A stretch of 41,571 nt of DNA. It comes from Pseudoduganella sp. (GTDB lineage Bacteria; Pseudomonadota; Gammaproteobacteria; Burkholderiales; Burkholderiaceae_D). A program made the position numbers and the translations under genes. Shown here piece after piece: positions 1 through 41,571 of this stretch (positions are counted from its first letter, which is position 1; every line of letters begins with the position of its first letter). The DNA is taken from contig JAJTCO010000029.1 in the NCBI GenBank assembly GCA_021323265.1, forward strand, positions 1 through 41,571. The letters are read 5' to 3'. The notes beneath the pieces were generated by a model. It worked only from the letters and a program-made list of their open reading frames with translations, did no database searches and had not been told where the DNA came from.

Positions 1-965
1 GCTCCATGGTCGTCGCCGGGCCGGAAGAAGCTCACGCCGTAGATGCCATAGTCCTGCGAATAGAACACGCTGCCCGCAGGCTCGCCCCATTGGCGCTTGC
101 CCGCTTCCTGGCGCGCCTGCTGCAGCACCTCGTCGTAGCCGACCCTTGCCATGATGGGGTTGTGATGGTCGTTCGGCGTTCGGGTGTCAAAAGGCGTGGG
201 CGTGACCTGCGATACCTTTTTCATGACCGGATAGAAGACCTCGGAGTACAGGTTCAGCGAGAAGGCAGTGAAGGCCAGGATGAACAGAAGAATCCAGGTC
301 CACAGGCCGAAAGCCCGGTGCAAATCGAAGTTGAGTTTGGTGCCGCCCCCGCTCCAGCGCACCATCCAGGCCGGTTTCCAACGTTGCCACCAGGTGCGGG
401 CGCCCGTGCTGCGCACGCGGACAGGCAACGTCAGGTAGAAGCCGACAAAGCTGTCCACCACCCAGATCATGGCGATGAACCCCATCAGCCAGATGCCCCA
501 GCGGTCGATTCCCCACATCTCGGGAATGTGCAGGCTGTAATGCAGGCGGTACAGGAAGGAGACGAAGGTCTCCCTGGTGACGGGCCAGACAGCGCCCCAT
601 TCGCGCTTGCCCAGTTCCGCACCGCTGACCGGGTCGACGAACACCTGGTTGAAGCCGGGTTCGGCCAACCTTCCTGTGGCGGGGTCGCGCCGTGGCGAGA
701 CGCCAAGGGCGAGCGACTTGCCCTCCCCCGCATGCAGTGGAACGAAGGAGACGCTTACCTGGGGATAGCGCTGTTCGACCTGCCTGGCCAGCGTCAGCGA
801 CGCCTGCGGCATCCCCGGGGTATGCGCCTCCATGATGTGAGGGTTGAGCAGGTCGTCCAGCTCATGGTCCCAAGAGATGATTGCGCCAGTCACGCCGCTG
901 ACGAAAAGAAAGGCGGCAGTGAGCAAGCCAAGGTAGCGATGGACCACTGTCCAGAATGCACGCAT
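1..965 (-). CDS. PepSY-associated membrane protein (partial, 3' end outside window)
   Basis: The protein is an inner-membrane PepSY_TM-type protein, a family often found next to siderophore receptors and thought to act in iron release or reduction at the membrane. About 321 residues are visible and the C-terminus lies beyond the left edge. An N-terminal membrane segment (about residues 8-32) opens with an HRYLG motif. A periplasmic region follows, then a second His-containing helix (LHYSLHIPEMWG) leading into a membrane segment, and a third (DLHRAFGLW) leading into another; this is the repeated HxxxG-type pattern of the family. The ATG at 965 lies 12 bases after the receptor stop, so the two genes are almost certainly co-transcribed and share the Fur site. 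Family assignment is firm; the exact biochemical role is not known. Confidence 0.85.
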   Translation of the reverse strand, partial: MRAFWTVVHRYLGLLTAAFLFVSGVTGAIISWDHELDDLLNPHIMEAHTPGMPQASLTLARQVEQRYPQVSVSFVPLHAGEGKSLALGVSPRRDPATGRLAEPGFNQVFVDPVSGAELGKREWGAVWPVTRETFVSFLYRLHYSLHIPEMWGIDRWGIWLMGFIAMIWVVDSFVGFYLTLPVRVRSTGARTWWQRWKPAWMVRWSGGGTKLNFDLHRAFGLWTWILLFILAFTAFSLNLYSEVFYPVMKKVSQVTPTPFDTRTPNDHHNPIMARVGYDEVLQQARQEAGKRQWGEPAGSVFYSQDYGIYGVSFFRPGDDHG

Positions 966-977
966 GGGGCCTCCCGC

Positions 978-3116
978 TCAGAAACGGTACTTCAGGCTTG
1001 CCGATACGCTGCGCGGCGCCGCGTAGGTAATGGCGCCGTACGCGGCAAACATGCCGAAGTGCCGCTTGTCGAACAGGTTGTCGATGTTGACCTGCGCCGA
1101 CAACTGCTTGCTGATGTCATAGCGCGCCATCAGGTTCGCCAGGGCGAACGCATCCTGTTCGATCAGGCCATTGGTGTTGGCCGGCGCGGCCGGATCGAGC
1201 GTATAAGTACGGCTCTCCCAATTCACGCCGCCGCCCAGCGTCAGCGCGTCCATCTTGTAGGTGGTGAACACGCGGAACAGCTTGCGCGGGTACACAGAGT
1301 TGACGTCGGCGCCCGCGGCATCCTTGGCGCTGAACTGCGAGTAGCCTGCCGTGGCATTCCAGCCGCGCGCGATCTCGCCCGATACTTCAAACTCAAAGCC
1401 GTCGCTCTTGGCGCCGTTTGCAGCCCGGTAGTAGGCCTCAGGGACGAGCGGGCCATTGCCGTCGCGGTCAACCAGGCCGGCTTCCTGCGCCAGCTTGTCC
1501 TGCTTGATCTTGAACAACACGAAGGATGCATTCACACGGCCGTCGAGGAACTCGCCCTTGATGCCCGCTTCTGCACTCTTGCCCACGACCGGATCAAGCA
1601 TGTTCCCGGCCAGGTCCTTGCGGTTCTGCGGCTGGAAGATGTCGGTGTAGCTGGCGTAGGCGGACAGGTTCTCGTTGATGTCGTACACCACACCGGCATA
1701 CGGTGTCAGTTCGTGGTCATGCTGCATGCGATACGCCGGGCTCCAGGCGCCGGCGCCGGTCTTGTCATAGTTGGTCAGCCGCGCACCGAGGATGGCCTTC
1801 ATCGGGTTCGAGACCGAGAAGCGTGCCACACCGTACAGCGCTTCCTGCTTCGTGACGCTGCTTTCATAGAAACTAGGCGCACTCCATGCCGGTTCGGGAT
1901 AGGCGGAACCGTCCCAGGTGTTGAAATTGCCGACGGGTGGGTAGCCCCCGGCGTAGTCGGCGGCGCGGCTGTCGGCGTGGAATTTCTGCTTGGAGTGCGA
2001 GTAGCCGAAGGCTGCCTCATGTTTGCGACCGGCCAGCTCGAAGGGACCGCTGGTCTGCAGGCTGAAGTCGTCCTGCTTCGTGCTCACAAGGTACGAACCG
2101 GCGAATGCGCCGACACCAATGCCGCTCGCCCGTTCAGGCACGCCCGACAGGTACAGCAGGTAGGAGTCCGCCGTGCGGTCGCCCCGGCTGAAGCTGGCGC
2201 GAGCCTTCCATCCATTGCCAAAGCTGTGTTCCAGGTTGGCGAAGAGGTTCTCGTAGTCCGTGTCCCAGCGGGTCCAGTCGGCTGAGGAAGTCTTGGAAAC
2301 GTCCCAATCGGTCTTGCTGCCGTCGGTGTACCAGTACGGCAGACCGCCCCACATCGGACCTTTCGGTTCGTTCTTCTGGCGGCTGATGCCGGCGGACAGC
2401 ACGGTACCTGGCGCAAGATCCGCTTCCACCGTGCCATAGAACGTGCGGCTCTTGCCCTGCAACAGGTCCACCCAGCTGTCGCCGCGCTGGAACTCACCCG
2501 CCACGCGGGCCCGCACGGTACCGTCGGCGTTCACGGCGGTCGACACATCCAGCAGTGCGCGGCGCTGGTTCCAGCTGCCCACGCCGATTTCCGCCGAGCC
2601 GGTCAGTTCCTTGCTGGTGGCGCGCTTGCGCACCAGGTTGATGGCGGCCGACGGATTGCCCGCGCCGGTCGTCAGGCCGGTGGCGCCGCGCACGATCTCC
2701 ACGCGCTCGTAGATGGCCAGGCTTCCCACCACTTCGCCCGAGCTCCACGGCTGGTCCCAGGTGGTAGGCACACCGTCGATTTGCAGGTTGTCGATGTCGA
2801 AGCCGCGCGCCGTGAAGCCCGCACGGTGTGTTTCATACTGGTTCACGGAAACGCCGGTGGCGTTGTTCACCACATCCGTGACGGTCTGCAGGGACTGGTC
2901 CTCGATGCGCTGGCGCGTAAAGACGGACACCGATTGCGGCGTGTCGCGCAGGGATATGCTCAATGGGGTGGCGGTGCGGGCCTTGTCGGCCGTGTAGGAG
3001 TTCTCGCCCAGCTTTTGCGCTGTCACTTCAATCTGCGGCATGACGGCGCCATCGTCCGCCATCGCTGCCATAGGGAATGCCAAGCCGACCAGAACGGCCA
3101 ATTGTTTCATCTTCAT
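978..3116 (-). CDS. TonB-dependent siderophore receptor
   Basis: This is a 712-residue outer-membrane receptor that imports ferric siderophores using energy from TonB-ExbBD. A signal peptide ends at the AMA motif at residue 20. A plug domain follows (about 50-160), with the typical LRDTPQSVSVFTRQRI and ARGFDIDNLQIDGVP stretches. The rest is a 22-strand-type barrel ending in the terminal Phe (SLKYRF) used for barrel assembly. The segment AYASYTDIFQPQ is characteristic of the FpvA/FhuE-like siderophore group. It is the first gene of a two-gene operon with the PepSY protein. A Fur-box-like sequence lies about 90 bases upstream. The siderophore cannot be named from the sequence, and no siderophore synthesis genes are nearby, so use of a foreign siderophore is possible. 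Confidence 0.95.
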   Translation of the reverse strand: MKMKQLAVLVGLAFPMAAMADDGAVMPQIEVTAQKLGENSYTADKARTATPLSISLRDTPQSVSVFTRQRIEDQSLQTVTDVVNNATGVSVNQYETHRAGFTARGFDIDNLQIDGVPTTWDQPWSSGEVVGSLAIYERVEIVRGATGLTTGAGNPSAAINLVRKRATSKELTGSAEIGVGSWNQRRALLDVSTAVNADGTVRARVAGEFQRGDSWVDLLQGKSRTFYGTVEADLAPGTVLSAGISRQKNEPKGPMWGGLPYWYTDGSKTDWDVSKTSSADWTRWDTDYENLFANLEHSFGNGWKARASFSRGDRTADSYLLYLSGVPERASGIGVGAFAGSYLVSTKQDDFSLQTSGPFELAGRKHEAAFGYSHSKQKFHADSRAADYAGGYPPVGNFNTWDGSAYPEPAWSAPSFYESSVTKQEALYGVARFSVSNPMKAILGARLTNYDKTGAGAWSPAYRMQHDHELTPYAGVVYDINENLSAYASYTDIFQPQNRKDLAGNMLDPVVGKSAEAGIKGEFLDGRVNASFVLFKIKQDKLAQEAGLVDRDGNGPLVPEAYYRAANGAKSDGFEFEVSGEIARGWNATAGYSQFSAKDAAGADVNSVYPRKLFRVFTTYKMDALTLGGGVNWESRTYTLDPAAPANTNGLIEQDAFALANLMARYDISKQLSAQVNIDNLFDKRHFGMFAAYGAITYAAPRSVSASLKYRF

Positions 3117-3204
3117 CTGTACCTCAACCAGTTAAACACTCTTGTGCTTGTGATTAGCTGGCATTCCACGTACAGATGGCTGGCTCCTTATTCAAACCCT
3201 TAAA

Positions 3205-3219
3205 TGATAACGATTCTCA
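3205..3219 (-). promoter_or_regulatory. Fur box upstream of siderophore receptor
   Basis: TGATAAC-G-ATTCTCA matches 12 of 14 positions of the 7-1-7 Fur inverted repeat. It lies about 90 bases upstream of the receptor start and is the only clearly AT-rich operator in this gap. Iron-dependent repression of the receptor-PepSY operon is inferred. Confidence 0.8.
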
Positions 3220-3242
3220 TCTAATTGTCAAATTTCCTGAAC

Positions 3243-3256
3243 TTGACCCAGATCAT
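3243..3256 (+). promoter_or_regulatory. CRP/FNR-family site upstream of the usp-phaC pair
   Basis: TTGACCCAGATCAT matches the TTGAT-N4-ATCAA FNR-type palindrome at 8 of 10 defined bases. Its centre (3249.5) is 41.5 bases before a start point near 3291 predicted from a -10-like TAGACT at 3279-3284. That is the class II activator position. Low-oxygen activation by an FNR/Anr-like protein is inferred. Confidence 0.5.
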
Positions 3257-3313
3257 GCCCATGCCTGGCGATGAAGCCTAGACTTCCCGCATCAGTTACC
3301 GAAGGAGGCTGTC

Positions 3314-4153
3314 ATGGCAGTGAAATCCATTGTGGTACATGTGAATCGGTCATCCGATACCGCGCGCCGCGTGCGCCTGGCGGCGCAGATTGCCGCAATG
3401 TTCCGCAGTCGCCTGATCGGCGCCGCCATGAGCGGAGTATCGCGTTACCTGACAATGGATTACGCCACGTCGATGGGCGTCAGCCTTGCCGCGGAAGCCA
3501 TGGAAGAAGCGCGCGCACAAGCGCGGGCAGCCTTGCAGGACTTCGAGCTGCAATGCGCGACGCTCGATGTCGCATCCTACGAATCGCGCCTGCTCGACGA
3601 TCAGGCCGCAGATGGACTCGTCCTCCAGTCCCGCTACTGCGACCTGGTGGTCCTGGGCCAGGCAACCCCGGACGATGTCTTCATTCCGTTGGCGGAGGAA
3701 ACTCCGGAATACGTCGCGACCAATAGCGCGCGTCCGGTGCTGGTCGTGCCCTATGCAGGGCACTTTGCCGCACCATTTCGGCGCATCCTGGTTGCCTGGG
3801 ATGGCAGCATGGAAGCGACGCGCGCAGTCACGGCTGCCCTTCCGCTGATGCAGCAGGCCGACCAGGTGTCACTGGTGGTATTCAATGCCGAGCGCCAACC
3901 CGGCGTGCATGGTAGCGAACCGGGGGCCGACATGGCACTCTATCTGGCACGCCATGGCATCGAAGTGGAAGTGTCCTCGCAGGTGACGACTATCGATATC
4001 GGCTCCGCCCTGCTCTCGCACGCAGCGGACATCGATGCCGATCTGCTGGTCATGGGCTGCTATAGCCACAGCCGCCTGCGCGAGATCATGCTGGGCGGCG
4101 CCACGCGCACGATACTGCAAAGCATGACGCTTCCTGTACTGATGGCGCACTAG
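3314..4153 (+). CDS. Tandem-domain universal stress protein (UspA family)
   Basis: This 279-residue cytoplasmic protein holds two Usp domains, about residues 1-150 and 155-279. The second keeps the nucleotide-binding signature near its end: MGCYSHSRLREIMLGGATRTI follows the G-x2-G-x9-G-S/T pattern loosely and leads into the usual terminal strand (LPVLMAH). The first domain also ends in the standard strand (RPVLVVPY) but its glycine motif is degenerate, so only the second half may bind ATP. A strong ribosome site (GAAGGAGG, 3301-3308) fixes the ATG. The PHA synthase starts 16 bases after the stop, suggesting one transcript. Such two-domain Usp proteins are often induced by low oxygen or starvation, in line with the FNR-like site upstream. 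Confidence 0.92.
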   Translation: MAVKSIVVHVNRSSDTARRVRLAAQIAAMFRSRLIGAAMSGVSRYLTMDYATSMGVSLAAEAMEEARAQARAALQDFELQCATLDVASYESRLLDDQAADGLVLQSRYCDLVVLGQATPDDVFIPLAEETPEYVATNSARPVLVVPYAGHFAAPFRRILVAWDGSMEATRAVTAALPLMQQADQVSLVVFNAERQPGVHGSEPGADMALYLARHGIEVEVSSQVTTIDIGSALLSHAADIDADLLVMGCYSHSRLREIMLGGATRTILQSMTLPVLMAH

Positions 4154-4169
4154 CGCTATACTGATCCGC

Positions 4170-5780
4170 ATGCCGAATCCATTCGTCCAAGTCGCCGCCG
4201 CGTGGCTGGCGCACCCGCTGGAAATGGCCCGGGCGTGGCAGGAACTCTCCACGGTCGCCTGGGCCAGCGGCATGCCTGCGCCTTTGGCGGAAGCGGCCGA
4301 AGGCGACGACCGCTTTGCCGACGAAGCCTGGCGCACCAACCCCTATTTCCACGGCTTGATGCAGCAATACCTTGGCTTCACGCGCACCCTGGAACGCCAG
4401 GTCTACGATACGCCTGGTGTGGATGAGCGCGATGCGCGCAGCGCTGCTTTCTGGCTGCGCCATTGGTGCAACGCCGTGGCGCCCAGCAACTTCCTGTTCA
4501 CCAACCCGGTTGCTCTGCGGCGCGCTTTCGACACTGCGGGCGCCAGCCTGCGCCACGGCTTCGAGGAGTGGCTGCGCGACCTGCTGGCGGGTGACCTGCG
4601 CATGGTCGACCGCAATGCCTTCCAGATAGGTCGCGACCTTGCCGCAACGCCTGGACGCGTGGTGCTGCGCAACCCGATAATGGAACTGATCCAGTACACG
4701 CCGGTGCAACGCCAGGTCCATTCCGTGCCGCTGGTCCTGGTCCCGCCATGGATCAACAAGTACTACATCCTCGATCTGACTGAACAGCAAAGCATGGTGC
4801 GCCACTTGCTTGCGCAAGGCTTCGATGTCTTTGTCATCAGCTGGAAGAACCCCGGCGCCGCGCTGGCCGGGCTCACGTTCGAGGACCATTTGTTCGATGG
4901 CATCATGGCCGCCATCGACGCGGCGCGCGCCATTGCCGGCGTGCCGCAAGTGCATGCCGTAGGCTACTGCATCGGTGGGACGGCCCTGGCCGCCCTCATG
5001 GCGTGGCTGAACCGGCACCATCGCAGCGCGAGCGAGATCCCGGTGACGCACTGGACCCTGCTGGCCAGCTTGACCGACTTTTCCAAGCCGGGCGATGTCG
5101 CCAGCTTCATCAACGAGGAAAGCGTGGCGCTGCTCGACAGCCTGATGGCGCGCCAGGGCTACCTCGATTCGCAGCAGATCGGCTGGAGCTTCCGGATGCT
5201 GCGTCCGAACACGCAGGTGTGGCGCTACGTGGTGCACAAGTACCTGCTCGGCGAGCCGGCGCCCGCCCTGGCGCCCCTGGCATGGAATGCCGACGGCACG
5301 CGCCAGCCGCGCGCCACGCAAACCTTCTGCCTGCGCGAACTCTACCAGGCCAATAGACTGGTGCAGCCCGATGCGCTCGAAATCCGTGGCGAGAAACTCG
5401 ATCTCGGTCGCATCCGCCAGCCCCTGTATGCCGTGGGGGCGGTGGCGGATCACATCACGCCATGGCGCAGCACCTATCGCGGGGCGGCGCGGATCGGCGC
5501 CGAGACACGTTTCGTGCTGACCGCGTCCGGCCACATCCTGGGCATCATCAATCCCCCGGGCGCCAACGGCAAGCAACGCTACTGGTCGGCGCCACTCGTC
5601 CCCGACCAGGACCCGAAGGACTGGCTTGCCGCGCAAACGCCCAATCCCGGCTCATGGTGGCAGGATTGGACGGAATGGCTGGCGGCGCGCTGCGGCAACC
5701 TGCGCCAACCGTCCGCAGCGGCACACCCGGACTACCCCTGGCTCGGCGAGGCACCTGGTGTCTATGTCCGCGAGCCCTAG
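4170..5780 (+). CDS. phaC: Poly(3-hydroxyalkanoate) synthase, PhaC family
   Basis: The enzyme polymerises hydroxyacyl-CoA into storage polyester at the granule surface. At 536 residues it is shorter than typical class I synthases of about 590. An N-terminal PhaC_N-like region (about 50-210) precedes an alpha/beta-hydrolase core. The lipase-like box GYCIGG carries the nucleophile Cys267. The rest of the triad is visible as Asp427 (VADHITPW) and His455 (SGHILGIINPP). The segments VPPWINKYYILDL and FVISWKNP are standard PhaC sequence. No good Shine-Dalgarno sequence precedes the ATG, so translation may be coupled to the upstream usp gene. No phasin, phaA or phaB gene is nearby, so this may be a secondary synthase. 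The assignment is strong; substrate chain length cannot be told. Confidence 0.92.
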   Translation: MPNPFVQVAAAWLAHPLEMARAWQELSTVAWASGMPAPLAEAAEGDDRFADEAWRTNPYFHGLMQQYLGFTRTLERQVYDTPGVDERDARSAAFWLRHWCNAVAPSNFLFTNPVALRRAFDTAGASLRHGFEEWLRDLLAGDLRMVDRNAFQIGRDLAATPGRVVLRNPIMELIQYTPVQRQVHSVPLVLVPPWINKYYILDLTEQQSMVRHLLAQGFDVFVISWKNPGAALAGLTFEDHLFDGIMAAIDAARAIAGVPQVHAVGYCIGGTALAALMAWLNRHHRSASEIPVTHWTLLASLTDFSKPGDVASFINEESVALLDSLMARQGYLDSQQIGWSFRMLRPNTQVWRYVVHKYLLGEPAPALAPLAWNADGTRQPRATQTFCLRELYQANRLVQPDALEIRGEKLDLGRIRQPLYAVGAVADHITPWRSTYRGAARIGAETRFVLTASGHILGIINPPGANGKQRYWSAPLVPDQDPKDWLAAQTPNPGSWWQDWTEWLAARCGNLRQPSAAAHPDYPWLGEAPGVYVREP

Positions 5781-5830
5781 CGGCTGCGTCTTCGGCTGCA
5801 GGCAGACCAGTCGCCCGCCCCTTGTTACAC

Positions 5831-5848
5831 TTGTCTCACTTGAGACAA
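5831..5848. repeat. Near-perfect palindrome after phaC
   Basis: TTGTCTCACTTGAGACAA is an inverted repeat with 8-base arms and a 2-base centre. It lies 50 bases after the phaC stop and 163 bases before the M35 protease start. No T-run follows it, so a dimeric-repressor operator is as likely as a terminator. The rest of this 231-base gap shows no convincing promoter. Confidence 0.45.
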
Positions 5849-5955
5849 ATCCGCCCGCAATGTTCAAGTCTTAACGGCAATGTTGTTGAAATGACGACAG
5901 CGCTTCACATGACTGTTGAATTAAGTTGAACTGCCCGTCCGTCCCCATCAAGATT

Positions 5956-5979
5956 GGTCCACGGACCGACTAACGGTCC
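5956..5979 (+). repeat. Two mutually exclusive small hairpins in the M35 leader
   Basis: GGTCC (5956-5960) can pair with GGACC (5963-5967). Alternatively GGACCG (5963-5968) can pair with CGGTCC (5974-5979). The middle arm is shared, so only one stem can form at a time. The site is 33 bases before the start codon. Function is unknown. Confidence 0.35.
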
Positions 5980-6011
5980 TTTACAACATCAATCACCGGA
6001 CGGAGAGACTA

Positions 6012-7073
6012 ATGAACTTGAAACACCTTGGCGGCTTTGCACTGGCGGCAACCTTCAGCTTTGGCGCCTACGCGGCGGATGGCCTGAGCGCCAGCATCAG
6101 CATGGACAAGCGCGCGCTGGGCCCACGCGACGACGTGGTGGTCCACGTCACCCTGACCAATACCTCGGCCGTGCCGCAATACGTACTGAAATGGCATACC
6201 CCGTTCGGGGACATCGAGGAGTCGCTGTTCAGCGTGACCCGTGATGGCGCCCCGGTTCCGTACGAAGGCATGCACGTCAAGCGCGCCGCGCCCACTGCCG
6301 CCGATTACTACGTAATCCAGCCAGGCAAGTCGCACAAGGTGACGGTCGAACTGTCCCAGATGTACAACATGAGCATCTCGGGCGACTACTCGATCCGCTA
6401 CAGCACCAAGTCGCCTAAGCTGTTCAGCAACGTCGACCCGGCCGGCAAGGTGGTCGACAAGAAGCAGTCCGACACCCTGCAGTCGGAAGCGCTGACCGTG
6501 TCGATCGAAGGGACCCTGCCGCGCGGCAGCGTGGCCAAGGCGCCGACTCCGACGCCTGGCGCCGCCGGCCTGTCCTTCAACCGCTGCACCGCATCGCAGC
6601 AGGCGGACATCAACAGCGCCGTGTCGACCGCGCAGGGCATGTCCAACGACAGCGTCGCCTACCTGGGCGCCAACAAGACCGGGCCGCGCTACACCAAGTG
6701 GTTCGGTACTTATGACGCTGGCCGCTATTCCACCGTCAAGGCCCACTTCAACGCGATCAAGGATGCCTTCGACACCAAGCCGATCACCGTCGATTGCGGC
6801 TGCAAGAAGACCTACTACGCGTACGTGTACCCGACCCAGCCTTACACCATCTACGTGTGCAAGGCCTTCTGGAGCGCACCAATGGCCGGCACCGACTCCA
6901 AGGGCGGCACCCTGGTGCACGAGATGAGCCACTTCAACGTGGTCGCAGGTACGGATGACCACGCATACGGCCAGTCGGCCGCGGCCAGCCTGGCCATCAG
7001 CAACCCGGCCCAGGCAGTCGACAATGCAGACTCGCACGAATATTTCGGCGAGAACACCCCTGCCCTGCAGTAA
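6012..7073 (+). CDS. Secreted M35 (deuterolysin/peptidyl-Lys type) metalloendopeptidase
   Basis: This 353-residue exported zinc protease has a signal peptide ending near AYA (residue 21). An N-terminal beta-sandwich-like domain spans about 24-168, a Pro/Thr linker (APTPTPG) lies near 177-183, and the catalytic domain covers about 188-353. The aspzincin signature is complete: HEMSH at 303-307 gives His303, Glu304 and His307, and GTDDHAYG at 313-320 supplies Asp316 as the third zinc ligand. This GTxDxxYG form is typical of peptidyl-Lys endopeptidases, so cleavage before lysine is plausible. The ATG follows a GGAGAG ribosome site. The gene converges on a small gene whose product resembles its N-terminal domain. 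That domain is probably the propeptide or an inhibitory prodomain, which is inferred from its place in the protein. Confidence 0.93.
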   Translation: MNLKHLGGFALAATFSFGAYAADGLSASISMDKRALGPRDDVVVHVTLTNTSAVPQYVLKWHTPFGDIEESLFSVTRDGAPVPYEGMHVKRAAPTAADYYVIQPGKSHKVTVELSQMYNMSISGDYSIRYSTKSPKLFSNVDPAGKVVDKKQSDTLQSEALTVSIEGTLPRGSVAKAPTPTPGAAGLSFNRCTASQQADINSAVSTAQGMSNDSVAYLGANKTGPRYTKWFGTYDAGRYSTVKAHFNAIKDAFDTKPITVDCGCKKTYYAYVYPTQPYTIYVCKAFWSAPMAGTDSKGGTLVHEMSHFNVVAGTDDHAYGQSAAASLAISNPAQAVDNADSHEYFGENTPALQ

Positions 7074-7088
7074 GCACTGATACGCCGC

Positions 7089-7544
7089 TCACCTGCCGGT
7101 ATGCTCGAAGCGTACCGGTCCAACGGTGAGCGGCTTTTTCTCTCCCGCCAACAGGTAGTGCCCGCTATAGCTGATCGTATAGGCGTGACGGCCCGGCTTG
7201 AAGGCGTAGGCACGCCCCAGGTCGATGGCATTGCGCCGCGACGCCCCCGGGGCCAGCGTGAGGTAATCCTCGTCGGTCAGCGGCCCGCGCTTGACCATGA
7301 TGCCCTGGTACACCAGCGGTTCACCGGTGGCGGCATCGCGCACGTCGAACAGCTTGCCGTACATTTCCTCTTCATCGGCCAGGGCATGCAGGACTTTGAC
7401 CGGTTGCTTTCCACGGTTGGCCACGTTGATCTGGGCCACGGGCGCGCCACTGGCGCTCACGACGTCAAGTTTTAGCTCGAGCACTGCTGGTTCTCCTGCT
7501 TGCGCGGCGCCTGCGAGAAGCAAAGCTGCAAGATTGATTTTCAC
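7089..7544 (-). CDS. Small secreted protein resembling the M35 protease N-terminal domain
   Basis: This 151-residue protein has a signal peptide (cleavage near AQA, residue 16) and a single domain. It aligns along most of its length with residues 24-165 of the neighbouring M35 protease. Both share an LF-V core, a VPYEGMHVKR versus VYQGIMVKRG stretch, a DY followed by a P-G turn, and a closing YSIRYS versus YTISYS strand. No catalytic domain is present. The start is GTG at 7544, with CGAGG at 7551-7555 as ribosome site; an ATG a few bases upstream runs straight into a stop. The gene begins 31 bases after the hybrid kinase stop, so it may belong to that transcript, and it converges on the protease with a 15-base gap. 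A secreted inhibitor or folding helper for the protease is the natural hypothesis but is unproven. Confidence 0.8.
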   Translation of the reverse strand: MKINLAALLLAGAAQAGEPAVLELKLDVVSASGAPVAQINVANRGKQPVKVLHALADEEEMYGKLFDVRDAATGEPLVYQGIMVKRGPLTDEDYLTLAPGASRRNAIDLGRAYAFKPGRHAYTISYSGHYLLAGEKKPLTVGPVRFEHTGR

Positions 7545-7575
7545 TTCATACCTCGTTACACGTGAAACTTCCTGT

Positions 7576-9828
7576 TCAGCGCAACTGCTCCAACGCCTCT
7601 CCCACCACCTCCAGAAAATCCTGGATGTTCAGCGGTTTGGTCAGGTAACGGAAGAAGCCCGCTTCCAGCGCCGCCTGGACATCAAAGGGCATGGCGTTGG
7701 CCGACAGCGCAATGATGGGGATGTCGCACGTCCCCGGGTCCTGCCGCAGCCGGCGCTGCGCCTCGCGGCCACTGATGCCTGGCAGGTTCATGTCCATCAG
7801 GATCACGTCCGGCCGGAGGTCCCGCGCCATCGCCACGCCGGTATTGCCATCGGTGGCGGACAACAGGTCCAGGTTCAAGTGCAGTTTCACGACCTCCTGC
7901 ACCAGGCGCAAGTTGGCCGGGTTGTCTTCCACGTACAGCAACACGGGTTTGGCGCGCGGGGTGGCCGTCGGGGCCGGCTCAGAGTTCACGTCATAGGCAG
8001 GCCCTTGCGGCAACGGCTGGGGCTCGGTGATTTCCATCTCGACCGTAAAGGTACTGCCGTGACCGACCGAGCTCGATACTGAAATGGACGCATTCATCAA
8101 CTCGGCCAGACGCTTGCTCAACACCAGGCCGATGCCGCTGCCCTCTTCCGCTCCCCCTTCCTGGCCGAGCCGGTTGAACGGCTGGAACAGGCCCGACATC
8201 TGCTCCGGGTTGAGGCCCGGCCCATCGTCCTTCACCGCCAGCCAGGCTCGGCCAGCGTCGCCCGTGCCAATGTCGAGCCAGACCTGACCGCCCTTGCGGT
8301 TGTACTTGACGGCATTGCTCAGCAGGTTCAGCACAATCTGGCGCAGCCGGATGCGGTCGGCCTTGACGTATAGGCCACGCGGCTCGGCCGGGAAGATGCG
8401 CACGGCGCGCGCCTCGGCCATGGCTTCGATCATCTTGCTGGCCTCATGCAGCAGGTCGTCCAGCGCCACGGGCTCCAGCGACAGCGTCACGGCGCCCACC
8501 TCGATCTTGGCCAGATCCAGCGTCTCGTTAATCAGGTGTAGCAAGTGCTGGCCAGCCTGCACGATGTTGCCGGCAAAGGCGTAGCGCTGCTCCTGGCTGA
8601 GGGGCAGTTTCTGGTTGTGCAGCAGCTGGCCAAAGCCGAGGATGGCATTGAGCGGCGTGCGCAACTCGTGCGACATGCTGGCCAGGAAACGGTCCTTGGC
8701 CTTGCTGGCCTGCTCCAGTTCCAGCTTTTGTTCCAGCAGCTTGTGTTCGATCTGGCGGCGCCCGCTGATGTCGCGGATGGCGCTCGACACCAGCAGCTCA
8801 TCTTCGGTTTTCAGCGGACTCAGGCTGATCTCGACGGGAAACTCGGTGCCGTCGCGCCGCATGGCGTACAAGTCGGTGCCGGCGCCCATGGCACGCGGCT
8901 GCGCCTTCTCGAAAAAGCTGTTGCGCGATGCCGGATGGCGCCCTGCAAAGCGCGCCGGTATCAGGATCTCGATTGGTTTACCCAGCAGCTCCTGGCGCTG
9001 GTAGCCGAACAGTTGTTCGGTCTGCGAATTGACCAGCACGATCTCGCCGCGCGCATTGACGATCACCATCGGATCAGGGGCCGACTCCAGCAAGCCGCGG
9101 AATTTCTGCTCGGCCTTCTTGCGCTCGCCGATATCGCGGATCGCGCTCATGACGATGGTGTCTTCCTCCATCTGGATCATGCTGAGGCTGATCTCCACCG
9201 GGAACTCCACACCATCCTTGCGCAAACCGTACAGTTCGAGCCCGGCGCCCATGGTGCGCGTGCGCGGCTGGACGAAATACTGGGCGCGGTGCGCCACATG
9301 GCCACCGCGAAAGCGATTCGGCAGCAATTCTTCCACCGGTTTGCCCAGCAGTTCGCGCGGCGCAAAGCCGAACAGCCGTTCCGCCTGGCTGTTGACCAGC
9401 ACGATGCGGCCGGTGGAATTGGCCATGACGATGGCATCGGGCATCGATTCGAGCAGGCCGCGATAGCGCGATTCGACGTTGCGCGCGTCGCGCAGCGCCT
9501 TGGCGTCGGTGATGTCGTTCTGGCTGTGGATGATGTACTGGATTTCGCCGTGCGGCGTGTAGACAGCGCGGCAGGCGGCGCCGACATAGACGGCCTGGCC
9601 GTCCTTGCGCCGCCGCAGGTACTCGAAATCGGCACCAAACTCTTGCTTGATCGGACGCCCGGGCATGCCGATCAATTCGGACAGCTTGCTCCCGAGTACC
9701 TCATCGCTCGTGTAGCCGTAAATTTCGGTGGCGCCTTTTGTCCAGAACAGGACGACATCATGCGCGTCGGTGGCGATGATACCGCCGGGTGCTTCTTCCA
9801 GGATGAACTTGCCCAGGTCAGTTTGCAT
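7576..9828 (-). CDS. Cytoplasmic hybrid sensor histidine kinase (PAS-PAS-PAS-HisKA-HATPase-REC)
   Basis: This is a 750-residue soluble sensor with no membrane segment. Three PAS domains cover about residues 8-118, 124-240 and 245-365. The second and third are clear duplicates, sharing an ESxPDxxVxxNxxGxIVLVNSQ opening and an MGAG...DGxEFPVEISLS middle. A short coiled coil leads into HisKA with the phospho-acceptor His387 in SMSHELRTPLN. The HATPase_c domain has N-box LLSNAVKYN and G-boxes DDGPGL and GSGIGL. The C-terminal receiver carries the acceptor Asp679 in ILMDMNLPG and a KPL motif near the end. The signal is unknown. The Hpt protein at 14043-14438 is a possible phosphorelay partner, though 4 kb away. 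Downstream, the small secreted gene follows within 31 bases. Confidence 0.95.
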   Translation of the reverse strand: MQTDLGKFILEEAPGGIIATDAHDVVLFWTKGATEIYGYTSDEVLGSKLSELIGMPGRPIKQEFGADFEYLRRRKDGQAVYVGAACRAVYTPHGEIQYIIHSQNDITDAKALRDARNVESRYRGLLESMPDAIVMANSTGRIVLVNSQAERLFGFAPRELLGKPVEELLPNRFRGGHVAHRAQYFVQPRTRTMGAGLELYGLRKDGVEFPVEISLSMIQMEEDTIVMSAIRDIGERKKAEQKFRGLLESAPDPMVIVNARGEIVLVNSQTEQLFGYQRQELLGKPIEILIPARFAGRHPASRNSFFEKAQPRAMGAGTDLYAMRRDGTEFPVEISLSPLKTEDELLVSSAIRDISGRRQIEHKLLEQKLELEQASKAKDRFLASMSHELRTPLNAILGFGQLLHNQKLPLSQEQRYAFAGNIVQAGQHLLHLINETLDLAKIEVGAVTLSLEPVALDDLLHEASKMIEAMAEARAVRIFPAEPRGLYVKADRIRLRQIVLNLLSNAVKYNRKGGQVWLDIGTGDAGRAWLAVKDDGPGLNPEQMSGLFQPFNRLGQEGGAEEGSGIGLVLSKRLAELMNASISVSSSVGHGSTFTVEMEITEPQPLPQGPAYDVNSEPAPTATPRAKPVLLYVEDNPANLRLVQEVVKLHLNLDLLSATDGNTGVAMARDLRPDVILMDMNLPGISGREAQRRLRQDPGTCDIPIIALSANAMPFDVQAALEAGFFRYLTKPLNIQDFLEVVGEALEQLR

Positions 9829-9898
9829 AAGCCATGGCTTGTAGTGAGGAAGTTACCAATGTTTCACAGACGCTGCCCCATTGTAAGCGAAAAGAGCG

Positions 9899-9931
9899 AA
9901 AAAAAACCGCCTCGCCAGATGGGCGAGGCGG
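9899..9931 (-). terminator. Rho-independent terminator of the M36/M4-like protease gene
   Basis: CCGCCTCGCC (9907-9916) pairs perfectly with GGCGAGGCGG (9922-9931) around a 5-base loop. An A8 run at 9899-9906 becomes a U-tract on the minus strand. It lies 26 bases after the protease stop. Confidence 0.93.
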
Positions 9932-9957
9932 TGTATGGCGCGGGGGTGCGCTCTGAA

Positions 9958-12108
9958 TTACCAGGAGGCTTTCAAGGTATAGGTCCCGCTGGTGGCGCCA
10001 GTGCCGCCACTGTAGTAGTACACCCTGGCGTACAACGTTACCGCACTCGAACCCGTATTGGCGCGCGTTACGGTGTCAGCCAGGCCGGTGCCCTTGGTGC
10101 TCGATGCCAGTTCGGTGCCTGCGCTGTTGTACAGCTTCAGGTCGTAGTCCGACGTCGCGTTCGGGGTCATGGTCGCGGTCAGGGTCTTGCCGGCCGGTAC
10201 AGTGATGGCAATGTAGTCCGAGTCGCTGCTGCTGCCCATGTTGCCGCGGAAGGTGGTGCCGTTCTGGGTGACCGGGTCGGCAGTGGCGATCGTGTTGTTG
10301 GTCTCGCTCTCATCCACGGTTGGGCCGACAATCACGCCGCTCAGGATGTTCTGCGCCTCGAACTTGGCCTGGAAGGTGTTCGCATACGACAGGTCGCCTG
10401 GGTACAGGTTCTTCGCCGCATTGACGATCGCGGTGGCCATGGCAGGCATCTTGATGTTCGAACCCAGGCCGAAGTGCGCTTCCAGGATGATCTTGTCGAT
10501 GTTGGCGCGTGGCTTGCCCGCTGCGAGCAGCGACACCATGGACTGGTACAGCGGCGCCGACCACAGTTCGTCGGACGAGAAGCTCACCCCGTTCTCGGTC
10601 ACCGACTGGTGTGCGCCGTAAGTTTTGCTGCTGTTGTACTTTGCATCCGTGCGGTTCAGCATACGGCCCGCCCAGCATGAACCATGGCCGTCCCAGCTGA
10701 ACGCCCACTCAGGGTGGAAGGTTTTGCCGTTCGGGGTGCTATAGGAGTACGACGCGGCCCAATAGTCGCCGAAGCCTTCGCCCATGGCGCCGGTGTCGCC
10801 ACCACTCCAGTTCACGTTGATGTTGCGCTGGATGCCGTGGCCGTACTCGTGCAGGATGACGTCGGCGTCTTCGCTGTCGTTGACGCAGCCGTGGCCGAAG
10901 GCCAGGTAGTCGGTGGCGCCGCCGTAGCTGTAGTGCGAGTTGTCGTCGCCGTTCAGGCCGTCGGTGTCGACGTCGAAGGAGCGCTCGATGATGCCCTTGG
11001 TGCCGGTGAAGCCCAGCGACTGGATGTAGCGCTGGTTCTGGTCCAGGTGGAAGTAGACGTTGGTGTCGTCGAAGGCGTTGTTGCCGCGCTTGGCAGTCCA
11101 GACACCGTTGGTGGTGGTGCTTGGCGCGGTGTTTGGCGCTTCGATGTTCTTGATGTTGACGTACGGGCCGGTCAGCTTGTAGACGCCGGAGGTCACGGTC
11201 AGGTCACGCAGGGTCTTGTTCGAGTACGCTGCGTCGAACGATGAGGCGGACGAGGTGTCGGACAGCGCTTCGGTGTTGAGCGCGGTGCGTGGATCAGGGT
11301 CGAACGCGTAACCGGAGCCGTTGATGCCGGAGGCGGCGACGGCGGCCATGGCGGTGATGCCGGCGCTCTGCTTGCCGCTGCTGCCTGCGGTGCTCTTGCC
11401 GGCGGACTTGGCGGCCTGGATCGCCGCTTGCATGTCCAGCATCTGTCCCGGCGCGGCCTGGCGCGCGGCGATGGAGCGCTCGCCGCCCTTGTTGGTACGT
11501 GGCAGCGACGTCGTGTAAGAGTCGATCAGCTCGCCGCTGTGGGCATTCAGGTACTGCACGAAACCGCCGGTCGGCATCTCGGCTTCGATATTGACCTTGC
11601 GTGCCAGTTGCACGCCATCCTTGGTCGGCATCCACACCAGGCTGGTGGATGGCACGCTCACCAGGTTGTGCTGGACCTTCATGTTCTTCCAGCCCTTGTC
11701 CAGCGCTTGTTCTTCGCTGATCTGGGCTTTGTTGTACAGTTGGTTGACGGCATCCGCTTCCATCTTGGCCGAGATGTGGCGGCTTTCGTTGAAGATCTTT
11801 TGCAGTTCGCCGTTATTGCCGATCGAAACGACGATCTCGGCACGGTCCACCGGCAGGCCGCGCAGCATCTGCTGGTAATGGTAGTGCTTGCCGGTCAGCG
11901 ATTCCTTGACCGCCACCAGCACCAGATTGTCCAGCTTGGCTGGCAGGCCGAAGCGGGCGGCGTTCGCCTTCAACACGGCTTGCGCCGACGCGGCTTTGGT
12001 GTTGGTGAAAACGGTCAGGTTGTCGACGGTTTTTTCGCCCGCATGGGCCAGGCTGGCACAAGCCAGCATGACCATCGATGCGAGGGTGGTACGGGTTGCA
12101 TTGCGCAT
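9958..12108 (-). CDS. Secreted M36/M4-type metalloprotease with FTP prodomain and C-terminal PPC domain
   Basis: This is a 716-residue exported zinc protease. A signal peptide ends at AHA (residue 23). A fungalysin/thermolysin-type propeptide covers about 25-200 and a Gly/Ser/Ala-rich linker about 210-260. The gluzincin catalytic domain has HEYGH at 420-424 (ligands His420 and His424, base Glu421) and Glu444 in GAMGEGFGD. The 20-residue spacing from His424 to Glu444 equals that of thermolysin. The sequence around the motif looks more like bacterial M36 (fungalysin) than classic M4. The C-terminal 110 residues (DESETNNTIATAD ... GTYTLKASW) form a pre-peptidase C-terminal (PPC) beta domain, usually removed during or after secretion. 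A ribosome site AGGAGA sits 9 bases before the ATG. A strong terminator follows the gene, so it is monocistronic. Confidence 0.92.
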   Translation of the reverse strand: MRNATRTTLASMVMLACASLAHAGEKTVDNLTVFTNTKAASAQAVLKANAARFGLPAKLDNLVLVAVKESLTGKHYHYQQMLRGLPVDRAEIVVSIGNNGELQKIFNESRHISAKMEADAVNQLYNKAQISEEQALDKGWKNMKVQHNLVSVPSTSLVWMPTKDGVQLARKVNIEAEMPTGGFVQYLNAHSGELIDSYTTSLPRTNKGGERSIAARQAAPGQMLDMQAAIQAAKSAGKSTAGSSGKQSAGITAMAAVAASGINGSGYAFDPDPRTALNTEALSDTSSASSFDAAYSNKTLRDLTVTSGVYKLTGPYVNIKNIEAPNTAPSTTTNGVWTAKRGNNAFDDTNVYFHLDQNQRYIQSLGFTGTKGIIERSFDVDTDGLNGDDNSHYSYGGATDYLAFGHGCVNDSEDADVILHEYGHGIQRNINVNWSGGDTGAMGEGFGDYWAASYSYSTPNGKTFHPEWAFSWDGHGSCWAGRMLNRTDAKYNSSKTYGAHQSVTENGVSFSSDELWSAPLYQSMVSLLAAGKPRANIDKIILEAHFGLGSNIKMPAMATAIVNAAKNLYPGDLSYANTFQAKFEAQNILSGVIVGPTVDESETNNTIATADPVTQNGTTFRGNMGSSSDSDYIAITVPAGKTLTATMTPNATSDYDLKLYNSAGTELASSTKGTGLADTVTRANTGSSAVTLYARVYYYSGGTGATSGTYTLKASW

Positions 12109-12160
12109 TTGTCAGTCTCTCCTGAAGCAGTTATTTGATGTAATTATTGATTAACTTTTC

Positions 12161-12176
12161 AAGCCCCGCCGGGCTT
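12161..12176. repeat. Small GC hairpin in the divergent gap between 12108 and 12310
   Basis: AAGCCC-CGCC-GGGCTT forms a 6-base stem in the probable 5' leader of the minus-strand protease. No U-run follows on either strand. The rest of the 201-base gap is AT-rich near 12200-12260 and probably holds the divergent promoters, but no hexamer pair is convincing. Confidence 0.3.
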
Positions 12177-12309
12177 GGCACTCAACGGCGTGGGGGCGAG
12201 TATAACGAGGAAAACTCCGTTGATTTCAATGGAACGTTGGCTAAAATGGCAAAAATGTCGCATTTGCATCAAGTCAAGACCGCACACGCAACGTTAGAGG
12301 GAGGCCTCA

Positions 12310-12675
12310 GTGAAATTTAACAGTTTGTTATTTTTTTCATGTCTCGCCTGGGCCATCCCGGCACTGGCAATTCCCGACATGGAACCCGACGTGACGGCCC
12401 AGGTGGTCGCCGTGCTGGAAGGCCTGGCCGACGACAAACCGGCGCAGGAACGCTTCACGGAAAAAGGCGCCAGCTACCTCGCCGTGCCGGGCTTGTCGGC
12501 TTCGCTGAAACGCTGCCCGCGGCCGCTGGCGCTGGAACTGCTGTCGCGCAACGTCAATGGAGAAGACCGCCTGTATGTGTACCGCGCGCGCTGCCGGCCG
12601 CAGGCGCTGCGCATCGCGATCGATTTCAACAAGGCGGCGCGTATCAACCGGCTGGAACTGGCACCCGAGCACTAG
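12310..12675 (+). CDS. Small secreted protein of unknown function
   Basis: The product is 121 residues with a signal peptide ending near ALA (residue 20), so it is exported to the periplasm or beyond. The mature part is about 100 residues and contains two cysteines (KRCPRP and ARCRPQ) that could form one disulfide. An alpha start followed by a beta-rich second half (LYVYRARC, LRIAIDF, INRLELAPE) is faintly like the NTF2-like fold, but I do not recognise a family. The start is GTG at 12310, supported by a GAGGGAGG ribosome site at 12297-12304. It is divergent from the M36/M4-like protease and lies 68 bases before the DUF900 hydrolase. A later in-frame start would remove the signal peptide and is not favoured. 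Confidence 0.7.
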   Translation: MKFNSLLFFSCLAWAIPALAIPDMEPDVTAQVVAVLEGLADDKPAQERFTEKGASYLAVPGLSASLKRCPRPLALELLSRNVNGEDRLYVYRARCRPQALRIAIDFNKAARINRLELAPEH

Positions 12676-12743
12676 ATTCATGCGGCGCTGGACTTGAGAT
12701 TGTGTGTGTGGTCAGATATGCATTAATCAGCCAGGAGAAGAGC

Positions 12744-14024
12744 ATGGACGTCATTACGACAGCGGTGACGGCAGGTGCCAGCGAAGGCGGCATCAGCGCT
12801 GCCTACCAAATGCTGAAGTCCCGCTTGTCGGCGCAGTCACCGACTGTCGCCGATGCCATTGCCGATGTAGAAGAAGACCCCGGATCGCGCTCGCGCCAGT
12901 TCGTCTTGTCCGATGCGTTGGCATCGGCCGGCCTGGCGGGCGACCGCTACCTGCGCGCAGCGGCGCGCAACCTGATCGACGAAGTCGAGCGGCGCCGCGC
13001 GGCCAAGGTGCCGGCGGCGGCCAGCCCCGATGGCGTCCCGGACCACGCCGTGATGCGGGTCTACTTCGCCACCGACCGCGAATTGAGCGGCGACCGCCAT
13101 CCGGCCCGTCTGTTCGGCTATGCGCGCGGCACGCTGCGCTATGGCAGCTGCGAGGTGAGCATCCCGCGCGACCACCGCATGGGGGAGCTGGAAACCCCTT
13201 CCCTGCTGCGCCTGGAATTCCGCCCGGACCCCGAGCAACACGTCGTCTTGCTGACGGCCGAGCTGCTGGAGCGCGATAACTATATGGCGGACTTGAAGCA
13301 GGCCATCGCAGCGAGCGGCGCGCGCAGCGCCTTGCTGTTCATCCACGGCTATCGCACCACCTTCGAGGACGCCGCGCGCCGCACCGGCCAGTTGGCCTAC
13401 GACTTGGGCTTCCAGGGAACGCCTGTTTTCTACAGTTGGCCCTCGCAAGGCAAGCTTTCAGGATATATAGTGGATGAAGCCAATGTAGAATGGACGCAGG
13501 CCGACCTGGCGACCTTCCTGGGCGACTTCCTGCACCAGTCGGAGGCCGAACATGTCTACCTGGTCGCTCACAGCATGGGCAACCGGGCCTTGGCCAAGGC
13601 GACGGCCAGTGTCATTGCGGCGCGCCCGGAACTGGCCGGGCGCATCCGCGAAGTGATCCTGGCCGCGCCCGACATCGATGCCGATGTGTTCCGCCAGCAG
13701 CTCTTGCCGGCGCTGGCGGCTATGCCCCACCCGCTGACACTGTATGCTTCCTCCTCGGACAGTGCCTTGCGCGCCTCCAAGGCAATTCACGGTTATGCGC
13801 GGGCCGGCGAAAGCGGTGCCGGCCTGGTCGTGGCAAAGGGTGTGGAAACAATCGACGCCAGCGGCGTGGACACGGGATTTATCCGCCACGCCTATTTCGC
13901 CGAGCAGCGCTCGGCACTGAGCGACATGTACTACCTGGTGCACAAGCATGCCCGGGCTGCCGAACGTTTCGGCCTGCAGGCGGTGGACGGGGCGATGGGA
14001 CGCTACTGGACGTTCCGCCAATAA
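12744..14024 (+). CDS. Alpha/beta hydrolase of the DUF900 family with an N-terminal helical domain
   Basis: This is a 426-residue cytoplasmic protein. From about residue 105 it is a DUF900-type alpha/beta hydrolase: a VYFATDR opening, ALLFIHGYRTTFEDAARR near the oxyanion region, VFYSWPSQGK, and the nucleophile elbow AHSMGN with Ser277. LAAPDIDADVF and a late His are candidate acid and base positions. The substrate is unknown for the family. Residues 1-90 form a separate helical unit (ITTAVTAGASEGG, then AAYQMLKSRL, then VEEDPGSRSRQFVLSDAL). It resembles N-terminal regions I recall from predicted bacterial conflict or signalling proteins, but this is from memory. The ATG at 12744 is chosen for its AGGAGA site 5 bases upstream; a longer reading overlaps the preceding gene. 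The Hpt gene follows after 18 bases. Confidence 0.85.
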   Translation: MDVITTAVTAGASEGGISAAYQMLKSRLSAQSPTVADAIADVEEDPGSRSRQFVLSDALASAGLAGDRYLRAAARNLIDEVERRRAAKVPAAASPDGVPDHAVMRVYFATDRELSGDRHPARLFGYARGTLRYGSCEVSIPRDHRMGELETPSLLRLEFRPDPEQHVVLLTAELLERDNYMADLKQAIAASGARSALLFIHGYRTTFEDAARRTGQLAYDLGFQGTPVFYSWPSQGKLSGYIVDEANVEWTQADLATFLGDFLHQSEAEHVYLVAHSMGNRALAKATASVIAARPELAGRIREVILAAPDIDADVFRQQLLPALAAMPHPLTLYASSSDSALRASKAIHGYARAGESGAGLVVAKGVETIDASGVDTGFIRHAYFAEQRSALSDMYYLVHKHARAAERFGLQAVDGAMGRYWTFRQ

Positions 14025-14042
14025 TACAAGGAGACTGGTTCT

Positions 14043-14438
14043 ATGAGTTACGGAAGTGCGCCCGACGAGGCGGTGTTTTGCGTCGACAAGCTGCTGGAGT
14101 ATATGGGGCGCGACGAGAAAGCCCTGGACACGGTCGTCAGGATCGTGCGCGACGCCATCAGCCCGGGCGTGGACCCGCTGAATATGGCGGGCGAAGCCAT
14201 CCGCGACGCCAAGCTGATGGAAGCGCGCCGCATCCTGCACAACCTGCGCGGTTCAATCGGCAACCTGGGCGCGAAGCGCTTCGTTGCCGCTTCCCTGGCC
14301 CTGGAACTTGCCCTGCAGGAAGGGCGCGTGGCCGAAATCCCGCTCCTGTTCACCGTGCTCGAAGGTGAACTCAAACTGGTGCATGACCATGCCGGGGCAT
14401 GGCTGGACCAGCACAGCGGACGCGCCGTCGCCCGCTAA
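14043..14438 (+). CDS. Hpt-domain phosphotransfer protein
   Basis: This 131-residue single-domain protein carries a histidine phosphotransfer motif. In RRILHNLRGSIGNLGA, His66 is the expected phospho-acceptor, followed by the Hpt-type basic residue, glycine and NLGA turn. The C-terminal helices (LALELALQEGR, LLFTVLEGELKLV) match the Hpt four-helix bundle. A ribosome site AAGGAG precedes the ATG by about 10 bases. It is the second gene after the DUF900 hydrolase and probably shares its transcript. No cognate kinase adjoins it; the hybrid kinase at 7576-9828 ends in a receiver and is a candidate donor. The domain call is good, while the link to the hydrolase is contextual only. Confidence 0.85.
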   Translation: MSYGSAPDEAVFCVDKLLEYMGRDEKALDTVVRIVRDAISPGVDPLNMAGEAIRDAKLMEARRILHNLRGSIGNLGAKRFVAASLALELALQEGRVAEIPLLFTVLEGELKLVHDHAGAWLDQHSGRAVAR

Positions 14439-14527
14439 CGAATGGTTACATCTGTTACCCCACCCCGTATGATGCGGCGCAATAAGCGCATGCTATGATC
14501 GGCAACATTAAGCTCTTGGCAGCCTGA

Positions 14528-14543
14528 CAAGGCGTGCGCCTTG
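14528..14543. repeat. Hairpin in the gap after the Hpt gene
   Basis: CAAGGCG-TG-CGCCTTG is a perfect 7-base inverted repeat, 90 bases after the Hpt stop and 43 bases before the -35 of the next promoter. It lacks a T-run and may be a weak terminator or structured RNA. Nothing else is evident in this 203-base gap apart from the promoter. Confidence 0.35.
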
Positions 14544-14585
14544 CTTGTCCAGTTATCCCTAGAATAACGTAAGTGAGTGCAGGAC

Positions 14586-14613
14586 TTGATCTTGGGCAAC
14601 TAATTGATATAAT
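14586..14613 (+). promoter_or_regulatory. Sigma-70 promoter of the Sel1-like lipoprotein gene
   Basis: TTGATC (14586-14591), a 16-base spacer and a perfect TATAAT (14608-14613) predict transcription from about 14620. That gives a short leader of about 22 bases before the ATG at 14642, and it rules out a GTG start at 14573. Confidence 0.8.
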
Positions 14614-14641
14614 GCCATCCTTCGGGGAAAAACAAGAAAAT

Positions 14642-15052
14642 ATGGAAATTTTCAACAAGGCTGGAGTGATCGTTACGTCCACCCTGGTCATGGTCGGCAT
14701 GTTGATTGCCTGCCAAGTCAAGGAAGGCGTCGAGCCACCAGCCCCCGTCATCGAGGCGGTGGCCAAGAAGCTGGGCGAACACGGCGGCGCAGCCGCCGAA
14801 CGCCGCCTGCATGAATGGTCGGAACAAGGCTCGGTAGTGGCAACGCGCGAACTGGGCTTGCTCTACAGCCAGGATGCCAGCAAGCGCCCGGAGGCGATCC
14901 GCCTGCTTGAAAAAGCGGCGCGCGGCGGCGATGCCGTATCCGCCTCCTACCTCGCCAGCCGCTACCGTGCCAATTCCACCGTATCCAACGGTACCAGCCA
15001 GGAAAGCTGGCCGCTATACCTGCAAATCGCCACGCCGCGCCACACCAAGTAA
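14642..15052 (+). CDS. Small Sel1-repeat-like lipoprotein
   Basis: The protein has 136 residues. A lipoprotein signal with lipobox LIAC places the acylated cysteine at residue 24. The mature part has two TPR/Sel1-like helical pairs: ATRELGLLYSQDASKRPEAIRLLEKAARGG is a typical Sel1 repeat and is followed by DAVSASYLASRYR. It is probably anchored to a membrane facing the periplasm. The start codon is fixed by the strong promoter just upstream. The next gene, prsT, starts 97 bases later on the same strand and is also a TPR lipoprotein, so the two may be co-transcribed and act together in the PEP-CTERM/EPS system. That functional link is inferred from position; the protein itself is too short to assign a role. 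Confidence 0.78.
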   Translation: MEIFNKAGVIVTSTLVMVGMLIACQVKEGVEPPAPVIEAVAKKLGEHGGAAAERRLHEWSEQGSVVATRELGLLYSQDASKRPEAIRLLEKAARGGDAVSASYLASRYRANSTVSNGTSQESWPLYLQIATPRHTK

Positions 15053-15149
15053 GTCCCTGTCCTGTCCATCGCGCACTTTCTTGAGCGCGATCAACAACCT
15101 TCCCTGACAGCTCCCTACGCTGGAACCTTCACCAGCCTGGGAGATCCCC

Positions 15150-17891
15150 ATGTCACACAAGATAACCGTCGCAGCCGGATTGGCGCTGGTCGCCTTGCTT
15201 GCCTGCCAGCGCATGAAACCCCTGGACGATCTGCTGAAGGACGCACGCGAGGCGCATGCCCGCGGCGAAGACCGGGCCGCCGTGATCCAGCTGAAGAACC
15301 TGCTGCAGCAGGAACCTGGTCACGCGGCTGCCCGCCGCATGCTGGGCGAACTGCACCTGGCGCAGGGTGACCCGATCTCGGCGGAGAAGGAATTGCGGCG
15401 CGCCCTGTCGCTCGGCCAGCCGCGCAAGGAGCTCTTGCCGCCCCTGGTGCGCGCCCTGCTCGGGCAAGGCGCCTACCAGGCCGTGCTGGATGAACTGCAA
15501 GCGGAGCCGCCCATGGCTACCATCCTGGCCTGGCGCGGACACGCCCGGCTCGGTCTCGGCCACAGCGAGGAAGCCGGCCAGCTGTACACCGAGGCTACCC
15601 ACAAGGACGCGGACCTGGTGGAGGCCCACCTGGGCCTGGCGCGCCTGGCGCTGCTGCGCAGCGATGCGGATGCCGCCAACACGCTGGTGGAGCGCGCCCT
15701 GGCGGCCGACCCGCGCAACAGCGACACACTGCGCTTCAAGGGCGACTTGCTGCGTTCGCGCGGCCAGATCGCGCAAGCATTGGCGACCTACCAGGCGATC
15801 CTGAAGCTCGATCCCAACAATGTCCAGGCGCACGCCGATATCGCCGCCACGCACCTGCAGGCGGGCCAGGGGGAGCAGGCGCGCGACCAACTGGCCGCCG
15901 CGCGCAAGCTGCAGCCGAACAGTCTGGTGGTCCTGTACGCGCAAGCGCTGCTGGACCTGGCCGAAGGCAAGCACAAGGCCGCCCTGGAGCACGTGCAGCT
16001 GGTGTTGCGCGCCGCCCCCGACCACCTGCCAAGCTACCTGCTGGCGGCCACGGCGGAAATGGCGACTGGCGCCATCGCGCCCGCGCGCGCGCATATCCAG
16101 CGCTTCCGCCAGGCGCAACCCAAGGAACCGTATGCCATCCGCCTGCAGGCAATGTGCGACCTGCGCGAAGGCAAGGCGCACGATGCCCTGGCCTTGCTGC
16201 AGCCCGTCCTGGCCGGCGGGTCACAGGATATCGACCTGCTGGCGCTGGCAGGCGAAGCGGCCATGCGCGCCGGCAAGCACGAACTTGCCGCGCGCTGGTT
16301 TGCCCAGGCCAGCAGCCTGGCGCCGGAATCGGGCCTGCTGCAGGCCGCCAACGGCCTGAGCCTGTTGCGCCAGGGCCAGGACGCGCGCGCGGTGGAGGCG
16401 CTGGAACAGGCCACGCGCAAGGATGGTGCGGCGTCGCGCGCCGGGGCCCTGCTGGTGATGACCCACCTGCGCAGCCGCCAGTTCGCACAAGCGATGGCCC
16501 AGGTGCGCCAGATGGAAGCGCAAGGCGACAATCCGGCAGTGCAAAACCTGAAAGGCGGTGTCTTCCTGGCCAGCGGCGACCTGGCGGGCGCGCGCCAGGC
16601 GTTTGCGCGTGCGCTCGCGCTCGACCCGGCGCACATGCCGGCCCTGGACAACCTGGCGGAGCTTGATGTGATGGAGAAGAAGCTGCCGCAGGCCCGCCAG
16701 CGCTACCTGGCGGCCCTGGCGCGCGACAATTCCAGCCTGCCGATCATGATGGCGCTCGCGCGGCTGGAGACCCGGGCGGGCAATCTGCCCGCCGCCGTGA
16801 GCTGGCTCGAGCGTGCCAGCCGGAGCGCGCCCGACGCGGCGGCCCCGCAGCAAACCCTGGCAGCGCTGTACCTGCGCACCCAGCAGAGCGACAAGGCCTT
16901 GGCCCTGACCCAGCGCCTGCTTGCCGGGCGCCCGGATGATGCCGCCTTCATCGACCTGCAGGCGCAGGCCGCGGCGGCGGGCGGCAAGCACCAGCTGGCG
17001 CTGGAGGCGCTGCAGAAGCTGCTGGTGCTGGCGCCCGCCAATGCCGATCTGCATCTGCGCGTGGCGCGTGCCCAGCTCACGCTGCAGCGCAAGGAGGCGG
17101 CGCTGCAGTCGGTGCGCAAGGCGATCGCCATCGAACCGCAGCGCGAGGAGGCGCTGACCCTGGCCAGCGCCTTGCTGCTCGATGGCCGCGCCTTCGACGA
17201 AGCCCGCAAGCTGGCGCGCCAGGTACAGTTGCGCCAGCCCAAGGAGGCCATCGGCTACAAGCTGGAAGCCGACGCCTTCCTGGAGGAAGGCAGGTCGCAG
17301 GAAGCGCTGACGCTGTACGAACAGGCCAACGGCCTGCGGCAAAGCGGCCCCTTGCTGATTGCCCTGCACCGCGCGCTGCACGGCGCCGGCAGGAAGGAGG
17401 CCGCGCAGCAGCGCATGCAGCAATGGCTGGCGCAGCACCCCGCCGACCAGCCGACACGGCTCTATTTCGCCAGCCACCTGTTGCAGCAGCGCGAGCACGC
17501 CGCCGCGCGCCGGGAATACGAGACCATCCTGCAGCGCGATCCCGACAACGTGGTGGCGCTGAACGACCTGGCCTGGACCCTGCTGCAACTTAAGGACGCC
17601 AATGCGCTGCATGCTGCCGAGCGCGCATACAAGCTGGCCCCGGGCAATCCCGCCGTGGCCGATACCCTGGCCTGGATCCTGGCCGAAAGCGACAAGCCCG
17701 CCCGCGCCGTCGCACTGCTGAAGAAGGCGCTGGAAAGCGCACCGACATCGGCCGACATCCGCCTGCACTACGCCCACGCCTTGTTCCGCAGTGGCGACAA
17801 GCGCGCCGCGCGCAGCCAGTGCGAACAGCTGCTGGCGGTGCAGGGCTTCGCCCATCGCGCCGAGGTGGAGGGCCTGCTGGCGCGCATGTGA
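15150..17891 (+). CDS. prsT: PEP-CTERM system TPR-repeat lipoprotein PrsT
   Basis: This is a 913-residue protein made almost wholly of TPR repeats. An N-terminal lipobox LLAC places the lipidated cysteine at residue 19, followed by the family opening (PLDDLLKDAREAHARGEDRAAVIQLKN in overlapping form). Length and layout match PrsT, the large TPR lipoprotein found with exosortase/PEP-CTERM loci in EPS-producing bacteria. It is thought to scaffold export or assembly at the envelope; its exact role is not settled. Repeats run to the very C-terminus (CEQLLAVQGFAHRAEVEGLLARM). A GGGAG ribosome site lies 8 bases before the ATG. A PEP-CTERM target gene follows within 100 bases, with its own sigma-54 promoter beginning just after the prsT stop. 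Confidence 0.9.
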   Translation: MSHKITVAAGLALVALLACQRMKPLDDLLKDAREAHARGEDRAAVIQLKNLLQQEPGHAAARRMLGELHLAQGDPISAEKELRRALSLGQPRKELLPPLVRALLGQGAYQAVLDELQAEPPMATILAWRGHARLGLGHSEEAGQLYTEATHKDADLVEAHLGLARLALLRSDADAANTLVERALAADPRNSDTLRFKGDLLRSRGQIAQALATYQAILKLDPNNVQAHADIAATHLQAGQGEQARDQLAAARKLQPNSLVVLYAQALLDLAEGKHKAALEHVQLVLRAAPDHLPSYLLAATAEMATGAIAPARAHIQRFRQAQPKEPYAIRLQAMCDLREGKAHDALALLQPVLAGGSQDIDLLALAGEAAMRAGKHELAARWFAQASSLAPESGLLQAANGLSLLRQGQDARAVEALEQATRKDGAASRAGALLVMTHLRSRQFAQAMAQVRQMEAQGDNPAVQNLKGGVFLASGDLAGARQAFARALALDPAHMPALDNLAELDVMEKKLPQARQRYLAALARDNSSLPIMMALARLETRAGNLPAAVSWLERASRSAPDAAAPQQTLAALYLRTQQSDKALALTQRLLAGRPDDAAFIDLQAQAAAAGGKHQLALEALQKLLVLAPANADLHLRVARAQLTLQRKEAALQSVRKAIAIEPQREEALTLASALLLDGRAFDEARKLARQVQLRQPKEAIGYKLEADAFLEEGRSQEALTLYEQANGLRQSGPLLIALHRALHGAGRKEAAQQRMQQWLAQHPADQPTRLYFASHLLQQREHAAARREYETILQRDPDNVVALNDLAWTLLQLKDANALHAAERAYKLAPGNPAVADTLAWILAESDKPARAVALLKKALESAPTSADIRLHYAHALFRSGDKRAARSQCEQLLAVQGFAHRAEVEGLLARM

Positions 17892-17894
17892 CGT

Positions 17895-17912
17895 GTCGGC
17901 CGTTTTTACGCC
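17895..17912 (+). promoter_or_regulatory. Candidate PrsR box, copy 1
   Basis: GTCGGCCGTTTTTACGCC aligns without gaps, 12 of 18, with GTCGGATTTCTTTTCACC at 21245-21262. The two copies sit 45 and 46 bases before their -24 elements. Position around -55 to -70 suits an activator of sigma-54 RNA polymerase. Confidence 0.5.
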
Positions 17913-17939
17913 AGCACCGCCCGTGCCCCGGCCGCCGGC

Positions 17940-17955
17940 TGGCGCATTCCTTGCA
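17940..17955 (+). promoter_or_regulatory. Sigma-54 promoter of first PEP-CTERM gene
   Basis: TGGCGCATTCCTTGCA keeps the invariant GG-N10-GC spacing and matches TGGCAC-N5-TTGCA at nearly every position. Transcription would begin about 17966, 22 bases before the ATG. Confidence 0.78.
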
Positions 17956-17987
17956 AGATGGTCCGTATCGAACCAACGGAGGACGCC

Positions 17988-18869
17988 ATGCCCACATTTG
18001 CCTTTCGCGCGGCCGCCGCGCTGTTGGCCACGCTCGCCGGCGCCGGACCCGCCGCCGCCTCGCCGCTCGCCCCTTTCGTCCTGCGCACACCGGGCATGGT
18101 TGAGATCAAGTACAGCGGCTACCTGGCCCGCAGCAGCGATAGCGGTGGCAGCGGGATCGCGGAGTCCAGTTTTGGGGCCGGTTACCTGACCGGCATCTAC
18201 GAACAGGACCATCCAACGCGGCAACTCTGGCGCAGCGGCCAGGACAACCAGAGCATTTCCTTCATGATGTATGGCGCCGCAACCGCCCTGGTGCTGCCGG
18301 GCCCGGGTCCGTTCGGCAACCAGGTGCATGGCACCGGCTGCACGAACGCCGCCTTCGGCTGCGATGGCAAGATCCACCTCGATTTCTACCTGGATAAGCT
18401 GGTCGGCGGCAGCAACCCGGGATTCGGCGTGGGCGGCATCAAGACGTCGCAGCGCCAGGGATTCGACCGCCTGGGAGGCTTCACCGACGGGCAACTGCTG
18501 ATGCGCTGGGAATTCGTGCCGGGACTGGTGGCGGCAGCGTCGAACGGCCCCAGCGTCACGCTCTACCAGCAACTGTCCGGCATCACCTCCCCTTCCGCCG
18601 GGTACGGCAGCTACCTGGCCCGCTGCGCCGGCGGACCGGCATGCGCGTACTTCCGGACCGGTTCGCAGCAGGCTGGCGCCGACTTTTTCGGCAGCAGTGC
18701 CATGGCCTCCCTGCTGGCCATGTCCGCGATCGGGCAGAACGGCTGGAGCACGCGCCTGACCGCCCCGGTCGTGGCCCAGGTGGCGCTGCCCCTGCCCACG
18801 GGCGCATGGCTGTTCCCGCTGGGCCTGGGCGCCCTGCTGGCCGTGCACCGGCGTCAGCGCGGCATGTAG
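17988..18869 (+). CDS. PEP-CTERM (VPLP-type) sorted surface protein
   Basis: The product is 293 residues: a secreted protein with an N-terminal signal peptide (cleavage near AAA-SP, about residue 24) and a C-terminal sorting signal. The tail VALPLPTGAWLFPLGLGAL followed by HRRQR is the VPLP-type variant of the PEP-CTERM motif: a short motif, a hydrophobic helix and a basic end. Exosortase would cleave and anchor or release the protein into the EPS matrix. The middle is Gly/Ser-rich, beta-type sequence with one Cys pair (TGCTNAAFGCDG) and a second (RCAGGPAC), with no enzyme motif. The ATG at 17988 has a CGGAGGA site 4 bases upstream and suits the signal peptide better than an upstream in-frame start. 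The gene overlaps the convergent oxidase gene by 16 bases. Confidence 0.82.
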   Translation: MPTFAFRAAAALLATLAGAGPAAASPLAPFVLRTPGMVEIKYSGYLARSSDSGGSGIAESSFGAGYLTGIYEQDHPTRQLWRSGQDNQSISFMMYGAATALVLPGPGPFGNQVHGTGCTNAAFGCDGKIHLDFYLDKLVGGSNPGFGVGGIKTSQRQGFDRLGGFTDGQLLMRWEFVPGLVAAASNGPSVTLYQQLSGITSPSAGYGSYLARCAGGPACAYFRTGSQQAGADFFGSSAMASLLAMSAIGQNGWSTRLTAPVVAQVALPLPTGAWLFPLGLGALLAVHRRQRGM

Positions 18870-20467
18870 CGCCCTGGCGCGATAAGTCCCTGCGGATCCA
18901 GCGCGGACTTGATGCGCGACACGGTGCGCCAATAGCTGTCGTGGCCATTGTCGAGCGCGGACATCGAGTGCGGCGCCACCCGGTAGGGAACGTAGCCCGC
19001 GCCCAGCAGCCGCGCAAAGGCCGCTTCATAGCAGGCCTGCGCGCGTGCCGTTTCGGCTGCGTCTTCCTTGTCGAAACAGATGGTCAGCACTCCGCCCAGG
19101 GTGCGCTCGTTGATCATGCTGAAGGTGGCGAACAGGTCCAGCCGCCCGCTGGCAAACAGCGGCTCCACCAGACCGTACACGCGCAATAGCTCCTCGCCCC
19201 GCATCGGCAGCACGGGGGCCAGCCACATCATGCCGCAACCGTCGCGGGCCGGGTTCGCCCCGGCCGGGAAACCGGCGGGCCAGCCGCCGCGGCGCCGCCA
19301 GTAGGCGCCGGCCAGGAAGCGCCCGTCGGGCACGCCTCGATTCATGTTCAGCAGGGAGCGCCCCAGATCGACCTGGGCCGATAGCCTGCGTCCCAGCGCG
19401 CCGCGTCCCAGCAGCCGGGCCGCGGCGGCCCCGATGGCCAGCGTACGCTCGTCGAGAAAGCGCAGGCGTGCCAGCCCGCCGACGGCGCGGACGATCGCCC
19501 GCCGCGCTTCGCGCACCTGGGCCGGCCTGCCGTACAACGCGGCGGAGACGGTCCAGGCGCCAATGCCGACCTGCGCGCGCAGGCTGGCGCGCACTTGCGC
19601 TGGCAACGGCGGCCCGGCCGGCGCCAGGTGCGACGGAAACACCATGCCCCCCGACAGCACGCGCAGGTCGTTGCCAATATGCACCACACTGCGCAGCGTG
19701 CCATCCAGGCGCAAAGGCCGCAGCGCGTCGACCACGCGCGCAATCCCGGCCGGCTCGGCCACGCTGGCAATCATATGGCTGACCATCTTGCTCTGCGGCA
19801 TCAGCCAGAAGCCGAGACTGGTGACGATGCCGAAGTTCGACTGCGTAAACAAGCCATCGAGCCAGGGCCCGACGCCATACGGGTACAGGTGCGCCGCACT
19901 GGCGTGGGCAAAGTGACCGAAGCCGGTCTCCAGCGTGTCGCCGTTGGCCAGCACGATGCGCATGCCGGCCACGTGCAGCATGCGGTTGCCATACGGGCTG
20001 TGGCCGAAACCGCGCTCGAGGATATTGCCCACCAGACTGGTGTCCGGGCCGGCGCCCGTACAATCCATCCACAGCGGCAGCGCGCGCTCGGCCAGGTGCC
20101 CGGCCAGCTGGGCCTGCGTGACGCCAGGCTCGATGACGGCATACGCCAGTTCACTGTCCACCTGCAGGATACGGTTCATGCCGCCCAGGTCGACGATCAC
20201 CTGCCCCGAGGTGGGCGGGCAGGCGTCGCCATAGCCCCAGTTGCGGCCCGTGCTCAGAGGGTACAGGGGAATGTCAAATTCCCCGGCACTGCGCACCAGC
20301 GCCACCACCTCGTCGTGCGACACGGGGCGCAGCACGGCCAGCGGCGGCACCGGGCGGGCGGCGGTGCTGGCGGCAAACGGCATCAGCTCGGACGGGCTGC
20401 TCAGTACGCGCGCCGGGCCAAGCAGCAGGCGCCAGGCGCCCAGGGCGGCATCGAGTGCGGCCGCCAT
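18854..20467 (-). CDS. FAD-linked oxidase, vanillyl-alcohol oxidase / 4-cresol dehydrogenase-like
   Basis: This is a 537-residue flavoprotein of the PCMH/VAO superfamily. The FAD-binding half shows PLYPLSTGRNWGYGDACPP and VIVDLGGMNRIL (about residues 60-105). GAGPDTSLVGNILERGFGHSPYG (about 145-170) is the loop that lies over the isoalloxazine in this family. The C-terminal substrate half ends in SRIKSALDPQGLIAPGRY, the standard closing motif. Such enzymes oxidise phenolic or alcohol side chains. No secretion signal is seen. The ATG at 20467 is one base after the FeeM-like stop, preceded by AGGA inside that gene, so the two are translationally coupled. This pairing suggests that the oxidase acts on the acyl-amino acid made by its partner, which is inference. 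The covalent flavin attachment residue cannot be identified by eye. Confidence 0.88.
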   Translation of the reverse strand: MAAALDAALGAWRLLLGPARVLSSPSELMPFAASTAARPVPPLAVLRPVSHDEVVALVRSAGEFDIPLYPLSTGRNWGYGDACPPTSGQVIVDLGGMNRILQVDSELAYAVIEPGVTQAQLAGHLAERALPLWMDCTGAGPDTSLVGNILERGFGHSPYGNRMLHVAGMRIVLANGDTLETGFGHFAHASAAHLYPYGVGPWLDGLFTQSNFGIVTSLGFWLMPQSKMVSHMIASVAEPAGIARVVDALRPLRLDGTLRSVVHIGNDLRVLSGGMVFPSHLAPAGPPLPAQVRASLRAQVGIGAWTVSAALYGRPAQVREARRAIVRAVGGLARLRFLDERTLAIGAAAARLLGRGALGRRLSAQVDLGRSLLNMNRGVPDGRFLAGAYWRRRGGWPAGFPAGANPARDGCGMMWLAPVLPMRGEELLRVYGLVEPLFASGRLDLFATFSMINERTLGGVLTICFDKEDAAETARAQACYEAAFARLLGAGYVPYRVAPHSMSALDNGHDSYWRTVSRIKSALDPQGLIAPGRYMPR

Positions 20468-20468
20468 G

Positions 20469-21182
20469 TCAGTTCCTGCCCTCGCGCAGGCGCAGCGTGA
20501 TACCGGCCTCATCTTGCGGCGAGAAGAAGAAGGGGTAGAACGAGCGTTCCTTGGCATCGGCTTCCATGCGGCCGCCGTGGCGCTCGATCTGGGTCCGCAT
20601 GTGGTCCAGGTCCAGGCGCAGCAGCACGGCCGGCGCACCGACGCGGTTGCAGTGGCGCGCGGGCGCCAGGTCGCCAAACCCCAGCATGCGCTTGTAGAAC
20701 ATGACGTGGCGCGGGTTGACCTCGATCACATAGTCGGTGCAGCCGTGCAGGTTGTGGGCATAGACGTACGAGATGTGGATCAGCGCGGCAAACACGCGCA
20801 TGCTCACATTGCGGTCGATCGCCAGACGCGCCGGTTCGCACAGGCGCCGGCCCTGCTGCCGCAAGCCGGACAAGATGTCGCCAAAGTTTTCATCGGCCGG
20901 CAGGCCGATGGCCGGATCGTCCAGGCACAGCGACATGGTGCCGACGGTTTCGCCCTGATTGTCGGCCGCCAGTGTGATGCGGTTGGGCTGATGGGGCGCA
21001 GCGGCATCCACCTCGTAGCCGCGCCACCCGTACATCTTCTGCAGCAGCACGCTGGCGGCTTCGCGCTGGCCCGTCGAATTCGCCAGACGGATATGGAACA
21101 GTTGCTGGTCCAGCGCCTGCAGTGCCAGCTTCTCCGGCGCGCCTTCTTCGATCAACAGGGAAACAATAGCGGTCTCGTCCAC
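20469..21182 (-). CDS. N-acyl amino acid synthase FeeM-like acyltransferase
   Basis: This 237-residue GNAT-fold protein resembles FeeM, the environmental N-acyl-tyrosine synthase that uses acyl-ACP. It also resembles the related exosortase-associated acyltransferases and autoinducer synthases. Visible core segments are FHIRLANSTGQREAASVL at the start, TVGTMSLCLDD, then CEPARLAIDR, and the late stretch TDYVIEVNPRHVMFYKRMLGF. The last is the GNAT motif in which an amino acid and an acyl carrier meet. The GTG at 21182 is chosen because AAGGAG at 21191-21196 lies 8 bases before it; a GTG further up has no site. It begins a two-gene operon with the FAD-linked oxidase and is divergent from a PEP-CTERM gene. 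The product is probably a long-chain N-acyl amino acid; the exact amino acid is unknown. Confidence 0.8.
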   Translation of the reverse strand: MDETAIVSLLIEEGAPEKLALQALDQQLFHIRLANSTGQREAASVLLQKMYGWRGYEVDAAAPHQPNRITLAADNQGETVGTMSLCLDDPAIGLPADENFGDILSGLRQQGRRLCEPARLAIDRNVSMRVFAALIHISYVYAHNLHGCTDYVIEVNPRHVMFYKRMLGFGDLAPARHCNRVGAPAVLLRLDLDHMRTQIERHGGRMEADAKERSFYPFFFSPQDEAGITLRLREGRN

Positions 21183-21244
21183 AATATGTCCTCCTTGGGG
21201 GGTATCACACTTGGACACGCGACCGCCGGCAAGGTTCCGCTCGC

Positions 21245-21262
21245 GTCGGATTTCTTTTCACC
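21245..21262 (+). promoter_or_regulatory. Candidate PrsR box, copy 2
   Basis: GTCGGATTTCTTTTCACC is the partner of the element at 17895-17912, with the same GTCGG head, T-run and CxCC end. It stands 46 bases before the -24 element of the second PEP-CTERM gene. Confidence 0.5.
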
Positions 21263-21290
21263 GCTGCGCGCCGCCCGGGGCGCCACGGCA

Positions 21291-21306
21291 TGGCATGGAT
21301 GCTGCT
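21291..21306 (+). promoter_or_regulatory. Sigma-54 promoter of second PEP-CTERM gene
   Basis: TGGCATGGATGCTGCT has the GG-N10-GC spacing with a good -24 half (TGGCA) and a fair -12 half (CTGCT). The predicted start is about 21317, 38 bases before the ATG. Confidence 0.68.
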
Positions 21307-21354
21307 CGTATGGCAGTGCCGGCAAACCCGCCGCATACCAACGGAGATCCCGCC

Positions 21355-22287
21355 ATGAGCAACTTTCGCAAGCACCTTCTGACCACGGCCGCCGCACTGG
21401 CCGTGGGCTTGGCCAGCGCAACGGCCCAGGCGTCCACGTTTGCATCCGCCATCCTGGACATCAACAACTTCCGCCTGCTGCATTCCAGCGGCGCGGTCTA
21501 CAGCACGGCCGACTTCACCATCCTGACCGGCACCAACGACGCCCACGCAACCGCATCGCTGAACGGCGTGTTCGCCAACGGCGCCGCATCGTTCGGCATC
21601 CTGAGCGGGATCGCGCCCAATGTGCTGCAGCAGTGCGTCGGCGCGCCATGCCCGCCGCTGCCCGAGAACAATTTCACCCCGTTCCCCAGTCCGCCGCCCG
21701 TGCCCGGCAGCTTCGGCTATGCCGACCAGGACATGACGGGTTCCGCCATCTCGATCGGCGGCGCGCCGGCTGGCACCCACGCGCGCACCCGGGCCGACGC
21801 CTCGACGGCCATGAATGCGATTGCCTCGGGCAATTCGGACGTCGGCACCTCCACCACGTTCGGCTTCACCCTCGGCACGTCCGATACCATGACCATCGCC
21901 TTCGACGGCACCCCCTTCAGCCAGGCCTTTGTCTCGCCGGGCTCCTCGCCCACGGCCAACGCCAATGCCCGCCTGTCGTGGACGATCAACATCATCGACC
22001 TGTCCACCAACACCTCGGTCTTCTCCTTCGCACCGGCAGCACTCAACGGCTTGAGCGCGGTGAGCCGCACCGACGGCATGGATGGCCTGACCACCTACGC
22101 GCCCGGCACCAGCCCCTTCTCGGCCATGACGCCGTTGCTGACAGCCGGCACCAGCTACCAGATCACGGTGCAGCACAACACGCTGGCCAATGCGCTGCAG
22201 CAGGAGCTGCCCGAACCCGACTCGCTGGCCGTGCTGGCAGCGGGCATGCTGGCCATGTCGCTGGCCCTGCGCCGCAGCAAGGCTTGA
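21355..22287 (+). CDS. PEP-CTERM sorted surface protein
   Basis: This is a 310-residue secreted protein. A signal peptide ends near AQA (about residue 25). The C-terminus is a classical sorting signal: LPEPDSLAVLAAGML, a continued hydrophobic helix, then LRRSKA. The body is rich in Ser, Thr, Asn and Ala, with repeated beta-strand patterns and a Pro-rich stretch (CPPLPENNFTPFPSPPPVPG). It has no catalytic motif, as is usual for PEP-CTERM matrix proteins. The ATG at 21355 has GGAGAT as ribosome site. It stands alone behind its own sigma-54 promoter and is divergent from the FeeM-like operon. Exosortase processing is expected from the motif, but no exosortase gene is in the window. Confidence 0.9.
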   Translation: MSNFRKHLLTTAAALAVGLASATAQASTFASAILDINNFRLLHSSGAVYSTADFTILTGTNDAHATASLNGVFANGAASFGILSGIAPNVLQQCVGAPCPPLPENNFTPFPSPPPVPGSFGYADQDMTGSAISIGGAPAGTHARTRADASTAMNAIASGNSDVGTSTTFGFTLGTSDTMTIAFDGTPFSQAFVSPGSSPTANANARLSWTINIIDLSTNTSVFSFAPAALNGLSAVSRTDGMDGLTTYAPGTSPFSAMTPLLTAGTSYQITVQHNTLANALQQELPEPDSLAVLAAGMLAMSLALRRSKA

Positions 22288-22315
22288 CAGGCCTTGTTGA
22301 CGGGCCTCAAAGGAC

Positions 22316-22349
22316 GGGCGGGTTGGCCGGGCACGGCCGCAACCCGCCC
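22316..22349 (+). repeat. Strong hairpin between PEP-CTERM gene and EPS operon
   Basis: GGGCGGGTTG (22316-22325) pairs perfectly with CAACCCGCCC (22340-22349), with a further GCC/GGC pairing inside. It follows the PEP-CTERM stop by 28 bases and abuts a TATAAT at 22351-22356. With no T-run it is a possible non-canonical terminator. It may also affect the -10 region of the EPS operon. Confidence 0.55.
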
Positions 22350-22392
22350 CTATAATCGAATGACCGGGGCCGACCAACTGGAGCATCCGCGC

Positions 22393-23916
22393 ATGGAGCA
22401 CCTCTTCAGCCAATTGCTAAGCAGCCTCAAGGGCATGTGGAAACACCGCTGGGCGGGCTTCTGTACCGCGTGGGCGCTGGTGCTGGTGGGCTGGGCCAAG
22501 GTCTACCTGATGCCCGACGAATTCCAGACCACGGCGCGCGTGTTCGTCGACACGCAAAGCGTGCTCAAGCCACTGCTGGTGGGCATGACCAGCGTCCCCA
22601 ACGTGGAACAACAAGTGTCCATCATGAGCCGCACCCTGCTGAGCCGGCCCAACCTGGAGCGGGTGCTGCGCATGGTCGACCTCGACGTGAAAGCCGCGAC
22701 GCCGCGCGAAACGGACGCCCAGGTCAACGAACTGCTGAAGTCGATCCGCATCCTGGGCACGGGCACCAACGACATCTACACCATCACGTACAGCAACGCC
22801 GATGCGCGCCAGGTGCGCGACGTGGTGCAGGCGCTGCTGTCCATTTTTGTCGAGGGCAGTTTCAAGGGCAAGCGGGGCGACTCGGAGAAGGCCGTGCAGT
22901 TCATCGACGACCAGGTGCGCAGCTACGAAGACAAGCTGCTGGGCGCCGAGAATGCCGTCAAGGCGTTCCGCCTGAAGCACAATTTCCTGCTGCCGCGCGA
23001 AGGCGAGGACTACAGCGGCAAGCTGCTGCAGGCCAGCGAGGCCCTTGGCAATGCCCAGCTCGAGCTGGCCGAGGCGGAGCAGGCCCGCAAGGCCATCGAA
23101 GCCCAGTTTGGCGGCGATGAACCAGTGCTGGCCGCGGGCGGCGAACCCGGCGAGCCATCGGAACTGGACAGCCGGATCAGTGCCCTGAACAAGAACCTGG
23201 ACGCCCTGCGCCTGCAGTACACCGATCAGCATCCGGACGTGGTGGGCACCTTGCGCCTGATCGGCCAGCTGGAGGACAAGCGCCGCGCAGAGCGGGAGAA
23301 GCAGGCTTCCACCACCGAGGGCGTGCATCAGTACAGCCCGCTGTTCCAGCAGATGAAGGTCGCCCTGGCGGAGTCGGAAGCGCGGGTGGCCGCGCTGCGC
23401 GCGCGGGTCGATGCCCTGCGCGAGCGCCAGGCGCGCCTGCAGGAACAGCGCGCGGCCGTGCCGGAACTGGAGTCGCAGCTGGCGCAGTTGACGCGCGACT
23501 ACCACATCAACAAGGAAAACTACGAAAAGCTGGTGGCGCGGCGCGAGGCGGCAAAACTGTCGGGCGAACTGACCACCACGACGGAGATGATGAGCTTCAA
23601 GATCATCGACCCGCCCACGATGCCGCAACGGCCGATCGGTCCCAACCGCGTCGCCTACTACAGCCTGGTCCTGTTGCTGGGCGTGATCGGGGGCGGCGCG
23701 GCGGCGCTCGGCCTGGCCGAGCTGCGTCCGACCTTCCTCAATCCGGCGGAACTGCGCGCGGCCACCGGCCTGCGCGTGCTGGGCACCATCGCGATGAACT
23801 GGACGGAGGAGGAAAAGCGCAAGCACTGGCGCGACCGGATCGGGTTCGGCGTGGGCAGTGCCTGCCTGCTGCTGTCCTATGGCGGCGTCATGGCCTATAC
23901 CCTGCTGTTTCGCTGA
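22393..23916 (+). CDS. EPS chain-length determinant protein (PEP-CTERM/XrtA-locus type, Wzz/GumC-like)
   Basis: The product is a 507-residue inner-membrane polysaccharide co-polymerase. A first membrane helix lies at about 20-38, followed by a Wzz domain (DEFQTTARVFVDTQSVLKPLL) and long coiled coils (about 170-390, rich in Glu, Ala and Arg). The Pro-rich IIDPPTMPQRPIGPNR motif precedes a second helix at about 420-445. A third hydrophobic segment (about 485-505) at the extreme C-terminus is an addition seen in the PEP-CTERM-associated subfamily. The protein sets chain length and pairs with the tyrosine autokinase that starts 11 bases downstream. The ATG at 22393 has GGAG 9 bases upstream. There is no fused kinase domain, so kinase and co-polymerase are separate as in other proteobacterial EPS loci. 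Confidence 0.92.
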   Translation: MEHLFSQLLSSLKGMWKHRWAGFCTAWALVLVGWAKVYLMPDEFQTTARVFVDTQSVLKPLLVGMTSVPNVEQQVSIMSRTLLSRPNLERVLRMVDLDVKAATPRETDAQVNELLKSIRILGTGTNDIYTITYSNADARQVRDVVQALLSIFVEGSFKGKRGDSEKAVQFIDDQVRSYEDKLLGAENAVKAFRLKHNFLLPREGEDYSGKLLQASEALGNAQLELAEAEQARKAIEAQFGGDEPVLAAGGEPGEPSELDSRISALNKNLDALRLQYTDQHPDVVGTLRLIGQLEDKRRAEREKQASTTEGVHQYSPLFQQMKVALAESEARVAALRARVDALRERQARLQEQRAAVPELESQLAQLTRDYHINKENYEKLVARREAAKLSGELTTTTEMMSFKIIDPPTMPQRPIGPNRVAYYSLVLLLGVIGGGAAALGLAELRPTFLNPAELRAATGLRVLGTIAMNWTEEEKRKHWRDRIGFGVGSACLLLSYGGVMAYTLLFR

Positions 23917-23927
23917 CCGGAGGAGCC

Positions 23928-24692
23928 ATGCAATTGCCGCCCAGCCTGCTTGAAATCGCGCCCCCGTCGGAAACGGGGTTTGCCGACATCAACCTGGTCC
24001 GCCTGCGCCAGCGCGGCATGGTGACCCATGAAAGCGGACGCACCTCCGTCGCCGAGGACTTCCGCATCATCAAGCGTCACCTGCTGAACGATGCGCGCGG
24101 CGGCGGCAGCGCCACCATCCCGCACGGCAACCTGATTGTCGTCACCAGTGCCTTGCCAGGCGAAGGCAAGACCTATTGCGCCATCAACCTGGCCATGAGC
24201 ATTTCCATGGAGCGCGATGCGCGCGCCCTGCTGGTCGATGCCGACGTGGCGCGGCCGTCCGTACTCAAGGTGCTCGGCGTGCAGGCCGCGCGCGGCCTGA
24301 TGGACGTGCTGCTCGATGGCAGCGTCGAGCTGTCCGACGTCATCCTGCGCACCAACGTGCCCTCGCTCACCCTGCTGCCGGCCGGCCCCGCCAGCCGCCA
24401 TGCCACCGAGCTGCTGGCCAGCCGCAACATGAGCCGCCTGCTCGATGAACTGGCTTCGCGCTATCCCGACCGCATCATCATCTTCGACTCGCCGCCCCTG
24501 CTGCTGACGACCGAGGCCAGTGTCCTGGTGTCGCAAATGGGCCAGGTGGTGATGGTGGTGGAAGCGGAGACCACCGCCCAGGCCGCCGTGCGCGAGGCGC
24601 TGGCGCGCATCGACCACTGCCGCAACGTGAACCTGATCTACAACAAGTCGCGCGCCTTCCACGGCGCCGGCTACTACGGCTACTACGAATGA
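23928..24692 (+). CDS. EPS tyrosine autokinase (BY-kinase, PEP-CTERM-locus type)
   Basis: This is a 254-residue cytoplasmic bacterial tyrosine kinase that controls polysaccharide polymerisation through its co-polymerase partner. Walker A is SALPGEGKT (74-82), Walker A' is LLVDAD (101-106) and Walker B is IIIFDSPP (183-190). The C-terminal tail GYYGYYE holds four tyrosines (249, 250, 252, 253) as autophosphorylation sites, a small cluster compared with Wzc. A GGAGG-like site precedes the ATG. The stop overlaps the next start in an ATGA arrangement, so the methyltransferase is translationally coupled. The call is firm. Confidence 0.93.
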   Translation: MQLPPSLLEIAPPSETGFADINLVRLRQRGMVTHESGRTSVAEDFRIIKRHLLNDARGGGSATIPHGNLIVVTSALPGEGKTYCAINLAMSISMERDARALLVDADVARPSVLKVLGVQAARGLMDVLLDGSVELSDVILRTNVPSLTLLPAGPASRHATELLASRNMSRLLDELASRYPDRIIIFDSPPLLLTTEASVLVSQMGQVVMVVEAETTAQAAVREALARIDHCRNVNLIYNKSRAFHGAGYYGYYE

Positions 24693-25438
24693 TGGACAAC
24701 GTTGCCATTGCCCTCCTGCTGCTCCTGTGCGCCTATATCCTGTACAAGGTCAGGCACATGCATCTGCTGGTGCACACACTGCGCGACGATACGCGGCTTG
24801 GCCATGCAAGCCTGTTCCGCCAGCTGGAAGCCTTGCAGGGACTGTACGTCAGCCTGGGCTTGCGCCGCGCCTTGCCGCTCACGCGCGGCTGGGCCGCCTC
24901 GCCGGACTTCCTGCAGGAACTGGCCGCGCATGCGCTCGATGAGCAGCCGCACTGCGTGGTCGAGTGCAGCAGCGGCATCTCCACCTTGGTACTGGCGCGC
25001 TGCATGCAGATCAACGGCAGCGGGAAGGTCTACAGCCTGGAACACGATGCGCACTATGCCCGCCGCACGCGCCGGCAGCTGGCGCTGCATGGCCTGGAGT
25101 CCTGGGCCACCGTCATTGACGCCCCGCTCACCTTGCAGGCCGTCGGTGGCTGCCAACAGCAATGGTATGACTGTTCGGGCCTGCCCGTCTTACCGCCCAT
25201 CGACATGCTCGTGATCGACGGACCGCCGCAGGCGGTGGCCGCCGACGCGCGCTACCCCGCCGGGCCGGCGCTGTTTCCCAGGCTGGCACCGGGGGCGATG
25301 GTCTTCCTGGACGACGCGGCGCGTCCCGGCGAGCGGGCCGCCCTGGCCCGCTGGGCGCATGAGTTCCCCGGAATGGAGATCCAGTCGCTTCCCTGCGAGA
25401 AGGGGGCTGCGGCCTTGCGCTACAGGCCGACGGCATAG
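24689..25438 (+). CDS. Membrane-anchored class I SAM-dependent methyltransferase
   Basis: The product has 249 residues. An N-terminal membrane helix (about 5-20) is followed by a charged linker and a Methyltransf_24-type domain. Motif I is VVECSSGISTLVLA (about 90-103), the acidic residue after strand 2 lies in VYSLEHD, and motif IV is IDMLVIDGPP. The membrane anchor and coupling to the tyrosine kinase suggest that it methylates the EPS, or its lipid-linked unit, at the inner membrane. An alternative is O-methylation of a small molecule. Two ATG codons stand in tandem at 24689 and 24692; either could start it. The 3' end overlaps by 19 bases with the convergent gene at 25420. Confidence 0.82.
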   Translation: MMDNVAIALLLLLCAYILYKVRHMHLLVHTLRDDTRLGHASLFRQLEALQGLYVSLGLRRALPLTRGWAASPDFLQELAAHALDEQPHCVVECSSGISTLVLARCMQINGSGKVYSLEHDAHYARRTRRQLALHGLESWATVIDAPLTLQAVGGCQQQWYDCSGLPVLPPIDMLVIDGPPQAVAADARYPAGPALFPRLAPGAMVFLDDAARPGERAALARWAHEFPGMEIQSLPCEKGAAALRYRPTA

Positions 25439-26580
25439 TTGGCGGCAACCCGCTGGGCCAATCCCGCCTCGTACGGATGGGTCGACAGGTAGGCGCCGCG
25501 CGCTGCGCGCAGCGCGGCGATACGCTTGCCGACCGTTGCCGGCTCCAGTTCGGCCCCGAAACCGTCGGGGCCGGCCGGACCTCCCGCCAGGCGCGCCAGG
25601 ATCGCCCGCCCCACATGCTCACGGTAATGCGAAGTCTCCCAGTAGTTGCGCATGTCCGAGCGGTCGCCTTCGCGCGGCACCGGTTCGCTTGTCACGCCAT
25701 TAAAGCCCGCGAAGTCGTAGATGCGCGCATCGCAGCCGGCAGCGCGCACGCGCTGCCCCATCGCCGCCAGCGCCGCCAGCCAGTTCTCATATTGCGCACC
25801 GCGCCCGGCCCGGTACAGCGCATCGATCGTCATGGCGTGGGTGGGATTGACATACAGCCGCCATCGGATCGGGCACGCCGCCCGCAGGGTCCGTTCCAGC
25901 GCCGGCATGGCATCCTCACTCGGGCCAGCGCCGCGCAGGAATTCGCGCGTGCGCGCCGCCACGACCGCACCGGTCCCGCCCCAGCCAGCGATGCGGTGGC
26001 GCATGCAGTCGGCATCGCGCTGGCCGTAATGCGCGAGGCTGGCGCGGCAGACGCGTTCGGCCGTTCCATCCAGCATGGCCAGCGACGCGCGCGTCATGTC
26101 GACGCTGACGGCACGTTGCAAGTCCAGCAGGACGCGCCGCGCCAGGTAGGTACCGTCGCTGGCAACGACCGCCGTTTCGAGTTCGCTGTTGCCCGCTGCG
26201 AGCGTGAACGAGGGCGCATCGATGCCCCAGGTGACGCTGTGCACCGGACCGGATTGGCGCACATGTTGCAGCATGCGGATGGCGTCGCCCAGGGTGGCAC
26301 CGGAAAGCGCTGCGTTAAAGACGCGCCCCGCCCCGCTGCGCGGCACCGGCAAGCCCAGTTCGGTGCGCGAGTTGCCGAGATAGACGGTGTCGGGCTGAAA
26401 AACGGCGATTGCGTAGGCCTTGCCCCAAGCATTGAGCTTCTCCACCGGTTGCCGCAAGCGCTGCACCTGTGGCGAGTTCCACTGGTGGATCAAGTAGGGG
26501 TCAAGCAAGTAGTTGGTGCATGCGACGCCGGCCACCAGCAAGAGTGGCACGCCGGCCGCAATGGCTAAGTAGGGTTTCAT
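25420..26580 (-). CDS. Membrane-anchored SGNH-like protein, probable partner of the MBOAT acyltransferase
   Basis: This 386-residue protein has one N-terminal hydrophobic segment (about 4-24) and a periplasmic body. The stretch DTVYLGNSRTELGL near residue 65 resembles the first block of SGNH/AlgX/AlgJ-like proteins that accept or transfer acetyl groups, with Ser in GNSRTE as candidate nucleophile. A later VNPTHAMTID may hold the Asp/His-type block in degenerate form. It follows the MBOAT gene by 17 bases in the same operon, the usual layout for acetylation machines. I do not recognise the exact family and the catalytic residues are uncertain. The ATG at 26580 is chosen because the longer reading would overlap the whole MBOAT gene. 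Confidence 0.65.
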   Translation of the reverse strand: MKPYLAIAAGVPLLLVAGVACTNYLLDPYLIHQWNSPQVQRLRQPVEKLNAWGKAYAIAVFQPDTVYLGNSRTELGLPVPRSGAGRVFNAALSGATLGDAIRMLQHVRQSGPVHSVTWGIDAPSFTLAAGNSELETAVVASDGTYLARRVLLDLQRAVSVDMTRASLAMLDGTAERVCRASLAHYGQRDADCMRHRIAGWGGTGAVVAARTREFLRGAGPSEDAMPALERTLRAACPIRWRLYVNPTHAMTIDALYRAGRGAQYENWLAALAAMGQRVRAAGCDARIYDFAGFNGVTSEPVPREGDRSDMRNYWETSHYREHVGRAILARLAGGPAGPDGFGAELEPATVGKRIAALRAARGAYLSTHPYEAGLAQRVAANYAVGL

Positions 26581-26597
26581 GAAGTCTGCTCGCCAGG

Positions 26598-27953
26598 TCA
26601 AAACTGAAAGTAGAGAAACTCGGTCGGGCGGTTCATGCTGAAGATGCATGCCACCAGCAGGGCAGCCACCGTCGCGGCATGGTGCAACGATCCGTTCCAG
26701 TCGCGTTGCATGAGGCGCCGGGTATTGGGCGCGAACCATGCCAGCAGTGTGGCGGCCGCCAGCAAGGGCAAGCCGATGCCGCCGCCATCGACCCACTGCA
26801 GGCCGGAACCGCCCAGGACGCGCGGCAGGCCGAATCCATGCACGCCTGCCATGCCGGACCAGACGCCCAGCGCCGATGCCATGTCCGGCGCGCGGAACGG
26901 CACCCACGCCAGCAGCACGGCAAGAAAGGTCAGCGGCCGGTCCCACCACTGTTCGCGCCGGCCGGCAAACTGCTGGTGTATCACGAGGAACAGGCCGTGC
27001 AGCGCCCCCCAGGCGAGGAAGGTCCACCCGGCTCCGTGCCAAGCCCCGCCTAGGACCATGGTCAGCAGCAGATTGCGGCGGCGGGCCCAGGCGCCATGCC
27101 GGTTGCCGCCCAGCGGAATGTACAGGTAGTCGCGCAGGAAGCGCGACAGCGTCATATGCCAGCGGCGCCAGAAGTCGGCGATGTTGCGCGCCTGGTAGGG
27201 CGAATCGAAGTTCTCCGGCAAACGCACGCCAAACAGGCGGGAGAGCCCGATCGCCATGTCCGAGTAGCCGGAGAAGTCGAAGTACAACTGCATACCGTAG
27301 GCCAGTGTGCCGATCCAGGCATCGAGCAGCTGCGGCGCGGCGCCCGCGGCGAACACCGGGTTCGCCAGCGGCGCCAGGTTGTCGGCGATCAGCACCTTCT
27401 TGCCCAAGCCGATGGCGAAAATGGTCAGCCCGAGCGCCAGGTCGTCTGCCCGCAGTTGCTGCCCGTCGCGAAACTGCGGCATCATTTGCGCGTGATGGAG
27501 CACGGGCCCGGCGACCAGGTGCGGGAAGTAGCTGACGAACAGGACGTAAGGCGCAAAGCGCGGCTCGCGCACGCTGCCATGCCAGCAATCGACCAGGAAG
27601 GCAAGCTGGGTGAAGGTGAAGAAGGAAATGCCGACGGGCAGCGGCAAGCCCGGATCGATCCCGAACAGGAAGGCCGCGTACTTGTACCAGACCAGCAAGC
27701 CCAGGTTGAATGCCAGTGCGCCGTAGAACGCCAGGCGCCGCCGCCCTGCCCCGGCGCCGCAAATGGCCTGTCCCGCGCCATAGTTCACGCAGATCGAGAG
27801 CATGAGCAGCGGCAGGAAGCGCCAGTCCCACCATGCATAGAACAGCAGGGAGCACACCGCCAGCCACGCCACGCCGTGCCGGCGCAGCAGTTGGTAACCG
27901 GCCAGTGCCAGCGGCAGGAACAGGAAGATGAAGGCGAAAGAGTTAAACAGCAC
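26598..27953 (-). CDS. MBOAT family O-acyltransferase (AlgI-like)
   Basis: The product is a 451-residue polytopic inner-membrane acyltransferase that passes acyl groups from the cytoplasm to a polysaccharide at the periplasmic face. The family blocks are in order: SLLFYAWWDWRF at the start, VGISFFTFTQLAFLVD, then YFPHLVAGPVLHH, then FDFSGYSDMAIG, then NFDSPYQARNIADFWRRWHMTLS. The catalytic LGGAWHGAGWTF has the invariant His306. A dozen or so membrane segments are apparent. It overlaps the upstream GT4 gene by 11 bases and is followed by the SGNH-like gene, so acyl decoration is built into the EPS operon. Acetyl is the common group in the family, but the sequence does not settle this. Confidence 0.93.
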   Translation of the reverse strand: MLFNSFAFIFLFLPLALAGYQLLRRHGVAWLAVCSLLFYAWWDWRFLPLLMLSICVNYGAGQAICGAGAGRRRLAFYGALAFNLGLLVWYKYAAFLFGIDPGLPLPVGISFFTFTQLAFLVDCWHGSVREPRFAPYVLFVSYFPHLVAGPVLHHAQMMPQFRDGQQLRADDLALGLTIFAIGLGKKVLIADNLAPLANPVFAAGAAPQLLDAWIGTLAYGMQLYFDFSGYSDMAIGLSRLFGVRLPENFDSPYQARNIADFWRRWHMTLSRFLRDYLYIPLGGNRHGAWARRRNLLLTMVLGGAWHGAGWTFLAWGALHGLFLVIHQQFAGRREQWWDRPLTFLAVLLAWVPFRAPDMASALGVWSGMAGVHGFGLPRVLGGSGLQWVDGGGIGLPLLAAATLLAWFAPNTRRLMQRDWNGSLHHAATVAALLVACIFSMNRPTEFLYFQF

Positions 27954-28995
27954 CCTGCGCCTCCGGCACCAGCTCGCGATAGCAGGCAGCCACCTGGGCC
28001 GCGACGCGCTGCCAGGTGAACTGCTCGACCAGCGCCTGCACGCTGGCGCGCGCCGGGGGCTGCGCTGCCAGGCTGACGATGTCCGCGCGCTGCGCCTGCT
28101 GGTCGTCCCAGGCGACCTTGCGCAGCATTGCCTCCGCTCCGTCCAGGTGCAAGGCGCAATCCTGGGTCATGACCACCGGCGTGCCTGCCGCCAGCGCCTC
28201 GAGCACCGACAGGGGGAAGACTTCGCCCTGGCTGGGCAGCGCCACGACCGAGGCGGCGGCGAACGCACTTGCCAGCAGCGGATCGTCATGATCGAGCGTG
28301 CCAAGCCAGCGCACCCACGGGGACTTGAGGATGCTTTGCAGGTAGGCATGATCGTCGCGCGCGACCGGCCCGATCATCACCAGCGGCAATTCACTGCCCT
28401 CCAGCGCGTGCGCCAGCCCGAGCTGGTTCTTGTAGGGCGAGACCGCCCCCACCGTCAGCACGAACGGGCCGACTATCCCTGTCCGGTGGCGAAACAGTTC
28501 GGCTCTGGCGGTAAAGAACTGGCGGCTGATGCCGTTCGGGTAAACCCGGATCTTGGCGCGGTCGGTGAGGAAGGCGTTGACGATGGCTTCGCGCTCGGCC
28601 TCGCCCAGGGCGATCACCAGGTCGGCCAGTTGCAGTGCGCGCTTGGTCTGCGCATAGCTCGTCTGGAGACTGTACGAACTGATCCGGCCCGCCAGCCGGT
28701 CGGCCAGGCGCGCCCGGAAGCCGGCATTGCGGTCCCAGGACGGCGACACCAGCGGCGACAGGACCACCGGTATGCCGAGATCCACCGCGGATTCCACCAC
28801 ACGGACATTGCCGTTGATGGCAGAGAAGACGTGGATCAGGTCAAACTCGCTCAAGCGCTGCCGCGCTGGATCGACGAGCTCGGCGCACATGCCGGCGTCC
28901 AGATGGTTCAGGGCCGCTATGGTTTCCCGCACCTGGATCTGCAGACCGCCCATGCGCTGGAACAACATGGGGTAAGACAGGATTCCGACGCGCAT
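27943..28995 (-). CDS. Glycosyltransferase, GT4 family
   Basis: This is a 350-residue GT-B fold glycosyltransferase that probably adds one sugar of the EPS repeat at the cytoplasmic membrane face. The N-terminal Rossmann half opens with MRVGILSYPMLFQRMGGLQ, the glycine-rich acceptor loop. The C-terminal half has LTVGAVSPYKNQLGLAHA and the nucleotide-sugar block PSQGEVFPLSVLEALAAGTPVV, which fits the family's E-x7-E arrangement (GEVFPLSVLE). The ATG at 28995 has GGAGG five bases upstream and fits the family start; a longer reading adds a short unrelated extension. It overlaps the MBOAT gene by 11 bases. Confidence 0.9.
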   Translation of the reverse strand: MRVGILSYPMLFQRMGGLQIQVRETIAALNHLDAGMCAELVDPARQRLSEFDLIHVFSAINGNVRVVESAVDLGIPVVLSPLVSPSWDRNAGFRARLADRLAGRISSYSLQTSYAQTKRALQLADLVIALGEAEREAIVNAFLTDRAKIRVYPNGISRQFFTARAELFRHRTGIVGPFVLTVGAVSPYKNQLGLAHALEGSELPLVMIGPVARDDHAYLQSILKSPWVRWLGTLDHDDPLLASAFAAASVVALPSQGEVFPLSVLEALAAGTPVVMTQDCALHLDGAEAMLRKVAWDDQQAQRADIVSLAAQPPARASVQALVEQFTWQRVAAQVAACYRELVPEAQGAV

Positions 28996-29008
28996 ACACA
29001 CCTCCAGC

Positions 29009-30427
29009 CTATTGCCGTACACGACCCAAGTGCAGGAAGCCCGCCAGCGGATGCCGCAGCCACCAGAGCGCTGCCGCCCAACCGGCTCCTCCCGCGCAGG
29101 CGCCCGCCATCAGCATGCCCGCCCCCGCAGCGTCGCCGCCCGCCTGCACGAACACCAAGGCCGCCGGCGCCAGTGCGGCACCGGCCACCAGCGCGCTTTT
29201 GCGCAGGTGGCGTAGGAGCGTCGGCAGCGTGACGCCGTACAGCTGCCGCAGCACACGCAGCACCAGCCAGCTGCGAAACACCAGGCTCAATGCCACCGCT
29301 ACTGCAAGCCAGTGCAGGCCGGCCAGGGCGGCCGGGACCAGCAGACTGAGCCGGCCAGCGACGGCAATGGCATCGAGGCGCGCCTGGGCGCCGATATGCC
29401 CTGTCGCCAGCAGCAGGTAGCGCACCATACTGAACATGCTATACAGCGCGGCGGCGCCGCACATGATCCTGATCAAAGGTACGCTGCCCTGCCATTGCGC
29501 TCCATATAGGAACGCCACCAGCGGCGCGGCAAACAGCCCCGCCAGCAAGAAGAACGGCCAGGACAAGGCCGTGATGCAGGCGGCCGTGGTGAAGTAGGAC
29601 TGCAGCGGGTCGCTGCCCTCGCGCGCGTGCCGGGCAAAGAGCGGCAGCACCACCGGTGAGACGGCGCTGGTGACGGCCTGGTTGAACAGGGACAGCACCG
29701 ATTGCGCCTTGCCGAGCAAGGCCACTTCCTCGACGCCGAGCAGCTTCCCTGCCACCAGGTCGGGCGCCACCACGCCGACCTCGTCAATTGCATTGCCCGC
29801 CACGGCCAGCGATCCTGGACGCACCATGTCCCACACGCCGCTCCATGCGGGACGCCACGACATGCCATGGGGGCGCAAGGACAGCGCAGCGGCAAAACCG
29901 GCGAGCGTGGCGCAAAAGCTCCCCCATGCCAGCGCCTTGGGGCCCATGCCGGCGCTGGCGAAGGCCACGCTCGCGACAAATTGCGCCAGCCCGAACACGG
30001 CGCTGATGCAAAACAGCGCGCGGGCGCGCATCTCCCGGCGCAGCATGGCCGTCACCTGCGACGTAAACGGCACCAGCAGAAAGTTCAGCGCCAGTATCCG
30101 CAGTACCTCCCCCAGCAGCGGTTGGCGGTAAAAGTTTGCAAAGGGCCCGGAGAGCGCCACCAGCAACGCGGCCAGGAAACATCCCGTGCCAATCGAGAGC
30201 GTCAACAGGGCTCGCTGCTGCTGCACGCCCAGCACGCGCTGGACCACCAGCAACTGGCCGGCACCGAGGTCGCGAAACACCTGCGCCAGCCCCGCCAGGA
30301 CCGCGGCGATGCCATACACGCCAAGTTCGGCAGGCGACAGCAGGCGCGCCAGCAACACTGATCCGGCCAGGGCCAGCAAGACCAGCAAGTACTTTTCGCC
30401 AAAGGCATAGGCGAAGTTGCGCACCAT
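29009..30427 (-). CDS. Polysaccharide flippase (Wzx/MOP type)
   Basis: This 472-residue inner-membrane protein has about 12 to 14 hydrophobic segments and belongs to the oligosaccharide flippase family. It moves lipid-linked repeat units across the membrane. The N-terminus is typical: a short basic start, then LLVLLALAGSVLLARLLSPAELGVYG in overlapping form, where LLSPAELGVYG is a strong family signature. DLGAGQLLV and SALLGKAQS-like positions also fit. The ATG at 30427 lies 11 bases after the preceding stop; a longer reading would run into the upstream gene. It sits between two glycosyltransferase genes in the EPS operon. The Wzy polymerase expected with a Wzx is not in the window. Confidence 0.9.
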   Translation of the reverse strand: MVRNFAYAFGEKYLLVLLALAGSVLLARLLSPAELGVYGIAAVLAGLAQVFRDLGAGQLLVVQRVLGVQQQRALLTLSIGTGCFLAALLVALSGPFANFYRQPLLGEVLRILALNFLLVPFTSQVTAMLRREMRARALFCISAVFGLAQFVASVAFASAGMGPKALAWGSFCATLAGFAAALSLRPHGMSWRPAWSGVWDMVRPGSLAVAGNAIDEVGVVAPDLVAGKLLGVEEVALLGKAQSVLSLFNQAVTSAVSPVVLPLFARHAREGSDPLQSYFTTAACITALSWPFFLLAGLFAAPLVAFLYGAQWQGSVPLIRIMCGAAALYSMFSMVRYLLLATGHIGAQARLDAIAVAGRLSLLVPAALAGLHWLAVAVALSLVFRSWLVLRVLRQLYGVTLPTLLRHLRKSALVAGAALAPAALVFVQAGGDAAGAGMLMAGACAGGAGWAAALWWLRHPLAGFLHLGRVRQ

Positions 30428-30438
30428 GCCGGGCACTC

Positions 30439-32520
30439 TCAGGCCAGGCCGTCGTAGAACGCCTGCACCTGGGCGCTGACCACGGGCACCGCGTAGCGCT
30501 CCTCGACTTCCGCCCGACCGCTGCGTCCCATGGTGGCGCGGCGCGCGGGATCGTCCAGCAGTTGCGCGATCGTACGCACCGCCGCTTCCGTGTCGCCCAG
30601 CGGCAGCAGCTGGCCACCGGCGCTGCCTTGCAGGATATCCTCGCTGCCGGGCACGCGCGTGGCCAGGGCGGGCACGCCGCATGCCATCGCTTCAATCGTG
30701 GCGATGCCGAACCCCTCGCGGATGCTGGTGAGCAGGTGCAGGTCCATGGCGGGAATCACATTTTCCACCTGCGACTGGAAACCGGCAAAAATCACACGCC
30801 GCGACAGGCGTTGCCGCCTTGCCGCCTCGCGCAGCGACGCCTCCAGCTGCCCGGCCCCGACCAGCAGCAGCTTCAGGCGCGGCCGGGATGGCGCCAGCTG
30901 GGCGAAGATCGCCAGCAGCTGCTCCGGACGCTTTTGCGCCGACAGGCGGCCGACACTGCCGATCACTTCGTCATCATCAGCAATCCCCCACTGGCGGCGG
31001 GCCGCCGCGCGGCGCCGGGCCGAAGGCTGGAAGCGCCGTGTGTCGACGCAGTTGGGGATGACGGCCAGGCGCACGCCGGCGGGGAGCCATTGCCGGTAGA
31101 TGGCCAGGAAGCGCTGCATCGCCGAGTCGGAAACGGCGTACACGCCTTTGACGCTGGCCATGGCGCGCTGCAGCAGTTCGCGCTGCCAGTCGTTGAAGTC
31201 GACCGGCGGAAATGCATTATGCACGCTGATCACGGTGGGCAGGCCGCAACGCTGGGCCAGCCACAACGCGCTGGCGCCATACAGGGTCCAGCAGAAGGCG
31301 ATATGCACCAGGTCGGGCTTGAGCCGGCGCAGCGCCGGCGCCGAGAAGGCAATGGCGCGCACGCGGTTGGTGCGCCGCCACGCCCACTGTTCGAGCAGCG
31401 GCGGCACATTCAACTCGGCCACCTCGACGCACTCGTCCCGCGCCGACTGGCGCCAGTGTTCGTCGCCCGGGAAGCGCGGCGCGGCCAGCACGCACTCGTA
31501 ACCCAGGCGCTTGAGAAAGCGCGTCTCCTCCAGCATGCGCAACTCCATGCCGCCGAGCTGCCCGGAGAAACTGGTGAGCACGATGCGCGGCGTGGCCGGG
31601 CGCCTGGCGGCCGCCGACGCCTCGCGGATGTAGCCGCCAAGGTAGGCCAGCTCCCAGCGCCGCTGGAAGGCGCGCTCGGGCTGGCGCAGCAGCATGGCCG
31701 CCGCCAGGCCGTACAGCTCCTCGGCATACTTGCGCAGCATCCAGCGCGGAGCGCCGAACAGTTCCGGGAACTGGCCCGGCTTGGCCAGCCGGCAAGCGCC
31801 GCGTCCGTAGCGGCGTGCGCGGGCGATGACCCATTCCGCGCTCAACTGGGCCGGCCGGATGTAGTGCGCGACGCGCGCCGAAGGACAGAACCACGACTGA
31901 AAGCCGGCGCCATCGAGCAGACGCGTAAAACTCACTTCGCCGCCCATGGCGTAGTCGCCCGCGGCCGGTCCCATTGATTCGTCGAAACGGAAGCCATGGC
32001 GGAAGATCTCGCCGCGAACGGCCATGTTGGCACCCCACACCAGGCCGGCATACACCGGCCCCTCCGGCAGCGCCGGGTCGGTCAAGCCATAGGTCAGGCC
32101 GCAGGGCACGAGGCGCATCAGCCAGTCCGGCGGCGCCTCGCTCCAGTCGGGAACGATGCTGCCGCCAAAGATCGCGTAGCCGCTGCGCTGGGTGGCAACT
32201 TCCGCGTAGCGCAGCAGCCAGTCGCGCTCGGGTGTGGCATCGTCGTCGGTGAAGACGAACAGGCGCGGCTCGGGCCCTTTCAGCGCCAGGGACAAGCCGT
32301 GGTTCAGCGCCGCGTTCTTGCCGCGCCGCGGCTCGTAGGCATAGTGTAGTGGAAGCTTGCCCGCGTACGACATCAGCAGCTCGCGCGTGCCGTCCTCGCT
32401 GCCGTTATCGACCACCAGCAGCCGCCAGCCCTCCTCCGGGCTGTGCAGGCGGGTATAGGCTTCCAGCACCTTTGGCAAAGTCTGCGCACCGTTGAACGTG
32501 GCCATCAGCACAGTCAGCAT
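30439..32520 (-). CDS. Two-domain glycosyltransferase: GT2 fused to GT4
   Basis: This 693-residue protein joins two complete glycosyltransferases. Residues 1 to about 300 are a GT-A fold GT2: MLTVLMATFNGAQTL, then VVDNGSEDGT, and FTDDDATPERDW with the metal-binding acidic cluster near 90. Residues from about 312 to 693 are a GT-B fold GT4: VLTSFSGQLGGMELRMLEE at the acceptor loop, SVGRLSAQKRPEQLL, and the donor block SIREGFGIATIEAMACGVPALA. The protein could add two consecutive sugars of the EPS unit. It is the first gene of the five-gene minus-strand operon that runs to 25420. Both halves keep their key motifs, so neither looks dead. A sequencing fusion is unlikely because the frame is continuous and no ribosome site or start lies at the junction. 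Confidence 0.92.
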   Translation of the reverse strand: MLTVLMATFNGAQTLPKVLEAYTRLHSPEEGWRLLVVDNGSEDGTRELLMSYAGKLPLHYAYEPRRGKNAALNHGLSLALKGPEPRLFVFTDDDATPERDWLLRYAEVATQRSGYAIFGGSIVPDWSEAPPDWLMRLVPCGLTYGLTDPALPEGPVYAGLVWGANMAVRGEIFRHGFRFDESMGPAAGDYAMGGEVSFTRLLDGAGFQSWFCPSARVAHYIRPAQLSAEWVIARARRYGRGACRLAKPGQFPELFGAPRWMLRKYAEELYGLAAAMLLRQPERAFQRRWELAYLGGYIREASAAARRPATPRIVLTSFSGQLGGMELRMLEETRFLKRLGYECVLAAPRFPGDEHWRQSARDECVEVAELNVPPLLEQWAWRRTNRVRAIAFSAPALRRLKPDLVHIAFCWTLYGASALWLAQRCGLPTVISVHNAFPPVDFNDWQRELLQRAMASVKGVYAVSDSAMQRFLAIYRQWLPAGVRLAVIPNCVDTRRFQPSARRRAAARRQWGIADDDEVIGSVGRLSAQKRPEQLLAIFAQLAPSRPRLKLLLVGAGQLEASLREAARRQRLSRRVIFAGFQSQVENVIPAMDLHLLTSIREGFGIATIEAMACGVPALATRVPGSEDILQGSAGGQLLPLGDTEAAVRTIAQLLDDPARRATMGRSGRAEVEERYAVPVVSAQVQAFYDGLA

Positions 32521-32617
32521 GATCTCCTCCCTGGAATTGCCAGTCTATGCAAGGCCGCGGCATCGTCGCTTGCGCAAACGCAAAGGGCCCGCGCGATGGC
32601 TTTGCTGTAATGGTTCC

Positions 32618-33304
32618 ATGTTCACGCGCTACCTCCACACCATCGGCGAGCTCGGCCTTGGCAACGCGGCCTGGTATGTGCTGGCACGTTGCCTGGGCGG
32701 GGTCGGTTGCCGCCTGCACCGCTACCAGTTCGTGGCCCAGCGCGTTGCGCCGCAGGCGATGCGCCCCAAGGTCGGCAGCATCGTGGTGCGCAGCCTTGCC
32801 AGCGCTGCGGAACTGCCGCCCTGCTATCCCAGGCCGCCCGACATCGTGAGGGCGCGCTTTCGCCAGGGCGGCTGCAGCATCGCCGCCTGGAAGGGGTGCG
32901 AGCTGGCAGGCTTCCTGTGGTACCAGTTCGGCGCCTACCATGAGGACGAGGTCCGGGCCCGCTATAGCCTGCCTTCGCCGCGCGCGTGCTGGGACTACGA
33001 CGTGTACGTCCAGCCACAGCTGCGCATCGGCCTCGCCTTCTGCCGCCTGTGGGACGAGGCGTACCGCCGCATGCATGCGCGCGGTATCGAGTGGACCTGC
33101 AGCCGCATCTCGGCCTTCAACCCGGCGTCGTTGCGGGCCCACCGGCGCATCGGAACGGTGATCCTGGGCAGCGCGACCTTCCTGGTATGGGGGCGCTGGC
33201 AACTGATGCTGTCCGGCCATGCGCCGTATGTCCACCTGTCGGGCCACCCGGCCGCGCGGCCGACGCTGGTGTTCGATACCGCATCCCTGGAACGAGGAAA
33301 CTGA
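32618..33304 (+). CDS. GNAT-like acyltransferase of the EPS locus
   Basis: This 228-residue protein is probably cytoplasmic or membrane-associated. The C-terminal half looks like a GNAT domain: DYDVYVQPQLRIGLAFCRLWDEAY as the central strand and helix, then ISAFNPASLRAHRRIGT, the usual motif B and return strand. The N-terminal 60 residues (FTRYLHTIGELGLGNAAWYVLARC) form an amphipathic lead. The likely reaction is acyl transfer to an amino sugar of the EPS or to another cell-surface precursor. The ATG at 32618 fits the family better than an in-frame ATG at 32492 that lies inside the divergent gene; no good ribosome site supports either. Its stop is two bases before the TPR gene start, so they are coupled. 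Confidence 0.75.
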   Translation: MFTRYLHTIGELGLGNAAWYVLARCLGGVGCRLHRYQFVAQRVAPQAMRPKVGSIVVRSLASAAELPPCYPRPPDIVRARFRQGGCSIAAWKGCELAGFLWYQFGAYHEDEVRARYSLPSPRACWDYDVYVQPQLRIGLAFCRLWDEAYRRMHARGIEWTCSRISAFNPASLRAHRRIGTVILGSATFLVWGRWQLMLSGHAPYVHLSGHPAARPTLVFDTASLERGN

Positions 33305-33306
33305 CC

Positions 33307-33927
33307 ATGCCTGGCTCCCTGCTCCTGCTCGCGGCCCTCGCCGCCACCTGTCCTCCCTACATCAAGGGCAGCACCGGTGGCGACTACTACGACGCCGAAC
33401 AGGCCCGTGGCCTGTCGGTGGTCGAGAATTTCCACTTCGGGCCGCAGGTGGAAGCCCTGCGCAGAGGCCAGTCCGGCCAGCTGGGCGGCGACATCGGCTA
33501 CACGCTGGAACACTTTCCGAACCATCCGCGCGCCCTGGCCGCGATGGCCCGCCTGGCGCTGCGCCTGGACAAGCCCCAGGTGCCGGGCGCGCGCTATGGC
33601 GTGGAGTGCTATTTCCAGCGTGCGCTGGCCTTCGTGCCGGAAGACGGCGTGGCGCGCGCATTGTTCGGCGCCTACCTCCTGGCCCGGCGCCGCAACGACG
33701 AGGCCGTCGAGCAGCTGGAGAAGGCAGTGGCGGCGCAGCCGGGCCAGGCCGCCGCATGGTACAACCTGGGGCTGGCGCGCGTCAGGCTCAAGGCGTATCC
33801 GGCGGCGCTGGAGGCGGCCCACAAGGCGTACGCGATGGGATTTCCCTTGCCGGGACTGCGCCGGCAACTGCAGGCTGCCGGGCAATGGCGCGAGGCGCCT
33901 CTACTTGATCCCGTGGTGACTCATTAG
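33307..33927 (+). CDS. Secreted TPR-repeat protein
   Basis: The product is 206 residues with a hydrophobic N-terminus (SLLLLAALAATC), probably a signal peptide without the usual basic residues. Two to three TPR units follow. The clearest is DEAVEQLEKAVAAQPGQAAAWYNLGLAR, followed by AYPAALEAAHKAYAMG. The first half (NFHFGPQVEALRRGQSG, LEHFPNHPRALAAMARLALR) also has the helix-pair pattern. A cysteine at residue 15 is not in a good lipobox. It is coupled to the GNAT-like gene and may serve as an assembly scaffold for the EPS machinery; that role is inferred from the locus. A GAGGAAA site precedes the ATG. The end overlaps prsR by 27 bases on the opposite strand. Confidence 0.75.
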   Translation: MPGSLLLLAALAATCPPYIKGSTGGDYYDAEQARGLSVVENFHFGPQVEALRRGQSGQLGGDIGYTLEHFPNHPRALAAMARLALRLDKPQVPGARYGVECYFQRALAFVPEDGVARALFGAYLLARRRNDEAVEQLEKAVAAQPGQAAAWYNLGLARVRLKAYPAALEAAHKAYAMGFPLPGLRRQLQAAGQWREAPLLDPVVTH

Positions 33928-35247
33928 GTCGTACAGCGTTGGGCGGCTGACGCCGAGCAGCTCGGCGGCGCGCGCAATATTGCCGCCGGTGCGCGCCAGC
34001 GCTTTCACCATCACCTTGTACTCGGCGGCATTGCGCGCATCGCGCAAGTCGATGCTCTCGGCCTGCGGTGCGCCGGGCGGCAGCCCCAGGTCCTCCAGCG
34101 TGATGTGCGGACCTTCGCTCATGATCACGGCACGCTTGATGCAGTTCTCGATCTCGCGCACGTTACCCGGCCAGCCATAGGCCTCGATCGCGGCCAGCGC
34201 GTCCGGATGGAACGGCATCGCCTGGCGCCCCTCGGACTGCAGGAAGCGGTGCCGGAAGTGCTGCGCCAGCAGCACGGCGTCGCCCACACGCTCGCGCACG
34301 GGCGGAACGACCAGCACGATCTCGCTCAGGCGGTAGAACAGGTCCTCGCGGAAGCGTCCCTCGTCGACCATGGCTTTCAGGTTGCGGTGCGTGGCGCACA
34401 CGATCCTCACATCCACGGCAATCTCGGTGCGCCCGCCCAGCCGCTCGATCACCCTCTCCTGCAGGAAGCGCAGCATCTTTGCCTGCAGCGGCAAAGCCAT
34501 GTCGCCGATCTCGTCAAGGAAGAAGGTGCCGCCGGCCGCCAGCTCGATCTTGCCCAGGGTCTGGCGCTCGGCACCGGTGAAGGCGCCCTTCTCGTAGCCA
34601 AACAGTTCACTCTCGAGCAGGTGTTCCGGGATCGCGGCGCAATTGATGGCCACCATGCGCCTGGCGTGGCGCGCGCTCAGTTCATGCAGGGCCCGCGCCA
34701 GCAATTCCTTGCCGCAGCCTGAGGCGCCCATCAGCATCACGGTCGCCGAACTCGGCGCAACCTTCTCGATGCTGCGGCAGACGCGCAGCATGCCAGGGTC
34801 GCGCGTGACCAGCCCTGCCAGGGGGGAGTCGACCTCCGTCTGCAGCATGCGGCGGTTCTCCTGCTGCACCCCGTGCAGGAAGAAGGCGCGCTCCACCATC
34901 AGGCGCAGCATGTCGCCATCGAGCGGTTTCTGGTGGAAGTCGTAGGCGCCGAGCGCCATCGCCTTCAGCACATTCTCACGGTCCTGGTTGCCGGACAGGA
35001 CGATCACCTTGGTATCGGCGGCAACCGCGAGCATTTGCTGCAGCAGCTGCAGGCCTTCGCTGGCGCTATCGGGTTCGGGCGGCAGGCCCAGGTCCATGGT
35101 CACCACAGCCGGCTGGTGCCGGCGCAACTGCCCAAGGGCGGCATCGCGGTTGCCGGCGAACACCACCTCGTACGCGTCGAGGGCCCAGCGCAACTGCTTC
35201 TGCAGGCCCAGGTCGTCCTCCACCACGAGCAGCTTCTTCTTGGTCAT
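33901..35247 (-). CDS. prsR: Sigma-54-dependent response regulator PrsR of the PEP-CTERM system
   Basis: This is a 448-residue NtrC/AtoC-type activator. The receiver domain (1-120) has acidic DD at 11-12, the phospho-acceptor Asp52 in [10 protein letters not shown], and Lys107 in FHQKPL. The AAA+ domain has Walker A GASGCGKE (174-181), the sigma-54 contact loop GAFTGA (221-226) and Walker B FFLDEIGD (242-249). The C-terminal Fis-type helix-turn-helix is [20 protein letters not shown]. Full-length layout and sequence match PrsR, which with kinase PrsK turns on PEP-CTERM genes through sigma-54. Two PEP-CTERM genes in this window have sigma-54 promoters and a shared upstream element. The ATG at 35247 starts directly at the receiver domain. 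PrsK is not in the window. Confidence 0.92.
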
Positions 35248-35348
35248 GCCCCATGATGCGACAAGCCAAGCGTGGGGCTTTTGAGGCAGCGCAACGGCAA
35301 ATAGTTTATATTGTTGCTTATCTCGCGAAAAACACAGTCCGAAACACC

Positions 35349-36956
35349 ATGAAATTCGATGTAGCGATCGTCGGCAGCGGCTTGGCCGGCCTCTCCGTAG
35401 CACTTCACCTGGCGGAAAGCCGCAAGGTAGCCATCATTTCCAAGCGCGCGCTGCTCGATGGCGCCAGCAACTGGGCCCAGGGCGGCATTGCGGCCGTCCT
35501 CGATTCCGGCGACAGCCATGAGCAGCATATTTCCGATACCCTGGTTGCCGGCGGCGGCCTGTGCGACGAAGGCGCCACGCGCTTCATCGTGGAGCATGGA
35601 CGGGAGGCGATCGAATGGCTGATCGGGCTGGGCGTTCCCTTCACCCGCGACGAGAACGCCGAACTGGGCTTCCACCTGACGCGCGAGGGCGGGCATAGCC
35701 AGCGCCGCATCATCCACGCCGCCGACGCGACGGGCCACGCCGTTCAGGTGACCCTGGAAGAGAAGGTGCGCTCGCATCCGAACATCAGCCTGTTCGAGCA
35801 CCACTGCGCCATCGACCTGATCACCACCGACAAGCTCGGCCCGCGCCCCGCCAACGCGCAACCGCGCTGCCACGGCCTGTACGTGCAGGATGTGCAGAGC
35901 GGCCAGGTGCACACCGTGGCCGCCGAACACACCGTGATGGCCACGGGCGGCGCCGGCAAGGTCTACCTGTACACCACCAATCCCGACACCGCCAGCGGCG
36001 ACGGCATTGCGATGGCCTGGCGCGCCGGTTGCCGCGTATCGAACATGGAGTTCATCCAGTTCCACCCGACCTGCCTGTATCACCCTTACGCCAAGTCCTT
36101 CCTGATCACCGAAGCCATCCGCGGCGAAGGCGGCCTGCTCAAGCTGCCGCCGGAAGCCGGCGCCTCGGCCGGCCAGCGCTTCATGCTGGCGCACGACGAG
36201 CGCGCCGAGCTGGCGCCGCGCGACGTGGTGGCGCGTGCCATCGACTTTGAGATCAAGAAGCGCGGCCTGGACTACGTATACCTGGACATCAGCCATAAAC
36301 CGGCGGAATTCCTGATGTCGCACTTCCCGACCATCTACGCGCGCTGCCTGGAACTGGGGATCGACATCACCAAGCAGCCGATCCCGATCGTGCCTGCCGC
36401 GCACTACACCTGCGGCGGCGTGGTGACCGACCTGTTCGGCCGCACCGACCTGCCGGGCCTGTACGCCGTCGGCGAAACCGCTTGTACCGGACTGCATGGC
36501 GCCAACCGCCTGGCCTCCAACTCCTTGCTCGAATGCGTGGTGATCGGACGCGCCTGCGCGCAGGACATCCTGGCCCAGGACAAGGAAGGCACGCCTTACC
36601 TGCCGGACTGGGATGAAAGCCGCGTCACCGACGCCGACGAGGAAGTGGTCATCGCCCACAACTGGGATGAACTGCGCCGCTTCATGTGGAACTACGTGGG
36701 CATCGTGCGCACCACCAAGCGCCTGGAACGCGCCCAGCACCGGATTGCCCTGTTGAAGGAAGAGATCGACGAGTACTACCGCCACTTCCGCATCACCAGC
36801 GACCTGCTGGAACTGCGCAACCTGGTGGAAGTGGCGTCGCTGATCGTCAACAGCGCATTGCGGCGGCGCGAGAGCCGCGGCCTGCACTTTAGTCGCGACT
36901 ACCCGGCCACGCTGCCCAAGGCGCTGCCCACCGTGCTGACGCCGGAGCGCCGCTAG
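35349..36956 (+). CDS. nadB: L-aspartate oxidase
   Basis: This 535-residue flavoenzyme oxidises L-aspartate to iminoaspartate, the first step of de novo NAD synthesis, with NadA as next enzyme. The FAD-binding N-terminus is [19 protein letters not shown]. The family blocks [11 protein letters not shown], then [40 protein letters not shown] and [13 protein letters not shown] are intact. The last includes the active-site His and the third the conserved Arg region. The length equals that of E. coli NadB (about 540). The ATG at 35349 starts right at the FAD motif; a longer reading adds an unrelated extension. It is divergent from prsR with a 101-base gap that holds a TTGAGG and a TTTATA spaced 18 bases apart (35281-35310) as a weak promoter candidate. 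No nadA or nadC is adjacent. Confidence 0.96.
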
Positions 36957-36958
36957 CC

Positions 36959-37708
36959 CTACTGCGGGGGAACGTTGACCTCGTGCCGCAGGCCCAGGCG
37001 CTTCAATTCCCCGCTCTCGATCATGCGCTGCAGTTCCGCATCGAAGTCCTTGCGCAGCGCGTCCGCGGCGGGCCGCTTGGGAAAGCCGAAGTAGCCGTCC
37101 TGCACCTCGATCACCTGCGGCAGCATGGTGAGTTGCCCCGCCAGTCCCAGCCGGCCCAGTACCGGCTCCGTATTGCGCCGGTTGCTGGCGAACATATGGG
37201 CATGCTGGGCTGCCAGCATCTTGAGGCCACTGTCGACGCTGTTGACGATATCGAGCCGCAGTTGCGGCCGGGCCTTGTCGAAGGCGGCGCCATAGGCCCA
37301 GCCGTTGACGATGACGATGCGCTTGTCGGTCAGGCTGGCATAGTCGCCGTTCCAGTCCGGCACGGCGCCTTTGCGCACGTAGAACACCATCTGGTCCTGA
37401 TAGAAAGGCAATTTCGAGAATGCCATGAGCTGTTGCCGCTCGAACGTCTTGTATGGGCCGACCAGGATATCGGCCTTGCCCTGTGCGACCAGGGCTTGCG
37501 CGCGGGCCCAGGGATACAGTTCGAAGATGGCCCGGTGGCCAAGCCGCTGCGCGATCAGGCGCACGATCTCGGGCCCGAGCCCGACAATCTCGCCTTCCTG
37601 GCCACGCTCGTAAACCCGTTCGAAGTGTGTGCCGATCACCAGCAGGTCGCGGGCGGACGCCGGCAGGCAGCAGAGCAAAGCGAAGATTGCAGCAGCGAGT
37701 TTGCGCAT
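36959..37708 (-). CDS. Periplasmic solute-binding protein (SBP_bac_3 type)
   Basis: The product is 249 residues with a signal peptide ending at ASA (residue 19). It is a type II periplasmic binding domain of the amino-acid family. EGEIVGLGPEIVRLIAQRLG, then YPWARAQALVAQGKADILVGPYKT, then SLTDKRIVIVNGWAYG and the closing DALRKDFDAELQRMIESGELKRLG are typical. No ABC permease or ATPase gene is nearby, so it is an orphan that may feed a transporter coded elsewhere or serve as a sensor. The ATG at 37708 is set by a GGAGGAA site. It converges with nadB with two bases between the stops and is divergent from a GNAT gene. Confidence 0.85.
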   Translation of the reverse strand: MRKLAAAIFALLCCLPASARDLLVIGTHFERVYERGQEGEIVGLGPEIVRLIAQRLGHRAIFELYPWARAQALVAQGKADILVGPYKTFERQQLMAFSKLPFYQDQMVFYVRKGAVPDWNGDYASLTDKRIVIVNGWAYGAAFDKARPQLRLDIVNSVDSGLKMLAAQHAHMFASNRRNTEPVLGRLGLAGQLTMLPQVIEVQDGYFGFPKRPAADALRKDFDAELQRMIESGELKRLGLRHEVNVPPQ

Positions 37709-37747
37709 GATTCCTCCCCGTGTCTTTACCCATGATACCATTTCCGC

Positions 37748-38290
37748 ATGACAAATCCAGCCAGCTTGCGCCCAGCCCGCACGGCCGACATCCCGGCCAT
37801 GGAGGCCCTGATCCGGCGCTCAGGGATCGAACTCAGCAAGGGTTTCTACACCGCGCAACAGGCGCAGGCGGTCACGCGCCACGTCTTTGGCGTGGACACG
37901 CAACTGGTGGAGGATGGCACGTATTTCGTCGTCGAGCGCGACGGCCTGTTGCTGGCCTGCGGCGGCTGGAGCAAGCGTGCCACGCTGTATGGCGGTGACC
38001 GCCACAAGCGCGGCCCCGACCCGCTACTCGACCCGGCCACGCAGCCGGCGCGCATCCGCGCCTTCTTCGTCGACCCGTCCTCGCCGCGCCAGGGCCTGGG
38101 ACGCCTGCTGATGGAGCATTGCGAACGCGAAGCCAAGGCGGCCGGCTTCCGCACCATGGAACTGGCGGCCACCTTGCCCGGCGTGCCCCTGTACCGCGCT
38201 TGTGGTTTTGCCGAAGTGGAGCCGATGTCGCTTGCGCTGCCGGACAGCGTCGAGGTGCCCCTGTCCAGGATGCGCAAGCAGATCGGCTGA
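37748..38290 (+). CDS. GNAT family N-acetyltransferase
   Basis: The product is 180 residues, a complete GNAT domain. It starts LRPARTADIPAMEALIRRSG. The acetyl-CoA motif A is FVDPSSPRQGLGRLLMEHCE (about 119-138), with the R-Q-G-L-G pyrophosphate loop. The closing motif is GVPLYRACGFAEVEP. The substrate is unknown. It is divergent from the solute-binding protein gene over 39 bases and ends back to back with the beta-oxidation gene: the two stop codons abut within TGATCA at 38288-38293. Confidence 0.9.
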   Translation: MTNPASLRPARTADIPAMEALIRRSGIELSKGFYTAQQAQAVTRHVFGVDTQLVEDGTYFVVERDGLLLACGGWSKRATLYGGDRHKRGPDPLLDPATQPARIRAFFVDPSSPRQGLGRLLMEHCEREAKAAGFRTMELAATLPGVPLYRACGFAEVEPMSLALPDSVEVPLSRMRKQIG

Positions 38291-40378
<2,088 letters not shown>

Positions 40379-40422
40379 GGTTCGTCTCTTCTTTCTTGGT
40401 ATGTGGGTGGTGCCGAGCAACT

Positions 40423-40451
40423 ACTATACCCCAGGAATCGCACGATCGTGC
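40423..40451 (-). promoter_or_regulatory. Promoter and palindromic operator of the FadB/FadJ-like gene
   Basis: On the minus strand a -10 TATAGT (40428-40423) predicts a start near 40416. The perfect 12-base palindrome GCACGATCGTGC (40440-40451) covers about -24 to -35, where a repressor would block polymerase. TetR-type fatty-acid regulators are natural candidates. Confidence 0.55.
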
Positions 40452-40638
40452 ACTTCTATTGGGGCCGGCGTGGCGTGAGTATATAAAAATTTCCTGGAGT
40501 TAATCACTATTCCATTATCGAAATATTGCAAGTGCTTGATTTAGCTCAGCAATTGGGTGCCGAATAATATCCTGACAAGTGAGTTTTCATATTGCTCAGA
40601 CGCATTTACCACAGCCAAAAAAGTTTTTAAAATTCCGC

Positions 40639-40667
40639 TTGCCACACGGCAATTAGCCGACTAAGAT
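40639..40667 (+). promoter_or_regulatory. Sigma-70 promoter of the riboswitch-subtilase transcript
   Basis: TTGCCA (40639-40644), a 17-base spacer and TAAGAT (40662-40667) predict a start near 40674, just before the riboswitch aptamer. The -35 matches consensus at 5 of 6 positions, the -10 at 4 of 6. Confidence 0.7.
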
Positions 40668-40680
40668 TCCGTACAGCAAG

Positions 40681-40768
40681 ATCTGAACAGGGCAAACCAT
40701 CCGAAAGGGTGGGACGCAAAGTCAACGGTCTAACGAGCTTCGGCTCCATGACGGCAGGACTGCCAGAC
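40681..40768 (+). ncRNA. Cyclic di-GMP-I (GEMM) riboswitch aptamer
   Basis: The conserved core AGGGCAAACC is at 40689-40698. P2 is CCATCC-GAAA-GGGTGG (40697-40712) with the GNRA tetraloop. The invariant GGACGCAAAG follows (40712-40721). P3 is closed by GTCA (40721-40724) and TGAC (40749-40752), capped by GAGC-TTCG-GCTC (40735-40746), and has a tetraloop-receptor-like TAAC/CCA internal loop. The 3' side GGCAGGACTGCC (40753-40764) leads into a short P1 (TCTG with CAGA). These elements match the known class in order and sequence. It senses c-di-GMP, the second messenger of sessile growth. Confidence 0.93.
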
Positions 40769-40859
40769 AAAAGTATCCCCCAGCCACCGGCGCCGCGCCA
40801 GTGGGCGGTGTGGTGCAGTCTTCTACCGGCATAGACCGGCGGGCAGTCCTCGTTTTTTT
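40756..40859 (+). terminator. Riboswitch expression platform: long-range terminator overlapping the aptamer
   Basis: AGGACTGCC (40756-40764), the 3' end of the aptamer, can pair over 9 bases with GGCAGTCCT (40842-40850). A T7 run follows at 40853-40859. The 77 bases between can fold into smaller hairpins such as CCGG-N6-CCGG. Aptamer and terminator therefore compete for the same strand, which implies termination without c-di-GMP and read-through with it. Confidence 0.65.
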
Positions 40860-40885
40860 GAAATTTGAAAACAGGGACTCGCACA

Positions 40886-41571
40886 ATGAAAACCATCACC
40901 ACCATCTCCGCCGCTATCGCCACCGCCATCGCCACCCTGGCTGCGCCAAGCTTCGCCGCGCAAACCGAAGAGTTCGCCCAGGGCCGCATCATCGTGGAAC
41001 CGCGTGCCGGCCTGACCGTGGACGCCATGGCAAAGATCCTCAAGCAGCACGGCGGCAAGGCGCGCAAGCTGGGCCAGAGCAACATCCACATTGTCGACCT
41101 GCCAACGGGTTCGGAAAAGGCTGTCGCCAACAAGCTCAAGCACAACCCGCACTTCAAGTTCGCTGAACTGGACCTGCGCGTCGAGATCGCCGCGACCGCG
41201 AACGACACCTACCTGGGCAGCGAGTGGCACATCAACAAGATCGGCGCCAGCACCGCCTGGGACAGCACCCAGGGCGCCGGCGTCACCATCGCCATCCTGG
41301 ATTCGGGCGTGGACGCCAGCCACGCCGACCTGGCCGGCAACCTGGTGGCCGGCTACAACACCTACGACAACAACACCAACACGGCCGACGTGTGCGGCCA
41401 CGGCACCAAGGTGGCCGGCGCCGCCGCCGCCGTGACCAACAACGCCACCGGCGTCGCTGCCGTCGCCGGCCAGGCCAAGATCATGCCGATGCGCATCGCC
41501 TACAACAGCTCGGGCGCCTGCTACGGCTGGATCTCCAGCATCGCCAGCGGCATCACCTGGGCGGCCGACCG
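40886..41571 (+). CDS. Secreted subtilisin-like serine protease, S8 family (partial, 3' end outside window)
   Basis: The first 228 residues are visible. A signal peptide ends near SFA (residue 24). A short propeptide-like domain (about 32-95, GRIIVEPRAGLTVDAMAKIL ending in a LPTG turn) resembles the fervidolysin/I9-type prodomain. The catalytic domain begins near 105. Asp139 lies in AILDSGVDASH and His172 in CGHGTKVAGA, the first two members of the Asp-His-Ser triad; the serine lies beyond the right edge. A spacing of 33 residues is normal for S8 enzymes. The protein would be exported and activated by loss of the prodomain. Transcription passes through a c-di-GMP riboswitch, tying protease output to the sessile-motile switch. 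The leader is about 210 bases long. Family assignment is firm, but any C-terminal domains are unknown. Confidence 0.95.
   Translation, partial: MKTITTISAAIATAIATLAAPSFAAQTEEFAQGRIIVEPRAGLTVDAMAKILKQHGGKARKLGQSNIHIVDLPTGSEKAVANKLKHNPHFKFAELDLRVEIAATANDTYLGSEWHINKIGASTAWDSTQGAGVTIAILDSGVDASHADLAGNLVAGYNTYDNNTNTADVCGHGTKVAGAAAAVTNNATGVAAVAGQAKIMPMRIAYNSSGACYGWISSIASGITWAAD

Follow-up and report, generated by a model that had tools for sequence, protein, structure and literature searches.

In which direction does c-di-GMP act on the leader of the subtilase gene at the end of the window, i.e., of the whole stretch of 41,571 nt from Pseudoduganella sp. that was analysed? The gene is preceded by a predicted c-di-GMP-I riboswitch aptamer and an expression platform (Table 1), and a first-pass annotation of this DNA had proposed that c-di-GMP permits read-through by keeping an aptamer strand out of a terminator. 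Most likely the switch works the other way round, and c-di-GMP would shut off translation.

The encoded protein carries a Peptidase_S8 domain (PF00082, E 8.5e-17, 61.8 bits compared to a cut-off of 21.8), a Fervidolysin-type prodomain (PF22148, E 1.5e-6), and a signal peptide called by eye, in agreement with the secreted subtilase of the first-pass annotation. D139 and H172, which we take to be the catalytic Asp and His, are invariant among 25 subtilase sequences, and the Ser would fall past the contig end. Three full-length relatives combine the S8 domain with C-terminal Ig domains (Pfam). The divergent neighbour on the minus strand (38294-40378) encodes a FadB-like enoyl-CoA hydratase/3-hydroxyacyl-CoA dehydrogenase.

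Table 1. Features of the subtilase leader and gene in the window.
Feature	Position	Strand	Basis or remark
Sigma-70-type promoter	40639..40667	+	-35 TTGCCA 40639-40644, -10 TAAGAT 40662-40667, spacer 17
Palindrome TTGCC-ACAC-GGCAA over the -35	40639..40652		Sequence, genus comparison
c-di-GMP-I riboswitch aptamer	40681..40767	+	RF01051 covariance-model match
Strand A	40756..40764	+	Model columns 76-84; 3' side of the last helix of the aptamer
Second GCAGTC copy	40815..40820	+	GUCU 40818-40821 pairs with AGAC 40765-40768, extending A:B inward (fold)
Local hairpin CCGG-CAUAGA-CCGG	40826..40839	+	Predicted fold; just 5' of B; shortens the A:B loop
Strand B	40842..40857	+	40842-40850 pairs with A; 40845-40857 pairs with C
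T7 run	40853..40859	+	U-tract of a possible terminator; 40853-40857 also pairs with GAAAA of C
Strand C GAAAACAGGGACU	40867..40879	+	Contains the Shine-Dalgarno sequence AGGGA 40873-40877
S8 subtilase, apparent signal peptide	40886..41571	+	228 aa, open at the contig end; Pfam

The complete GEMM aptamer claimed in the first-pass annotation was recovered by the covariance model RF01051 over the full model length (model positions 1-87, 73.7 bits, E 9.4e-13, gathering score 35), and within 40500-41000 only RF01051 reached a gathering score under permissive Rfam filters. This is the single RF01051 match of the host genome (149-contig assembly, 83% complete), in which 62 GGDEF stretches were found. 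In the Rfam alignment, model columns 11, 38, and 83 fall on G40691, A40718, and C40763, presumably corresponding to the ligand contacts G20, A47, and C92 in Vc2 numbering. Column 11, which we take to be the position where a change to A marks cGAMP variants, is occupied by G here as well as in 23 out of 23 rows of the aptamer alignment, which excludes L053. From the sequence match, binding of c-di-GMP by the aptamer is predicted.

Likewise, the sigma-70 promoter claimed ahead of the aptamer is present, with 9 out of 12 consensus matches for TTGCCA-17-TAAGAT; four promoter-like sites were observed in 40400-41000 compared to 0.7 expected. Transcription probably starts near 40674. In the genus, a set that takes in species named Pseudoduganella, Duganella, and Massilia, a TTGC-type -35 occurs in all 18 upstream regions (the -10 was assessed by eye). 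The TTGCC-N4-GGCAA palindrome is perfect in five of these 18 regions, occurs with one arm mismatch in nine further ones (by eye, -35 column), and is missing from L003, L006, L010, and L022; it is possibly a site for a transcription factor or other regulator.

Strand A (AGGACTGCC) includes C40763, which we take to be the ligand-pairing C, equivalent to C92 of Vc2. Over its entire 9 nt it is complementary (100%) to GGCAGTCCT, the 5' part of strand B, with 77 nt between the two, so that the long-range pairing and the shared aptamer strand of the first-pass annotation are both confirmed. The T7 run is present as well and is separated from the A:B helix by CG; it starts 86 nt past the 3' end of the Rfam match; the 94 bases given formerly were counted from another end of the aptamer. 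The second GCAGTC copy, supposed earlier to pair with the same aptamer strand, does exist, and in the fold its GUCU pairs with the AGAC adjoining A; by eye, GCAGTCTTC was also seen in eight of the 18 genus leaders. The stem of the local hairpin 5' of B varies in sequence among relatives and its complementarity is kept (by eye; e.g., CCGCCC/GGGCGG and CTGCCC/GGGCAG).

Strand B runs on as CGUUUUUU, and GAAAACAGGGACU precedes the start codon. Together they are predicted to form a hairpin over the Shine-Dalgarno (SD) sequence with -11.0 kcal/mol (40845-40879) or -11.8 kcal/mol (40843-40881). This predicted pairing of B with the SD region is the feature that the first-pass annotation missed. Due to the fact that B is complementary to both A and C, A and C compete for B. 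Within the window leader, the A:B duplex has p 0.030 (200 dinucleotide shuffles of the leader), which makes a single leader weak evidence; it is the recurrence in relatives that makes A:B real. Complementarity to C alone has p 0.18 in the duplex test against shuffles, and the final 48 nt of the leader together with the start codon have a folding z of -2.5 (p 0.02 compared to shuffles).

For a transcript reaching 40860 without ligand, the mean pair probability of A:B is 0.95, and over transcript ends 40850-40875 A:B beats the ligand-free aptamer by 14.5-17 kcal/mol (16.7 kcal/mol at 40860). Since A:B is so strongly favoured over the ligand-free aptamer, the ligand must bind before B is made. 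With the aptamer forced in the fold, A is unable to pair with B, and B:C forms after C is transcribed; the SD bases are then predicted to be 0-2% unpaired, except for the mismatched A40873. Forcing A:B instead raises the SD accessibility of the window leader from 0.20 to 0.61. At full length without ligand, the optimum contains B:C (-80.8 kcal/mol versus -77.7 kcal/mol with A:B forced), an advantage of 3 kcal/mol for B:C. The translated state would thus have to be a kinetic trap: for the SD to be open at low ligand, A:B must form before B:C and last. Folding with and without the aptamer thus bears out the competition of B for the aptamer strand A expected from the first-pass annotation and does not support its ligand-ON outcome as the main mechanism, as the SD is predicted to be masked with the aptamer formed.

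We therefore favour, with a probability of roughly two in three, a translational OFF switch, in which the ligand would hold A, B would mask the SD, and the protease would be made at low c-di-GMP. In detail, B would capture the aptamer 3' strand A at low c-di-GMP once B is transcribed, leaving C open for translation of the protease. When c-di-GMP is high, A would stay in the bound aptamer and B:C would close over AGGGA, stopping translation. The choice would be kinetic, as A:B can form when approximately 29 nt of transcription are still needed to finish C, and a pause at the U-run may give A:B time. With the aptamer formed, the SD was predicted to be paired, by the very strand whose other partner is the aptamer, in the window and in all 17 genus leaders tested.

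The comparison comprised 60 leaders, 17 from the genus, which are not independent of one another, and 43 others, with L111 counted twice. Left out were L121 (leader >200 nt), L126 (aptamer behind the subtilase), L136 and L172 (truncated), L015 (contig end), and L102-L106 and L108 (duplicates of genus loci). Start codons were picked by SD strength among in-frame starts, hence a few starts may be misplaced and strong SDs are favoured. An A:B helix of 8-11 bp recurs in 17 of the 17 genus leaders. When the post-aptamer sequence was folded alone as a proxy for the ligand-bound state, 75% or more of the SD bases were paired in 17/17 genus leaders and 31/43 others. Complementarity of the SD-masking strand to A reaches p<=0.05 in all genus leaders (p 0.007-0.040) and in 15 of the 43 others (150 dinucleotide shuffles each); the remaining 28 non-genus leaders miss this threshold.

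SD masking alone is common in shuffles (p 0.08-0.98), and complementarity to C alone attains p<=0.05 in 19/60 leaders, including 3/17 of the genus. As both are unremarkable by themselves, the informative parts are the coincidence of the mask with the A-complement and the stability of the local hairpin. A further duplex test looked for a single segment able to pair with A as well as with C; this was found at p<=0.05 in 29/60 leaders and at p<=0.01 in 14/60, where 3 and 0.6 of 60, respectively, are expected if the two pairings are independent. The 3'-terminal segment (48 nt and the start codon) is more stable than shuffles (p<=0.05) in 16/17 genus leaders (mean z -3.2) and in 22/43 non-genus leaders (mean z -1.8). 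For paralogues without an aptamer this was found in 2/9 (mean z -0.3), one of the two being L087 with its residual B; in the other 7/9 the pre-start region is no more stable than shuffles.

Forcing A:B, which was possible for 57 leaders since L146, L180, and L170 are without a 6-bp helix, raised SD accessibility by at least 0.2 in 26/57 (11/17 genus) and lowered it by at least 0.2 in none. Among the six genus leaders with a gain below 0.2 (L010, L019, L022, L023, L024, and L025), accessibility drops from 0.20 to 0.15 in case of L019. The A:B helices stay paired while their sequence differs between taxa, e.g., AGGACUGCC/GGCAGUCCU in the window, GGGAUUGC/GCAAUCCU in L143, and CGGGAUUGC/GCGAUCUCG in L135. 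Depending on the leader, the base 3' of the SD GGA is paired as C-G, G-C, A-U, or U-A, pair types that were taken from single-sequence folds and are therefore biased towards pairing.

In the genus, 26 RF01051 matches were observed in 18 out of 74 genomes. Close copies of the subtilase (identity >=55%) occur in 12 of the 74 genomes with 26 copies, one of them a contig-end fragment, and all of these 12 genomes belong to the 18 with a riboswitch. An aptamer is located upstream of 17 of the 26 copies and is absent from nine; an eighteenth genus aptamer, L015, ends at a contig end. The copies are often arranged in tandem, two or three in a row and each with its own leader (L087, L089, L092, L097-L101), and in such arrays the riboswitch precedes some copies only. 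The second copy of L099 (10200-10436) has aptamer and platform. In the syntenic L097 (10180-10394) and L098 the cassette is absent, the promoter is similar to that of L099, and the ribosome site (...AAAACTGGA) is identical. The first copy of L087 has lost the aptamer, and a decayed B with T-run, GGGTAGTTCTCGTTTTTT, is left before the start.

A second subtilase type lies behind a c-di-GMP-I aptamer in L016, L017, and L018 (S8 with an Inhibitor_I9 prodomain according to Pfam, L018 only), and its short platform has a hairpin covering the SD, GCCTCTAT/ATAGAGGC in L016 (by eye). In case of L002, L005, and L009, c-di-GMP-I aptamers precede a protein without a Pfam match (L002 checked), and related GTTGCCAACGT-like words occur both at the end of the aptamer and in the platform. 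The regions 5' of the first subtilase copy of L100 and L101 have a hairpin-like sequence in common, GGCGACAAGCCC...GGGCTGT..AGCGTCGC followed by ACAGTCCTGTT, without an aptamer match; no Rfam family matched this hairpin in L100, which was searched.

Named genomes were then searched at the protein level with 25 N-termini, which gave at least 595 stretches; 354 relatives were confirmed, and the best 80 of these 354 were kept and scanned with an aptamer model built here. The model matched 52 of the best 80 loci, among them L172 with a weak truncated match. New here is the observation that the aptamer is located upstream of homologous subtilases, on the same strand, in 51 of the best 80 of 354 named loci, from Burkholderiales to Geobacter. 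Six of the 51 (L102-L106, L108) are genus loci, several of which are also in the model, and outside the genus the count is 45/73. Since the protein query contained no leader, the association is not built in; by common ancestry the loci are dependent. The taxa with aptamer and subtilase include Massilia, Noviherbaspirillum, Nitrosospira, Thauera, Aromatoleum, Rubrivivax, Azohydromonas, Competibacteraceae, Colwellia, Methylotuvimicrobium, Geobacter, Desulfatitalea, and Ca. Brocadia, with several of the named records being metagenome bins.

Rfam supports 20 of the 20 loci submitted, all of which had an aptamer-model match: 13 as RF01051, six as RF03167 (c-di-GMP-I-GGC), and one as RF03168 (c-di-GMP-I-UAU). 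In other genera of the family, an S8 protease of the same kind lies downstream in 27 of the 130 better-scoring RF01051 loci (matches in 153 of 392 genomes, among the matches listed), with E values of 2e-119 or lower for 26 of the 27 and of 9e-16 for L185; the other 103 are without S8. The subtilase, singled out in the first-pass annotation as an unusual target, is unusual compared to the usual target list, and less so given that the pairing of aptamer and subtilase is widespread. In Nitrosomonas aestuarii Nm36 (L126), the aptamer lies approximately 2.4 kb behind the subtilase match and so before some later gene.

Several of these observations bear on the transcriptional ON switch of the first-pass annotation, in which A:B plus T7 would terminate without ligand and the c-di-GMP-bound aptamer would keep A, permitting read-through to the protease. 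The mutually exclusive use of model columns 76-84 by aptamer and terminator helix, the 9-bp helix that is predicted to be nearly always paired at 40860 with T7 following two bases later, and the precedent of a related aptamer whose ligand-pairing C is captured by a terminator (PMC9262584, in the part of the text available) speak for it, and the T7 of the window keeps it alive. A T-run of at least five follows B in 11/17 genus leaders. However, the other 6/17 (with no more than T3 in L003 and L006) and 40/43 leaders outside the genus fall short of T5 (3/43 reach it), so that the U-tract is not kept. A terminator scan, which excludes long-range helices, gave one weak local site, GGCGGG..CUCGUU, where 0.8 are expected. 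Furthermore, with the aptamer formed, B is predicted to close the SD hairpin, which would leave the read-through RNA untranslated. Ligand-ON antitermination is thus unlikely to be the main mechanism.

Both partners of B coexist with T7 in the window, which would also suit an incoherent dual control, where A:B partly terminates and opens the SD, and B:C permits read-through and closes it, with an output that is flat or confined to intermediate conditions; Bc1 of Bacillus thuringiensis is described with such logic in the available part of PMC11218506. We consider this quite improbable, as the T-run is variable in the genus and the A-complementary SD mask occurs in 17/17 leaders, pointing to a termination part that is not under selection throughout the genus. 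A genuine aptamer that is decayed or inert, with pairings arising from base composition, would agree with the modest p-values of the single leader (A:B 0.03, B:C 0.18) and with the nine of 26 genus copies without an aptamer. Against this stand the recurrence of the mask throughout the genus leaders, the hairpin that follows the aptamer (16/17 compared to 2/9 paralogues), and the full model length of the aptamer in distant taxa, which together leave chance very little room.

Four known systems come close to the leader. In Clostridioides difficile, a c-di-GMP-II riboswitch precedes a secreted metalloprotease; it resembles the present leader as a c-di-GMP riboswitch for an exported protease and differs in riboswitch class, protease family, and phylum. 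Another related system is Vc2 of Vibrio cholerae tfoY, a class-I aptamer whose ligand represses translation according to the available part of PMC7371385. Like Vc2, the leader has a class-I aptamer whose ligand is predicted here to mask a ribosome site distant from the aptamer; unlike in Vc2, as far as this source covers it, the target is a secreted subtilase instead of a regulator, and the masking strand carries U7 and forms a terminator-like helix with the aptamer strand. The pilM cGAMP riboswitch of Geobacter metallireducens, a transcriptional ON switch with an aptamer-capturing terminator, shares the downstream strand that takes the aptamer 3' strand including the ligand-pairing C and the exclusiveness of aptamer and competing helix; it responds to cGAMP at the level of transcription, and an SD mask on the same strand is unmentioned in the available part of PMC9262584. 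Bc1 likewise has a long expression platform in which the terminator exposes the ribosome-binding site and the ligand places it in a stem, but it has two terminators and other genes, and no c-di-GMP response was seen, as far as the available part of PMC11218506 goes.

In the literature searched, as far as the texts were available, a c-di-GMP-I riboswitch before an S8 protease was not described, the gene list of the GEMM-motif paper being outside the comparison. PMC6456294 and PMC8835794 mention no protease, peptidase, or subtilisin, PMC7266159 mentions neither protease nor peptidase, and the available part of PMC13194489 contains no c-di-GMP-I riboswitch before an S8 protease.

Taking the distribution and the folding together, it is tempting to speculate, at somewhat less than even odds, that aptamer and exported subtilase are an old unit, found in Geobacter relatives, Gammaproteobacteria, and Burkholderiales, whose mRNA would release the protease at a drop of c-di-GMP as a brake on dispersal or scavenging. 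The cassette would have come and gone while the promoter and the ribosome site on either side stayed fixed; in Pseudoduganella, acquisition of a U-tract would have made the masking strand a three-way hub of aptamer, terminator, and SD. The syntenic loci L099 with the cassette and L097 and L098 without it represent a natural test of the role of the cassette. The control of secreted proteases by c-di-GMP is usually attributed to protein regulators, and here the link between c-di-GMP and protease would sit directly in the mRNA. The secreted protease would presumably be released as c-di-GMP falls and cells leave the sessile state. If the translational OFF switch is true, a fall of c-di-GMP would turn on extracellular proteolysis without a transcription factor.
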